In this document: one piece after another, positions 1-53,404 of the stretch | Layout: every line of letters starts with the position of its first letter | How positions within the stretch are numbered: the first letter of the stretch is position 1 | Assembly (NCBI GenBank): GCA_017508135.1 | Contig: JAFVZN010000034.1 | Coordinates: 1 to 53,404 of the forward strand | Direction: 5' to 3' | DNA: 53,404 nucleotides | Source of the DNA: Lentisphaeria bacterium | GTDB taxonomy: Bacteria; Verrucomicrobiota; Lentisphaeria; Victivallales; Victivallaceae | The notes under the pieces: generated by a model | What the model was told of the DNA's origin: nothing | Databases searched by the model: none | Seen by the model: the letters and a program-made list of their open reading frames with translations, nothing else | Program-made: the position numbers and the translations under genes

Positions 1-316
1 CTTGCGTCGCTCGCCGCTCGGGTCGAGTACAGTCGTACACTCCCCTCGCTTCTCGCTTGCAAAACACGACCTTGCCTCACACTGCATCCGCCGATAATAC
101 TCCAGAAAATCTCCCTGCGGCGGCGGGAGAGCCGCCTCGCCTCACACTGCATCCGCCGATTGCTTTTATCGGTGGAGGTGAACCCCTAAGAATCAAACCG
201 AGGCGTTTGCTCCTTGTGGGAGCAAACGTTACCCCGCTTTTCTCGAAGGGGGAGGGGCTTGGGGAGGGGGAAACCTCTTTTCCCGTGAAAAGAGGTTTCC
301 CCCTCCCCAAAATCCG
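1..316. repeat. Hairpin-rich non-coding region
   Basis: No convincing gene is seen here. A 22-bp direct repeat (starting GCCTCACACT and ending CCGCCGAT) occurs at 74-95 and 139-160. Hairpins lie at 119-136 (GGCGGC/GCCGCC), 153-179 (CCGCCGAT with ATCGGTGG), 204-228 (10-bp stem CGTTTGCTCC) and 261-308 (a perfect 21-bp stem). The density of palindromes and direct repeats resembles a REP or MITE-like intergenic repeat. The window edge cuts whatever lies to the left. Confidence 0.5.
261..308 (-). terminator. Perfect 21-bp hairpin after the ligase gene
   Basis: Left arm 261-281 and right arm 288-308 are perfect reverse complements with a 6-nt loop (CCCGTG). The hairpin starts 9 nt past the stop codon of the minus-strand ligase-like gene. 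It can act as a transcription end or mRNA-stabilising structure. No clear T-run follows on the minus strand, so a classical intrinsic terminator is not certain. Confidence 0.45.
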
Positions 317-2173
317 CTACATTTCAGAGGGAGAGAAGTCGCCGCGCAGCATTGCCTGATTTTCCGGGTGGTCAGCGGAATATTTCGGGTTGCGGGGGAA
401 GCGTTTATGAGCTTCTTCGAGCATTGCTTTGCCCTGTGCTATTTCGCCGCGCAGGCAATGCAGGCGTGCCAGCCGCCGGTATATGCCCGGGCGTTCCGGG
501 TTCAGTTTCAATGCTTTTTCATATTTTTCCTGAGCCAATGGCATATTGCCGCGGGAGAGATACCAGTCTCCGGCAAGTTCCGGTATCATTGCCAGTGACG
601 GGCGGGCGTTTTCCGCCTGTTGTTCAAACGTTTCCAGCGGCATTCCCAGAAAGCGGTTCCGGCTTTCTGCGCTTGTCGGAGAGAGATATTCGGTGAATTG
701 CGCCAGATGCCATTCGCCTTTCAGAACGGTCCAGTTGCTCCAAATGCCTGTTGCGGCGATGATGGTCACGGTTGTGAACAGCAAGGCGTGTTCCTTGCGG
801 CTGCCGGAATGGCAAGATTCCCCGTTTTCTCCGGAGAGTGCGCTGAAATAGAGTACTGCCATGCCAGCCATCAACGCCGGAATGTGCATATCGCAATCCA
901 TCAGGGCGTGCAGAGTGAACATCGTGCCGCTCCAGAATACTGCGCTTTCCCATGTCCGGCTGAACCTTGTCTTCCACAACTTTGCCAGCGGATATATCAT
1001 TGCCGCCAAAGCCAGAAGTCCGCTTAAAATTCCAGCTTGTGCCGCAAATGCCGCGATGATATTGTGCGGGTCTCTTGCCGCTTCGTCGGTACTGGAAAGT
1101 TTTATCTTCATGTGGCGGTAGAAAAATCCGCCCCAGCCGGAACCGGAAACGGGGTGTTCCATCACCAGAATCGCGCAGGTTCTCAGATAATCTGCCCGTT
1201 CTGCCATCGAACCCAGACCTCTGCCGTATTTGACGGCGAATACGGCTCCACCGGCGAGCAGTACTGCTCCTGCGATGATTGCCGCTATTTTGTATTTGAG
1301 TTTTATTCCGGCATAAGAAAACACGGCAAGTCCGCCGGTCAGCAGAAGAATCAAATATATGCTCCGTGAGCGGCACAGCAGCAGAGTTCCGCCCATGATG
1401 AGTGCGGTGACGGCGGTGAACAGTGGCACACTCACGTTTACCGGAGTAAACAATTTTCCCCAGCGGATGCAGTAAAAGAGTGCCACCGGCATCATCAGCA
1501 GCATCAATCCCGCCAGGGCGTTGGTCGAAGCCATGAACGACGATATCCGTGTGTCTGTCAACTTGGATCTTATTGCCTGGGGAACATAAACGCCGTCCGC
1601 GATCTGCTGTTCAACAAACGCCTTGAGTTCAGCAAAGCCGAAGAAGTATTGATAAAATCCGTTCAACGCCGTGATAAGTGTTCCCGCCAGCAGTGCAACA
1701 GCCATCTTTTTTCCCCAGTGCGGAGAAGCATGCAACAGCAGTTGACACGCCGCACACCACGCCGCGATCCCGGCAAAGTTGGCAAGTTCCCCCATGGCGA
1801 AATCCCGGTCCGCTCCGGAAGCAAAATATCCCGGCAGTACGGCAAGCAGCAATCCGGCACTCCACAAGGTGCAGAATATTCCGGAAGCAGTGTTGAACTT
1901 TCCGGTTTTGTTCCAAACGGCGATGCTTATTATCAGCAGCATGATACCGCTGAAGATGCCGAAAGAGTGTGCGGGCCAGGTTATCGTCAGATAATCGCTG
2001 ACATATTCCGGGAAGAAACCGGCGGCTTCGGTCATCGCCGCCAGAGTTCCCCACTTCAACGGCAGTAAAAATGCCGTAAGCGTCATGACGATGCCGCAAA
2101 GAGTCAGCATCCCGGATCGCTGCTCCGGCACTCCAACTCCCGGTTCCGTGAACTGTTTCTTCATGCGTTGCAT
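317..2173 (-). CDS. O-antigen ligase/polymerase-like membrane protein with C-terminal TPR
   Basis: This 618-aa polytopic membrane protein has about ten hydrophobic segments over the first 430 residues. It carries the DPHN motif followed by a hydrophobic stretch (DPHNIIAAFAAQAG) that is typical of the Wzy_C/O-antigen ligase superfamily. The last 90 residues look like two TPR units (YLSRGNMPLAQEKYEKAL and the one after it). The family joins or polymerises glycan chains on lipid carriers at the outer face of the inner membrane; the substrate here is unknown. The start lies 3 nt before the pepF stop codon, so the genes are probably co-transcribed. An ATG 9 nt inside (2164) is an equally possible start, and neither has a strong Shine-Dalgarno sequence. 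Confidence 0.75.
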   Translation of the reverse strand: MQRMKKQFTEPGVGVPEQRSGMLTLCGIVMTLTAFLLPLKWGTLAAMTEAAGFFPEYVSDYLTITWPAHSFGIFSGIMLLIISIAVWNKTGKFNTASGIFCTLWSAGLLLAVLPGYFASGADRDFAMGELANFAGIAAWCAACQLLLHASPHWGKKMAVALLAGTLITALNGFYQYFFGFAELKAFVEQQIADGVYVPQAIRSKLTDTRISSFMASTNALAGLMLLMMPVALFYCIRWGKLFTPVNVSVPLFTAVTALIMGGTLLLCRSRSIYLILLLTGGLAVFSYAGIKLKYKIAAIIAGAVLLAGGAVFAVKYGRGLGSMAERADYLRTCAILVMEHPVSGSGWGGFFYRHMKIKLSSTDEAARDPHNIIAAFAAQAGILSGLLALAAMIYPLAKLWKTRFSRTWESAVFWSGTMFTLHALMDCDMHIPALMAGMAVLYFSALSGENGESCHSGSRKEHALLFTTVTIIAATGIWSNWTVLKGEWHLAQFTEYLSPTSAESRNRFLGMPLETFEQQAENARPSLAMIPELAGDWYLSRGNMPLAQEKYEKALKLNPERPGIYRRLARLHCLRGEIAQGKAMLEEAHKRFPRNPKYSADHPENQAMLRGDFSPSEM

Positions 2174-2176
2174 TCT

Positions 2177-3949
2177 TTAGAGGTAAGTCAACTCTTTACG
2201 CAGTTCGGAGACGGTGTTTTTGAAGAATTGCAGTGCTGCCGCGATGGGTTCCGGAGTGGTAAGATCGACACCGGCATCTTTCATGATATCCAGCACATCT
2301 TTGCTGCCGCCGGCTTTGAGGAAGTTCAAATAGGCATCGACGGCACCTTTTTCGCCGGAGAGGATCTTTTCCGAAAGCCGGATCGCCGCCGACATGCCGG
2401 TGGCATATTTGTAGACATAGAAGTTGTAATGGAAGTGCGGGATGCGTGACCATTCCAGAGCGATGAGCGGATCGGTTTCCACGAAGGGTCCGTGATATTC
2501 CGCGTTGAGCTTGAAGTAGTTTTCGTCAAGGAAATCTGCCGTCAGAACTTCGCCGTCCCATGCGGCACGGTGGATGCCGAGTTCAAATTCGGCAAACATC
2601 GTCTGCCGGTATATCGTGGCGCGGATCTCATCGGCAAGGTGAGCGAACAAATATGCCCGCAGAGCGTGGTCTTCCGTCCGGGCAAGCAGATGGCGCGACA
2701 GCAGGAGTTCGTTGGTGGTACTGGCGACTTCAGCGACGAAAATCTCATAATCGGCGTAGTGCGGATGCTGAAATTTACGGGAATAGAAACTGTGCATGGA
2801 GTGACCGAGTTCATGCGCCAGAGTGAAGACATCATCAAAGGTGTTCTGATAGTTCAACAGCACATAAGGGAAGGTGTCGTAACAGCCGGATGAGTACGCG
2901 CCGGAACGTTTTCCCGGACGTTCCGGAACATCTATCCAGCGTTCATCCCACGCGCGGAGAAGGTTGCGGGCATAATCCTCTCCCAGCGGCAGCAGCGCAT
3001 CCTGAACCAGTTTTGAACCGGCGGCAAAGTCATACTCTTTGCGGCATTCGCTCACCAGCGGGCAGTGCAGATCGTACATATCGACCTTGTCAAGAGCGAG
3101 GACTTCGCCGCGGAGCTTGAAGTAATCAAAGAGACCGTCCAGATGTTCATGCACCGTGGAGATCAGATTCAAGTAGACCGATTCCGGAATGTTGTCCGGA
3201 TGCAGTGCGGCGTGAAGTGCTGAATTAAATTTGCGGATCTTTGCCGAGGTGACATGACGTTTGACGGTGGAGTCGATGGTGACGGCAAAGGTGTTGCGGA
3301 ACTTTTCGTAGGTCTTGTAGAGTTTGCGGAAGGCACTGCGGCGGACGTTGCGGTCGGCACTTTCCAGAAAGCGGCGGTAACTGCCGTGGGAAAGAGTTTG
3401 CATTTTGCCGTCATCGCCGCGGACTTTGCCGAAACGCAGATCGGTGTCGTTCAAAGTGGAGAAAACGTCGCCGGAAGTTCCGAGAACATCGGAAAGCTGT
3501 CCGAGAAGGCGTTCTTCCGTTTCGCTCAAAATGTGTTTCTTCTCCCGGAGAAGCTCTTCGATACTGCGCTTGTAGAAGGCAAGCTCCTCCGAAGCCAGCA
3601 GCTCTGCCATACGTTCATCGGGTATCGCCATGACTTCCGGTTCAAACCACGCTTCCAGGGGAGAGAGTTCAGCCAGCTTGGAACATATCCGGTCGACCCG
3701 CGCCCGGTTGACACCGACAGTGGTGTTTTCATCGGAGCGCAGATGGGCATAGACATAAAGTTTCTCCGATAAACGGGTAAAGTCATCATAAGTTTCGATC
3801 GCCGCGCGGAAAGTTTCCGCACTTTCCGCCAGATGTCCCCGGTATGCGGCAAATTTTTCTATTGCCCCATCGAGTTTGGCAAAATCCTCATCCCAGAGTT
3901 TTACGGACGGGTAGATCGCTTCAAGATCCCAACACATTTCTTTCTTCAT
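2177..3949 (-). CDS. pepF: Oligoendopeptidase F (M3 family zinc peptidase)
   Basis: This 590-aa protein has the full length of M3B peptidases. The zinc motif HELGH is visible in FTLAHELGHSMHSFYS, with the downstream glutamate in EIFVAEVASTTNE acting as third ligand. The N-terminal half is the helical lid domain of PepF. It is a cytoplasmic enzyme that cleaves oligopeptides of roughly 6-20 residues. It lies 23 nt after ftsZ and just before the ligase-like gene, on the same strand, so it probably shares the division-gene transcript. Nothing suggests a direct division role. No signal peptide is seen. Confidence 0.93.
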   Translation of the reverse strand: MKKEMCWDLEAIYPSVKLWDEDFAKLDGAIEKFAAYRGHLAESAETFRAAIETYDDFTRLSEKLYVYAHLRSDENTTVGVNRARVDRICSKLAELSPLEAWFEPEVMAIPDERMAELLASEELAFYKRSIEELLREKKHILSETEERLLGQLSDVLGTSGDVFSTLNDTDLRFGKVRGDDGKMQTLSHGSYRRFLESADRNVRRSAFRKLYKTYEKFRNTFAVTIDSTVKRHVTSAKIRKFNSALHAALHPDNIPESVYLNLISTVHEHLDGLFDYFKLRGEVLALDKVDMYDLHCPLVSECRKEYDFAAGSKLVQDALLPLGEDYARNLLRAWDERWIDVPERPGKRSGAYSSGCYDTFPYVLLNYQNTFDDVFTLAHELGHSMHSFYSRKFQHPHYADYEIFVAEVASTTNELLLSRHLLARTEDHALRAYLFAHLADEIRATIYRQTMFAEFELGIHRAAWDGEVLTADFLDENYFKLNAEYHGPFVETDPLIALEWSRIPHFHYNFYVYKYATGMSAAIRLSEKILSGEKGAVDAYLNFLKAGGSKDVLDIMKDAGVDLTTPEPIAAALQFFKNTVSELRKELTYL

Positions 3950-3972
3950 AAACGCACCTTGATATTGTAAAC

Positions 3973-5154
3973 TTACTTGCCCGGGTCGATTATCATCCCG
4001 CGGCGTTTGAATGTGGGTATATCCAGATCTTCGCCGTTGAAAAATTCCGGAGTTGTCTTGTCCATGATACCTTTGTCTACGGTATCAAGTTCCAATGTCT
4101 GCTGCACAAATGCGCCTTCGGCTTCCTGAGCTGCTTTGTGTTCACTGCTCCGCCGTCTGGAACCTGGAAGCGGTACTGCCGGAGCGGCGACCGGCTTGTT
4201 GGTGTAACGGACGGTCAGAGCGGTGATCTGGAGGATATCATCCCACTCACTGCCGGTTCCGGCACCGAGCAGGATCTTCCGGTCGGACGAGCGGTCAAGC
4301 TGGGAACTGGCAAGATCGAGAGCCGCCTTGGCATCGCCGAGAGAAAGTTTACTGCCGCCGATAACGGTGAAGACCACGGCATCGGCTTTCTGCAATTCCG
4401 CAGGTCCGCCCAGCAGTGGGGAGAGCATCAATTTTTCCACCGCAGTTTCCACTGCCTGCGGGTCAGAGGCGGAGGCTACGCCCACGCCGAGGGAACAGAG
4501 AGCGTGCGGCTTGAGCATCGACGAAAAGTTGGCGATGTCAGCACTGAAAATATTTCCGGCAAGCAGGATCGCCGACAGAGCGATCGCCGTCCGTGCCATT
4601 TCCTGATCGGCAAGCTGGAGCGCGTGCGCCAACGGTGTTTCTGCCGGAAGCGTGGAAAAGAGCAGATCGTTGGGCAGAGTGATAACACAATCAGCCAGCG
4701 GCAGGAGATCGGAACATATCCGTTCATCCGCCTGTTTCCGTCTGCCGTAACCTTCCATGGCGAAAGGCAGTGAGAGCATCAGCATCGTGGTGATATGCAA
4801 GTGGCGGGCAACACCGAGGACGACCGGCAATCCGCCGGTCCCCATTCCGCCGCCCAGACCGCCGAGTACCAGCAGCATTTTGGTTCCCTCCAGAATGCGG
4901 GCGAGGTTCGGGCGTTCCACTGAAGCGGCACTGCGGCCGAGGGTCTCATTGCCGCCGCAGCCGCGACCGGAGCGCAGATTCATTCCGGCGACGATGCAGT
5001 TTTCCTGCGGCAGACCGGATTCGGCGAGGCTTTCGGTATCGGAATCAAAGGCGAGGAGGCGGAGGTTTTCTGTTCCCGGCGTGTTGCGGATCTGCCGGAG
5101 TATACGGCAGCCGGCACCGCCGATACCGAGAATGGTGATATTGGCAGTATCCAT
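3973..5154 (-). CDS. ftsZ: Divergent FtsZ cell-division GTPase
   Basis: This 393-aa tubulin-family protein has the T1 loop GIGGAGC at residues 11-16 and ends in DLDIPTFKRRG, which matches the conserved FtsZ tail that binds FtsA. The tubulin signature reads GGGMGTG (101-107) in place of GGGTGTG. The T7 synergy loop reads SADIAN (204-209) in place of NxDFAD, so one of the two catalytic acidic residues (E. coli D212) is Asn and the leading Asn is Ser. FtsZ polymerises with GTP into the division ring, and the active site forms between T7 of one subunit and the nucleotide pocket of the next. The gene follows ftsA after 3 nt, which supports a division role. The substitutions suggest weak or altered GTP hydrolysis. 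Confidence 0.88.
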   Translation of the reverse strand: MDTANITILGIGGAGCRILRQIRNTPGTENLRLLAFDSDTESLAESGLPQENCIVAGMNLRSGRGCGGNETLGRSAASVERPNLARILEGTKMLLVLGGLGGGMGTGGLPVVLGVARHLHITTMLMLSLPFAMEGYGRRKQADERICSDLLPLADCVITLPNDLLFSTLPAETPLAHALQLADQEMARTAIALSAILLAGNIFSADIANFSSMLKPHALCSLGVGVASASDPQAVETAVEKLMLSPLLGGPAELQKADAVVFTVIGGSKLSLGDAKAALDLASSQLDRSSDRKILLGAGTGSEWDDILQITALTVRYTNKPVAAPAVPLPGSRRRSSEHKAAQEAEGAFVQQTLELDTVDKGIMDKTTPEFFNGEDLDIPTFKRRGMIIDPGK

Positions 5155-5157
5155 AGA

Positions 5158-6378
5158 TCAATTTCCTCCGTCGCGGCTGAATTTACTGAAAATACGTTCA
5201 AACATCGTGGGACGTTTTTGAACTTCGACAAACTCCGGTGCGAGTGTCAATGCACCCCAAACTGCGCTGTACTGCGGTTTTTCCAGCGAAATGGTTCCCG
5301 GCTTGATCGGAACGACCGCCCGGCACGGGATATCAAATTCGGCAGTGAAGATCTCTTTTACCGGCGGATAAAGCGCGCCGCCGCCGGTGAGCAATCCACC
5401 GGCACCGAGCGTGTTCAAACTGTGTTTGACCGGAATTTTGCTCCGGACAACGCTCATAAGTTCCCGCAGCCGTGCGTCGATGATACATTCGCAGCTGCTG
5501 ACCGGTATCTTCCGGACGTGGCGGGGACGGAGCTGGATCTCAATGAATTCGGTTTGATTTTTGATCGCCTCGGCGATGGTGGCATCGCGCAGCAGGGAAC
5601 GGCACTTTTCTATCGGGAGCGACAAGCCGATGGCGAGATCGTTGGCAACGTGTTCCATGCCGACCCGGATAACGCCGGATTCGCGGACACCGCCGTCGAT
5701 ATTCAGCAGATATTCGGTGGTACCGGCACCGATATCCAGCAGAAGAAAGCCGTTCTGCTGGTCGTCGTCATCCACGGAACCGTTGACATCTGCCAGCGGA
5801 GCGAATACCGGTTCGACCCGGGCATTTTCAAAACCGGCTTCACGGAGTGCCTGAACGAAAGTTTCCAGACGGCGGGTGTTGGCACTGACGATGTGGACTT
5901 CGGCTTCGAGGTATTTTCCGGATTGACCGCAGGGTTCGACGACATGGCGTTTGTCCAGAGTGAAACTTGAGGTACACAAGTTTATGATCTCGCGGTCATT
6001 GACGTAGGCGATGCGCCGGGCGGCTTCGCTGACGGCGTTCTTCTCGTTATCGGTGACGATGCCGTTGGCGGTGTTGACGGAAACTCCGGCAAGTTCCTGA
6101 TGGGATTCGATACCGCCGCCGGTGGCGACGACGGTGATGATCTGGCAATCGGAAAGGTCACAGTCTGCTTTCTTTTCTGCCAGTTCAAATGCTTTTCTCA
6201 GGGCATTGACGGTGCGTTCCATATCGGAGATCTCGCCTTTGACCACTGCTCCGGCGGAGGGAACTTCTCCGTGACCGATAAGTTCCATACGGCCGTTGGA
6301 CATGACTTCACCGATAAGCACGCAGATCTTGGAAGTGCCGAACTCCACTGCACTGACAATATTTCGGTTGGAAAACAT
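5158..6378 (-). CDS. ftsA: FtsA cell-division actin-like protein
   Basis: This 406-aa protein has the actin-fold ATP motifs: FGTSKICVLIGEV near the N-terminus, LLDIGAGTTEYLL in the middle and LLTGGGALYPPV in the last third. The C-terminus (MFERIFSKFSRDGGN) forms a short amphipathic helix like the membrane-targeting sequence of FtsA. FtsA tethers FtsZ filaments to the inner membrane and recruits later division proteins. It is immediately upstream of ftsZ in the standard order, but no ftsQ or mur genes flank it, so the usual dcw cluster is dispersed. A sigma-70-type promoter sits 47-74 nt upstream. Confidence 0.95.
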   Translation of the reverse strand: MFSNRNIVSAVEFGTSKICVLIGEVMSNGRMELIGHGEVPSAGAVVKGEISDMERTVNALRKAFELAEKKADCDLSDCQIITVVATGGGIESHQELAGVSVNTANGIVTDNEKNAVSEAARRIAYVNDREIINLCTSSFTLDKRHVVEPCGQSGKYLEAEVHIVSANTRRLETFVQALREAGFENARVEPVFAPLADVNGSVDDDDQQNGFLLLDIGAGTTEYLLNIDGGVRESGVIRVGMEHVANDLAIGLSLPIEKCRSLLRDATIAEAIKNQTEFIEIQLRPRHVRKIPVSSCECIIDARLRELMSVVRSKIPVKHSLNTLGAGGLLTGGGALYPPVKEIFTAEFDIPCRAVVPIKPGTISLEKPQYSAVWGALTLAPEFVEVQKRPTMFERIFSKFSRDGGN

Positions 6379-6424
6379 GATTTTTCTGCTGTTAGTTGTT
6401 GATAAATATAAATACTTGAAAGGA

Positions 6425-6452
6425 AATATATCACGTTTGTCCGATTATTCAA
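6425..6452 (-). promoter_or_regulatory. Promoter of ftsA-ftsZ
   Basis: On the minus strand a -35 box TTGAAT (6447-6452) is followed by a 16-bp spacer and a -10 box TATATT (6425-6430). It lies in the gap between the lipoprotein gene and ftsA. The same box and spacer pattern recurs in front of many genes in this window. Confidence 0.6.
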
Positions 6453-6480
6453 GGCGCGGTACAAAAAAAGTCTGTGTCTT

Positions 6481-6957
6481 TTAAAATCTCTGGAAGAAAA
6501 ATCCGGATACGGCGGCGTTACCGTTTTCGCAATATATACGGACGGAGAGGAGGATTTCGCGGACACCGGGAGCTGCGGCACCGTTTTTACCGGGGGAGGT
6601 GAAAGTGATCTTCCACAGATAATCCCGGAGTTTTCCCTGATTCAAAAAGGTGATGTAGTGCAATTTTTCCGGTTTGCCGTAAAGTTTCATCATCGCCTCG
6701 CGCAGTTTCTTGAAATGCTCTTCCGACATTTTGCTTTTGGAGTTGGCGGGAAAGACCTGGGCGAAGTGGGAAAATTCTCCTGAGATGAGAGATTTTTCAA
6801 AGCCGGAAGCGAATGCGGAAGCCACGGCAAGGGCGCGCTGTTCGTTTTCTTTATTGAAATTTTCCAGTACCGGAGCTTTTTCTTTCGGCGGAGTTTTGGA
6901 TGAAACGCAGCCGCATACCAGCAAAAGTGCGCTGCCGAGGAGGAGGATATTCTTCAT
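6481..6957 (-). CDS. Small putative lipoprotein
   Basis: This 158-aa protein starts with a signal peptide and a lipobox-like LLLVCGC, so Cys17 is the probable lipidation site. The mature part is alpha/beta in character, with a helical stretch (EEHFKKLREAMMKLYGKPEKL) and a final beta-rich part (VREILLSVRIYCENGNAAVSGFFF). It resembles small secreted proteins with a nuclear-transport-factor-like or DUF3887-like fold, but that is a guess. It follows mutM by 33 nt and has a good Shine-Dalgarno (AAGGTAAG). Its function is unknown. Confidence 0.7.
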   Translation of the reverse strand: MKNILLLGSALLLVCGCVSSKTPPKEKAPVLENFNKENEQRALAVASAFASGFEKSLISGEFSHFAQVFPANSKSKMSEEHFKKLREAMMKLYGKPEKLHYITFLNQGKLRDYLWKITFTSPGKNGAAAPGVREILLSVRIYCENGNAAVSGFFFQRF

Positions 6958-6990
6958 TTTGCTTACCTTTTGTAGAGTTGTAAAGTGCAG

Positions 6991-7815
6991 TTATTTCTGG
7001 CATTGGGGGCAGAAGAAGGAGTTTCTGCCGCCGAGACGGACGGAGGAAACCGGTGTGCCGCAGTGCGGACACGGGATCCCTGCTTTACCGTATATTTGCA
7101 GTTCCTGAACGAATTTCCCTTCACTGCCGTCGACATTTTGAAAATCGGATATGGTCGTGCCGCCGCATTCAATGGCGCGGAGCAGAACTTTTTTGGCAGT
7201 TCCGGCGATGGCATCGCACTCTGAACGGGTGACATCGCAGGCTTTTCTGGTCGGCGCAACACGGCAGATAAAGAGGGTCTCATTGGCGTAAATATTGCCG
7301 ATGCCGACCACGATGGAGTTGTCCATCAGGGCGGTTTTTACCGGAGATGAACGCTTCCGGAACGCGGCAAAGAGAACTCCGCCGTTGAACTCTTCCGAGA
7401 GAGGTTCCACTCCGAGTTTGTCCAGTACGGCGGGAAAACTGCCGTTGGCACAGCCGGGATGGAGTTCCAGCAGACTGAAACGCCGCGTACACTCAAAACG
7501 GAAGATATTGCCGTCGGAAAGATGGATGAAAACGTGTTCATGCTTGCGTTTGGGAACGGATGCCGGTTCCAAACGCACCACGCCGGACATCCCGAAATGC
7601 ATCAGTAATCCCCGGGTATCATCCAGTTCGGCAACCAGATAACGCCCGCGGCGGCGGACATCGACGATGGTTTTTCCTTCCAGTGCGGCATCGGCAAGCG
7701 GCAGCAATGAAGTGCGCATCATGGGAGAAAAAACTTCGACTTTGCAAATGGATCTTCCGCACATGGCGCGCTTGAGTGCGCGTCCGATATTTTCAGCTTC
7801 CGGCAGTTCCGGCAT
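6991..7815 (-). CDS. mutM: Formamidopyrimidine-DNA glycosylase (Fpg/MutM)
   Basis: This 274-aa protein begins MPELPEAENIGR, giving the catalytic Pro2 and Glu3. The H2TH region is in VVGIGNIYANETLF. The C-terminal zinc finger has four cysteines (CPHCG and CPQCQ) with the conserved GR before the second pair. The enzyme removes 8-oxoguanine and formamidopyrimidines from DNA and then nicks the abasic site. It is the first gene of a minus-strand unit that continues into the lipoprotein gene. Confidence 0.96.
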   Translation of the reverse strand: MPELPEAENIGRALKRAMCGRSICKVEVFSPMMRTSLLPLADAALEGKTIVDVRRRGRYLVAELDDTRGLLMHFGMSGVVRLEPASVPKRKHEHVFIHLSDGNIFRFECTRRFSLLELHPGCANGSFPAVLDKLGVEPLSEEFNGGVLFAAFRKRSSPVKTALMDNSIVVGIGNIYANETLFICRVAPTRKACDVTRSECDAIAGTAKKVLLRAIECGGTTISDFQNVDGSEGKFVQELQIYGKAGIPCPHCGTPVSSVRLGGRNSFFCPQCQK

Positions 7816-7865
7816 AATGGTTCCCTTACGGTTTTTGAAAAGTTGGGTATTGAAAATTCAACTAT

Positions 7866-7893
7866 AACATAGCATACAAGTGCGATTTTTCAA
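7866..7893 (-). promoter_or_regulatory. Promoter of mutM
   Basis: Read on the minus strand, TTGAAA (7888-7893), a 16-bp spacer and TATGTT (7866-7871) form a sigma-70-like promoter about 50 nt upstream of the mutM start. Confidence 0.55.
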
Positions 7894-7909
7894 GAGTTTT
7901 TGCCAGCGT

Positions 7910-7957
7910 AAACAGTGACAAAAAACACTGTTTTTGAAAAATTATGGGATATCTGTG
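7910..7957 (+). repeat. Solo right end of a short mobile repeat family
   Basis: These 48 bp match 39318-39365 at 47 positions. They contain a small hairpin (AAACAGTG/CACTGTTT) and the family's right terminus TTATGGGATATCTGTG (7942-7957). No left terminus is found between here and mutM, so this looks like a truncated or solo copy. It lies between divergent mutM and the XRE regulator gene. Confidence 0.7.
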
Positions 7958-8020
7958 AGTTTTTGCGGACTTTTGATTTTTGGCAGATACACTTTTTTGC
8001 ATATTTCTTTGCCGGTGAAT

Positions 8021-8049
8021 TTGAAAATTGGGTAAAAAACACCTATATT
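8021..8049 (+). promoter_or_regulatory. Promoter of the XRE-cupin regulator
   Basis: TTGAAA (8021-8026), a 17-bp spacer and TATATT (8044-8049) lie 45 nt before the ATG. A Shine-Dalgarno AAAGGAG is at 8076-8082. Confidence 0.65.
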
Positions 8050-8093
8050 ATCAAAATGATGTTTAAATTGTAACCAAAGGAGTATAAACCTTT

Positions 8094-8678
8094 ATGAGTG
8101 GAGTTGACGTCCGGATCGGAGCCAGATTGAAAAATCTCCGGTTGCGCAGTGATATTTCTCTGCGCGGTCTTGCGCAGAAAGCAGGGGTTTCTGTCAGTTA
8201 CCTGTCAGCAGTGGAAAAAGATTCCGCTTCTCCCACGCTGGCTACTCTCCGCCGGATATTGGCGGCATTGGATACCAACTTTATCAAATTTTTCAGCGAT
8301 GAAGAGGATAATACCGAACAGTATTTCTTCCGTAAAAGCGGTATGCGTACCGTGGTCGACCGTGACCGGGAATATACGTTCATCCTGCCGCAGCGGGATG
8401 ATATCGGCATCGAGTTTATGGATGAGAACTACTTTTACGGAGATACGGTTCCGGAGTTTGAAACGATGGAAAACGATTTTTCCGGCTATGTCATCTCTGG
8501 AAAAATAATCGTTGAAGTCGGCGATGAACCTCCCACTCATCTGGACAGCGGCGATGCCTTCTACGTTCCCCGCGGCACGGCGATGCGCGGCTATTGTGAA
8601 AAAGGTGAACGCGCGCGGCTGCTCACCGTGCTTTACCGGAAAAAAGCCTCTTCCGACACCGAAGTCAAGCCAGAATAA
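8094..8678 (+). CDS. XRE-family regulator with cupin sensor domain
   Basis: This 194-aa protein has an N-terminal XRE helix-turn-helix (residues about 8-62, with the core SLRGLAQKAGVSVSYLSAVE). A C-terminal cupin barrel includes HLDSGDAFYVPRGTAMRGY. This architecture (PuuR/SutR type) senses a small ligand or metal and represses nearby genes. The ligand is unknown. The 3' end overlaps the end of the convergent terminase gene by 14 bp. It may therefore be a host gene abutting the phage cassette or a regulator belonging to it. Confidence 0.88.
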   Translation: MSGVDVRIGARLKNLRLRSDISLRGLAQKAGVSVSYLSAVEKDSASPTLATLRRILAALDTNFIKFFSDEEDNTEQYFFRKSGMRTVVDRDREYTFILPQRDDIGIEFMDENYFYGDTVPEFETMENDFSGYVISGKIIVEVGDEPPTHLDSGDAFYVPRGTAMRGYCEKGERARLLTVLYRKKASSDTEVKPE

Positions 8679-9918
8679 ACTTTTTTCCGCTGTCAGCAAG
8701 TTCAGTCAACGCCCAGACCAGAGCATCCATCCGGTCGGGCGATTTTTTCTGGTTTCCCGGAGCGAAGCTCACCATCTCCTCCTCCAGAAGCGGGAACTCG
8801 CCGACATGATGCACCAGTTTCCGCTCATAAAGAGCCGCTACCGGTTCCGCCCGGATAAGTTTGCCCCGGGAGGCGCGTACCGGACGGAAACTCAGGTGCG
8901 GATCAAGTTTATGCAGCAGGGCTTCGATCAGATCACCGCCGTTGTTGACTTCACCGGTAACGCGGTCAGCATCGAGTTCATAGTATAAAGAGATCACTTC
9001 CTTTCCCCATTCCAGCGGTGTGCCGCGCATGGAACGGTCGGCAAGGACGTAATATTTTCCATCGACTCCGGCGGCGGCGGCGACGATCCCGGTGGAATCG
9101 CTCTCATCTCCGGAGGATACTGCCGGGTCAACGCCGATCACCACCCGTTGAAATTCCGGAACCGTACTTACCCGGAACGGGTCGATCATCCCGCGTTTCC
9201 ACAATGCACCCTCGACTTCATCCAGAAACTTCCCTTCAAGAAAACGTTCCCGCTGGCGGCGGGGAAGTCCGGCGAGGGTGTTTTCAATATAGCCTTCCGG
9301 CAGGTTGCCGGCGTTGTCCAGAGGATTTATCCGCATGGCGGCGTAATCGTCCGGATTGCGCAGCGGCAGTGTATCTGCCGGATTGAGTTTTTCGATGAAA
9401 ACGCGGTATGTCCAATGTTTTTTTCCCGGCGGATTGCAGTCAAAAAGAGCTTTGGGTTTCAACGGCGGCGAATGTTGCGCCAGACGGGTCAGGGCGGTCT
9501 GAACGCTGGAATAATCCAGTTCGGAACATTCGTTGAAGTATATGGTGACGAACTCTTTGCCCAGAATTTTATCAGCGCGGGAATCGTCATCCAGTCCGGT
9601 GAGCCAGATTTGCGATCTGTTGGCAAAAGTTATCACTCCTTCGCTCTTGTTGTATTCATACTCCAGTGCGTTGCCGAAGCGCGTGGACAGCACCTTGGGC
9701 AAAGTGTCCGCGCCGATGGCGGAACGGACAGTGTTGGCGTAACGGCGGATGATGGCATGACGGGAACCGGGTGAACGCAGTGCCCTTATGACCAGCACAC
9801 AGCAGAGGAGAAAGGTTTTACCGGAACGGGAACCGCCGAAAAGCATGATGTTTTTTCTGTTTCCGGCGATAAGCTGCAACGCCCGTTCCTGAGCCGGAGT
9901 GTAGGTGAAACCTGCCAT
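8665..9918 (-). CDS. Phage terminase large subunit
   Basis: This 417-aa DNA-packaging motor has a Walker A FGGSRSGKT (about 27-35) and a Walker B ending in Glu (VTIYFNE). The C-terminal RNase H-like nuclease has Asp residues in VIGVDPA and RMDALVWA. It pumps DNA into the prohead and cuts it. The ATG at 9918 was chosen because it comes 5 nt after the upstream stop and has AAAGGA 11 nt ahead; a longer reading from 9972 would overlap the upstream gene by 49 nt. It is the last gene of the head cassette, which is unusual because TerL normally precedes portal. The frame is intact. Confidence 0.93.
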   Translation of the reverse strand: MAGFTYTPAQERALQLIAGNRKNIMLFGGSRSGKTFLLCCVLVIRALRSPGSRHAIIRRYANTVRSAIGADTLPKVLSTRFGNALEYEYNKSEGVITFANRSQIWLTGLDDDSRADKILGKEFVTIYFNECSELDYSSVQTALTRLAQHSPPLKPKALFDCNPPGKKHWTYRVFIEKLNPADTLPLRNPDDYAAMRINPLDNAGNLPEGYIENTLAGLPRRQRERFLEGKFLDEVEGALWKRGMIDPFRVSTVPEFQRVVIGVDPAVSSGDESDSTGIVAAAAGVDGKYYVLADRSMRGTPLEWGKEVISLYYELDADRVTGEVNNGGDLIEALLHKLDPHLSFRPVRASRGKLIRAEPVAALYERKLVHHVGEFPLLEEEMVSFAPGNQKKSPDRMDALVWALTELADSGKKFILA

Positions 9919-9923
9919 CGCAG

Positions 9924-10463
9924 TCAGCATCCTTTCAAAGAGACACTGCTCTCCCGGTGGCGGAGAAAACACTGTCTGCCGCGCGAAAGTTTGGACATGG
10001 TGCTTTTCAGCAGCATCGCCAGTTCCGGACGGCGGGCGATGATATCCAGTATTTTGCGGTGCATCGCCTGCCGGGAACAGCCGTGCAGTTTGCTTAAAGC
10101 GGTGACGGAACAGTGTTTACGTTCCGGGTCGGCGGGGGTGATGACTTCACTGATGATGCCGATGGTGTAGTCGTCCAGTTCCAGCAGAAAGCGGAAGAAT
10201 CTTCCCAGCATGGAAATAAGGTGATTTTTGTCCTGACGGCGGGACATTTCCTCCTGTTCGCCGGGGATGTGGTCGTAATCGGCGGCATCGGTGAGCCACG
10301 ATTGGACTTCTTCAAAACTTGCCAGATGAGAACGGCTTTCCACCTGGGCGGCGGTGGCGGCATAGTAGCCGCAGGAGCTGTAATATTCACATCCGGTGCA
10401 GTCGGGAAATTTGCCGTGAACATCAGAACCGTAACATTCGGGGTAAGCTGGATGATTTTTCAT
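9924..10463 (-). CDS. Phage-cassette protein with Cys cluster and HTH
   Basis: This 179-aa protein is of unknown function. The N-terminus has a cysteine cluster (CYGS..., then DCTGCEYYSSCGYY) that could bind zinc or an iron-sulfur cluster. The C-terminal third has a helix-turn-helix-like stretch (VTALSKLHGCSRQAMHRKILDII). The ATG at 10463 is preferred over an upstream TTG because GGAG lies 9 nt before it. It sits directly in front of the large terminase, where a small terminase or packaging regulator would be expected, so DNA recognition is plausible but not shown. Confidence 0.7.
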   Translation of the reverse strand: MKNHPAYPECYGSDVHGKFPDCTGCEYYSSCGYYAATAAQVESRSHLASFEEVQSWLTDAADYDHIPGEQEEMSRRQDKNHLISMLGRFFRFLLELDDYTIGIISEVITPADPERKHCSVTALSKLHGCSRQAMHRKILDIIARRPELAMLLKSTMSKLSRGRQCFLRHRESSVSLKGC

Positions 10464-10514
10464 ATTTTCTGTCTCCAATTCAATCAGTAAAAGTTTTCTG
10501 GCGGGGAACTCCGG

Positions 10515-10847
10515 TCAGCCGCGCTGCAAGGGCACTCCGGGAAGCGGGCAGTGCCGGGCCGCCAGGGCTTCAAGGAAGAATTTGGCGCGGGGCGCGATCA
10601 GCGGTATTTCCGGTGAAGCGGCTGCGGCGATATGCGGATTGAGCAGAAGATAAAGCGTATGCTCAAATATCGCCGCTTGCAGCATCTCATCCGGTTCTTC
10701 CGGAAAATCGGTCAGGCTCAGCACGGCAGTTATATCCCGGACAGCTCCGGCTATGGCATTGGCCTGCTGTTCCTCCGTGAAAGAGGTGAAACTCTCTTTG
10801 GCAGGATGGGAGGAGAAAAATTCATTGGCATCAGTTACAGTCAGCAT
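10515..10847 (-). CDS. Putative head-completion/connector protein
   Basis: This 110-aa acidic protein starts MLTVTDANEFFSSHPAKESF. That pattern, a short segment on 'vtda..yfa.h...' followed by a helical body, is common in small phage proteins placed after the major capsid gene (gp6 or DnaT-like connector group). The start at 10847 has GAAAGAAC upstream; the longer reading is unlikely. The position after the capsid supports a head-tail connector role. The assignment rests on position and general character only. Confidence 0.55.
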   Translation of the reverse strand: MLTVTDANEFFSSHPAKESFTSFTEEQQANAIAGAVRDITAVLSLTDFPEEPDEMLQAAIFEHTLYLLLNPHIAAAASPEIPLIAPRAKFFLEALAARHCPLPGVPLQRG

Positions 10848-10938
10848 GATTTGTTCTTTCAGAAACAGAATTGGAATATCAAACGGAAACAAAGCGGTTC
10901 CGGGATGAAAAACATCTCGGAACATGAGTTCGCATCGC

Positions 10939-12096
10939 TCAATTACCGCGCAGCGCGGCAATCGCTTCGGCACTGGGCTTGAGGTTGGTCAAACGGCAGC
11001 ACCGCTGGGCGGCGTTGCGGAACTCAAAGGTGAGTTCGCCGATGGCAACGCGGCGGATGCCGTCAAAGCCTTTGGGCGTGGCATCGACATCGGTGATGGC
11101 GCGGCCGGAGAGGTTGGCAAGCGCGAAACACTGGGGATCGAGGATCCACGCATCGGTATCCGGCACATCCGGGTCAGCCATGATGGTCATGCCGCGACCG
11201 TTGATCTCGTTGACGATCACGGCGACATACGCGCCGCGCCGGTCATCGGAGCGCAGAATCTGGATGCGGTCACGGTATTCGTTGGAGATGACGCGCGCCT
11301 GTCCCGGGGAACAGAGGATCTGCATCGGATCGCCGCCTTCGGCAAGGACTTTCTGGGCACCGTCATTGATGAGGAAACTGTCCAGCGCGGCGTTGGAAGC
11401 GTTGATGGAGAGGGCGTTTTCTCCGGTGCCGAAGCAGTAGAGACCACCGGCTTCGCCGTGAACGCCCGGGGCGGCTTCCAGACGGCGGCCGAAGAGGGCG
11501 ACACGGTTGAGGTCGCGTGCCAGTTCCGAAAGGGCGAAAGCGGTTTGGCGGTTGAGCTGGTTGTCGGCACTGCCGTTGATGGTGACCGCGAGGGCACTGC
11601 CGGAGATGATGATCTCTTTACGGAAGATCTGGGTCGCGTTCCATTCGACTTTGCTTCCGGCATAACTTTCATCGCCGTCACCGTTGGCACTGCCTTCACT
11701 CATGGGAGTGGAGACGATGATGAATTCCGCACCGCCGGAGGGGAGATCGCTGACACTCTGGAGAGAAGAACCGTTGACGGCGACCAGTTCCACGGTGACA
11801 CTGCCGTCGTTGACAGCGGCAACTTTGAACAGAGCCGGATCATCTTTGACGGCGATAAGGGTGCCGGGAACGATACTGAGATTGCTGTTTTCGGCGGGGG
11901 TCAGCGTTCCGCCTGAGATGGAACTTGCGGTGAAGCCGCGTCCGGAAAGCTGATCTTCGATCCACTCGTGTTTGCGCTGGGTGGCATCGGCACCGGGGCG
12001 GAAGTTGGAGATGAAACGGGGTTCATCTTTGATGACGGTGAACATGATGTCGGAGAGGTCGCGTTTGCAACCGGCGAAGCTGTAAGTGTAGAACAT
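10939..12096 (-). CDS. Major capsid protein (SU10/DUF5309-like)
   Basis: This 385-aa protein contains RDLSDIMFTVIKDEPRFIS near the start. A long HK97-like body follows, with a central helical spine (LNRQTAFALSELARDLNR) and a C-terminal segment (ALANLSGRAITDVDATPKG). These features recall the SU10 major capsid/DUF5309 family. It would form the icosahedral shell. Scaffold and portal genes directly upstream support the call. The Shine-Dalgarno AAGGAAA precedes the ATG. The reading frame is complete. Confidence 0.75.
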   Translation of the reverse strand: MFYTYSFAGCKRDLSDIMFTVIKDEPRFISNFRPGADATQRKHEWIEDQLSGRGFTASSISGGTLTPAENSNLSIVPGTLIAVKDDPALFKVAAVNDGSVTVELVAVNGSSLQSVSDLPSGGAEFIIVSTPMSEGSANGDGDESYAGSKVEWNATQIFRKEIIISGSALAVTINGSADNQLNRQTAFALSELARDLNRVALFGRRLEAAPGVHGEAGGLYCFGTGENALSINASNAALDSFLINDGAQKVLAEGGDPMQILCSPGQARVISNEYRDRIQILRSDDRRGAYVAVIVNEINGRGMTIMADPDVPDTDAWILDPQCFALANLSGRAITDVDATPKGFDGIRRVAIGELTFEFRNAAQRCCRLTNLKPSAEAIAALRGN

Positions 12097-12137
12097 CTGT
12101 GATTTTCCTTTCTGATTGTTCTGTTGAATGGGGGATA

Positions 12138-12677
12138 TCAGTTATTTACCATCGCTGCAGAGGCGAGGGAATCCATGATCCGGTCGACCTGACTGCCGGA
12201 GGCGGCAAAGGCGGATGCCGGGTGATGGCTGCGGAAGGTTTCCGGCGCGATACCGGAACTTGAACCGGGGGTGATCCGGGCGCGGAAACAGCCGGGTGAG
12301 GTTTCGGCAAGCCGGGCGGAAAACTCTTTCACTGCGGCAGTGTCATCAAGATCAAGACCGTCGCGGCGGGCGAGGAAGTCGAAGTAATCGGCATCGCTGC
12401 AGCCGATCTCTCCGGTAAGTTTTTCGATACGGCAGCGGCGTTTGAGTTCCTGATGTTCATTCTCCAGAGTGGAGTGGGTGGAACGCAAAGTGTCCAGCTC
12501 TTTCTGTAATTTTTCCGAGTGGGAAAGTTTTTCATTTTCCAGAAGTTCGAGCTGACTTCGGGCGTGGTTCAGCTCTGCGGTGAGCGTTTCCGGATCGAAG
12601 GCGGAAAGTTCCGCTTTTTCAGCCGGGGAAAGCTGTTCGCCGTTGAGTGAACGGGTAATGAGTTCTTTTATGGTCAT
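12138..12677 (-). CDS. Capsid scaffold-like coiled-coil protein
   Basis: This 179-aa protein has a long charged coiled coil (about 30-85, ETLTAELNHARSQLELLEN and onward) and a flexible Gly/Ser/Pro-rich C-terminal part. This is the usual design of phage scaffold proteins, which guide prohead assembly and then leave. It lies between portal and capsid, as scaffold genes do. Its ATG overlaps the portal stop codon (ATGA), which indicates translational coupling. No protease domain is visible. Confidence 0.7.
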   Translation of the reverse strand: MTIKELITRSLNGEQLSPAEKAELSAFDPETLTAELNHARSQLELLENEKLSHSEKLQKELDTLRSTHSTLENEHQELKRRCRIEKLTGEIGCSDADYFDFLARRDGLDLDDTAAVKEFSARLAETSPGCFRARITPGSSSGIAPETFRSHHPASAFAASGSQVDRIMDSLASAAMVNN

Positions 12678-14056
12678 ACATTCTCCTTTCGATTGATTTC
12701 GTTGAATATCTGTTGTTTGTCATCGTTGCCGATGGGTTCCACTGAATCGAGCAGTTCGGTTGCGGCATGTCCGAGGGCGCGGTCATACGCCGGTCCCAGA
12801 TGCAAATTGGAGAGCTGCATGATGCCGGAGATGGCGGCGGCGAGGTCGCGGACGGCGAATTTCCGGTTGTAATGTATTTCCGGAACTGTGACATCCAGAT
12901 CGTACAAATGCATGATCTTCCACGCTTCAAGTTCCGATTGTTCCAGCAGATCGGCGCGGGCAGAGAGGAACTGGCTGACATTCTGGAAGTCCCACGCTTT
13001 GGATTCTGCGCTCTGGTTCTCCCGGGATCTGCTCTGGACTGCAAGTCCCACGATTTCGTAAAGTTCCCGTTTCAGATGATCGTTTTCACTGCGGATGGTG
13101 GCAGTTTCCACTCCGGACGGGCTGATAAACCGGCTGATGCCCTTCTCTTCCACCGCTTCGATAATGGCGGCACTGCGGGCAACGGTCGCGGAAAAATTTT
13201 CACTTTTGCTTCCGGCGAGAGCGAGCTTCTGGGCACCGCGGGCGAAACTGTCGGAGACGACCAGCATACCGAACATCTGCTTGACGGTATTCATCTGGGC
13301 TTCGGATTCGTTGTTGAGTATCGCTTCGCTGATGCGGACGGCATCTTCGAACCAGTGTCCGGAGTCGATGCCGTAACCGTCAGGTTCGATGACCGGGACC
13401 AGCGGGACTGTTCCGGTGGAATTTATACCGCTGTCGATCTCCTTTATGCCGGAAGAAGTCTGTTCAAAAAGATGCCACGAGGTGCGGTCATAAAGGCGGC
13501 GGCGGCGCAGCTTCACCGGCGGTGAATAGGGATCGGAGTTGAGGAACTCCTCTTCTGCGGTCAATGCCCAGAGCAGTTTCCCGTCCGGCGCGTAAGCCCA
13601 GTCCGTGACCTGGAGCGGAGAGAGTGCCCGCACATAAGGACGGAGCCGTTCCCGGCGTGCGCGTTCCAGGGTGGGAATACCCTCAAAGTTGGGCATCTCC
13701 ACCAGCAGCCATGCGCGGCCGTAAACGTTGAGCATGGTGGAAAGCTGGCGCATGACTTCGTTGCAGCGCAGCCCGGAACGGCTCCAGTCCTCAACAAGTT
13801 CGCCTCTGGCATTTCTGCGGATGGGGTCAACTCCGAGAACATATTGGGTGATGCGCTGGGCGATTGTGCGCGGATAGTTGAAATAGTAGGCGCGGCGGCG
13901 GCGTTCAGTGAATTCGATATCGATTTCGGAAACGTGCCGGATAAGGGCCTGGTCGATGTAAGCGCGTCCGCCGGTGTAGGCGGCTTTGCAATGTTTCCAT
14001 CCGGCTTCATTGGCTGAATATTCCGGATGGCGGCGGTAGAAGAGATAGTTGTTCAC
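12674..14056 (-). CDS. Phage portal protein
   Basis: This 460-aa protein is of portal length. N-terminal residues (YYFNYPRTIAQRITQYVLG) and a long central helical region (LKRELYEIVGLAVQSRS...QSAESKAWDFQNVSQFL) match the general layout of SPP1/DUF4055-like portals. The portal ring sits at one capsid vertex and docks the terminase. A GTG at 14056 with GGAG 7 nt upstream is a better start than the TTG 12 nt earlier. It is coupled to the scaffold gene by a 4-nt overlap. Confidence 0.78.
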   Translation of the reverse strand: MNNYLFYRRHPEYSANEAGWKHCKAAYTGGRAYIDQALIRHVSEIDIEFTERRRRAYYFNYPRTIAQRITQYVLGVDPIRRNARGELVEDWSRSGLRCNEVMRQLSTMLNVYGRAWLLVEMPNFEGIPTLERARRERLRPYVRALSPLQVTDWAYAPDGKLLWALTAEEEFLNSDPYSPPVKLRRRRLYDRTSWHLFEQTSSGIKEIDSGINSTGTVPLVPVIEPDGYGIDSGHWFEDAVRISEAILNNESEAQMNTVKQMFGMLVVSDSFARGAQKLALAGSKSENFSATVARSAAIIEAVEEKGISRFISPSGVETATIRSENDHLKRELYEIVGLAVQSRSRENQSAESKAWDFQNVSQFLSARADLLEQSELEAWKIMHLYDLDVTVPEIHYNRKFAVRDLAAAISGIMQLSNLHLGPAYDRALGHAATELLDSVEPIGNDDKQQIFNEINRKENV

Positions 14057-14071
14057 GATACACTCCAAATG

Positions 14072-14458
14072 TTACAGATCGTTTTCGACTTTATTCAACT
14101 GGATATTGACCACAGTTTCTCTGGAATTGCCGCTGCTGCTGCAGTTGTTCCAGCGTTTTGGACGGCGGTTCCGGAGCCAGAATACGGCGGCGCGGACATC
14201 GGGGGCGATCTCTTTGCCGCTGCTGTCCTCATATCCGGTGGCGCGGCGCAGGAGAGCTGCTTCCACCATATCATCGCAAATATTCTCATCGCCGTGGAAC
14301 AGGCGGTCGAATTCCGGATATTGTTTCCGGTAACGCTTCAATGTTGCCGGAGATATCCCGAGCCATTCAGCTGCGCGTTCCGGAGGATTTCCGGCATCGA
14401 GGAACCCGGCAAGTTCCGGAAGGCGCGGTTCGATCAGATTTTGATATTTGTTTCTCAT
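14072..14458 (-). CDS. Terminase small-subunit-like DNA-binding protein
   Basis: This 128-aa protein has a helix-turn-helix in its first 50 residues (PPERAAEWLGISPATLKRYR). A conserved-looking block follows (LLRRATGYE, then PDVRAAVFWLRNRRPKRW) that recurs in TerS-like phage proteins. TerS recognises the packaging site and regulates TerL. It lies 15 nt before the portal start. Its 5' end overlaps the preceding small gene in another frame by 92 nt. Confidence 0.75.
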   Translation of the reverse strand: MRNKYQNLIEPRLPELAGFLDAGNPPERAAEWLGISPATLKRYRKQYPEFDRLFHGDENICDDMVEAALLRRATGYEDSSGKEIAPDVRAAVFWLRNRRPKRWNNCSSSGNSRETVVNIQLNKVENDL

Positions 14459-14624
14459 GGAAATCTTTTTCTTTCACTGTGTTTGCTGTCGTTTTCCACC
14501 ATCGCGCTCTATTGTCAACACGATTTTCTGCATTTTCCGGGAAAAGGGCATCCAGCAGACGGCGGATCCCGGAAAGTGAATAGACTTTTCCATTGGGAAG
14601 TTTGATACAGGTTGAAGTTTCCAT
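14367..14624 (-). CDS. Small phage-cassette leader protein
   Basis: This 85-aa protein is the first gene after the leftward promoter. A strong Shine-Dalgarno (CCGGAGGA, about 8 nt before ATG) supports translation. The first 30 residues (METSTCIKLPNGKVYSLSG then LRRLLDALFPENAEN-like) could form a small domain. The last 30 residues overlap the TerS-like gene in a different frame and are Arg/Ser-rich. The function is unknown; a regulatory or coupling role is possible. Confidence 0.55.
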   Translation of the reverse strand: METSTCIKLPNGKVYSLSGIRRLLDALFPENAENRVDNRARWWKTTANTVKEKDFHEKQISKSDRTAPSGTCRVPRCRKSSGTRS

Positions 14625-14648
14625 TTAAAAAATCCTCCGGTTTAAATG

Positions 14649-14662
14649 TTGCACCAATGCAA
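14649..14662. promoter_or_regulatory. Operator O3 (TTGC-N6-GCAA)
   Basis: TTGCACCAATGCAA is a 14-bp near-palindrome. It lies in the leader between the leftward phage promoter and the first phage gene. Two further copies occur at 14720 and 14785. Confidence 0.65.
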
Positions 14663-14712
14663 TAAAAAAATATAAGCAAGGCTTTTTTTAATTAAGTTTA
14701 TTCTAAAAAAGC

Positions 14713-14740
14713 AATATAATTGCATTGATGCAATTATCAA
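14713..14740 (-). promoter_or_regulatory. Leftward promoter of the phage head cassette
   Basis: On the minus strand TTGATA (14735-14740), a 16-bp spacer and TATATT (14713-14718) form a good promoter. Operator O2 (14720-14733) fills the spacer, so repressor binding would block RNA polymerase. Confidence 0.7.
14720..14733. promoter_or_regulatory. Operator O2 (TTGC-N6-GCAA)
   Basis: TTGCATTGATGCAA lies exactly between the -35 and -10 boxes of the leftward phage promoter. It is the most symmetrical of the three sites (TTGCAT/ATGCAA arms). Confidence 0.7.
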
Positions 14741-14784
14741 GAGGGTAAAAACCACATTTTTTTGAAAAAAAATATATGTAATCC

Positions 14785-14798
14785 TTGCATGGGCGCAA
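14785..14798. promoter_or_regulatory. Operator O1 (TTGC-N6-GCAA)
   Basis: TTGCATGGGCGCAA covers the -35 box and the start of the spacer of the repressor's own promoter, which suggests autoregulation. Centre-to-centre distances between the three sites are about 71 and 65 bp. Confidence 0.65.
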
Positions 14799-14813
14799 TA
14801 AAATGATTATATT
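14785..14813 (+). promoter_or_regulatory. Promoter of the LexA/CI-like repressor
   Basis: TTGCAT (14785-14790), a 17-bp spacer and TATATT (14808-14813) point rightward. Transcription would begin near 14820. That rules out the ATG at 14803 and supports the GTG start at 14845. Confidence 0.65.
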
Positions 14814-14844
14814 GGAGACGATTTCAAGTCCGAAGGAGGCAGTT

Positions 14845-15750
14845 GTGAGGATAGATGATTCTCTGCGGGCAAAACTTGTCAGTGCTGTGGAAAAGGCAGG
14901 CGGTGCCCGTGAATTTTCTTTAAAATGCGGCGTGAATGCCGCTAACATATCCCGGTATCTCAACCGGAAGATATCCAGTATAAATGATGATAACTGGGAG
15001 AAATTGGCGCCGTTTCTGGAAGAGGCTCCGCCGGTACGTCCGGATGGCGGCAATAATGAAGGATTTATCAGTTCTACTCCGGAACTTTCTGAATTCATTC
15101 TGGCGCGGATGAAGTCGTGCGGGATAGCAAGTGTCGAAGAGTTGCGGGTGAAGATAAACTGTTCATCATACCAGCAGTTGCGCTGGCAGATATCGGGACG
15201 GCTGAACTGGTTTGCCGATACATTGGGACAGGTCATTGAAGTGCTGGATATCGAACCTGATACTCTGCCGGTCACTCCGCGCGAACGCAGGATAATCAGT
15301 CATGCCATGATGAAGCGCGGTATCAGCGGAGTCATGCGTATGCTGCCGGTCATCGGCGGTTGCATGTGCGGAAACTTTGCTGATATAGAGAGCGGACTTT
15401 CCCGGGGAACGGCGCATCCGGTTCCGGTACCGATGGATGACCGGCGCGATCTGCGCGCGTTTCTCCTGAGCGGAACGATGATGGAACCCACACTGCTGAA
15501 CGGTGATATCGTGGTGACGGAAGTTGCAGACGATCTGTTTCAGATACCGGATAATATGTTGACGGTATTGCGGTTTACGGATGAATTTTCGCCCAAGACA
15601 CGGCTTTGCTGCGGCAGATTCCATCTGCTTGCCGGCAAGAGTGTGATATTGAGCTTCGACCATCCCGGCGGTGGTTTTATCCACATACCTGTTTCATGTA
15701 TCAGCTGGAGTGCCATCATCCGTTATCGTATCAGCGACTTCCACGGGTGA
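14845..15750 (+). CDS. LexA/CI-like repressor lacking the catalytic serine
   Basis: This 301-aa protein has an N-terminal HTH-like region (GGAREFSLKCGVNAANISRYL) and a C-terminal S24/LexA-fold domain. A Cys-Gly cleavage-site-like pair (residues 175-176, in PVIGGCMCGNF) is kept. The motif that normally reads GDSMEP is SGTMMEP, so Met212 stands where the nucleophilic Ser should be. Autocleavage is therefore unlikely and induction may not depend on RecA. The GTG at 14845 has an ideal AAGGAGG 5 nt ahead. It is divergent from the phage head cassette and probably represses it through the TTGC-N6-GCAA sites. Confidence 0.8.
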   Translation: MRIDDSLRAKLVSAVEKAGGAREFSLKCGVNAANISRYLNRKISSINDDNWEKLAPFLEEAPPVRPDGGNNEGFISSTPELSEFILARMKSCGIASVEELRVKINCSSYQQLRWQISGRLNWFADTLGQVIEVLDIEPDTLPVTPRERRIISHAMMKRGISGVMRMLPVIGGCMCGNFADIESGLSRGTAHPVPVPMDDRRDLRAFLLSGTMMEPTLLNGDIVVTEVADDLFQIPDNMLTVLRFTDEFSPKTRLCCGRFHLLAGKSVILSFDHPGGGFIHIPVSCISWSAIIRYRISDFHG

Positions 15751-15817
15751 CACATCGCCGCAGGTATGATTTTTATGGAACAGCAGTAATTTTTTCAATG
15801 AGTTTTGAAAAATTCAC

Positions 15818-15845
15818 TTGACTTTGGCGGAATTTGTTTTATAGT
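15818..15845 (+). promoter_or_regulatory. Promoter of the moxR-batA operon
   Basis: TTGACT (15818-15823), a 16-bp spacer and TATAGT (15840-15845) lie 45 nt before the moxR ATG. Confidence 0.6.
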
Positions 15846-15890
15846 TGTCAGGTGTAACGATTTTCAGTACAGAAACGGAGGATTTGACAA

Positions 15891-16913
15891 ATGGAACAGA
15901 ACGACATTCAGCTTCTTCAGCAGGAGGTGCGCCATGTAGCCGCGCCGTTGCAAAGTGTGCGCGGTGAGATGGGGCGGATAATCGCCGGTCAGGATATGCT
16001 TATAGAAAGGTTACTTCTGGCACTGATAACCGACGGTCATGTGCTGCTGGAAGGTGTGCCGGGATTGGCAAAAACGCTGGCGGTCAAAACGCTGGCGAAA
16101 ACTTTGTCCGGTTCATTTTCGCGGCTGCAGTTCACGCCGGACTTGCTGCCTGCGGATGTCATCGGAACGCGGATATATAATGCCGCCACGGGAGAGTTCA
16201 CCACCCGCATCGGACCGGTGAGTGCCAATATCGTTCTTGCGGACGAGATCAACCGGGCTCCGGCGAAGGTGCAGAGTGCGCTGCTGGAGGCGATGCAGGA
16301 GAAGCAGATCACCATCGGCGGGGAACGTTTTGCCCTGCCTGACCCGTTTCTGGTGATGGCGACACAGAACCCCATTGAGCAGGAGGGAACCTATCCGCTG
16401 CCGGAGGCGCAGCTTGACCGTTTCATGTTCAAACTCAAAGTCGATTATCCTTCCCGCAGTGAGGAAGCGAGCGTGGTCGAGCGCATGGCGCATCCGGCAC
16501 CGCCGCCGGAAGCGTTGTCAGTGGCGCGTGTCGAAGATATCATCGAAGCGCGCAAGATGGTCGACCGTATATATATGGATGAAAAGATCGTCGAATACAT
16601 CCTTGATCTGGTGATCGCCACCCGGCCGGGGCAGAGCAAATCGCTTTCTGACCGGCAGAACGGGGTCAAACTTTCCGGTATCGGGCATCTGGTAAGTTTC
16701 GGTGCATCGCCCCGGGCATCCATTGCTCTTGCTCTGGCGGCAAAAGGTTTGGCACTGTTGCGGGAACGGGCATTTGTTCTGCCGCAGGATGTGAAGGATC
16801 TGGCGCCGGATGTACTTCGTCACCGCATGGTGCTTTCCTACGAGGCGGAAGCTGAAAACATCGATGCCGATGCGATCATCGCCCGTTTGCTGGCAGAGCT
16901 GCGCACTCCCTGA
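15891..16913 (+). CDS. MoxR-family AAA+ ATPase
   Basis: This 340-aa protein has Walker A (LEGVPGLAKT) and Walker B (IVLADEINRAP) motifs, the sensor-1 Asn in ATQNPIEQEGTYPLPEAQLDRF, and a C-terminal lid domain. MoxR ATPases act as chaperones that work with VWA-domain partners at the membrane. The following genes encode a DUF58 protein, a membrane protein and the VWA protein BatA. That is the standard aerotolerance/stress operon order. Confidence 0.95.
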   Translation: MEQNDIQLLQQEVRHVAAPLQSVRGEMGRIIAGQDMLIERLLLALITDGHVLLEGVPGLAKTLAVKTLAKTLSGSFSRLQFTPDLLPADVIGTRIYNAATGEFTTRIGPVSANIVLADEINRAPAKVQSALLEAMQEKQITIGGERFALPDPFLVMATQNPIEQEGTYPLPEAQLDRFMFKLKVDYPSRSEEASVVERMAHPAPPPEALSVARVEDIIEARKMVDRIYMDEKIVEYILDLVIATRPGQSKSLSDRQNGVKLSGIGHLVSFGASPRASIALALAAKGLALLRERAFVLPQDVKDLAPDVLRHRMVLSYEAEAENIDADAIIARLLAELRTP

Positions 16914-16936
16914 TACCGGGTCCGGGAGGAACATTT

Positions 16937-17812
16937 ATGTTGACGCAGGAACTTGCTTCACAGATCCGTCTGCTGGAGATCCGTACTGACCGTCTGGTGG
17001 AAGAGATCACCGGCGGCGCGTACCGCAGTGTTTTCAAAGGGCGCGGCATTGAGTTTGACGAAGTGCGGGAGTACACCATGGAGGATGATGTCCGCATGAT
17101 CGACTGGAACGTTTCCGCCCGCATGGGGGAACCCTATGTGAAAAAGTTTATCGAAGAACGGGAACTGACGGTGATGTTCATGGTGGATATTTCTGCATCG
17201 GGAAGTTTCGGCACGGCGGCGCGGAGCAAGCGGCGCACGGCGGCGGAGCTGGCGGCACTGCTTGGTTTCAGTGCGGGAAAGAATGGAGACAAGGTCGGCT
17301 TGATGATGTTCAGTGACCAAATAGAACTTTATCTGCCGCCGCGTTCCGGCAGACGTCACTCCCTGCGGATGATAAGGGAGATGCTCGCCTTTGAACCGGA
17401 GCAGAAGCGTACCGATATAAAACTTGCGCTGGCGGAGTGCGGGAGATTGTTGAAAAAGCGGTCGATAATCTTTCTTATCAGCGACCTTATTGATGAAAAG
17501 GATTATTCTGCCGAACTTAAACTTCTGAGCCGGAAGCACGATGTTATCGCATTGAAAATATCCGATCCGGTGGAGAATGAGTGGCCCGGGATGCTGCCGC
17601 CGGTGGAGCTTGAGGATGCTGAAAGCGGCGAAGTTGTCTGTTTCGACCGCGACCCGTCGCTGTTGACGGCGGCACTGCGTTCATCGCAGCTGGAGCGTGA
17701 ACGGATATGCCGGGATGCCCGTGTCGATCTGGTCAATGTGGAAAACGGCGGAGATATTCTCAAGCCGCTGATACAATTTTTCACCCGGCGGCGCAAACGT
17801 TGTCAACATTGA
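16937..17812 (+). CDS. DUF58 domain protein
   Basis: This 291-aa protein shows the DUF58 signature GRGIEFDEVREYTMEDDVRMIDW split around residues 35-57, followed by a degenerate VWA fold (FMVDISASGSFGT and IIFLISDLIDE). DUF58 proteins are regular partners of MoxR ATPases and are thought to bridge them to membrane VWA proteins. It lies 23 nt after moxR. There is no signal peptide, so it is probably cytoplasmic. Confidence 0.92.
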   Translation: MLTQELASQIRLLEIRTDRLVEEITGGAYRSVFKGRGIEFDEVREYTMEDDVRMIDWNVSARMGEPYVKKFIEERELTVMFMVDISASGSFGTAARSKRRTAAELAALLGFSAGKNGDKVGLMMFSDQIELYLPPRSGRRHSLRMIREMLAFEPEQKRTDIKLALAECGRLLKKRSIIFLISDLIDEKDYSAELKLLSRKHDVIALKISDPVENEWPGMLPPVELEDAESGEVVCFDRDPSLLTAALRSSQLERERICRDARVDLVNVENGGDILKPLIQFFTRRRKRCQH

Positions 17813-17823
17813 GGTCACAAACG

Positions 17824-18810
17824 ATGAAACATTCTTTGAAAATCGCGGGTATCGCGTTGATATTGGCAGTGGTGCTGGCACTGGCGGTCGCCGGAGCCGG
17901 TATCGGTTATGCCTGGCTGAGGTCACTGCCGCCGGAAGTGCCGGAACTTGCGACCATCACCCCGGCGGATAATGCCGTACTTGGCGGTGATGTTGCAGTG
18001 GAGTTCACGGCGGTGATACCGGAGAACCGTTTTATTGGGAAACTTTCTTTTGATTGCGGCAAAGGAGCCGTGGTCGTGCGTCAGCTCCGCGCCGAACGCA
18101 AACGGTGGGAGTGGAGCCGGAGCCGCTGGGAAATAAGTGCGGTCATCCGTCCGCTGGTTGCCGGAACGGTGAGTGAAGGGGCGGTCACGCTGGAGCTTTC
18201 CCCGGGGAGAAAAGAGAACGAGGCGAAACTTTTCAAGGTTGCGGTTCCGGAATTTACCTCTGTCATCCCGGCGACGGAGAAAGCCGGCAAAGAACTCCAG
18301 CTCGCCGGAGCAATGGATATCCTCCGCTCCCGGAAAGATCGTTTTCTCAACCACATCGCGCGGTACAAATATATTTATATTGCCGTTGCGGCGGTGCTGA
18401 TATCGGGTATAGTCATCTGGCTCCGGTGGTATAAGCGGCGCGGCCGTCAGCTTCCGGAATTCAGTTGGGATGTTGCCATTGCTGCGCTGGAGGCACTGCA
18501 AATGGATATCGACAGCGGAGCGGTTTTGCCGCGAGTGGGTTTTACCCGGTTGAACGATATTCTCCGGAACTATCTGGAAGCGCGCTTTGCGCTGCCGGCA
18601 TCCCGCTGTACGACACCGGAATTTCTGGTGCGGATGGCGGAAAAGAGTTCGCCGCTGCCGGAGAAGTGCCGGGAACAGCTGGCAGATTTTCTCACCACGG
18701 CGGATATGGTGCGCTTTGCGCGGGAACACGCCGACAGGATGAAACTTGAACACTTTCTCCGGAAGGTCGCGCTGATCGTCCGGGATACCATTCCGGAAAG
18801 GAGCGAATGA
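17824..18810 (+). CDS. Bat-operon membrane protein (DUF4381-like)
   Basis: This 328-aa protein has an N-terminal TM/signal segment (IALILAVVLALAVAGAG), a periplasmic beta-rich domain (about 40-160), a second TM (YIAVAAVLISGIVIWL) and a cytoplasmic helical domain of about 115 residues (SWDVAIAALEALQMDIDSG onward). This layout fits the small membrane protein found between DUF58 and batA. The ATG at 17824, with GAGG ahead, begins 12 nt after the DUF58 stop; a longer in-frame reading would overlap that gene. The 3' end overlaps batA by 4 nt (ATGA). Confidence 0.8.
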   Translation: MKHSLKIAGIALILAVVLALAVAGAGIGYAWLRSLPPEVPELATITPADNAVLGGDVAVEFTAVIPENRFIGKLSFDCGKGAVVVRQLRAERKRWEWSRSRWEISAVIRPLVAGTVSEGAVTLELSPGRKENEAKLFKVAVPEFTSVIPATEKAGKELQLAGAMDILRSRKDRFLNHIARYKYIYIAVAAVLISGIVIWLRWYKRRGRQLPEFSWDVAIAALEALQMDIDSGAVLPRVGFTRLNDILRNYLEARFALPASRCTTPEFLVRMAEKSSPLPEKCREQLADFLTTADMVRFAREHADRMKLEHFLRKVALIVRDTIPERSE

Positions 18811-19826
18811 TGATAAGTTTTCATGATCCCTGGATGTTCACGGCACTGTTGGTGATACCGTTTCTGCTCTGGCATTTCCGCCGCCGTCCCCGTCCTGCGG
18901 TGGTGATATCCAGTATCGCTCCTGCGAAAAAGGTGGCACGTCCCCGGCGTTTGAGGGTGGCAGAGATCATCTTTCTTGCGGCGATGTCACTGCTGGTCGT
19001 GGCGTTGGCGCGTCCCCGGTCGCCGCTGGGAAGTGCGGTGGAACGGCGGCAGGGGTTGGATATCGTTCTGGCGATCGACCTCTCCGGAAGTATGCAGGCG
19101 ATCGACCGGCCGCAAAATCTTTCCGGTGAAAAGTTTATTCAGGAACTCAATGCGGGAAAAGTTTCCAACCGTCTGGATGCGGCGAAAGCGGAGATCCGCC
19201 GCTTTATCGCTGAACGTCCCAACGACCGCATCGGACTTGTGGGATTTGCTGATCTTGCGTACAGTTTTGTGCCGCCGACTCTTGACCACACGTTGCTGCT
19301 GGAACGGCTGAACTCACTGGAGATCGGCGAGATCGGTGAACGGACCGGCATCGCTTCTCCCATCGGTACTGCGGTGGAGAAGTTGAAACGTTCCACTGCG
19401 CCGCGCCGGGTGCTGGTACTTTTTACCGATGGAGCCAACACTGCTGAAAATCAGCTCACTCCCCGGGCGGCGGCGGAGCTTGCCAAAGAGTTTAACGTCA
19501 TCATCCACACGGTCGGCATCGGCGGGAACGATGCTTACGCGGTTGTGTCGACACCTTTCGGTTCGCGCCTCGCCCCGGTGCAGGGGGAGTATGATGCCGA
19601 ACTGCTGCATGACCTTGCCAAAATCACCGGAGGAACCACCTTCCATGCGGCTGATTCCGCCGGATTGAAACGGGTGATGGCGCAGATCAACGCCATGGAA
19701 AAGACCAATATCGAACAGCCGCGCCCCTTGAATTACCGGGAATATGCTCCCGGGATCGCACTGGCGGCACTGGCACTCTTCTTTGCTTCTCTGGTGTGGC
19801 GGTGCTGGCGTATAACATTGCCATAG
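18807..19826 (+). CDS. batA: BatA-like VWA-domain membrane protein
   Basis: This 339-aa protein has two N-terminal hydrophobic segments and a VWA domain with an intact MIDAS (DLSGS near residue 92, a threonine region ERTGIASPIGTA, and FTDGANTAEN). A C-terminal TM follows (GIALAALALFFASLVW). VWA proteins of this type bind a metal-dependent ligand at the periplasmic or cytoplasmic face and work with MoxR. It ends the first Bat locus. BatB to BatE homologues are at 42.5-47.2 kb. Confidence 0.9.
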   Translation: MMISFHDPWMFTALLVIPFLLWHFRRRPRPAVVISSIAPAKKVARPRRLRVAEIIFLAAMSLLVVALARPRSPLGSAVERRQGLDIVLAIDLSGSMQAIDRPQNLSGEKFIQELNAGKVSNRLDAAKAEIRRFIAERPNDRIGLVGFADLAYSFVPPTLDHTLLLERLNSLEIGEIGERTGIASPIGTAVEKLKRSTAPRRVLVLFTDGANTAENQLTPRAAAELAKEFNVIIHTVGIGGNDAYAVVSTPFGSRLAPVQGEYDAELLHDLAKITGGTTFHAADSAGLKRVMAQINAMEKTNIEQPRPLNYREYAPGIALAALALFFASLVWRCWRITLP

Positions 19827-19858
19827 AGCAATGCGGCGGATATTTTTACCGCCTGCCA

Positions 19859-19887
19859 TTGAAAAATCCTCTTTCCGGAGCTATATT
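19859..19887 (+). promoter_or_regulatory. Promoter of the 684-aa secreted protein
   Basis: TTGAAA (19859-19864), a 17-bp spacer and TATATT (19882-19887) lie just 20 nt upstream of the ATG. A weak GGCGG/CCGCC hairpin at 19834-19853 may end batA transcription. Confidence 0.6.
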
Positions 19888-19907
19888 TTTACGAAAGAGG
19901 TACAAAG

Positions 19908-21962
19908 ATGAGATTTATAACTGTTTTATTGGCGATATGGTCATTTTTGCCGGTATTGGCGCGGACGGTGCAAGTGCCGGTCGAGTTGAACAATGTCACC
20001 GGAGTTGATGGGCGGCTGATATTCTTTTCTGCGCTGCCGCTGCCTGCCGGAGCTGTGCACAAGGTGGAGAATATCCGGTTGACCAATGGTGACGGCAGTG
20101 AAGCTGCCGCGCAGTTCACGGTGATCGACCACTGGCAGGACGGTTCATTGAAACTGGTTCGCATCTGCGGATTTGTCCGGATGAAGCCGGGGGAAAGGCG
20201 CAAAATTTTTGTGGAGTACGGTGACCGGATACTGCAATCTGTCCACTCCGGGATACTGGTTTCCCGCAGCAACGACCGGATGCTGATCGAATCCGGGGTG
20301 CTGAGTGCGGAATTTGCGCTGGATAAATTTTCTCTTCCGGTGGCGGTCATGCTGAATAAAAAGCGGTGCGGCGGATTTCTGCCCTTTCCATCCGGCAGTG
20401 GAGCGGCATCGTTTCAGGAGGAGGAATCAGACCCGCAGCATGTTGTTATCCAAATGGAAAAGTGCCGGGTACACTTCTACTATAATGAACCGTGGATAGC
20501 GGTGGAGTGGTTGAAACTGCCGGCGTTGCCGGTATCATTTTCGCAGAACAGGAACTTCCGGGCATCCGGTTTGCGGGGAAACTGGCAGATATTCCGGTTT
20601 GACGGAAAGGATGCCGTATTACCGCCGCCGCTGATCGGTGCAGTTCCGGAGTGGTATTATGAAAAGTGCGGTATACTGGTTTCCGGTGACCGGGGGAGCG
20701 CATTTCTGCGCCGCTTTGAGGATGAGATCATCGAGCGCATGAAAGCAAATATGAGCGGAGTGCCGGTGGCGTTGCTGTTGCAGGGATTTTTCCGTACCGG
20801 AGATGTGAACTTCATTTATGCGGCGTTGAAGCGGCAGCAGGAGAGACTTTTCCGTGATGAAGCGGCATGGCTGCAGGGATTTTCCGCCGGGAATCTCCGT
20901 TGGAGTACGCAGTGTGATTTTTCCGTACCGGGGGTAAAGCCGGTGATGTCGACGGCAAGGTTGAGCTGGAAGTTGTATGCAATGGAGACGGCGGCTCCCG
21001 AAACAATGGAAACCTTTCTCCGGGGCGGGGAAATATTGTCAGGAGCATTCGATCACCCATCCGGGCGATGGCACGCCGCAGTGAAGGATTCCGGGGAAGC
21101 ACTGGAAGGGGAACTGCTTTCTCCGGCAGATAATATATATTGCAGTGCGGTCATGTTTGAGATGGAGAAGCTGACGCAGAAAAAGCGTTATGGTGATATC
21201 GGAGTCCGGGCGATGGTACGCATATTGAATGACGGTGTGACCGACGGAGTTATCACATCGCGGGCGGTGTTTCTGCTCCTTGACCGGGTGCGGGAATATG
21301 TGAAACGGCACCACGGTGCGGAAAAGGATTTCGATATTGCCGGATTTCTGCTGGAAGGAAAAGCAGAGCAAAAGCGGCAGGTCACCTTTTTTCTTTACCC
21401 CGGAGAGAAGTTGTTTGTGAAAGCCGCCGGAACCGGTATGATCCGGGCGGTGTGTCTGCCGGATGGGGGGCAGGGAAGTTTATCGGTCACCGACAGCAGT
21501 TCCCGGCAGATCGCGGCGCGGTACGATGGAAAGAGTTGCGCCTATTATATAAATGTACCGGAAACAGGATGTTTTTTGAGTCGTGCCGGGGAGAGATTGA
21601 ACGGTATCCGGCTTGCGGAGCAGGGGGAGTGCCGTGTATCACTGCCGCTGGGCAGAAAGATGAGAGTGTTTACCATTGATGCGCCGGAGAAGTTTACCTT
21701 TGATGTTCCGGCAGGGCGCAGGGAGTTGAGTTTCTTTCTGCGGGCGATGAAGAAAGGGGAACGGGCAAAGCTGGTGGTGATATCTCCGGACAGAAAGATA
21801 TACCACGCCGGAGATTTCAACACGGATGGGAGCGGAACCGTTTTTGCTTCTGAGTTGACCGTCCGGGATGTGAAAGAAGGAAAGTGGACGGTCGTACTCC
21901 ACGCATCAGGCGGGAATATTGCATTCGGGATAAGGAACTTTCATGGGATGTTGGAAAGATAG
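19908..21962 (+). CDS. Secreted protein of unknown function, RIFT-barrel-like N-terminus
   Basis: This 684-aa protein has an N-terminal signal peptide (MRFITVLLAIWSFLPVLA). The first part (VQVPVELNNVTG, then FSALPLPAGAVHKVENIRL and FTVIDHWQDGSLKLVRICG) resembles the N-terminal beta-barrel of exo-rhamnogalacturonan lyase-like (PcRGLX) proteins. The middle is helix-rich (about 280-440), as in an (alpha/alpha) toroid, and the last 150 residues look like a beta-sandwich. A polysaccharide lyase or hydrolase in the periplasm is plausible but not established. It stands alone with its own promoter. Confidence 0.6.
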   Translation: MRFITVLLAIWSFLPVLARTVQVPVELNNVTGVDGRLIFFSALPLPAGAVHKVENIRLTNGDGSEAAAQFTVIDHWQDGSLKLVRICGFVRMKPGERRKIFVEYGDRILQSVHSGILVSRSNDRMLIESGVLSAEFALDKFSLPVAVMLNKKRCGGFLPFPSGSGAASFQEEESDPQHVVIQMEKCRVHFYYNEPWIAVEWLKLPALPVSFSQNRNFRASGLRGNWQIFRFDGKDAVLPPPLIGAVPEWYYEKCGILVSGDRGSAFLRRFEDEIIERMKANMSGVPVALLLQGFFRTGDVNFIYAALKRQQERLFRDEAAWLQGFSAGNLRWSTQCDFSVPGVKPVMSTARLSWKLYAMETAAPETMETFLRGGEILSGAFDHPSGRWHAAVKDSGEALEGELLSPADNIYCSAVMFEMEKLTQKKRYGDIGVRAMVRILNDGVTDGVITSRAVFLLLDRVREYVKRHHGAEKDFDIAGFLLEGKAEQKRQVTFFLYPGEKLFVKAAGTGMIRAVCLPDGGQGSLSVTDSSSRQIAARYDGKSCAYYINVPETGCFLSRAGERLNGIRLAEQGECRVSLPLGRKMRVFTIDAPEKFTFDVPAGRRELSFFLRAMKKGERAKLVVISPDRKIYHAGDFNTDGSGTVFASELTVRDVKEGKWTVVLHASGGNIAFGIRNFHGMLER

Positions 21963-22055
21963 CCCTTCTCTCCATCAAACTTTCATATTGTGAAACTTTT
22001 TGAAAAAAAACAACCTGCTCTGCAAAACAGATATTCCGAATTTCCGGCGAAGGTG

Positions 22056-22114
22056 TATAATAAAGCCATGTCAAAGGAGATTTGACGCGAAATATGCACA
22101 TCAGAGATATGTGC
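22056..22114 (+). promoter_or_regulatory. Pseudopilin promoter -10 box and 5' stem-loop
   Basis: A consensus -10 TATAAT is at 22056-22061, with only a weak -35 (ATTCCG region). A 5' UTR hairpin GCACAT/ATGTGC (22096-22114) sits between the start site and the Shine-Dalgarno AAAGGAA. Such a stem near the 5' end often protects abundant mRNAs. Confidence 0.45.
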
Positions 22115-22139
22115 GAAAATAAAAGAAAGGAATAAAAAA

Positions 22140-22799
22140 ATGAAAAAAACCCGTGGTTTTACCCTCATCGAGCTGTTGGTGGTTATCGCGATCATCGCTA
22201 TCCTCGCCGCCATGCTGCTCCCCGCCCTCCAGTCTGCCCGTGAACGCGGCCGTCGCGGCTCCTGCATCAGCAACCTGAAGCAGATCGGTACCGCCCTGAT
22301 GCAGTATGCTCAGGACAACCGTGAAAAGATGCCTGCCGGCAAGAACGTTCGCGTTGGTCTCAACGGTGCCACCACCGGAGCTGATGCTTCCCTCGTTACC
22401 CCCGCTGGTGCTGAAGCCGGTTTGACCGCTCTGTATGCCAACGAATACCTGACCGACTACGGCGTCTACACCTGCCCGAGCAGCACTGTTTCCGCCGGTG
22501 AAGGTACCGAATCCCTGACCTATGCCAAGGGTGCTGCCGGTGCCAACCTCGCGTTCGGTTACGTCCCCGGTTACATCGCTGGTAACTACGGTTCTGAATC
22601 CGCTATGGCTTTCGACCTTGACGGTAAAGTCGAAGCTGCTTCCAGCAAGGCCAACCACACCAACTATGGTAACATCCTGTTCGCCGACGGTTCCACCCGT
22701 GGCTTCAATGGTACCAAATGGTTCACCCGTGCCAACAACGGTTTCATCCTTTCCGCTGGTGATGCCGGTAACGAGACGACCAACGAAAACCTTGATTGA
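22140..22799 (+). CDS. Type IV pilin/pseudopilin-like protein with H-X9-DG motif
   Basis: This 219-aa protein has a prepilin peptidase site after Gly7 ([20 protein letters not shown]) and the following alpha-1 segment. A C-terminal H-X9-DG motif is present (His-Thr-Asn-Tyr...Ala-Asp-Gly). Such proteins exist in very many copies in Lentisphaerota and Planctomycetota; roles in secretion or surface structures are suspected. Its codon use (GGT, GCT, AAC, CTG) resembles the ribosomal genes and differs from neighbouring genes, which suggests strong expression. It has its own -10 box and a strong terminator. Confidence 0.9.
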
Positions 22800-22820
22800 T
22801 TCGTCGTTGAGTTGACAAAG

Positions 22821-22851
22821 TGCGGAGCGAAAGCTCCGCATTTTTTTTTTT
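22821..22851 (+). terminator. Intrinsic terminator of the pseudopilin gene
   Basis: An 8-bp stem TGCGGAGC/GCTCCGCA with a GAAA loop (22821-22840) is followed by a run of eleven T residues. Confidence 0.92.
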
Positions 22852-22880
22852 GTCTTTTTTGGGGGGGCTGTCGCCAGTGC

Positions 22881-22990
22881 GGGAGGGCTGCCGCCAGCCA
22901 CCCTCCCGCCTCCCACCCTCCCGCCAGCCGCCCTCCCGCCAGCCGCCCTCCCGCCAGCCACCCTCCCGCCTCCTCCGCCCTCCCGCGCCG
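22881..22990. repeat. GC-rich 15-bp tandem repeat
   Basis: About six imperfect copies of a unit like CCGCCCTCCCGCCAG lie between the pseudopilin terminator and the symporter gene. The plus strand is pyrimidine-rich. The minus strand carries GGGAGGG clusters spaced by about 8 nt and could form G-quadruplexes. The flanking GCGGGAGGGCTG (22879 region) can also pair with the repeat. Confidence 0.75.
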
Positions 22991-23053
22991 CCGCACTTGA
23001 CAAACGCGCATTTATGCTGTATGTTATACCGTTTGCAAACAGGAGTTTTTTTT

Positions 23054-24406
23054 ATGAGCAGAGAGTCGTTGGGGTCCCGTCTGGGATTTATTATGTTGTC
23101 GGTCGGATGCGCGGTCGGTTTGGGTAATGTGTGGCGGTTTCCGTTTGTCGTCGGAAAGCACGGCGGCGGAATGTTCGTTCTGCTTTATCTGGTGTTTCTT
23201 GCCCTGATGGGGTTCCCCATATTGACGATGGAACTCGGTGTCGGCAGAATGGGCGGCGCGAACCTGATCGGAAGTTTCCGCAACCTCACCGGCAACCGCC
23301 GCCGCTGGGTATGGCCGGCAAAACTGGTTTTTATCGGCAACTTTATTTTGATGATCTATTATACAACAGTAAGCGGGTGGCTTCTGGCGTATGCCAAAAG
23401 ATATATTGACGGTTCGATGATGAGCATCGATGCCCGCAGTGTCGGTGCGGTATTCGATCAGCTTACCGGTACGCCGTCGGTGAGTGGCGGTTATATGCTG
23501 CTTGCGGTATTTGTGTCGACCGTTGTGTGCGCGTGCGGATTGCGTAACGGGGTGGAAAAGGTGGTCAAATATATGATGGGGGCACTTTTTGTCCTGATCG
23601 CCATCCTTGCCGGATATGCTTTGACCACCAAAGGAAGCGCGCCGGGGATGAGCTTCTATCTCAAGCCGGATTGGAACAATTTTATCTCCGCCCCCGGGGA
23701 AACGGTTTTTGCCGCGATGGGGCAGGCGTTTTTTACTTTGAGTATCGGTGTCGGCAGTATGGCGATCTTCGGCAGTTATATCGGCAAAGAGCGGCGGCTT
23801 GCCGGAGAAAGTGCTATCATCATTGCTCTTGATACGCTGATCGCGTTTATGGCGGGGATGATAATCTTCCCGATATGCTTTTCTTACGGAGTGGAAGTGA
23901 ACGCCGGGCCGGGATTGATTTTTGTTTCACTGCCGAATATCTTTAATAATATGACCGGCGGGCGTTTCTGGGGAGCGTTGTTCTTTATATTTCTTTCGCT
24001 TGCGGCACTGACCACCGTGATCGCGGTGGTCGAAAATCTGATCGCGTTCTTTATCGACGAGATGAAGCTGTCGCGCAAAGCTGCGGCGTTGATAACCGGT
24101 ACTGGAGTGGCAATATGCTCTCTGCCGTGCGTATTCGGCTTTAATATATGGAAAGATGTCCAGCCGCTGGGCGGCGGCAGTTCCATTCTTGACTTTGAAG
24201 ATTTTATCGTCAGCCAGAATCTTCTGCCCATTGGTTCGCTGTTGATCGTGCTGTACTGCGCGCTGAACTGGAACGCGTTTATGGAAGAGGTCAATACCGG
24301 TAAAGGAATGATCTTCCCGGAGTGGATGAAAAACTATTGCCGGTACATCCTGCCGCTGATAGTAGTTGTTATTTTTGTCTGGGGTTATCTTAAGATGTTT
24401 TCATGA
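23054..24406 (+). CDS. Sodium-dependent transporter, NSS (SNF) family
   Basis: This 450-aa protein has about 11-12 TM segments. The Na+/substrate signature in TM1 reads GCAVGLGNVWRFPFV. NSS transporters of the LeuT type import amino acids with sodium. The ATG at 23054 follows AGGAG by 8 nt; reading the frame further upstream runs into the GC-rich repeat and is not credible. The gene is monocistronic, flanked by the repeat upstream and a terminator downstream. The substrate cannot be told. Confidence 0.93.
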   Translation: MSRESLGSRLGFIMLSVGCAVGLGNVWRFPFVVGKHGGGMFVLLYLVFLALMGFPILTMELGVGRMGGANLIGSFRNLTGNRRRWVWPAKLVFIGNFILMIYYTTVSGWLLAYAKRYIDGSMMSIDARSVGAVFDQLTGTPSVSGGYMLLAVFVSTVVCACGLRNGVEKVVKYMMGALFVLIAILAGYALTTKGSAPGMSFYLKPDWNNFISAPGETVFAAMGQAFFTLSIGVGSMAIFGSYIGKERRLAGESAIIIALDTLIAFMAGMIIFPICFSYGVEVNAGPGLIFVSLPNIFNNMTGGRFWGALFFIFLSLAALTTVIAVVENLIAFFIDEMKLSRKAAALITGTGVAICSLPCVFGFNIWKDVQPLGGGSSILDFEDFIVSQNLLPIGSLLIVLYCALNWNAFMEEVNTGKGMIFPEWMKNYCRYILPLIVVVIFVWGYLKMFS

Positions 24407-24408
24407 TG

Positions 24409-24445
24409 ATCCCGGAACGATCAGTTTTTTGCCGGGATGCATTTT
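24409..24445 (+). terminator. Terminator after the NSS transporter
   Basis: ATCCCGG (24409-24415) pairs with CCGGGAT (24432-24438), followed by GCATTTTTG. It starts 3 nt after the stop codon. Confidence 0.6.
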
Positions 24446-24509
24446 TGACGAAAAAAGCCCTTTATCGTCTCAAAAAAAGGAAAAATGTCGATTTTTTTCA
24501 AAAAACGAC

Positions 24510-24538
24510 TTGATAAAGTGAGGTTTTGACGATATATT
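24510..24538 (+). promoter_or_regulatory. Promoter of the rplV-secY operon
   Basis: TTGATA (24510-24515), a 17-bp spacer and TATATT (24533-24538) form a good promoter about 345 nt upstream of rplV. Confidence 0.65.
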
Positions 24539-24544
24539 ATAAAA

Positions 24545-24885
24545 TCTTCATTGTGAAGGCAGGGATATTTGTGTCCTGATCAATGGAGAATGTGCCGCCG
24601 GGATGACGGCGCGTTGAAACGGAGTTTTCATTTGAAAAGATGCTGAAAATGAGAGTTCCGTACAGCGCGTGGTTTCCTGAAAGCACGTGTCAGCCGGGAA
24701 ACGGCCGCATCGGTAAAGCGTGTCCTTTATGGACGTGCGAAAAACGCTTTTCTGATGATCGCGGAACTTGGGAAGGTGAAGCGTGTGGCTGGATTACCGG
24801 AGTAGAGTAGTTCGCTCCGCGAAACGTAACGCTCGCGAACGCGGACAAAAAGCGAACTGGTTAAAAAACATAAAGAAAGCAGATT
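24545..24885 (+). ncRNA. Long structured 5' leader before rplV
   Basis: The leader has no credible gene but several stems. CTTCATTG (24547-24554) pairs with CAATGGAG (24581-24588). CGCCG pairs with CGGCG around 24595-24612. GCGTGTCC (24718-24725) pairs with GGACGTGC (24731-24738). AGTTCGC (24809-24815) can pair either with GCGAAC (24834-24839) or with GCGAACT (24852-24858). The mutually exclusive pairing just before a weak rplV ribosome-binding site suggests autogenous control by a ribosomal protein. It is not a known leader that I recognise. Confidence 0.45.
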
Positions 24886-25218
24886 ATGGAAGTAAGAGCT
24901 TTAACCAAAAACGTCCGGATTTCTCCGGAGAAGGCGCGGCAGGTGTCCCGTCTGATCCAGGGAAAAAGCGTGGTCGAAGCGCTCGCGATCGTTGACCTGA
25001 GCCCGCGCAAGGCGGCAGCTCTGATCGGCAAAACGCTGCGCTCCGCCGTTGCCAACGCCGAAAACAACTGCGACGTCAACCGCAAGGCGCTCACCGTTAA
25101 GGCGGCGCTCGTCAGCCCGGGGCCGATCATCCGTCGGTTCCGTCCGAAGGCACGCGGTTCGGCCGGACGCATCCGCAAACGCACCAGTCATCTGGAAGTC
25201 GTTTTGAGCGACATCTAA
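24886..25218 (+). CDS. rplV: Ribosomal protein L22
   Basis: This 110-aa protein reads [20 protein letters not shown] at the start and has the conserved C-terminal hairpin region ([20 protein letters not shown]). L22 binds 23S rRNA and its loop lines the exit tunnel. It is the first gene of this operon; the genes that usually precede it (rpsJ to rpsS) are not here. The ribosome-binding site is weak (AAGAAAG), in contrast to the strong ones downstream. Confidence 0.97.
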
Positions 25219-25235
25219 GGAAAGAGGAACAAATC

Positions 25236-25943
25236 GTGGGACAGAAAGTTAATCCGATCGGTTTGAGAACCGCCTTGACCAAGAATTGGGAATCCCGTTG
25301 GTTTTCTGATAAGAAGACCGCCGGTCGTACTCAGTTCGGAGATTGGCTGCATGAGGATCTCGCCATCCGCAGTTTCATCAAGGAAAAATTTGCCGCCGCA
25401 GCAATCGCCCGTATTCAGATCGAGCGCTTTGCCAATCGCGTGCGTGTTACCATCGTTTCGGCCCGTCCGGGCGTCCTCATCGGCAAAAAAGGTGCCGAAT
25501 TGGACAGCCTGCGTGCCGCCGTCGCCAAGCTTGCCTCTGATAAGGAAGTCTTTGTCGAAGTTTCTGAAATGCGTCGCGCTGAAACCTGCGCCCAGCTGGT
25601 TGCCGAAAGTGTCGCCCAGCAGCTTGAGCGCCGTATCGGTTTCCGTCGCGCCATGAAGCGTGCCATCCAGTCCGCCATGGATATGGGTGCCGACGGTATC
25701 AAGATCAACTGCGCCGGTCGTCTCGGCGGGGCTGAACTTGCCCGTGAGGAACAGTACAAGGAAGGTCGCGTTCCCCTTCACACTCTGAAGGCGAACATCG
25801 ACTACGGTTTCATTGAGGCAAACACGACCGCCGGAAAAATCGGCGTGAAGGTTTGGATTTGTCATAAGGACTCTGCGGAGGAAGAAGATTATGCCGTTAA
25901 TGCCAAAAAGGGTAAAGTACAGAAAGGTTCAGCGCGGAAGTAA
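25236..25943 (+). CDS. rpsC: Ribosomal protein S3
   Basis: This 235-aa protein starts at a GTG ([20 protein letters not shown]). It has the KH domain ([20 protein letters not shown]) and the C-terminal domain ending in [12 protein letters not shown]. An extra tail of about 24 residues, rich in Glu and Lys, runs over the start of rplP. S3 shapes the mRNA entry channel of the 30S subunit. Confidence 0.97.
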
Positions 25944-26304
25944 CGCCGGACTCGCCACAACCAACAACAAAGTTGATTTTGGCGATTACGCGCTTCAGAC
26001 GCTGACCCGTGGGTACATTTCCAACAATCAGATCGAGGCCGCTCGTGTGGCTATTACCCGTCACCTGAAACGTCGCGGTCGCGTGTGGATCCGCATGTTC
26101 CCGTACCGTTCCTACACCAAGAAGCCCTTGGAAGTCCGTATGGGTAAGGGAAAAGGTGCAGTTGAAGGCTGGGTCGCTCCGGTGCTTCCGGGCCGTATCC
26201 TGTTCGAAATCTCCGGCTGCAGCGAAGCCGTGGCGAAAGAGGCGATGAGCCGTGCCGCCAACAAGCTTTGCGTGCGTTGCAAATTCCTGGCGCGTCAGGC
26301 CTGA
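25891..26304 (+). CDS. rplP: Ribosomal protein L16
   Basis: This 137-aa protein begins [18 protein letters not shown] and contains [17 protein letters not shown], both typical of L16. L16 is part of the 50S subunit near the A-site and the central protuberance. Its start lies 53 nt inside rpsC, with GGAGGAAG upstream; the second ATG (25900) would still overlap by 44 nt. The overlap implies translational coupling to S3. Confidence 0.97.
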
Positions 26305-26327
26305 TTTCCGTAAGGAGCATGTGTGTT

Positions 26328-26531
26328 ATGAATAACAAAGACATTCGTGAAATGACCGACGCCGAGCTCGCCGCTCAGGTTGCTGATCTGCGCCGGGAAA
26401 AATTGAACTTGAAAATCCAGTCCCGTACCGGACAGCTGGAAAAGACCGCCCGGGTTCGTGAGGTCCGCCGCGATATCGCGCGCTGCCTGACCGAAATGAC
26501 TGCCCGCGCAGCCAAAGCCGAGGTGAAATAA
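26328..26531 (+). CDS. rpmC: Ribosomal protein L29
   Basis: This 67-aa protein ([20 protein letters not shown]) is a two-helix L29 with the motif [15 protein letters not shown]29 sits at the exit tunnel near the SRP/trigger-factor site. The ATG at 26328 is 11 nt after AGGAG; an ATG at 26319 is in frame but too close to it. The stop overlaps the rpsQ start (TAATG). Confidence 0.93.
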
Positions 26532-26806
26532 TGAGCGAGAATATCGAAGCACGCGGCAACCGCAAAGAGCGCGTCGGCGTCGTCGTCAGCGACGTCCAGG
26601 ACAAGACTATCGTTGTCCGGGTCGAACGTCGTACTGCTCATCCGCTGTACCGCAAGATCGTCAAAGTGAGCAAAAAGTTCACTGCTCACGATGAGAAAAA
26701 CGAGGCCAGAAAAGGCGATACCGTCCGTATCGGCGAAACCCGCCCCCTGAGCCGTAACAAGCGCTGGCGTCTGATCGAAATCATCAGCCGCGCCGTCCAG
26801 GAGTAA
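26531..26806 (+). CDS. rpsQ: Ribosomal protein S17
   Basis: This 91-aa OB-fold protein contains [19 protein letters not shown] and [18 protein letters not shown], both diagnostic for S17. It binds 16S rRNA early in 30S assembly. It is coupled to rpmC by a one-base stop/start overlap. Confidence 0.97.
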
Positions 26807-26810
26807 CATT

Positions 26811-27176
26811 ATGATTCAGATGCAGTCCATTCTTGAAGTCGCCGACAATTCCGGCGCCAAGTCGCTTCTGACTATCACTGTTCTCGGGCAGGCCAAGCGC
26901 ATTGCCCGCGTCGGTGACATCGTCAGCTGCGCGGTTGAGACCGCTCTTCCCGATGGCACGGTCAAACGTCGTCAGCGGGTCCGCGCGGTGATCGTCCGCA
27001 CCAAAAGCAAGATCCGTCGTCCCGATGGTTCCTACCTCAGCTTCGACGAAAATGCTGCGGTGCTTATCGACAAGGAAAACAATCCGATCGGCACCCGTAT
27101 TTTCGGACCGGTCGCCCGTGAGCTTCGGGAAAAGAACTTCATGAAGATCATTTCCCTGGCGCCGGAGGTGCTGTAA
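26811..27176 (+). CDS. rplN: Ribosomal protein L14
   Basis: This 121-aa protein starts [19 protein letters not shown] and ends with [20 protein letters not shown], typical of L14 at the 30S/50S interface. It lies 4 nt after rpsQ and overlaps rplX by one base (TAATG). Confidence 0.97.
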
Positions 27177-27490
27177 TGAACACTTTTCATGTGAAAAAAG
27201 GTGACAAGGTTGTGGTTAACGCCGGCAACTTCAAAGGTGCCGAAGCGACTGTTACCGCAATTTTGCCCGCCAAGGAACGTGTTGTCCTTGAACTCGCCAA
27301 CGGCGAGAGCAAACTGGGCAAACGTACCGTCAAAAAGAGCAAGGCCAACCCCAATGGCGGTCTGGTCGAGCGTTCCGTGTCGGTCGCCGTCAGCAATGTC
27401 ACGCTGACCGATGAGTGCAAACAGGCGAAACTTGAAGCCAAGAATGCCCGCCGTGCCGCCAAAGCGGCAGCCAAAGGCAAGACGGAGTAA
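27176..27490 (+). CDS. rplX: Ribosomal protein L24
   Basis: This 104-aa protein has the KOW motif (FHVKKGDKVVVNAGNFKGAE) and a Lys/Ala-rich C-terminal tail. L24 starts 50S assembly on 23S rRNA. The central part (LGKRTVKKSKANPNGG) matches the family. Confidence 0.95.
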   Translation: MNTFHVKKGDKVVVNAGNFKGAEATVTAILPAKERVVLELANGESKLGKRTVKKSKANPNGGLVERSVSVAVSNVTLTDECKQAKLEAKNARRAAKAAAKGKTE

Positions 27491-27496
27491 CAGATC

Positions 27497-28033
27497 ATGC
27501 CTGATATGAAGAAAAAATATGTTGAAGAAGTCCGTTCTGCTCTCGCTGAGAAGCTCGGCATCAAAAATGTGATGCAGATCCCGAAGCTGGAGAAGATCGT
27601 CATTTCCACCGGTATCGGCAGCGACAAGGAACGCGATGCGTTCACTGAAGCTCAGAACCATCTCGGTGCCATGACCGGACAGAAGCCGCTTATTTGCAAA
27701 GCCCGCAAGAACGTCTCCAACTTCAAACTCCGCGTCGGCATGCCGGTCGGTGTTATGGTGACTCTGCGCGGAAACCGCATGTATGAATTCCTCGATCGTT
27801 TCGTACACAACGCCATGCCGCGTGTCCGCGACTTCCGTGGTATTCCCAAGAACGGTTTTGACGGTGTCGGTAACTACAATATGGGTGTCAGCGATATTTC
27901 GGTCTTCACCGAAGTCGACGCCGACAAGCTGAAGTATCCTCTCGGTGTCAACATCGCTTTTGTCACGACTGCCAAAACCGATGAAGCTGCCCGTGAGTTG
28001 TTGAAAATGATGGAAGTTCCTTTCGAGGACTGA
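27497..28033 (+). CDS. rplE: Ribosomal protein L5
   Basis: This 178-aa protein contains [33 protein letters not shown] and [20 protein letters not shown], the classic L5 blocks. It binds 5S rRNA at the central protuberance. GGAG 11 nt upstream of ATG 27497 favours this start over ATG 27506. Confidence 0.97.
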
Positions 28034-28049
28034 TAAAAGGGGTAGAAAA

Positions 28050-28235
28050 ATGGCAAAACTCAGTTTGATAGTCAAGGCTTCCCGCCCCAACAAGTTCCCC
28101 GTCCGGAACTATACTCGTTGCAAGGCGTGCGGCCGTCCGCGTGCTTACATCGGCAAATTCCAACTCTGCCGTATCTGCTTCCGTGAACTGGCCAGCAAGG
28201 GTCAGATCCCGGGCGTGACCAAGGCCAGCTGGTAA
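28050..28235 (+). CDS. rpsZ: Ribosomal protein S14 type Z (zinc form)
   Basis: This 61-aa protein has the four-cysteine zinc ribbon [20 protein letters not shown], so it is the short C+ type of S14 that needs zinc. Related bacteria sometimes carry a second, zinc-free copy elsewhere; none is in this window. It stands between rplE and rpsH as usual. Confidence 0.96.
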
Positions 28236-28260
28236 TTAAAAGGTAAAAGGAGATTAAATC

Positions 28261-28656
28261 ATGAGTATGCAAGATCCTATTGCCGATATGCTGACCCGCA
28301 TCCGCAATGCCGGTGCTGCTGAACTTGATACGGTGAGCATTCCGCTTTCCCGCGAAAAGGAAGCGATTGCCAACGTTCTCAAGGACGAGGGTTATGTCGG
28401 TAAAGTTACGGTCGAAGGCGAAGGCGTTAAACGTCAGATCGTCATCGAACTCAAGTATGTTGATGGCAAGCCGGTCATCGAAGGTATTGAGCGTGTCAGC
28501 AAATGTTCCTGCCGTGTTCACTGCGGAAGCCGGGAGATCCCCCGCGTCCGTAACGGTCTCGGAATCGTTGTGCTCTCCACGCCGAAGGGGATTATGAGCG
28601 GTCGCAAGGCGGTCAAAGAGAACGTCGGCGGCGAGATCCTCTGCCGTGTCTGGTAA
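28261..28656 (+). CDS. rpsH: Ribosomal protein S8
   Basis: This 131-aa protein contains DPIADMLTRIRNAG at the start and the C-terminal STPKGIMSGRKAVKENVGGE, which binds 16S rRNA helix 21. In E. coli S8 is the autogenous repressor of this operon half. A good AAAGGAG precedes the ATG. Confidence 0.97.
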   Translation: MSMQDPIADMLTRIRNAGAAELDTVSIPLSREKEAIANVLKDEGYVGKVTVEGEGVKRQIVIELKYVDGKPVIEGIERVSKCSCRVHCGSREIPRVRNGLGIVVLSTPKGIMSGRKAVKENVGGEILCRVW

Positions 28657-28682
28657 TCACAAAATTTGTGGGAAGTGAAATT

Positions 28683-29216
28683 ATGTCCCGTATTGGTAAA
28701 AAACCTGTTGATATCCCCGCCGGTGTCAAAGTGACACTCAATGATGGTGTGATCACGGTCGAAGGTAAGAGCAAGCTCTCCATGACCCTGCCCCCTCATG
28801 TCGCGGTTGAAATCAATGAGAAACAGCTGTTGGTCACTCAGGCCGATGACACCCGCAATGCCGGTGCCATGCACGGTCTTGCCCGCAGCCTGATCAATAA
28901 CATGGTTATCGGTGTCACTGCCGGATTCCGCAAGGAACTGGCGATCATCGGTATCGGTTACAAAGCTCAGCTCGCTGGCAAAATGCTTACGCTCGCGCTG
29001 GGATATTCGCACAAGATCGAGTTTCCGGTTCCCGAAGGTATCACTATTACCGTCACTCCGGAAAACAAAATCATCGTCGAAGGTGCTGACAAGCAGTTGG
29101 TCGGTGAGACCGCCGCTGAGATCCGCCGCTTCCGTCCGCCCGAACCGTACAAAGGCAAGGGTATTCAGTATGTCGGTGAGCACATCGTGCGTAAAGAAGG
29201 AAAGTCCGCTGGTTGA
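28683..29216 (+). CDS. rplF: Ribosomal protein L6
   Basis: This 177-aa protein begins MSRIGKKPVDIPAGVKV and ends with RPPEPYKGKGIQYVGEHIVR, both L6 signatures. L6 lies near the sarcin-ricin loop. The ATG at 28683 has GGAAGTGA upstream and gives the family's usual N-terminus. Confidence 0.97.
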   Translation: MSRIGKKPVDIPAGVKVTLNDGVITVEGKSKLSMTLPPHVAVEINEKQLLVTQADDTRNAGAMHGLARSLINNMVIGVTAGFRKELAIIGIGYKAQLAGKMLTLALGYSHKIEFPVPEGITITVTPENKIIVEGADKQLVGETAAEIRRFRPPEPYKGKGIQYVGEHIVRKEGKSAG

Positions 29217-29241
29217 TCCGGCGGCATAGGAGACTGTTAAG

Positions 29242-29604
29242 ATGTCTGTTTTCGATAAAAAAGCGCAGCGTAAAGGCCGTCATGCCCGGATCCGTAAAAA
29301 GATCTCCGGTACGGCGGAATGTCCGCGGTTCTGCGTCAGCGTTACCGCTAACAATATCTACTGCCAGTTCATCGATGATGTCAGCGGCCGTACTCTGGCT
29401 GCTGAATCGAGTCTGTCCGCCAAGTTCAAAGCCGAAAACGCCAAGCCGAATATGGCGGGTGCCGCACTGCTGGGTAAACTGGCTGCGGAAGCTGCCAAAG
29501 CTGCGAACATCACCAATGTGGTCTTTGACCGTTGCGGTTTCAAGTTCCACGGCCGGGTGAAAGCTATCGCTGATGCGGCGCGTGAACAGGGCCTCAAGTT
29601 CTAA
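29242..29604 (+). CDS. rplR: Ribosomal protein L18
   Basis: This 120-aa protein contains RHARIRKKISGTAECPRFCV near the start and ends VVFDRCGFKFHGRVKAIADA, typical of L18. It binds 5S rRNA with L5. The Shine-Dalgarno is TAGGAGA. Confidence 0.97.
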   Translation: MSVFDKKAQRKGRHARIRKKISGTAECPRFCVSVTANNIYCQFIDDVSGRTLAAESSLSAKFKAENAKPNMAGAALLGKLAAEAAKAANITNVVFDRCGFKFHGRVKAIADAAREQGLKF

Positions 29605-29614
29605 GGAGCGAACA

Positions 29615-30136
29615 ATGGGAAAACGTGATAATATCGTAGAACCCGCCGTCGTCAGCGAATTCGACGAAAGCGTCATTGCGCTCAATCGCAGCGCGAAGGT
29701 CGTCAAAGGCGGTAAAAACTTCAGTTTCGGTGCTCTGGTCGTCGTCGGCGATCGTGCCGGACGGGTTGGTTACGGTTATGGTAAGGCCAATGAAGTCAGC
29801 GACGCCATCCGCAAAGGCAGTGAAGCTGCCCGCCGGAATCTCGTCCGCATTCCGATGAATGGTCATACCTTGCCGCATGAAGTCGAAGTCAAGTTCGGCG
29901 GTGCCCGCGTTCTGCTCCGTCCCGCGTCCAGCGGTACCGGTTTGATCGCCGGCGGTGCAGTGCGTGCCATTCTCGAACTCGGCGGTGTTGAGGACGTTCT
30001 GGCTAAATCTCTCGGAGCTTCCAATGCTGCGAACGTGGCGAAAGCCACCTTCAAGGCGATTGCCAGCTTGCGTACCCGCGATCAGGTCTATGCCCGTCGC
30101 GGAATCGCGGTGAGCAAAGAAGCTGAAAACAACTGA
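29615..30136 (+). CDS. rpsE: Ribosomal protein S5
   Basis: This 173-aa protein has the dsRBD-like N-domain (VKGGKNFSFGALVVVGD, then GRVGYGYGKANEVSDAI) and the C-domain (PASSGTGLIAGGAVRAILE). S5 affects decoding fidelity. The ATG at 29615 follows AAGGAGCG. The next gene is rplO directly; rpmD (L30), which usually lies between them, is absent. Confidence 0.97.
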   Translation: MGKRDNIVEPAVVSEFDESVIALNRSAKVVKGGKNFSFGALVVVGDRAGRVGYGYGKANEVSDAIRKGSEAARRNLVRIPMNGHTLPHEVEVKFGGARVLLRPASSGTGLIAGGAVRAILELGGVEDVLAKSLGASNAANVAKATFKAIASLRTRDQVYARRGIAVSKEAENN

Positions 30137-30162
30137 GACCCAAATTCAAGGAACTATAAATT

Positions 30163-30609
30163 ATGAAATTGCATGATATTGCCCCCACTCCGGGGTCACG
30201 CCATCGCCGGAAACGGGTTGGCCGTGGTGACAGTTCCGGTCTCGGCAAAACTGCCGGACGCGGTGAAAAGGGTCAGAAGTCCCGTACTGGTGCTGTGATC
30301 CGCCCCTTCTTTGAAGGTGGTCAGATCCCGCTCTTCCGTCGTCTGCCCAAACGTGGTTTCAAGAACGCCGACCGTATCATTTACGCGTTGGTCAACCTTG
30401 ATAAGCTCAACGACAACTTTGAAGCCGGAGATGTGGTCGATTTCGAAGCTCTCCGTGCCAAGAAGCTGCTCGCCAAGAGTGATACCATCATCAAGATCCT
30501 TGCCAACGGCGAGATCACCAAGGCTTTGACGGTCAAGGCCGCCAAGTTCTCCGCTGCTGCTGCTGCCAAGATCCAGGCCGCCGGCGGAACTGTTGAAATC
30601 GTTGAGTAA
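30163..30609 (+). CDS. rplO: Ribosomal protein L15
   Basis: This 148-aa protein has the Gly/Arg/Lys-rich N-terminus (APTPGSRHRRKRVGRGDSSG, then GKTAGRGEKGQKSRTG) and the C-terminal LTVKAAKFSAAAAAKIQAAG. L15 is a late 50S assembly protein. It immediately precedes secY, as in most bacteria. Confidence 0.96.
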   Translation: MKLHDIAPTPGSRHRRKRVGRGDSSGLGKTAGRGEKGQKSRTGAVIRPFFEGGQIPLFRRLPKRGFKNADRIIYALVNLDKLNDNFEAGDVVDFEALRAKKLLAKSDTIIKILANGEITKALTVKAAKFSAAAAAKIQAAGGTVEIVE

Positions 30610-30622
30610 GGAATGAACTGAT

Positions 30623-32008
30623 ATGTGGCGTGCGTTACTTAATGCGTGGAAGGTCAAAGAATTGCGGAACCGTTTGCTGTTCACCGCTTTGATCATTGTG
30701 CTGGTCCGTTTTGCCAGCTGGATCCCCTGTCCCGGAGTTAATCCGGCGGCACTGGAAGACTTCATTGGTAGCGTCACTGCCAGCAGCAGGAGCAGCGGTG
30801 GTGTCATGGCAACTATCGACCTCTTTTCCGGTGGTGCGATCACGCACTTCGCGTTGGGAGCACTCGGTATTATGCCGTACATCACTGCATCGATCATTCT
30901 TCAATTGCTGATGCCCGTTATCCCCGCGCTGGAGAAACTCCAGCGTGAAGGGGAGACCGGTCACGGTAAAATCGCGCAGTACACCCGCTATCTTACGCTG
31001 GTGGTGTGTGCGGTTCAGGGTTGCATGGTCTCTCTGGCCATGATCAACCCTACCAAGCTGGGACTTCCTGCTCCGGCGACGCCGCTTTTTGTCGGCAGTG
31101 AAATTACGTTTGTCATCGTCAACATACTGGTGCTCACCTGCACGACCATGGTTTTCACCTGGCTCGGCGAACAGGTCACTGAGCGCGGTATCGGTAACGG
31201 TGTCTCTCTGATCATCACCATCGGTATTGTTTCCCGTATGCCGCACAGTGTCATTGAACTCTTTGACATGGCAATGAAGGGATCGACTCCTGATGGCAGC
31301 CCCTTCCGTCCGGTGCAGTTTTTGCTGTTGATGGGCGTGTTTTGTGTGGTCACGGCGGCGACGATTTTGTTGTCGCAGGGCTATCGCCGGGTTCCCATCC
31401 AGATGGTCAGAAAGAGTGTCGGACGGCAGATGATGGGCGGATCGACCTATATGCCGCTGAAAGTCAACTTTGCCAACGTTATGCCGATCATTTTTGCAGG
31501 AGCGATCCTGATGATTCCCCAGACCGTGTTTCCGGCACTGGCGAACCGTCCGGATGCTGCGCGTATCTGGCAGACTTTGGCGATTTCCTTCAATCAGGAT
31601 GGGCTGGGCTATATCCTCACCTACGGTGTGCTGATATTGCTGTTCAGCTTCTTCTGGGTTGCCACTCAGTTCAATCCGCTGCAAATCGCGGATAATTTGA
31701 AAAAAGAGAGTGCTTACATCCCCGGTATCAGTCCCGGTCAGCCGACGGCAGATTATCTTGACGCGGCGATGACGCGGGTGACTGCCGGCGGCGCAGTTTT
31801 TCTGTTGGTGTTGGCACTTTTCCCGATGTTTTTGTACAACAACTTCGGTATTCCTTTCATGGTCGCGCAATTCTTCGGCGGTACCAGTTTGCTGATTATG
31901 GTCGGCGTGGTGCTGGATACGATGAGTCAGCTGGAAAGCCACCTGACGATGCGGCATTATGATGGTTTCCTCAAAAGCGGCCGCTTGCGCAGCCGTTCCG
32001 GAAACTGA
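30623..32008 (+). CDS. secY: Protein translocase subunit SecY
   Basis: This 461-aa protein has ten TM segments. Family blocks include RFASWIPCPGVNPAALEDF, the region ALGIMPYITASIILQLL and GIGNGVSLIITIGI. SecY forms the protein-conducting channel with SecE and SecG in the inner membrane. It is the last classical gene of the spc operon; adk, map and infA do not follow, and cmk does. Confidence 0.97.
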   Translation: MWRALLNAWKVKELRNRLLFTALIIVLVRFASWIPCPGVNPAALEDFIGSVTASSRSSGGVMATIDLFSGGAITHFALGALGIMPYITASIILQLLMPVIPALEKLQREGETGHGKIAQYTRYLTLVVCAVQGCMVSLAMINPTKLGLPAPATPLFVGSEITFVIVNILVLTCTTMVFTWLGEQVTERGIGNGVSLIITIGIVSRMPHSVIELFDMAMKGSTPDGSPFRPVQFLLLMGVFCVVTAATILLSQGYRRVPIQMVRKSVGRQMMGGSTYMPLKVNFANVMPIIFAGAILMIPQTVFPALANRPDAARIWQTLAISFNQDGLGYILTYGVLILLFSFFWVATQFNPLQIADNLKKESAYIPGISPGQPTADYLDAAMTRVTAGGAVFLLVLALFPMFLYNNFGIPFMVAQFFGGTSLLIMVGVVLDTMSQLESHLTMRHYDGFLKSGRLRSRSGN

Positions 32009-32014
32009 AATATT

Positions 32015-32656
32015 ATGGATACTGTGGTTGCCATCGACGGTCCCGCCGGGGCCGGCAAAAGCACCGTTGCGAGGCTGCTGGCTGAACGCATGGGTTATGC
32101 CTATGTGAACACCGGCAGCCTTTATCGTGCCCTGGCACTGTGCGCGCAGAGAGCGGGAATCGACCCCGGCGCGCTGAGTGAAGAATTTCTTCAGAAGCAG
32201 AAACTTGAATTCAAGGGCGCGGATCTTTATCTCAATGGAAGCTTGCTGGGGGACGAATTGCGCGCGCCGGAAGTGGCGGCAGGAGCAAGTATGGTTTCCA
32301 AGCAGAAGTGTGTCCGGGACTATTTGCTGCCGGTGCAGCGCGGTGCGGCAAAGAATTGCTGGATCGTAATGGAAGGCCGTGACATCGGCACGGTGATATT
32401 TCCGGATGCAAAGTACAAATTTTTCGTAACCGCCACTCCCGAAGAACGCGCCCGCCGCCGCATGAAACAGGCTGGAGAAATACCGCAAGGCGCCGGCTTT
32501 GAGCGCATACTTGCCGATATAAAAGAGCGTGATGAACGCGATTCCACCCGGGCGATCGCGCCGTTAAAACCGGCTGACGATGCACAGATCATTGATACGA
32601 CCGGTTTGTCGATAGATGATGTTGTCGGTAAGATAGTTGCGCTTATCCAGGCGTAA
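32015..32656 (+). CDS. cmk: Cytidylate kinase
   Basis: This 213-aa protein has the P-loop IDGPAGAGKSTVAR (about 7-20), NTGSLYRAL, and EGRDIGTVIFPDA, all typical of CMP kinase. It makes CDP/dCDP from CMP/dCMP. It begins 6 nt after secY, so it is part of the same transcript, an uncommon arrangement. No strong Shine-Dalgarno is seen. No clear terminator follows. Confidence 0.95.
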   Translation: MDTVVAIDGPAGAGKSTVARLLAERMGYAYVNTGSLYRALALCAQRAGIDPGALSEEFLQKQKLEFKGADLYLNGSLLGDELRAPEVAAGASMVSKQKCVRDYLLPVQRGAAKNCWIVMEGRDIGTVIFPDAKYKFFVTATPEERARRRMKQAGEIPQGAGFERILADIKERDERDSTRAIAPLKPADDAQIIDTTGLSIDDVVGKIVALIQA

Positions 32657-32712
32657 ATTTTCCTTTTCCTTTCATTGCATATACTTTCCATGTCTGCCGC
32701 CGAAGGTTTGAT

Positions 32713-32730
32713 TTTTATGGGACAATTGCA
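32713..32730 (+). repeat. Solo left-type end of the short mobile repeat family
   Basis: TTATGGGACAATTGCAG (with upstream TTTGATTTT) matches the left-type terminus of the family, read outward to the right. No partner terminus is found to its left, so it is a relic. It lies 16 nt left of a complete element. Confidence 0.5.
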
Positions 32731-32746
32731 GTTTTTATCAAAAATG

Positions 32747-33067
32747 CACAGATATCCCATAATTTTTCAAAAAGCAGGTATCTTCTCTGTGTTCAAGCGA
32801 GAGAAATTTAATTTTTGAAAAAGTGATTTTGTCAGATTTTGTTTTGCGCAAGCAAAACGCGCGTGCGCCATGCGCCGCGCCACCAGTGACACTGCGTTCA
32901 AAATGGTCTGTCGCGGTCGGCGGATGGATCGTGGTGCAAGGTTGGGGGTAAATCAAGGCGAAGCTGAAGGAGTGGACTTCCGTCCTCGACTGAAGCTGAG
33001 TCCGCAGATTTGCCCCCAAGATTGCCCGCGAGGCGCCGCCGTTGGTTGTTCTTATGGGACAGCTGTG
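32747..33067. mobile_element. Short non-autonomous mobile element (321 bp) with 9-bp target duplication
   Basis: The left end is CACAGATATCCCATAA (32747-32762) and the right end TTATGGGACAGCTGTG (33052-33067), imperfect inverted repeats of 16 bp. The flanking 9 bp are identical: TCAAAAATG at 32738-32746 and 33068-33076. This is the mark of transposition. The interior has no convincing gene but strong secondary structure: GTTTTGC-GCAA-GCAAAAC (32841-32858), a GCGCG/CGCGC stem, and a long-range GGGGGTAAATC with GATTTGCCCCC. The 27 bp at the left end (32747-32773) are identical, inverted, to 7931-7957 and 39339-39365. Confidence 0.8.
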
Positions 33068-33100
33068 TCAAAAATGCAAGAAAATACTGCAAAAGTGCAA

Positions 33101-33129
33101 TTGTCATTCAACACATTCCGGTGTACATT
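33101..33129 (+). promoter_or_regulatory. Promoter of the metallophosphoesterase/PQQ gene
   Basis: TTGTCA (33101-33106), a 17-bp spacer and TACATT (33124-33129) lie about 130 nt before the GTG start. A 9-bp hairpin (CCGGAGTTT/AAACTCCGG, 33158-33178) follows in the leader. Confidence 0.5.
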
Positions 33130-33260
33130 AGGTATAAAGTCAAAAATAGAAAATGTCCCGGAGTTTGTAAAACTCCGGTATGCAGTCAGCGCAGAAGCAA
33201 GGCGCAAGATTTTCCGCAGTAAAGATTCTTTGCAAAAAGTGAGATATAAAGGAGGAAAAG

Positions 33261-35315
33261 GTGAAGAAGTTATGTTTTTTTATTGCAGCTGCGGCGGTAC
33301 TTTCTGCTGCGGCACAGGTACGTCATGGCAGTGTGTTCTTCGATGCCAACGGCAACGGTGTGCAGGATAAAGGTGAAGCCGGTATTGCCAACGTTGCAGT
33401 TTCTGACGGTGTTTCGATCACCCGTACCGGACGAGACGGCAGATTTTCCTTTACTCCGGCGGCAAAAGCGCGCCATGTATTCATCTCTGTGCCGGAGGGA
33501 TATCGTGCCAACGGTAAATTTTATCGCACCATGCCGGAGAAGTTGAGTTTTCCGCTGGTGAAGTGGCAGCGGCCGCGGCGTTTTGTGCAGATTTCCGACG
33601 GAGAGATCCACGTTGTGCGTCCGTGGATGAATACCGTGAAAGAGGAGCTGGCGAAGAACCCGGCAGATTTTGTTATCTATACCGGCGACATTGCCGCCAA
33701 TACGCCGGACGGGATGGTGTTCGCCGCCAAATATTTCACCTTCAAACGGATGGGGGTGCCGATCCGTTTCACCATCGGCAATCATGACTTTACCAAAGGC
33801 AAGTCCGGCGATGATGCTTATATGACCAATCTGGGGCCGATGTGGTACTCTTTTGACTCCAACGGGGTGCATTTTGTGGTCGTGCCGATGATCTGGGACG
33901 GTACCGGACAGCGCAAAGATAAACCGGTGACCTATAAGCCGGAGGATTTTTCCCGCTGGGTGCGGAAAGATCTGGAGCTGCTGCCGCCGGGAAAACCGGT
34001 AATTTTCTTCGGACATGATTCCGTGTTCGACAATGATACGGTGAGAGCGACAGTCCAGCCGGAAAAGTTCAACATCAAGGCGTTTATTCATGGGCATTGG
34101 CACGAGTGTTCCATCTACCGCCTTGCGGGGATAACGCATTATGTCGCATCGTCAGTCAAGGATGGTTTCCCCTTTGCCGCGATGGGGATATACGAATTTG
34201 ACCGCGATGGCAATGTCTGGCGTTTCCCGAAACTTATGTATACAAAGTTCTCCCCGGCGGAACGTTCACCGCAGTTGAAGTGGAGCGTTACCGGGAAGAA
34301 TACCAACTTTATTATGGCAGACCCGGTTGTGTGCGGAGATACGGTTTACACCGGAAGCAGTGATCTTTATCAGGGAAAATATCAGCGGATTTCCGCATTT
34401 GACCGCAAGAGCGGCAAGCTGAAATGGGAGTTTACGCCCCGGTATTCCGTTATGGGGCGCATGGCGGCAAAGGATGGAAAACTGATGTTCTGCGACCACG
34501 AAGGGTATGTTTACGCTCTGGATAAAAACAATGGTAAACTGCTGTGGGAAAACCGGATATCGGATGGCGGCGGCGTTGGTTACAATCAGGGTGCAGTGAT
34601 TTATAAAGACAAGCTCATCGCCGGTTTTTGCAATCATCTCAAGGCGTTCAGCATCGCTGACGGCAAGGTGGTCTGGCATTGTAAAAGCAAAAGCGGAAAA
34701 CTTGCGAGCGGCGGTGCGGCAAACATCATTGCCGGAAACACGGTCATCGGCGGTGACGGCGGACGGCGTTCCGGAGTTGATGGCGATACCGGGAAATTGT
34801 TGTGGCAGGGGGGTGTTTTCAACTTTGCCACGCCGGTTTACGGCGAAGGTAAGCTGTTTGCCACGATCAACCGGGAGATTTGCCGGGTCGATGTCAGAAC
34901 CGGTAAAATATTACAGCGTTACCCCGGTATCGTCACCCATTGGAACGGGCGTTATACGCCGCTGATCGCCGATGGGAAACTTTACACAGGTTCATTGACC
35001 AGCGGTGTTGCCGCCATGGATATCGCCAGCGGCAAGCTGCTCTGGCGTTTTTTGCCGCAATCATCGCGGGCGAAGATTGCCGAATGGCTGCAGCCGGGCG
35101 TGTACGGCAGCTTGATTCTGGATAAGAAGCGGTTGTTTTGCGGCGCGATGGATGGAAAAGTTTACGCGCTTGATCCGAAATCCGGAGTCGAGTTGTGGCA
35201 TTTCGATGCCGGTGATCCGATCAGCGGTATCGCGCTGGACAAGGATGAACTGTTCGTCACCGACCACCGTGGAACGCTCTATAAACTTGATGTTTCCGGC
35301 ATCACCGTTCAATAA
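33261..35315 (+). CDS. Secreted calcineurin-like phosphoesterase with PQQ-repeat propeller
   Basis: This 684-aa protein starts with a signal peptide (KKLCFFIAAAAVLSAAAQ). An SdrD-B-like beta domain follows (SVFFDANGNGVQDKGEAGIANV). The metallophosphoesterase domain has YTGDIA, TIGNHD, FFGHDS and GHWHE motifs. The C-terminal 320 residues form a PQQ-like beta-propeller with repeats such as GKLKWEFTPRY, GKLLWENRI and GKLLWRFLPQ. The start is a GTG with a strong AAGGAGG. Metal-dependent phosphoesterase activity in the periplasm is likely; the substrate is unknown. The first motif is SDGEIH instead of the usual D-x-H, so it has one or two extra residues. Confidence 0.88.
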   Translation: MKKLCFFIAAAAVLSAAAQVRHGSVFFDANGNGVQDKGEAGIANVAVSDGVSITRTGRDGRFSFTPAAKARHVFISVPEGYRANGKFYRTMPEKLSFPLVKWQRPRRFVQISDGEIHVVRPWMNTVKEELAKNPADFVIYTGDIAANTPDGMVFAAKYFTFKRMGVPIRFTIGNHDFTKGKSGDDAYMTNLGPMWYSFDSNGVHFVVVPMIWDGTGQRKDKPVTYKPEDFSRWVRKDLELLPPGKPVIFFGHDSVFDNDTVRATVQPEKFNIKAFIHGHWHECSIYRLAGITHYVASSVKDGFPFAAMGIYEFDRDGNVWRFPKLMYTKFSPAERSPQLKWSVTGKNTNFIMADPVVCGDTVYTGSSDLYQGKYQRISAFDRKSGKLKWEFTPRYSVMGRMAAKDGKLMFCDHEGYVYALDKNNGKLLWENRISDGGGVGYNQGAVIYKDKLIAGFCNHLKAFSIADGKVVWHCKSKSGKLASGGAANIIAGNTVIGGDGGRRSGVDGDTGKLLWQGGVFNFATPVYGEGKLFATINREICRVDVRTGKILQRYPGIVTHWNGRYTPLIADGKLYTGSLTSGVAAMDIASGKLLWRFLPQSSRAKIAEWLQPGVYGSLILDKKRLFCGAMDGKVYALDPKSGVELWHFDAGDPISGIALDKDELFVTDHRGTLYKLDVSGITVQ

Positions 35316-36130
35316 GAGCTGTGTTTGTCTGCGGTAAATTGCCGGAACGCTTCAAAGTAGCGCGCACCGAGTTCGTGCTGGGAGGCGGTGTCGAAGTGCA
35401 GATTATCCCCACGGTGGTTCAAATCTTTGGTACAGACACAGCGGAAACGTTTATCTTCTGAAGCGATGGTCGCCAGCGCATTATCCACGATTTCGATGTT
35501 GGCGGCAATATTTTCTTTGTAGAACGATGCCATATCCCCGGCGATAAACGGCACATCATCGCCCAGCTCCAGCGCACTCCGGAAATTGTTGACGACCGTG
35601 CGCAGTTTGGCAGTGTAATCCGGCGTTTGCCGCTGGGCATCGGTTTCGCCCTGATGCCAGAGGACGGCGACTATTTTGCCGCTTTTCTGAGCTTCGCGGG
35701 CCTTTTTGACGGCATCATCAAACGGATGGTTTTCCGCGTTCCAATCATCGACACCGCCGGGCATCCATGCGGCGATGGAAGTGCCGCCGACGGCGCAGGG
35801 GATCAAGCCGATGGTTTTTTCGGGGTTGGCTTCGGCGAGAAGTCTGCCGAAGGTACGTCCGGGACCGACGCCGCAGACCTTTTGATCGCCCTCCGGAAGA
35901 ATGGTTTCAAAGGGATCGCCGCCGGTGATTTTTTCTCCGGATGCCGAAAATGTTCCCACAAAAGGGCGGTCTTTGGTGATGGGTTCCACTGCCGGCTGCC
36001 ACTTTCCGTCCGGACGGATCATCAGCAGACGGGGGATGGAAACTAAATCATCGGCTCCGGCATAACCACGGCCGGCCATATTGGATTGACCTGCCAGCAG
36101 TACCAGCAGTTTTTCATCAAGTGTACTCAT
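35309..36130 (-). CDS. Sialate O-acetylesterase-like (SASA/CE6) esterase
   Basis: This 273-aa SGNH-type esterase has the nucleophile block LLAGQSNMAGRG, the block VGGTSIAAW, LWHQGETDA, and a C-terminal Asp/His region (HFDTASQHELG). These match the SASA domain of carbohydrate acetylesterases, which remove acetyl groups from sialic acid or xylan. No signal peptide is seen at this start, so it is cytoplasmic or its export is not evident. It follows the secreted 497-aa protein by one base and converges with the PQQ gene, overlapping it by 7 bp. Confidence 0.85.
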   Translation of the reverse strand: MSTLDEKLLVLLAGQSNMAGRGYAGADDLVSIPRLLMIRPDGKWQPAVEPITKDRPFVGTFSASGEKITGGDPFETILPEGDQKVCGVGPGRTFGRLLAEANPEKTIGLIPCAVGGTSIAAWMPGGVDDWNAENHPFDDAVKKAREAQKSGKIVAVLWHQGETDAQRQTPDYTAKLRTVVNNFRSALELGDDVPFIAGDMASFYKENIAANIEIVDNALATIASEDKRFRCVCTKDLNHRGDNLHFDTASQHELGARYFEAFRQFTADKHSSY

Positions 36131-37624
36131 TTATCTTGTCCACCCTTGTATTTTATAATTTTTCTCCAGAAGTTTGCGCTCTGCGCCGCCGGAATCCGGA
36201 ACGAACCACACTTCAAACCTTGCGCCGTAAAACTGTTCCCATTCACCCTCATAGATGGTGAAATACATCCCGGTGCAGAATTGCTGCCGCGGGTCGTTGG
36301 ACCAGCCGGAAACGTTCCGGGTACGCGCTTTCAGTCCGGTAACGGAGAGCGGTGTGCCTTTGGTGATTTCAAATGCTTTCAGATAAACGGTTCCTTTTTC
36401 GCCGGGGTTGCACCAGAGGTGAGCGGCATAAATTCCGCCCTGCATATCATCGTAAAGGATCAAATCCGGCTTGCCATGCCGGATACTGCCGGGAGGAAGA
36501 AGTTTGTTCCAATCGTCCTGATTTTTTGATAGTGCGGCGAACTCCTCTTCGGTAAAATCCAGTGCCGCTTTGGTCATCTGCCGTCCGGGGAAGCGTGTCT
36601 GATCGAAGATATTGACCAGAGCTTTGCCGCAGAAAAAGCGGGTTTCCCACTCGGTGCTGCTGCGGCGTTCGGTTTTGTTGCGGGGAAAGATGGGGGCGCG
36701 GTTCCACGCTTTGCCGGAAAAGCCGATGTCGAAGCGGAATTGAAATTCCAGAGGTGTTTTCTTTCCGGTATCGGTATTGTGCACCGCATAATACTGGTGC
36801 AATGTGGGGCGGATCTTTCCCTCCGGTGTGCAGAAGTAACGGACGGCGTGGAGAGAGTTGTCCGATTCCGGATAGAGCCGCCACTGGGGATGGCAGGCAA
36901 GGTATTGCATCAATACGGCGCGGCTCGTGCTGTCGGCAAGCATCCGGGTAAGCGATGGGATGTCGCACTTTGCATCATCGGGAAGTTCGGCACCGCGGCC
37001 AATGGCGGAGAGGACACGATGCTGGAACGAGTTTGCCGGAGCATCTTTCCAGTGTTTGGTGTGGAAAGGAGTGCCGGTGAAACTTGCATGCCACAACTGC
37101 TTTTCGGGTTCGGCAAGTTGGACATTTTCCGGGAGTTTCAGATCATCGGCAAAGGTGTCACGGTTGGCATTATGCACAGCTTTCCAGAATTGTGCCGCCT
37201 GTTCCGGAGAAAATTTCGCCCCTTTACGGGCAAGCAGGATAAAGGACTGCTTGTCTTCCGGCAGTAAGATTTGCGGGTTTCCACTGGAAATAAAAGTGAA
37301 CGTGTGAGTTCCGGTGCCGGTTTGGGCGGTGATGCGCAATTTACCGTTTTCCCACTTCCATGAGAGTTCCGGTTCCTGATAATCTTTTCCGGTATTGCGC
37401 TTGTACAAGGTGATTAGCTTCCGGTAATTTTCTGCCGCACGTCCGGTACGGGAGATGGTCACACTGCCGTCTTTATTGAAGAGGTAGCCGGTCTCGGAGG
37501 CTTTGATAATGCCGTTTTTTTCCGGAAAAGAAATGTACCACTTATCCGTGGTCAACGCCGGTTCTGTTCCGGCAAGGGTGAGCGCACAACTGCACACGAC
37601 AGCCAGCTGAAAAAATATCTTCAT
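36131..37624 (-). CDS. Secreted protein of unknown function
   Basis: This 497-aa protein has a signal peptide (MKIFFQLAVVCSCALTLAG). The body contains WHASFTGTPFHTKHWKDAP, SIRHGKPDLILYDDMQGG and a C-terminal beta-rich part (FTIYEGEWEQFYGARFEVWF). I do not recognise a family. Its partner downstream is a sugar acetylesterase, so a role in handling external glycans is possible but is inference. It has its own strong promoter. Confidence 0.75.
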   Translation of the reverse strand: MKIFFQLAVVCSCALTLAGTEPALTTDKWYISFPEKNGIIKASETGYLFNKDGSVTISRTGRAAENYRKLITLYKRNTGKDYQEPELSWKWENGKLRITAQTGTGTHTFTFISSGNPQILLPEDKQSFILLARKGAKFSPEQAAQFWKAVHNANRDTFADDLKLPENVQLAEPEKQLWHASFTGTPFHTKHWKDAPANSFQHRVLSAIGRGAELPDDAKCDIPSLTRMLADSTSRAVLMQYLACHPQWRLYPESDNSLHAVRYFCTPEGKIRPTLHQYYAVHNTDTGKKTPLEFQFRFDIGFSGKAWNRAPIFPRNKTERRSSTEWETRFFCGKALVNIFDQTRFPGRQMTKAALDFTEEEFAALSKNQDDWNKLLPPGSIRHGKPDLILYDDMQGGIYAAHLWCNPGEKGTVYLKAFEITKGTPLSVTGLKARTRNVSGWSNDPRQQFCTGMYFTIYEGEWEQFYGARFEVWFVPDSGGAERKLLEKNYKIQGWTR

Positions 37625-37661
37625 AAAATTATCTCCATTGAAAGTGGTGTGTCACTGCTAT

Positions 37662-37689
37662 AATATACCGTTGTGGAAGGGAATGTCAA
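37662..37689 (-). promoter_or_regulatory. Promoter of the 497-aa secreted protein
   Basis: On the minus strand TTGACA (37684-37689), a 16-bp spacer and TATATT (37662-37667). It is back to back with the ymdB promoter, 8 bp apart. Confidence 0.7.
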
Positions 37690-37697
37690 ATTTTATG

Positions 37698-37725
37698 TTG
37701 TATTATCGGGCAAATGTGCTATATT
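37698..37725 (+). promoter_or_regulatory. Promoter of ymdB
   Basis: TTGTAT (37698-37703), a 16-bp spacer and TATATT (37720-37725) point rightward, 45 nt before the ymdB ATG. Confidence 0.6.
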
Positions 37726-37769
37726 AATAGTTGAAGAGATCATTTGCAGTAATGAAAGGATGAGTTCTG

Positions 37770-38567
37770 ATGAATCTGATATTTTTGGGTGATGTTGTCG
37801 GCAAGGGCGGACGTAATGCGGTTCGCCGTCATCTGCCGGAACTGCGCCGTATTTACAATGCCCAGTTCGCGATCGTCAACGGCGAAAATTCCGCCGCCGG
37901 AAACGGATTGACCGGGAGCTGTGTGAAAGAACTCCTTGAAGCTGCTGATGTCATCACTTGCGGCGATCATGTCTGGGATCAGAAAGGATTTGAAAACGAA
38001 ATACACCTTTATCCGCAGGTCGTGCGCCCGGCGAATTTGTCTGACCTTCAACCGGGGAAGGGTTATGGTATCTACCGCAACCCTGCCGGTGGAGAGATCG
38101 CCGTTATTTCGCTTATGGGCAAAGTTTTTATGCGGGATTCCGCCTATTGCCCCTTTGAAACTGTGGAGAATATTCTGGAAAAACTTCCTTCCGCCGTCAA
38201 AACCATCGTGGTCGATTTCCACGCCGAAGCCACCAGCGAAAAGCTCGCCATGGGACGCTTCCTGGACGGCAAAGTCACCGCTGTTCTCGGAACGCACACC
38301 CATGTGCAGACTGCCGATGCCAAAGTTCTTCCCGGCGGAACGGCAGTCATCACCGATGCCGGGATGTGCGGAGCGGAGTACAGCGTACTCGGACGGGAGG
38401 TTCCGGCAGTGTTGAAAAAATTCCGTACCGGCATGGCTACACGTCTGCCGGTGGTTGAAGATGGTGAGATCCGGGTGGACGGCGTGTGTGTGTCATTCGA
38501 TGCCGCAAGCGGACGTGCGACCGGGATCACGGCATTTTCGCCGTTGGTCATTCCGGAGAAATATTGA
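37770..38567 (+). CDS. ymdB: YmdB-family phosphodiesterase
   Basis: This 265-aa protein begins MNLIFLGDVVGKGGRNAVRR and has INGEN-like VNGENSAAGNGLT, CGDHVWDQK, GTHTHVQTAD and TDAGMCG, all marks of the YmdB metallophosphoesterase family. Characterised members hydrolyse 2',3'-cyclic nucleotides and affect RNA turnover and cell fate. It is cytoplasmic. The next small gene is 3 nt downstream. Confidence 0.94.
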   Translation: MNLIFLGDVVGKGGRNAVRRHLPELRRIYNAQFAIVNGENSAAGNGLTGSCVKELLEAADVITCGDHVWDQKGFENEIHLYPQVVRPANLSDLQPGKGYGIYRNPAGGEIAVISLMGKVFMRDSAYCPFETVENILEKLPSAVKTIVVDFHAEATSEKLAMGRFLDGKVTAVLGTHTHVQTADAKVLPGGTAVITDAGMCGAEYSVLGREVPAVLKKFRTGMATRLPVVEDGEIRVDGVCVSFDAASGRATGITAFSPLVIPEKY

Positions 38568-38570
38568 TAT

Positions 38571-39005
38571 ATGACAGGTGGTGGTGTGATAAAATTTTTC
38601 CGGCAGGCGAAAGCGTTTCTGCCCTTGCTTCTTCCGGCGGCATTTTTGCTGTTGATCGCGGGAGCAGGTGAATTTTATCATTCCACGGCGGCAGTACCGG
38701 CGGAATATATACACGCGCAGTGCCGTACCGGTGTGCCGCCGCTTGCGGAACCGGAACCCGGTGAAGTGCCGCACCATGCGCTGGGACGGCGGATACCGGG
38801 AACTCTGCCGCTGCTGCTCCGGGAGGGGCGGCATGAGGGCAGTGTGCCGCCGTTCCGTGGGGAAAGTGTTGAATTTAAATGTCCATATTTGTATTTTTTG
38901 CCGGAGTTTATTCCGGGGAAATATTTTGCAAGTTCCGGAGATATCGCATTTCTCAGTTTCCGGCAGCGCGCGTTGCCGGTGCGTGCCGGACCGGTTTTTG
39001 CTTAA
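38571..39005 (+). CDS. Small membrane-anchored hypothetical protein
   Basis: This 144-aa protein has one N-terminal hydrophobic segment (AFLPLLLPAAFLLLIAGAG). The rest is Pro-rich with a few aromatic stretches (CPYLYFLPEFIPGKYF). No family is recognised. It starts 4 nt after the ymdB stop and likely shares its transcript. The stop codon is at the border of a mobile repeat element, so the 3' end may have been changed by insertion. The start and reality of the gene are moderately sure. Confidence 0.5.
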   Translation: MTGGGVIKFFRQAKAFLPLLLPAAFLLLIAGAGEFYHSTAAVPAEYIHAQCRTGVPPLAEPEPGEVPHHALGRRIPGTLPLLLREGRHEGSVPPFRGESVEFKCPYLYFLPEFIPGKYFASSGDIAFLSFRQRALPVRAGPVFA

Positions 39006-39208
39006 CAGTTGTCCCATGAAAATAAAACCTTCCTCCTCCGCCCCGGTCTGCGGAGGATAAAGCGGAAAAGGGCGAGTGCCGCCGGTCGCGTTCAAGATGC
39101 TGTACGATACTTACGGAATCTGACAAAACCACTTTGGGAAAACATGAACACTTTCCGCTCAAAGAATGGCTGAGAACACCGTTTGGGAAAAATTATGGGA
39201 TATCTGTT
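39004..39208. mobile_element. Short mobile-repeat family element (about 205 bp)
   Basis: The left end ACAGTTGTCCCATGA (from 39005) and right end TTATGGGATATCTGTT (39193-39208) are family termini in inverted orientation. The inverted repeat extends outward as TGCTTAA/TTAAGCA. Inside is a CCTCCGC/GCGGAGG hairpin (39035-39056). No target duplication is clear. No gene is seen inside. Confidence 0.6.
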
Positions 39209-39268
39209 TTAAGCATTTTTTTCTTTGTGTTCCTGCGGCGGCATAGTGAACGTTTTCAGTAAAAAATC

Positions 39269-39365
39269 CACAGCTGTCCCATAAAAATCAAATTGAAAAT
39301 CAGAAATTTCTCTGTGCAAACAGTGATAAAAAACACTGTTTTTGAAAAATTATGGGATATCTGTG
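39269..39365. mobile_element. Short mobile-repeat family element (97 bp)
   Basis: The left end is CACAGCTGTCCCATAA (39269-39284) and the right end TTATGGGATATCTGTG (39350-39365). The flanks are TAAAAAATC (39260-39268) and TAAAAAAATC (39366-39375), a 9-bp duplication apart from one extra A in the tract. The interior holds an AAACAGTG/CACTGTTT hairpin. This is the smallest complete copy. Confidence 0.75.
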
Positions 39366-39390
39366 TAAAAAAATCGGAGAATTATTTATT

Positions 39391-39492
39391 ATGAGTTTCA
39401 TCAAAGAACATTGGGAAGATATTCTTGTATACGGTTTCTGTGTACTTATGGTCGCCGGCGGAGTGATGGTCTACTTCACTTTCGTTGCATAA
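39391..39492 (+). CDS. 33-aa single-pass membrane protein
   Basis: This very short gene encodes MSFIKEHWEDILVYGFCVLM and 13 more residues, ending FTFVA. It is one hydrophobic helix with a charged N-terminus, like small regulatory membrane proteins. GGAG lies about 11 nt before the ATG. It sits between a mobile repeat (ending 26 nt upstream) and a strong terminator. No family is recognised. Small size limits certainty. Confidence 0.45.
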   Translation: MSFIKEHWEDILVYGFCVLMVAGGVMVYFTFVA

Positions 39493-39576
39493 TTGTAAAA
39501 AATCAGGATTGCGGCGGCGCATTGTGAATGATTTTGTGTCTTGTTCCTGCGTCGCAGCAGCCGAATATAAAAAAAG

Positions 39577-39620
39577 AGCGGCAGCTTGCGTGAGTTTCAC
39601 GGAAGTTGCCGCTGATTTTT
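39577..39620. terminator. Strong bidirectional terminator
   Basis: A hairpin with outer stem AGCGGCAGCTT/GAAGTTGCCGCT and inner stem CGTGA/TCACG (39577-39613) has A residues on the left and a T-run on the right. It ends the 33-aa gene on the plus strand and the Pro/Ala-rich gene on the minus strand. Confidence 0.85.
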
Positions 39621-39634
39621 TTATGCGCGCTTGC

Positions 39635-40816
39635 TTACTTGTTGCCGGGCAGACCCGGGATCAAGTGGGTGTAGTCAAGCTGATGTTCAAACTTGACGTA
39701 GTGCAAGGTAGTTATCAACGCGGTACCGAGGATGGCGATCAGTGTCAATGCCGCCAGAGTAAGATATAACTTTGAGGGCTTCTTTTTGTCGGAAAGCTTC
39801 AAACCGTTATCTTTTTCATCCTTGGCGGCAGGTTTGGCGGCACCGGGAACGTTGACTTTGGGGTCGTCTGAACCGGGTTTCTTGATGGCGACATCACCGA
39901 CGGTTTTGGGGGCTTCCGGTTTCGCAGGAGCGGAGGGCGGAGCAGGTTTGGCTGCGCCGGGAGCCGGAGCCGGAGGAGCAGGTTTGGCTGCGCCGGGAGC
40001 CGGAGCCGGAGGAGCAGGTTTGGCGGCGGTGGGGAGCTTCATGTTGGGAGCGGCCGGCGGAAGACCGGGACGCTGCGGCGGACGGTTGGGACGCTGGATC
40101 CGGACAGTACGGCTGTTGCCGTCTCCGTCGGCATTTGCATCTTCAGCCGGAGCCGCACCGGGAATGGACGGAGTGGGAGCCGCCGCCGGACGGACGACAG
40201 TTGCCTTGCGGGTGCTGGTGTCGTCAGCTGCGGCGGGAGCCGCAGGAGCCGGAGCCGCGGGAGCCGGAGCGGGAGCCGCAGGAGCGGGAGCTGCCGGAGC
40301 CGGAGGAGCCGCAGGAGCCGGAGCGGGGCGCAACGGTTCAAGTCTCAGCGTACTGGACTGGGGCGTTGCAGCTGCACCGGGGATGGACGGAGTGGAAGCC
40401 GCCGCCGGACGGACGACAGTTGCTTTGCGGGTGCTGGTGTCGTCAACTGCGGCAGGAGCGGGAGCCGCCGGAGCCACCGGAGCAACCGGAGTAACCGGAG
40501 TAACCGGAGTAACCGGAGCCACCGGGCGGGAGTTGGTGTTGCCGACGCCCGGAGCCACGGGGGCAGCAGCTACGGGGGCCGCACCCGGAGGAGTCAGCGG
40601 TTTAAGTTTCACAGTACGGCGGGTATGGGTGTCGGTGAACATCTCCAAATTACCGGTACTGGTGTTGTTGATGGAGTTGGCAACCTGTGCGCTCGCAGTG
40701 GGTTCGATCGGAACCATCGGAGTGCTGGGTGCCGGAGCCAGACGTACAGTCTTGCGGGTTCTGGTGTCTTCCACTCCGGAAAGCCCCGGACGGATCGTGT
40801 TGTCCTGTTCAGCCAT
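39635..40816 (-). CDS. Pro/Ala-rich single-pass membrane protein with repeated TRKTVR motifs
   Basis: This 393-aa protein has a long disordered N-terminal part of low complexity (Pro, Ala, Thr) and one TM near the C-terminus (YLTLAALTLIAILGTALITT). Five related short motifs recur: DTRTRKTVRL (17-26), DTHTRRTVKL (62-71), two copies of DDTSTRKATVV, and GNSRTVRI. With no signal peptide, the N-terminal part is likely cytoplasmic. The motifs look like phosphorylation or docking sites. It follows a TPR gene by 23 nt. The function is unknown. Confidence 0.8.
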   Translation of the reverse strand: MAEQDNTIRPGLSGVEDTRTRKTVRLAPAPSTPMVPIEPTASAQVANSINNTSTGNLEMFTDTHTRRTVKLKPLTPPGAAPVAAAPVAPGVGNTNSRPVAPVTPVTPVTPVAPVAPAAPAPAAVDDTSTRKATVVRPAAASTPSIPGAAATPQSSTLRLEPLRPAPAPAAPPAPAAPAPAAPAPAPAAPAPAAPAAADDTSTRKATVVRPAAAPTPSIPGAAPAEDANADGDGNSRTVRIQRPNRPPQRPGLPPAAPNMKLPTAAKPAPPAPAPGAAKPAPPAPAPGAAKPAPPSAPAKPEAPKTVGDVAIKKPGSDDPKVNVPGAAKPAAKDEKDNGLKLSDKKKPSKLYLTLAALTLIAILGTALITTLHYVKFEHQLDYTHLIPGLPGNK

Positions 40817-40839
40817 ATTATTATCCTTTCAAGTAGTGA

Positions 40840-42252
40840 TTAATCTGTCGTATTTCCGGTATCGGGAGTGTCCGCGTTCAAAGCGGCAAGACGCTGGGGA
40901 ACATCCCGGTAGTTGTTCATATTGGCATGGATCTTGTTGTAACACTCCAGAGCTTGTTCTTTTTCGCCGAGGAGTTCCCGGGCATTGCCGAGATAGTAGA
41001 GAGCTTCGCGCTTTTGGATATCCATACGGAACATCTCTTTGAGCGCATCTTCAAAGAACGTTACCGCTTCTGCCGGGTTGTTCTTTATCATGGAACAGCG
41101 GCCGAGATAAACCAGACTGGCGCGGCGTTTCTGCGGGTTGTCTGACACGCGGGTGAAGGTGGCGATGGCATCGTCGATCATATTGTGTTCAAACTGCAAT
41201 ACGCCGAGGTCGAACTGGAGCTGCATGTCGCCGGAGAACTTTTCCGCGCGCTGAACGGTGTGCCGCCAGCGGTAGTTGCGGCATTCGGCTTCAAGTTCCG
41301 CGATCTGCCCTTCGGCATTTTCGTAGGCAGTGGGGTTGGCTTTGAGGATCTCGATATTCTGTTTGAGCTGGGAGATGTATGCTTTTTCGATATGTTTATC
41401 CAGAACCGGGTCCATCACGCCGATCTTGTCTGCCACGGCGCGGTACTCTTCAAGAGCTTCATCGAAACGTTCCGCGACCATGTAGGCATCGGCAAGTTTG
41501 CGGCGCATATCGATGGAGTCATTCTTTTTCAATTCAGCGGTAAAGCGGTTGATGAGCAGCTGTGCCTGTTCCGCATCGTGGATGGTTCCTTCGAGCAACT
41601 GGGAGATGACGGCATCTTCGGCATCGGCGGTGTTGGCTTTGGAGCTGTTGCGGTCGTTGAAGTTACCGCGTTCGATACTTGCCAGAGCCATGGCGGAACG
41701 GAGTTCGGCCTGCTTGGCGAGGGAGTCAACGCTGGTATTTTTCAGCAGTTCCTGATGGATCTTCAGCGCATCGAGAGCCTGATTGTTCATCTGCATGGCA
41801 TCGGCGAGGCGGCGCATCCGGGATTCGTTGCCGGGGTGGAGTTTGCACAGCACTTTCAGCGCGCTGACCACGCCCCACGGTGCGCCGGCACGGTCGGAGG
41901 CGGAAGCCAGAGCGTTGAGTACGGCGGGGTTATCCACATATTCCGCCAGAGTTTCTTCGCACATCGCCATGGCTTTAAGCGGATCGAAACAGGAGATGAT
42001 GGCGATGACCGGGACCTTGCACAAGGTCGCCATAACGGCACCGAATTTTCCGGACGAACCCTGAAATTTCAGTTTGCCGATCTCATATTCCCGGATTTTT
42101 TCGTACAGGAGGGGGATATCGGGATTACGTTTGATCGCAGGTAAAAGAGTTTTGACCGCTCCGGCAAAATCTCTGCCTGCCGCCTGCTGGGCTGCCCGCT
42201 TTACGGCATCCCGCACAAAAATCGGTGCCTGACTGACTGTTTTGCGTTCCAT
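40840..42252 (-). CDS. TPR-repeat protein
   Basis: This 470-aa protein is almost all helical, with several TPR-like units, for example LADAYMVAERFDEALEEY, LGVLQFEHNMIDDAIATF and LYYLGNARELLGEKEQALEC. There is no signal peptide; a hydrophobic patch (FGAVMATLCKVPVIAIISC) may touch membrane. TPR proteins are scaffolds. It is co-transcribed with the Pro/Ala-rich membrane protein, so the two may interact. Confidence 0.85.
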   Translation of the reverse strand: MERKTVSQAPIFVRDAVKRAAQQAAGRDFAGAVKTLLPAIKRNPDIPLLYEKIREYEIGKLKFQGSSGKFGAVMATLCKVPVIAIISCFDPLKAMAMCEETLAEYVDNPAVLNALASASDRAGAPWGVVSALKVLCKLHPGNESRMRRLADAMQMNNQALDALKIHQELLKNTSVDSLAKQAELRSAMALASIERGNFNDRNSSKANTADAEDAVISQLLEGTIHDAEQAQLLINRFTAELKKNDSIDMRRKLADAYMVAERFDEALEEYRAVADKIGVMDPVLDKHIEKAYISQLKQNIEILKANPTAYENAEGQIAELEAECRNYRWRHTVQRAEKFSGDMQLQFDLGVLQFEHNMIDDAIATFTRVSDNPQKRRASLVYLGRCSMIKNNPAEAVTFFEDALKEMFRMDIQKREALYYLGNARELLGEKEQALECYNKIHANMNNYRDVPQRLAALNADTPDTGNTTD

Positions 42253-42481
42253 AAGTTACCGTTACACTGTTTTGTTTACATCGTTCTCAAGTTTTATCCG
42301 GCGCTTCGATATGTGCGCCCAAAGTCATAAAAGATATTCGTCTATATAAACTACACGCTCGGAGTGATTTTTGCAAGCAGTTTTGTAAAATAACTGTGAT
42401 TTTTTTATGCAGTTGCAGTTTGATTGCGGCAAAAAGGAGAGTTTTTCCGTATCCGGCGGAAAACTTTTTGAATAATGATAC

Positions 42482-42509
42482 TTGATTTTTGCCGTTTTGT
42501 GATTATATT
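42482..42509 (+). promoter_or_regulatory. Promoter of the batB-dsbD unit
   Basis: TTGATT (42482-42487), a 16-bp spacer and TATATT (42504-42509) lie 30 nt before the ATG. The rest of the 42253-42538 gap shows no gene. Confidence 0.6.
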
Positions 42510-42538
42510 CTTCTGAGAGGAAAAACGGAGAACCGACA

Positions 42539-44704
42539 ATGAAATATGCTGAAATCTACATCCTGTTGCTGATTCCTGCGGTCGTGATCGCGGGAATCTT
42601 CCTCTATGCCGCCGCATTCCGGCGCAAAAAACGTCTGCTGACGAAACTTCTGGGCAGCCGCGCCGGGGACCCGGAGGCGGTGCATTTATCCCGGAGCCGC
42701 CGTCACTGGAAATTTTTTCTGTTTATGGCGGGGATGGTCGCCATTGTTTGCGGTGCCGCGCGTCCGTATTGGAAAGAGAAAGCGGTACCGTTCAAACACA
42801 GCGGCAGAGATATCATGGTCATCTTTGATGTCTCCAAAAGTATGCGCGCTGCTGATTTGCCTCCCTCCCGTCTGGAACACGCAAAATATCTGCTGCGCGA
42901 AGTTGTAAACGGTTGTCCCGGTGATCGTTTCGGATTGATCGCGTTTGCCGGTAACGCCTTTCTCAGTTGTCCTCTGACGGCGGATCCGGCGGCGTTGAAG
43001 GAGTATATCGACGAACTTGATACCGCATCCGTTCCGGAAGGCGGAACCAATATCGAACGCGCACTGCGTACCGCTGACCGGGCGTTGACGGCGGCGGAAG
43101 GCAGTCATTGTGCGGTGCTGATGCTGACCGACGGAGAAGCTCTCAGCGGCACGGCTGAACGCTATCTGGAGCGTTTCAAAAACAAAAAAATACCGTTGCT
43201 GATCGCCGGAATGGGCGACCCTGCGCTTGCGGCTCCCGTACCCGATGGCAAAGGGGGATTTATCCGCGACCGCAATGGAACTCCGGCGGCAAGCCGTCTG
43301 GATGAGGAAAGTTTGAAAAAGTTTGCTCTTGCCACCGGCGGGATGTATATCCGCAGTACCGTCGGCAATACCGGCGCGGCGGCGATCATACAGGAGTTGA
43401 AAAAACTTGACCGGGCGGAGCGTAACGCCGCCGGTTTCCGTCAGATCGAAGATGAGTTTGTCTGGTTCTTTGCTGCCGGATTTATTCTGCTGCTTCTGAG
43501 TGCGCTTTTGCCGGAGGTTCCGGGAAAGAGCCGCGCAATTCCGGGGAAAAGTGCCGGAATGGTGCTGTTGGCACTCATGTTGTCGCTTTCAGCTTCGGCA
43601 GAGGAGAAAAAAGCAGGACCGGCAGAACCGCTTCACGGAGACCCGCTTCAACTTTACAATCTGGCGCGCGCCCGGCAGGAAAAGGGCGATGCTTCGGCGG
43701 TGACGATCTATGAAGAGGTGATAAGGAAGGCCTCCGGAAATGCGGAACTGCAAAGCCGCGCACTGCACAATCTTGCCGTAGCACATCATCTGGATGGCAG
43801 AAATGCGTTGACGGCGGGGCAGCAGCAGTTCAGCGGTCAGCAGCTTGACCCGGCGTTGAAAGAGCTGCAGCGCAGCCGTTCCGTGCTGGATAAAGCGGCG
43901 GAACTTTACCGTCAGGCGTTGGCGATAAACTCCTCCGTCTCTTCCGGAGCCGCCGCCAACTTGCGCCAGTTGGAGCTGGATATAAAGAAGTTGGAAAAAT
44001 TGAAAAAACAGATCGAAGAACTCAAGAAAAAACAGCAGGATGCCCGGCAGAAAGCTCAACAGGCGGCACAGCAGAACCAGCAGAATCAGCAAGATAAGCA
44101 GAATCAGCAAGATAAGCAGAATCAGCAAGATAAGCAGAATCAGCAAGATAAGCAGGATCAGCAAGATAAGCAGAATCAGCAAAACAAGCAGAATCAGCAA
44201 GACAAGCAGGATCAGCAAAACAAGCAGGATCAGCAAAACAAGCAGAATCAGCAAAACAAGCAGGATCAGCAGAATCAGATACGTCAGGCGGAGCAGGCGG
44301 CAAAAGAGTTGGAAGATGCCGCCGGAGAAAATCAGCAGGAAAAGTTGCGTCAGCAGGCCGCCGCCGCCCGTGAGGAACTGCGTTCCGCCGGAGAGAAACT
44401 TGCCGGGAATGCTCCGGAAAAGGAGGTTCAGCAGCACTTGGATCAAGCGGTGAAACATCTGGGTAAACCGGAGAAAAATGAGCCGCAGAAACCGGCTCCA
44501 TCCCCCGGTGATGCCGGTAAAAAGCCGGAGAAAAAAGCTCCGCATCCTGCCGCCGGAGAAGATGCCGGAAAGAAAGCGGATGAGCGCAACGCCCGGGAAC
44601 AACAGCTCAAACTGCTCAATGATGAAGCCTCCGGAGTCCGTAAAAATATTCAACGCGGCCGTCGTCAGAATCAGCCGGTGCATCAGGTGGAGAAGGATTG
44701 GTGA
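42539..44704 (+). CDS. BatB-BatC fusion: VWA domain, TPR and Gln-rich tail
   Basis: This 721-aa protein has two N-terminal TM segments and a VWA domain with MIDAS motifs (FDVSKSMRAAD, PEGGTNIER, MLTDGEA). A TM at about 307-325 and a second signal-like segment (GMVLLALMLSLSASA) precede a periplasmic TPR region (LYNLARARQEKGDASA). A coiled coil follows, then about 11 copies of a six-residue QNQQDK repeat and a Lys/Glu-rich tail. In other bacteria BatB and BatC are separate proteins of the aerotolerance complex; here they are joined. The downstream gene overlaps closely. Confidence 0.88.
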   Translation: MKYAEIYILLLIPAVVIAGIFLYAAAFRRKKRLLTKLLGSRAGDPEAVHLSRSRRHWKFFLFMAGMVAIVCGAARPYWKEKAVPFKHSGRDIMVIFDVSKSMRAADLPPSRLEHAKYLLREVVNGCPGDRFGLIAFAGNAFLSCPLTADPAALKEYIDELDTASVPEGGTNIERALRTADRALTAAEGSHCAVLMLTDGEALSGTAERYLERFKNKKIPLLIAGMGDPALAAPVPDGKGGFIRDRNGTPAASRLDEESLKKFALATGGMYIRSTVGNTGAAAIIQELKKLDRAERNAAGFRQIEDEFVWFFAAGFILLLLSALLPEVPGKSRAIPGKSAGMVLLALMLSLSASAEEKKAGPAEPLHGDPLQLYNLARARQEKGDASAVTIYEEVIRKASGNAELQSRALHNLAVAHHLDGRNALTAGQQQFSGQQLDPALKELQRSRSVLDKAAELYRQALAINSSVSSGAAANLRQLELDIKKLEKLKKQIEELKKKQQDARQKAQQAAQQNQQNQQDKQNQQDKQNQQDKQNQQDKQDQQDKQNQQNKQNQQDKQDQQNKQDQQNKQNQQNKQDQQNQIRQAEQAAKELEDAAGENQQEKLRQQAAAAREELRSAGEKLAGNAPEKEVQQHLDQAVKHLGKPEKNEPQKPAPSPGDAGKKPEKKAPHPAAGEDAGKKADERNAREQQLKLLNDEASGVRKNIQRGRRQNQPVHQVEKDW
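44075..44282. repeat. 18-bp coding tandem repeat
   Basis: About eleven near-identical 18-bp units (CAGAATCAGCAAGATAAG and variants) encode QNQQDK, QDQQNK and similar hexapeptides in the BatB-BatC fusion. The copies in the left half are nearly perfect, which suggests recent expansion. Confidence 0.85.
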
Positions 44705-44709
44705 TAAAT

Positions 44710-47226
44710 ATGAAAAAAATACTTTTTACTCTGTTGTTGTCTGCGGTCTCTTTTCTCCTCCTGCTTCCGGCGGGGGCAGACGAAGTCAAAGTTACATTGC
44801 GTCCGGCAGCTCCGGCGGTCGGTGACCGGGTTTCGGTGGTGATCTCCTGTTCCAGTGCCGATACCGGTTCGGCTGAAGTCATCCTGCCGCCGCTGGGCGA
44901 CCTTGCCCGCTGGGACCGCAATATGCGTTCGGTCCGTACCATGATGAGCATACGCAACGGTGTCCGCGAGGTGACGACGGAATATATCCGGCAGTTTACC
45001 GCTTTGAAAGCTGGAAAACTGGTCATCCCCCCCATACGTCTGCGCCGCAATTCCCGCGAAACAGCGGCTCCGGAGTTGACGGTGGAGATCGCCGCATCAC
45101 GGAAAGCCGCCGCCGCCGATCCGGAACAGCTTCAACCCTACGGCGAATTTACCACGCTCCCAGACCGTCCGTTCCGTCCGGGGGAGAAGGTGGAACTGCA
45201 CATGAACGTCTTTGTGCCGGGTAACTTCAATGTTTTAGGGTTCAACGATTTCCGTATTGAAAACTTCCCCGGAGCCGTACTGTTGTCCAATCCCCGGAAC
45301 CGGGAACAGCTTCAACTGCTCTCTCCTTTCCGGACGACGGTCAACTCCCGCGCGTATGTGGTCTACCCGTTCCGCGGCGTGGCGCGGGTAACTGCCAGCG
45401 GTAAATTTTATCCTCAGGCATCGTTTGTATTGTCGGTGCGGGAACCGCGCCAGATCGACAACGGCGGCTTTGATGATGATATATTCGACTCATTTTTCGG
45501 GTCCCGGGTGAGTTTCAGCCGGCCGCGCCAGTTGAACGTGGTCTTCAAGGACAGTGCCGGAGTGGAGGTGGTTCCGCCGCCGCCGGTACCGGCAGGATTT
45601 CAGGATCCCGGTGTTTCCGGCAAGTGGCAGGTCTCTGCCAGACTCTCTTCTCCCGGATGCCGCAGCGGGGAGATCGTTGAACTTGAGATAACTCTGATAC
45701 CGCAGGATAAGGGAGAAAGTATCAACGACCCCATGCTTGATGTGCCGGAGTTCAAGTTTGACGGTTTCCGCATCTATCCGCCGGAGGTGGTACGCAAAGA
45801 CGGCCGTATTTCCCTGCGTTATGCTCTGATACCGCTGTCGCCCGGAGAGAAAAAACTTGATATCAAACTTGCGCTCTTTGAGCCGGTAAGCGGTAAATAT
45901 CAGACCTTTGTCTTTTCTCCGGTTCTGGCGGTCACTCCCGGCAGTGTCAATGTGAAAACTCCCGCTCCTGCGCCCGTTGTCCCGGAAACGGCGGCACCGG
46001 CGGCACCACCGGCACCGGAAACGGTTTCCACTCCTTCGGATGACGGCTTGCGCTATTTGAAGGTGATGAGTGCGGGCACGGTCAAAGTTCCGCTGTTCGG
46101 CAATCAGAAATATTCCATCATCGCTCTCATTGCGGGAGGATTTCTTTTGGTGCTGGGCGATATGCTCTACCGCCGTTTCGGAAGAAATCTCAACGCGGCG
46201 AACCGCCGCCGCCGGCGGGAGATAAAACAGCACCTCCGTGCGCTTGCGGCGGAGATCAGAAGTTCTGCTGACCCGGCTGGATGTTTCCGGTCGCACGGTC
46301 TGGCGGATCTGGCTGAAATGCTCGATCTGCCTCCGGGGGCTACGGCGCAGGATATAGCCGATTCGCTCGATGACCCGGAATTGAAGCAATTCTTCTCCGA
46401 GCTCGCCTCTGCCGGTTTTGCTCCCGGAGAGACCGCTTCTGCGGCGACAGTTGAGATGCGGGAAAAGTTGTTCCGGTTCCTCCGGAAACTGTCGGTGGTG
46501 CTGATACTCTTTGCCGGTTCCGTCCTTATCGCCGTGCCGGAACCGGATAAGGGAAGTTCCGCCTACGCCGCCGGAAAATATACTCTTGCTTCCGAAGAGT
46601 TCCGCCGTGCGGTCGACCGCAGTGAACTTTCTGTACCTGTGCTTTACAATCTCGGCTGTGCCGAATACCGGTTGGGGAACTATCCGGAAGCTCTGCTCTG
46701 GTTCACCCGGGCGCAGCTGCTCTCTCCCGGTGATCCGGAGTGCCGCGCCAATGTGATGCTGACCCGGGAGCAGCTGCAGCTTCCTCCGGAAGAGGAGAAC
46801 AGTTTCACCGCCCGCCTGGTGGCGTTCCGGGATACACTTTTCCGTCCGGATCAATATCTTCTGTGTGCGGCATGGGGCTTCTTTCTGCTGTGCGTGCTGT
46901 TTGTCCTGCGGGGATACCGGGCGCGGATGCTGCGCTGGTGCGCGGCGGCAGTGGTGCTTTTTCTTACGGTGCTTGCGCTGCTGGCGGCGTTGGAACAGTG
47001 TGACAGCACCTACTCTTCCGAACGTTTGCTCGTAACCGGAAAATCGGTGGAACTCCGTTCGCTTCCGGCAGAAAATTCCGGTTCTGTCATCACCGTCGTC
47101 AACGGCGGCACTCAACTGCATTTGCTGGAAGACCGCAACTCCTGGCTGCGGGTGACTGCCGGAAAAGATGTCGGCTGGATAAAGACCGGTCAGGCGAGGA
47201 GGATATTCCCCTATGGAATACTCTGA
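44710..47226 (+). CDS. BatD-BatE fusion: oxygen-tolerance protein with TPR and SH3 domains
   Basis: This 838-aa protein has a signal peptide (KKILFTLLLSAVSFLLLLPA) and BatD-like beta domains (about 20-400; VTLRPAAPAVGDRVSVVISC is typical). TM segments follow around 475 and 595. A TPR pair is next (AYAAGKYTLASEEFRRAV, VLYNLGCAEYRLGNYPEAL), then two more TM segments and a C-terminal SH3-like domain (ELRSLPAENSGSVITVVNGG). That last half is the layout of BatE. The ATG at 44710 is preferred to the GTG 12 nt earlier. It lies 5 nt after batB-batC. Confidence 0.86.
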   Translation: MKKILFTLLLSAVSFLLLLPAGADEVKVTLRPAAPAVGDRVSVVISCSSADTGSAEVILPPLGDLARWDRNMRSVRTMMSIRNGVREVTTEYIRQFTALKAGKLVIPPIRLRRNSRETAAPELTVEIAASRKAAAADPEQLQPYGEFTTLPDRPFRPGEKVELHMNVFVPGNFNVLGFNDFRIENFPGAVLLSNPRNREQLQLLSPFRTTVNSRAYVVYPFRGVARVTASGKFYPQASFVLSVREPRQIDNGGFDDDIFDSFFGSRVSFSRPRQLNVVFKDSAGVEVVPPPPVPAGFQDPGVSGKWQVSARLSSPGCRSGEIVELEITLIPQDKGESINDPMLDVPEFKFDGFRIYPPEVVRKDGRISLRYALIPLSPGEKKLDIKLALFEPVSGKYQTFVFSPVLAVTPGSVNVKTPAPAPVVPETAAPAAPPAPETVSTPSDDGLRYLKVMSAGTVKVPLFGNQKYSIIALIAGGFLLVLGDMLYRRFGRNLNAANRRRRREIKQHLRALAAEIRSSADPAGCFRSHGLADLAEMLDLPPGATAQDIADSLDDPELKQFFSELASAGFAPGETASAATVEMREKLFRFLRKLSVVLILFAGSVLIAVPEPDKGSSAYAAGKYTLASEEFRRAVDRSELSVPVLYNLGCAEYRLGNYPEALLWFTRAQLLSPGDPECRANVMLTREQLQLPPEEENSFTARLVAFRDTLFRPDQYLLCAAWGFFLLCVLFVLRGYRARMLRWCAAAVVLFLTVLALLAALEQCDSTYSSERLLVTGKSVELRSLPAENSGSVITVVNGGTQLHLLEDRNSWLRVTAGKDVGWIKTGQARRIFPYGIL

Positions 47227-48106
47227 TTATCCGGTTCATGCCTGGTCGCGTTCGCGGCACCGTATGCGGGCGCAGTGTCCCCGCAAGGCGGTGCTTTTCT
47301 GCCGCGATGCCCGCGCCGGAGCTGATCCGCTGGCAGAACGCATGCCGCGTCTGCTCCATGAATACCGGAACCGTATCACGCTTGATGCTTATATGTACCG
47401 TTCTCTGCACGATTTTGTCCGGCAGGCGTTTTACACTTTTACTGAGGATGGAAAACTGCTCTACTCTTCGATTTCCGCGCTTGCCGGAGCCATGCAGAAC
47501 CGTTTCGACCGGGAACTGGAACGGATGCTTTACGGTGGCAGTTCGTACGACCACAAACTTTTTTTCCTCCGGGAACTGGAGGATAAAAATTGCCGGATCC
47601 CGGCTTTGATGGAGCGTGCCGCCGCTAAAATCAGTGATTTGTGCGCGGCATTGGAGAAAAATCTCTGGCAGCTCATCGTTTCCACTCCCGGTGTTTCCCG
47701 GAGGCATATAGCCTCTCCGCTTGCGGTTTACATCAACGATCTGTGCTGTTACTGCGCTCCGGTGCTGGCATTGGAACGCAATGGAGATTTCTGGACAGTT
47801 GAGTTCAACGGGGACGGAACTTCGGCACTGCTGCACAAATTTTACGGAATAAACACTCTGGGACGGGACGTGGAATGTTTGCGTTCCTTTTCCTACGATG
47901 TGAAGAGCGGTGATTTTTCTGAAACCGGCTTGGAGTTGTCGGTTTCAGCGCAGTTGGAACGTATCGCGGCAGACGGTGCGGCATGGGCGGAACTGCTTTC
48001 GCTTCCGACAGAACAGATACCCGGAAATACTGCACACTGCGGTGAATGTGAATTTTACCGTTTTTGTCAAAAATATTATCCAAACCAAGGAGGAGATGTA
48101 AAATGA
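47213..48106 (+). CDS. Cas4/RecB-like Fe-S protein with lost nuclease motif
   Basis: This 297-aa protein has Cys22 in AQCPRKAVLF and a C-terminal cluster Cys276-x2-Cys279-x5-Cys285 (HCGECEFYRFCQKYY). That spacing is typical of 4Fe-4S PD-(D/E)XK nucleases such as Cas4 and AddB. The catalytic stretch expected as D...(E)xK reads LALERNGDFWTVEFNGDG, with no Asp in the first position and Asn for Lys, so it is probably not a nuclease. It overlaps the BatD-BatE gene by 14 nt and the next gene by 4 nt, so it belongs to the operon. No cas genes are nearby. Confidence 0.68.
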   Translation: MEYSDYPVHAWSRSRHRMRAQCPRKAVLFCRDARAGADPLAERMPRLLHEYRNRITLDAYMYRSLHDFVRQAFYTFTEDGKLLYSSISALAGAMQNRFDRELERMLYGGSSYDHKLFFLRELEDKNCRIPALMERAAAKISDLCAALEKNLWQLIVSTPGVSRRHIASPLAVYINDLCCYCAPVLALERNGDFWTVEFNGDGTSALLHKFYGINTLGRDVECLRSFSYDVKSGDFSETGLELSVSAQLERIAADGAAWAELLSLPTEQIPGNTAHCGECEFYRFCQKYYPNQGGDVK

Positions 48107-48543
48107 AAAAAATGTTGTTTGCTTTGTTGTCGGCAGTAAGTGTTGCAACTGCTTTTGCCGCCGCGCCGGAAAACTGGTTCACCGATTATGAAGTTGCCGC
48201 CAAACGCGCCGCGCGGGAAAAGCTCCCCATGCTGGTGCTGTTTACCGGTTCCGACTGGTGTCCGGGGTGTATCGCGCTGGGGACACGGACGTTGTCGACG
48301 GCGGAGTTCAAGGAGTTTGCCAAAAAGAATCTCATTCCGGTCTATCTTGATTCCCCGCGCAATCCGCCGCTGACCGCCGCTCAACGCAGAAAACTTGCCG
48401 CCGCCTCCGAAAAACTGCAGCCCGGACCTTATGTCCCGACTTCGGTGGTCGTTTCCCCGGAGGGTAAAGTTCTGGCGCGTATCGTCGGATACAAGAGTGC
48501 CGGAGATTACATCGCGGCGATAAAGAGCGCATTGGGTAAATAA
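48103..48543 (+). CDS. Periplasmic thioredoxin-like protein
   Basis: This 146-aa protein has a signal peptide (KKMLFALLSAVSVATAFA) and a thioredoxin fold with active site WCPGC in LFTGSDWCPGCIALG. It belongs to the thioredoxin_7 type, often linked to disulfide reduction in the periplasm. A strong AAGGAGGAG precedes the ATG. It lies directly before dsbD, which could supply its electrons. Confidence 0.9.
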   Translation: MKKMLFALLSAVSVATAFAAAPENWFTDYEVAAKRAAREKLPMLVLFTGSDWCPGCIALGTRTLSTAEFKEFAKKNLIPVYLDSPRNPPLTAAQRRKLAAASEKLQPGPYVPTSVVVSPEGKVLARIVGYKSAGDYIAAIKSALGK

Positions 48544-48559
48544 CGGGCGTTGTTTCATC

Positions 48560-50017
48560 ATGATAAAGAAGATTTTACTCTTACCGGTACTTTTTCTGCT
48601 TCCGGTACTGACTGCCGGAAACACCCCTTTCAAATGGGAACGCCGCCCGGTGGAAGACGGAACGCTGCTGATTTTGACCGTTCAGCCGGGAAATTATGTT
48701 TATGCAAGTTCCGTGCGTTTCGATTTGAAGAACGGTGACGGCGGTGCGGTCGTTCCGCAGCTGCGCAGTGAACCGCAGTTGAAAGATGGAGAAAAGATTT
48801 TTCCCGGCGGCTCATGGCAGTACTTCACTCCCGAAACCCGTTTCAGCGGCACTGTCGAACATCAGGGATGCAATGACGAAGGTATCTGCTTCATGCCGGA
48901 ACAGATAAATTTTGCTCCGGCAGATGCCGCCGTAACTGACAGCGATACCGGGGGGGATGCCGGAAAATATTCGGTCATCCGCAAAGGCGAAGGGTACATG
49001 AATAAAAGCGAGTTCATGAACTTTCTGCGCGGCGCGCAGGCAAGTGCCGGTTTCGGTGATCTCGGTGTGCTGGGGATAATATTGCTGACTTTGCTTGGCG
49101 GTCTGGGGTTGAACCTCACTCCGTGCATACTTCCCATGATGCCGGTGACACTTATCGTCATCGGAGCAAAAGGCGGCGGAAGAAACGGTCTGCTCCGGGG
49201 GAGTTTTTACGGTGCGGGCATGGCGGCGGCCTACGGTGGATTGGGCGTGGCGGCGGCACTGTTGGGCGTGGGATTCGGTACGTTGAACAGTATGCCGTGG
49301 TTCAATTTTGTCATTGCCGGAATATTTCTGTTTATGGCACTGTGCATGATGGGGGTGTTCAACTTCAACTTCGGAGCATCGTTCCGTGTTTCTCCGCAAA
49401 AACTGCGCGGTCCCATGCTGGTGGTGACCTTTGTCATGGGAGTGCTTGCCGCATTGCTGGCGGGGGCGTGTGTCGCGCCGGTGGTGATAACGGTTCTGCT
49501 TTTCGTTGTCCGGGAATACAATGCCGGGAACAGCTGGGTATTATTTCTCCCCTTTATCCTCGGTATCGGCATGGCTCTGCCCTGGCCGCTTGCCGGGTGG
49601 GGGCTGACCATCATGCCGCGTCCGGGAAAATTCATGCTCTGGGTGAAATACATTCTTGCGGCGTTCATCGCGGCGATGGGGATATATTATGCCGTTATCG
49701 GAGTGAAACTTATGCAGTACGGCAGAGTTTCCGGTCCAGCCGGAGGTGATGGTTTTGCCGCTTTGGAAGAGGCGGCGGAGTTGTCCCGGAAAGAAAAGAA
49801 GCCGTTGTTGATAAAATTCGGCGCATCCTGGTGCAAAAACTGTCACGCCATGGAACGGGAAACTTTGCGCGACCCCGAAGTAGCTGATTATATCCGTAAA
49901 AACTTTGTATTGGTCGACTTTCCGGCGGAAGACCCCAACGCTCCCCGTATCAGACAACTGCTCCGGGCGTGGAACATTCCCGGATTCCCGGCATTTGTTG
50001 TCGCTGTCGGAAAATAA
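48560..50017 (+). CDS. dsbD: Thiol:disulfide interchange protein DsbD
   Basis: This 485-aa protein has a signal peptide, an N-terminal DsbD-alpha domain with Cys pair (HQGCNDEGICFMPE), a TM domain with LNLTPCILPMMPVTL and a second Cys in ALLAGACVAPVVI, and a C-terminal thioredoxin domain with WCKNC. All three redox pairs are present, so electron transfer from cytoplasm to periplasm is expected. It is the last gene of the Bat unit. The Shine-Dalgarno is weak. Confidence 0.94.
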   Translation: MIKKILLLPVLFLLPVLTAGNTPFKWERRPVEDGTLLILTVQPGNYVYASSVRFDLKNGDGGAVVPQLRSEPQLKDGEKIFPGGSWQYFTPETRFSGTVEHQGCNDEGICFMPEQINFAPADAAVTDSDTGGDAGKYSVIRKGEGYMNKSEFMNFLRGAQASAGFGDLGVLGIILLTLLGGLGLNLTPCILPMMPVTLIVIGAKGGGRNGLLRGSFYGAGMAAAYGGLGVAAALLGVGFGTLNSMPWFNFVIAGIFLFMALCMMGVFNFNFGASFRVSPQKLRGPMLVVTFVMGVLAALLAGACVAPVVITVLLFVVREYNAGNSWVLFLPFILGIGMALPWPLAGWGLTIMPRPGKFMLWVKYILAAFIAAMGIYYAVIGVKLMQYGRVSGPAGGDGFAALEEAAELSRKEKKPLLIKFGASWCKNCHAMERETLRDPEVADYIRKNFVLVDFPAEDPNAPRIRQLLRAWNIPGFPAFVVAVGK

Positions 50018-50109
50018 GCCGGTCTGCACGGTTATATCTCCGTTTGTGCTGTGTCGTCAGTACAAGCGGAGATTTTTTATTTTCGACTTCGGGATCCGGG
50101 AAAAAAAGT

Positions 50110-50149
50110 GTCAGGGAGGCGATCCGGGGAGGATCAAGCCATCCCTGAC
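50110..50149. other. Strong compound hairpin after dsbD
   Basis: GTCAGGGA (50110-50117) pairs with TCCCTGAC (50142-50149), with inner stems GGC/GCC and GATCC/GGATC. On the minus strand it is followed by a T-run (plus-strand A-run at 50100-50107), so it looks like a minus-strand terminator or processing structure. The rest of 50018-50390 has no gene. Confidence 0.55.
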
Positions 50150-50317
50150 GGGGTGTGGGGCAATTTCCAAAGGACACCATATCGGTGTCACAATCATAAT
50201 ATAACACATCCGACATGAAAATCAAGCACTCTTGAAATAAAATTTAATGAAAAAATACCTCGGGAATGTTGAACCGGGAAATTTTCAAAAAATTGCATGA
50301 TTTTTGCCGGGAAATAA

Positions 50318-50346
50318 TGGAATTTTTGTTTCAGTGATGTTATATT
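50318..50346 (+). promoter_or_regulatory. Possible promoter of pal
   Basis: TGGAAT (50318-50323), a 17-bp spacer and TATATT (50341-50346) lie 45 nt before the pal ATG. The -35 box is imperfect. Confidence 0.4.
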
Positions 50347-50390
50347 GTAAAGGATACGTTTGTAAACCTGAAAAATCATGGAGGAAAAAA

Positions 50391-50999
50391 ATGAAAAATT
50401 TGTTTGTCAACATCTTCGCCGGGGCGTTGGTTCTTGTTATTCTGGCAGGCTGCGCTTCGGAAGGTACTGTGGAAGATACCACTCCCGTCAATGACGGTGT
50501 CGGTGCGGTCATGAATGATCCCGCCGGCGGGATCGATACCACCGGAAGAGGTTTCGGTGCCGATGCCGCCCGCAGCGGTCAGTGGGTCGACCCCAACGCG
50601 CTTGCCAACGGTGCCGATGCTGATGGCTGGAAGCCTGCCGACCCCAGCGGCAACAACCTCGGTTTCCCGGTGATCTACTTCGCCTACGACTCCGACGTTC
50701 TGGTTCCGTCTGAAACTGCCAATCTGGACAAGATCGCCGCTTATTTGCAGCAGCACGCACAGCTCGCGCTGGTCATCGAAGGTCACTGCGACAATCGCGG
50801 TACCGATGAATACAACCGCGCTCTGGGTGAACGCCGTGCCAACGCCATCCGCGCCTACCTCGCCGGACGCGGCGTTGCCAATGAACGTATGAAGACCGTC
50901 AGTTTCGGTGAAGATAAACCGGCGGTGCAGGGTTCCGGTGAATCCGTCTGGCGGCAGAACCGCCGCGGCGTGCCGGTTCCGATGATAATGTCACGCTGA
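50391..50999 (+). CDS. pal: Peptidoglycan-associated lipoprotein (Pal/OmpA family)
   Basis: This 202-aa protein has a lipoprotein signal with lipobox LAGC (Cys20). A Gly/Asp-rich linker is followed by an OmpA-like domain ([35 protein letters not shown], and [15 protein letters not shown]). It binds peptidoglycan and anchors the outer membrane. GGAGGA precedes the ATG. No tol genes are in the window. It is 17 nt upstream of metK. Confidence 0.92.
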
Positions 51000-51016
51000 T
51001 ATCCGGTGGTCATGTT

Positions 51017-52210
51017 ATGAGCAAGATAAAGAGTGTTCATGTTTTCACATCAGAATCCGTTTCCGAAGGTCATCCCGACAAGGTGTGTGACCGGATATCG
51101 GATGCGATCCTCGATGCGTGTCTGATGCAGGACCCCGAAAGCCGCGTGGCGTGCGAATCCCTCTGTACGACCGATTTGATCGTTGTCTCCGGAGAGATCA
51201 CCACCGGCGCGAAGGTCAACTGGCAGCAGATCGCTCTGGATGCGGTTTCTGATATCGGTTACAATGTGCCGGGTATCGGCTTTTCCAGCGAAAATGCCAA
51301 AGTCATGGTCGCGGTCCATCAACAGTCCCGGGATATCTCTCAGGGCGTGACCGCAGGTGAAGGTTTGTTCAAGGAGCAGGGGGCAGGAGATCAGGGAATG
51401 ATGTTCGGTTATGCCAGCTCCGAAACTCCGGCATTGATGCCCGCTCCGATCTTCTACGCCCACAAGATCGTGGAAGAGTTCGCCCGGCTGCGTAAAAGTG
51501 ATCCGGTGAAGTACGCATATTTGCGCCCGGATGCCAAGAGTCAGGTTTCCATCCGTTACGAAAACGGTTTGCCGGTCGCGGTTCAGACGGTGGTAGTTTC
51601 CCACCAGCATACGCCGGATATGCCGATCGAATGGCTGACGGAACTGGTCAGGGAGGTCGTTGACCGCGTTATTCCGGCGGAACTGCGTAAAGAGAAAATC
51701 ACCTACTTTGTCAATCCGACCGGACGTTTTGAGATCGGCGGCCCGCACGGTGATACCGGACTTACCGGACGCAAGATCATCGTGGATACTTACGGCGGTG
51801 TCGGTTCTCACGGCGGCGGAGCGTTCTCCGGAAAGGACCCCTCCAAAGTCGACCGTTCTGCGGCATATTTCTGCCGCTACATCGCCAAGAATCTGGTCGC
51901 CGCCGGACTCGCTGACAAGTGCGAGATCCAGGTCGCTTATGCCATCGGTGTCGCTCAGCCCATCAGCGTTAATGTCGATACCTACGGCACCGGAAAGGTG
52001 TTGAGCGATGATATGTTGGAGAAACTGGTGTGCAAGGTCTTCGATATGCGCCCTGCCGCCATCATCGAAACACTGAAACTGAAACACCCCGGCAACGGAT
52101 GGTGTTACGCGGATACTGCCGCATACGGTCACTTCGGACGGGATATTTTCCCGTGGGAGCGGATCGATTGTGTGGAAAAACTTCAGGCGGCGGCAGCGGC
52201 AATGCGCTGA
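51017..52210 (+). CDS. metK: S-adenosylmethionine synthetase
   Basis: This 397-aa protein has [50 protein letters not shown] and [19 protein letters not shown], the standard MetK blocks. It makes SAM from methionine and ATP. It begins 17 nt after pal, and is followed by a PfkB kinase and ahcY, forming a SAM-cycle cluster. No SAM riboswitch is seen in the short gap. Confidence 0.98.
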
Positions 52211-52244
52211 CCGCACCGCCGGAAACTGCGGTTGAAAGGATAAC

Positions 52245-53225
52245 ATGTCATTCAGAGTTATCGGTGCCGGCTCACCGTTGGTGGATTACACCGCCGCGGT
52301 GAGCGAATGTTTTTTACAACAATTTTCCCATGGTTGTAAAGGCGGTACGGTGCATATTTCCAACGCAGAACGCGGAAAATTGACCGCTCACCTGGGAAGT
52401 TCAATGCTGAGAACTCCCGGCGGAGCTGCCGCCAACACCATTTCCGCTTTGGGAAAACTCCATGTCAGTGCCGCATTCATCGGTAAACTCGGTGATGATG
52501 ATGATGGAGATTTTTTTCGCCGCAATCTGGAAGATGCCGGAGTTTCCACGGAATTTTTGTACACTGTTCCCGGTGGAGATACCGGATATTGCCTGTCACT
52601 GGTAACGCCGGATGCGGAGCGGACGATGCGTTCCAATCTCGGCGTATCGACGGCGTGGCATCCGGAAGAGTTTATTCCGCAGATGTTTTCCGGCAGTTCA
52701 TGGCTGCTGAGTGAAGGGTATATGCTGCATATACCGGGGTTTGTCTCCATATTCGATACGGCACACGCCGCCGGGTGCCGGACGGCACTGGATCTGTCAA
52801 GTATTGAGATCGCGCGGTCGATGCGCGTTCAGCTGCATTCGCTTATAGAAGAAAAAATCGATTTTCTTTTGTGCAATGCCGATGAAGCCGCCGCACTGAC
52901 CGGAGTATCTTCGCCTGAGGAAAATATTTCCCGTCTGGCAGAAATGAGTGATATCGTCGTGGTCAAAATGGGGGAATACGGTTCTCTTGTCTCCGGTAAC
53001 GGCAGCATTGTCCACATTCCGGCGATCGCGGAAGCTCCGGTGGTCGACACGACTGCCGCAGGAGATCATTATGCCGCCGGATTTTTCTTCGGCATGTCGA
53101 AAAATGCGGATTGGGAAACTTGCGGCAGGTATGGCGCGTATCTCGGCGGTGCGATATCCACTGTTCCCGGTTCGCAACTTCCACAGGAGTATTGGCAGAA
53201 GTTTTTGGATAAGTTCGATTTATAA
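52245..53225 (+). CDS. PfkB-family kinase, probable adenosine kinase
   Basis: This 326-aa ribokinase-fold protein has the N-terminal motif region (SMLRTPGGAAANTISALGKL) and the C-terminal signature DTTAAGDHYAAGFFFG. The latter differs from the usual DTTGAGD by Ala for Gly, with the catalytic Asp kept. Between metK and ahcY, adenosine kinase fits well: it clears adenosine made by adenosylhomocysteinase. Other sugar or nucleoside substrates cannot be excluded. The Shine-Dalgarno is AAAGGAT. Confidence 0.85.
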   Translation: MSFRVIGAGSPLVDYTAAVSECFLQQFSHGCKGGTVHISNAERGKLTAHLGSSMLRTPGGAAANTISALGKLHVSAAFIGKLGDDDDGDFFRRNLEDAGVSTEFLYTVPGGDTGYCLSLVTPDAERTMRSNLGVSTAWHPEEFIPQMFSGSSWLLSEGYMLHIPGFVSIFDTAHAAGCRTALDLSSIEIARSMRVQLHSLIEEKIDFLLCNADEAAALTGVSSPEENISRLAEMSDIVVVKMGEYGSLVSGNGSIVHIPAIAEAPVVDTTAAGDHYAAGFFFGMSKNADWETCGRYGAYLGGAISTVPGSQLPQEYWQKFLDKFDL

Positions 53226-53252
53226 AGTTTGAAATATTGCAGGAGGACTATT

Positions 53253-53404
53253 ATGGAGTACAAAATCAAAGATATCGGTCTCGCCGCGTTCGGGCGCAAA
53301 GATATCAATATTTCCGAACATGAAATGCCCGGGCTGATGGCGTGCCGGGAAAAGTACGGTCCGTCCAAGCCGCTGAAAGGGGTCAAAATTTCCGGCAGTC
53401 TCCA
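53253..53404 (+). CDS. ahcY: Adenosylhomocysteinase, 5' part (cut by window end)
   Basis: Only the first 50 residues are present ([20 protein letters not shown], then [15 protein letters not shown] and [11 protein letters not shown]). They match the N-terminus of S-adenosylhomocysteine hydrolase, which splits SAH into homocysteine and adenosine. AGGAGG precedes the ATG. It extends the metK-kinase cluster. Confidence 0.9.

Follow-up and report, generated by a model that had tools for sequence, protein, structure and literature searches.

The phage-type head and packaging genes found in a 53,404-nucleotide contig of a Lentisphaeria bacterium (JAFVZN010000034.1 of assembly GCA_017508135.1; this whole stretch is hereafter the window) form a cassette that is a conserved feature of its genus and not a sporadic remnant. 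There is strong support for the view that it encodes part of a vertically inherited, multi-locus, phage-derived particle, and we consider it likely that this domesticated particle, with its loci spread over the chromosome, works as a gene transfer agent (GTA), the transfer of host DNA probably being, by analogy, the best reading of its function. The evidence, as read from sequence, lies in the gene identities, their conservation and vertical inheritance, purifying selection, the dispersal of the tail-like genes, an element shared between loci, and the loss of the helix-turn-helix (HTH) from TerS in a sister clade.

GTAs are known from few lineages; how often GTAs have evolved, and how to tell them from dead prophages, are questions raised in reviews. 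A single genus with a conserved head cassette and unlinked tail genes shows domestication in a series of states, within a phylum where no GTA report was found, and, if the present reading is true, would open a path for uncultured bacteria of animal guts to exchange genes.

Organization of the cassette in the window

A sequence-only reading of the window had claimed eight intact genes at 8665-14624, and all eight ORFs indeed exist on the minus strand and are open, in the order short ORF, TerS, portal, scaffold, major capsid protein (MCP), adaptor, Cys/HTH protein and TerL (Table 1). The identities which it had proposed for TerS, portal, scaffold, SU10-type capsid and TerL are borne out by PF and phrog matches, and the Walker A and nuclease residues of TerL are invariant or nearly so across 28 genomes. 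The predicted model of the adaptor has a pLDDT of 90, and its best structural neighbours are Bacillus subtilis YqbG (Z 7.7) and the Sf6 in situ complex 7sp4 (Z 4.0), values which are not decisive for a helical protein; a Foldseek search of this model against PDB and BFVD returned no significant match. No match was obtained when the MCP was compared by sequence with solved structures, or in family searches with the Cys/HTH protein (9924-10463).

With better starts chosen for the portal (14056), adaptor (10847), Cys/HTH protein (10463) and TerL (9918), the several 4-nt couplings claimed earlier reduce to a single real one, namely the ATGA of portal and scaffold at 12674-12677, the remaining gaps being 5-91 nt long. 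The short first ORF (14367-14624), for which 67% identity was seen in G031 and partial matches in others, is kept only among near relatives; given this weak conservation and its overlap with the window copy of the promoter-like element described below, it may be a leader ORF. The repressor gene and its operators also belong to the cassette unit, as an addition to the stretch originally delimited.

The window is contig C108 of its own assembly (G000; 2.0 Mb, 73% complete), and the cassette is set among host genes, MutM and FtsA to one side and, to the other, a MoxR/DUF58 operon (gene names assigned by inspection). At 8665-8678 the 3' ends of TerL and of a host XRE-cupin regulator gene converge with a 14-nt overlap. 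As noted in the sequence-only reading, no tail, lysis or integrase gene was recognized among the window ORFs scanned.

Table 1. Features of the cassette unit and its regulatory region, in window coordinates.
Feature	Position	Strand	Evidence or remark
Large terminase TerL	8665..9918	-	Walker A + nuclease motifs; PF03237 4e-18, PF17289 2e-14, phrog_979 6e-70
Cys-cluster + HTH protein	9924..10463	-	Adjoins packaging genes; its homologues in prophages stand next to TerS/TerL
Probable head-tail adaptor, 110 aa, helical	10515..10847	-	Comes after capsid gene in prophages too
SU10-type major capsid protein (MCP)	10939..12096	-	PF17236 2.6e-46; dN/dS 0.07-0.21
Capsid scaffold	12138..12677	-	PF06810 (Phage_scaffold) 1e-6, below its curated cut-off; phrog_194 5e-7
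Portal	12674..14056	-	phrog_145 4e-44; dN/dS 0.04-0.22
Small terminase TerS, 128 aa, HTH kept	14072..14458	-	phrog_309 1e-19; alignment
Short first ORF, 85 aa	14367..14624	-	Good ribosome-binding site; leader or small protein
Promoter-like element GTGTTGACAATAGAGCGCGATGGTGG, common to unlinked tail-gene loci	14490..14521	-	Best PWM site in window, 18.4
Operator-like palindrome, copy 2	14649..14663	.	TTGCA-N4-TGCAA; 71 bp from copy 1
Operator-like palindrome ATTGCATCAATGCAAT, copy 1	14720..14734	.	TTGCA-N4-TGCAA
Degenerate third palindrome copy	14785-14799		
CI/LexA-like (S24-type) repressor, divergent from cassette	14803..15750	+	phrog_4 6e-5

Conservation, inheritance and selection across the genus

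The capsid gene is present in 30 of the 34 genus genomes, including all 15 of those that are at least 90% complete. The sequence-only reading had proposed a search for the same gene set in relatives, and content and order are indeed kept, under purifying selection, across about 28 cassettes, all with the order TerS-portal-scaffold-MCP-adaptor-CysHTH-TerL and the repressor on the opposite strand; the host genes around them differ between subclades (20-kb neighbourhoods compared). These relatives are represented in GenBank by Lentisphaeria/Victivallaceae MAGs, many of animal-gut origin; most of the genomes are drafts, and genes in them were called with a home-made caller. In two of them (L036/L037, from G029 and G017) the cassette lies between the same host gene groups, the MoxR side and the c69-c44 side, but with its orientation reversed between the two genomes, as though by an inversion in situ.

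Mantel correlations with SecY distances reach 0.80-0.86 for MCP, TerL, portal, scaffold, TerS and the Cys/HTH protein, with values, from fewer genomes, of 0.66 for the adaptor and 0.43 for the repressor. In the capsid tree 28 genus cassettes form one clade (support 100/99) without any phage inside, its sole additional member being the divergent second capsid of G021. Besides an ordinary cassette, this genome holds at L059 (G021:C46) the second, fast-evolving capsid at ~9577-10704 and, nearby, a divergent TerL on the opposite strand at 15672-16931.

Estimates of dN/dS by NG86, a simple counting method for which some dS values are saturated, range over 0.05-0.14 for TerL and are similarly low for MCP and portal (Table 1), at dS of about 0.5-2.6; for the closest pair, G000-G031, they are 0.08 (MCP), 0.06 (TerL) and 0.07 (portal) at dS 0.5-0.8. 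Such purifying selection demonstrates function, without telling which. The earlier argument against simple decay is upheld by these low values, by frames that are intact in nearly all genus genomes and by the constant gene order. The sole genus capsid gene split across two frames is that of L069 (G005:C25, 9384-10384), where a sequencing error or an early loss is possible.

Unlinked tail genes and a shared promoter-like element

The genome of the window carries a distal-tail-like gene on a different contig from the cassette (C36:19271-20098, E=8e-85), and hence the earlier description of the system as tail-less, while applicable to the window, fails genome-wide. This family is present in 31 of the 34 genus genomes. 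Its putative identity derives from homology and from its position after the tape-measure gene in prophages; the protein has no match among curated families, and its AlphaFold model was poor (pLDDT 51, three sequences) and was set aside. In G029, a member of the window subclade, the distal-tail-like gene heads an operon with counterparts of the next tail-tip genes of the prophage, two of these three being matched weakly (E 2e-5 and 3e-6) and the third not at all. The operon further encodes a fibre-like protein of 625 aa that bears a ConA-lectin domain, along with three small genes. Distal-tail homologues also occur in other families, in which the capsid search came up empty (G036:C1:1252110-1252964 and 2313659-2314417; G045:C83:4039-4833); they could come from prophages or from some further dispersed system.

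Tail proteins are short and divergent, and tube and terminator genes were sought with profiles seeded from prophage tails. Orphan tube genes (142-151 aa, one shorter) were found in 26 of the 34 genus genomes and in none of six control genomes, and terminator-like genes in 14 of the 34, both kinds standing singly or paired amid host genes. In G014 and others the cassette, tube and distal-tail genes occupy separate loci. Genus-wide searches detected no tube or terminator genes in the window subclade (G000, G031, G029 and G017), and tube, terminator and head-closure profiles run at full sensitivity over 775 kb (about a third) of G029 found none; the tube of this subclade may have diverged past the profiles, lie in the missing part of the assembly, or have been lost. 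Two neighbours suspected as tail genes were set aside: c14, which is DciA, and c11, which has no family match. No lysis gene was identified with confidence.

An element of the form GTTGACRAT-N5-GGCA stands upstream of the orphan tube genes. When a PWM trained on ten tube upstreams only was scanned over ~2.1 million positions, taken from genus loci and the window, the hits scoring at least 17 outside the training set fell on 12 cassettes (window included), on one further tube and one terminator, and on two unrelated sites. Within G029 the cassette has the top-ranking site and the distal-tail operon the third, and three of the 33 loose matches found genome-wide in G014 lie upstream of the cassette, the tube gene and the distal-tail gene. 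Several other subclades have the element in weak form or not at all. It may act as a promoter, and in part of the genus the cassette and tail loci seem to be linked to one another through it.

Repressor, operators and the small terminase

The gap between the cassette and the divergent repressor contains the palindrome pair ATTGCAYNNRTGCAAT, which is operator-like and provides putative targets of the repressor: TTGCA-N4-TGCAA occurs twice in the whole window versus an expected 0.09, and the palindrome is found again in nearly all repressor/cassette gaps of the genus. A search for it at the tail loci showed it to be absent there. An alignment of 18 genus copies of the repressor displays GISMEP or a similar motif in most, this being lost in G000, G031, G017 and G029; in this window subclade the motif reads SGTMMEP, another residue having taken the position of the catalytic Ser in SMEP, which would make autocleavage-type induction unlikely there. 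Taken together with the tube that went undetected, this loss makes a changed function possible in the window subclade.

The TerS of 11 sister-clade genomes is only 77-86 aa long and lacks the N-terminal HTH, which is kept in prophages and other lineages, the window subclade included. Reviewed GTAs have a TerS without a detectable DNA-binding domain (PMC11841831), and the loss in the sister clade may be taken as an indirect hint at nonspecific packaging there, the window TerS retaining its HTH.

Related prophages and dispersed homologues

The prophages L033 (IMGVR_UViG_2786546706_000002) and L082 carry homologous TerS, portal, scaffold, capsid, adaptor, Cys/HTH and TerL genes, and MCP identity to the window is 57-63% in the prophages and viral contigs L033, L034 and L082. 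The placement of TerL last, described as odd in the sequence-only reading, is real and is shared by L033 and L082, with further genes between. Unlike the cassette, the Victivallales prophages and viral contigs (L033, L082, L034 and L223) keep their early genes together in one block with neck, tail, tape measure and a minor head protein. That reading had regarded full prophages at this locus in relatives as pointing to a recent remnant; the full prophages that exist are separate elements outside the genus cassette clade. Their minor head protein is encoded at L033:11987-13561 and L082:11861-13774, the L033 copy being fused to an ADP-ribosyltransferase domain (PF03496, 2e-23).

In the complete chromosome of the cultured relative zth2 (CP071032) head and tail homologues lie far apart, with scaffold-MCP-adaptor and two tube-like genes at ~1.774 Mb, portal and a head-closure-like gene at 1.786 Mb, TerL together with a TerS-like gene at 1.604 Mb, and, at both 0.739 and 1.276 Mb, tube/terminator-like fusions. 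Tube-like and terminator-like regions fused in one frame are seen at L220:9175-10059, L221:9658-10554 and L227:9452-10303, in zth2 and another Lentisphaeria genome. Cultured zth2 was reported to release hexagonal particles <100 nm on polysaccharide growth (PMC11361711), an observation made on the strain as a whole. All 20 tested genomes with a capsid outside a cassette have a TerL match, in most cases full length and located on another contig, and a few of them also hold full prophages. In L110 (Victivallis vadensis DSM 14823, 1669-2019) the capsid match covers the C-terminal part only, with an open adaptor gene after it and an open TerL elsewhere in the genome.

Proposed mechanism and alternative explanations

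From these genes we infer a course of repression, particle assembly, DNA filling, release and delivery. The repressor, bound to the two palindromic operators, would keep the cassette silent; upon induction, the cassette would yield portal, scaffold, SU10-type capsid, adaptor and terminase, and the tail would be supplied by unlinked genes, namely the distal-tail/fibre operon, tube and terminator, which the promoter-like element precedes in part of the genus. We propose that TerL fills the heads with host DNA because the element is no longer one packageable genome; the particles would then be released from the cells and deliver this DNA. As to origin, we lean with modest confidence towards an independent GTA in Lentisphaerota, which would have arisen as a prophage broke into a head/packaging cassette and scattered tail loci, was re-tied by the promoter-like element and underwent stepwise domestication within the one genus, with loss of the TerS HTH in one clade and of the repressor's catalytic Ser in the window clade.

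The main rival is a domesticated phage particle that serves something other than DNA transfer, be it an antagonistic or signalling particle or a storage shell, or one whose transfer ability was lost in the window subclade. Purifying selection and vertical inheritance would suit any beneficial function, and the window subclade has a repressor without the catalytic Ser and no detected tube or terminator. However, the portal and the ATPase and nuclease motifs of TerL are conserved, needless as they would be for an empty shell; that subclade has also retained the distal-tail-like gene; and the HTH loss in the sister-clade TerS agrees with nonspecific packaging. We accordingly regard this rival as rather unlikely, while giving it more weight than those that follow.

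Of the three options offered by the sequence-only reading, a GTA-like system and a domesticated capsid gain support from single-copy conservation throughout the genus, purifying selection, vertical inheritance and dispersed tail genes, whereas the third, a satellite, fares poorly. Such a capsid-forming, cf-PICI-like element would make its own heads and borrow tails from a helper phage, consistent with head/packaging genes and a repressor without adjoining tail genes; that no integrase or replication gene was found beside the cassette, that all the near-complete genomes carry it in co-diversification with SecY, and that prophage-type tail genes are kept in the same genomes render it improbable. 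Still less probable is a decaying prophage remnant, for which the absence of integrase, replication and most tail genes near the cassette and the split capsid gene of G005 might speak, but against which stand the intact frames and constant order, the dN/dS values of capsid, portal and TerL, which stay well under 0.3 at dS 0.5-2, and the conservation of both the operator and the unlinked tail genes. Least probable of all is an assembly artefact whereby a complete prophage was split across contigs: most genomes are drafts, yet cassettes lie mid-contig, bordered to either side by host genes (the 53-kb window; G029:C14, 182 kb; G014:C36, 258 kb), orphan tail genes sit amid host genes, and the homologues are dispersed even in the complete zth2 chromosome.

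Comparison with known systems

Six viriform criteria have been laid down for GTAs, among them tailed-phage origin, vertical inheritance, random host DNA, no whole-genome packaging and DNA delivery (PMC9662315). Three of the six are matched by what the sequence holds: the genes come from tailed phages; inheritance is mostly vertical, with co-diversification with the host (the Mantel values and single cassette clade given above); and the loci are separate, the cassette and distal-tail-like gene being on different contigs in G000, and cassette, tube and distal-tail loci being apart in G014 and others. As regards whole-genome packaging, loci that are unlinked on different contigs would be unlikely to be packaged jointly. 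A complete prophage would unite its head and tail genes with those for lysis and early functions in a single block, whereas in the window and in relatives the cassette is bordered by host genes; a cf-PICI would have an integrase and a sporadic distribution, whereas no integrase was recognized near the cassette and 15/15 near-complete genomes carry the capsid gene. No paper on GTAs in Lentisphaerota or Victivallales was found in the open-access literature.

Among known systems, RcGTA/Rhodogtaviriformidae resemble the cassette in their phage-derived head, portal and terminase cluster and vertical inheritance, RcGTA genes likewise being scattered over several loci (PMC9662315), and the RcGTA TerS, as in the sister clade, has no DNA-binding domain. 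The cassette differs from RcGTA in its SU10-type capsid, its phylum, some single-gene tail loci, a TerS with an HTH in the window, and, next to the head cluster, a CI-like repressor with operators. VSH-1/BhGTA of Brachyspira has a divided GTA genome at separate loci (PMC11841831, PMC9662315), a likeness of layout; it differs in belonging to another phylum, and both TerL and TerS form part of the present head cluster. The cf-PICIs share with the cassette head and packaging genes without adjoining tail genes, but the cassette is set apart from them by vertical inheritance, the lack of visible mobility genes and the possession of its own unlinked tail genes.
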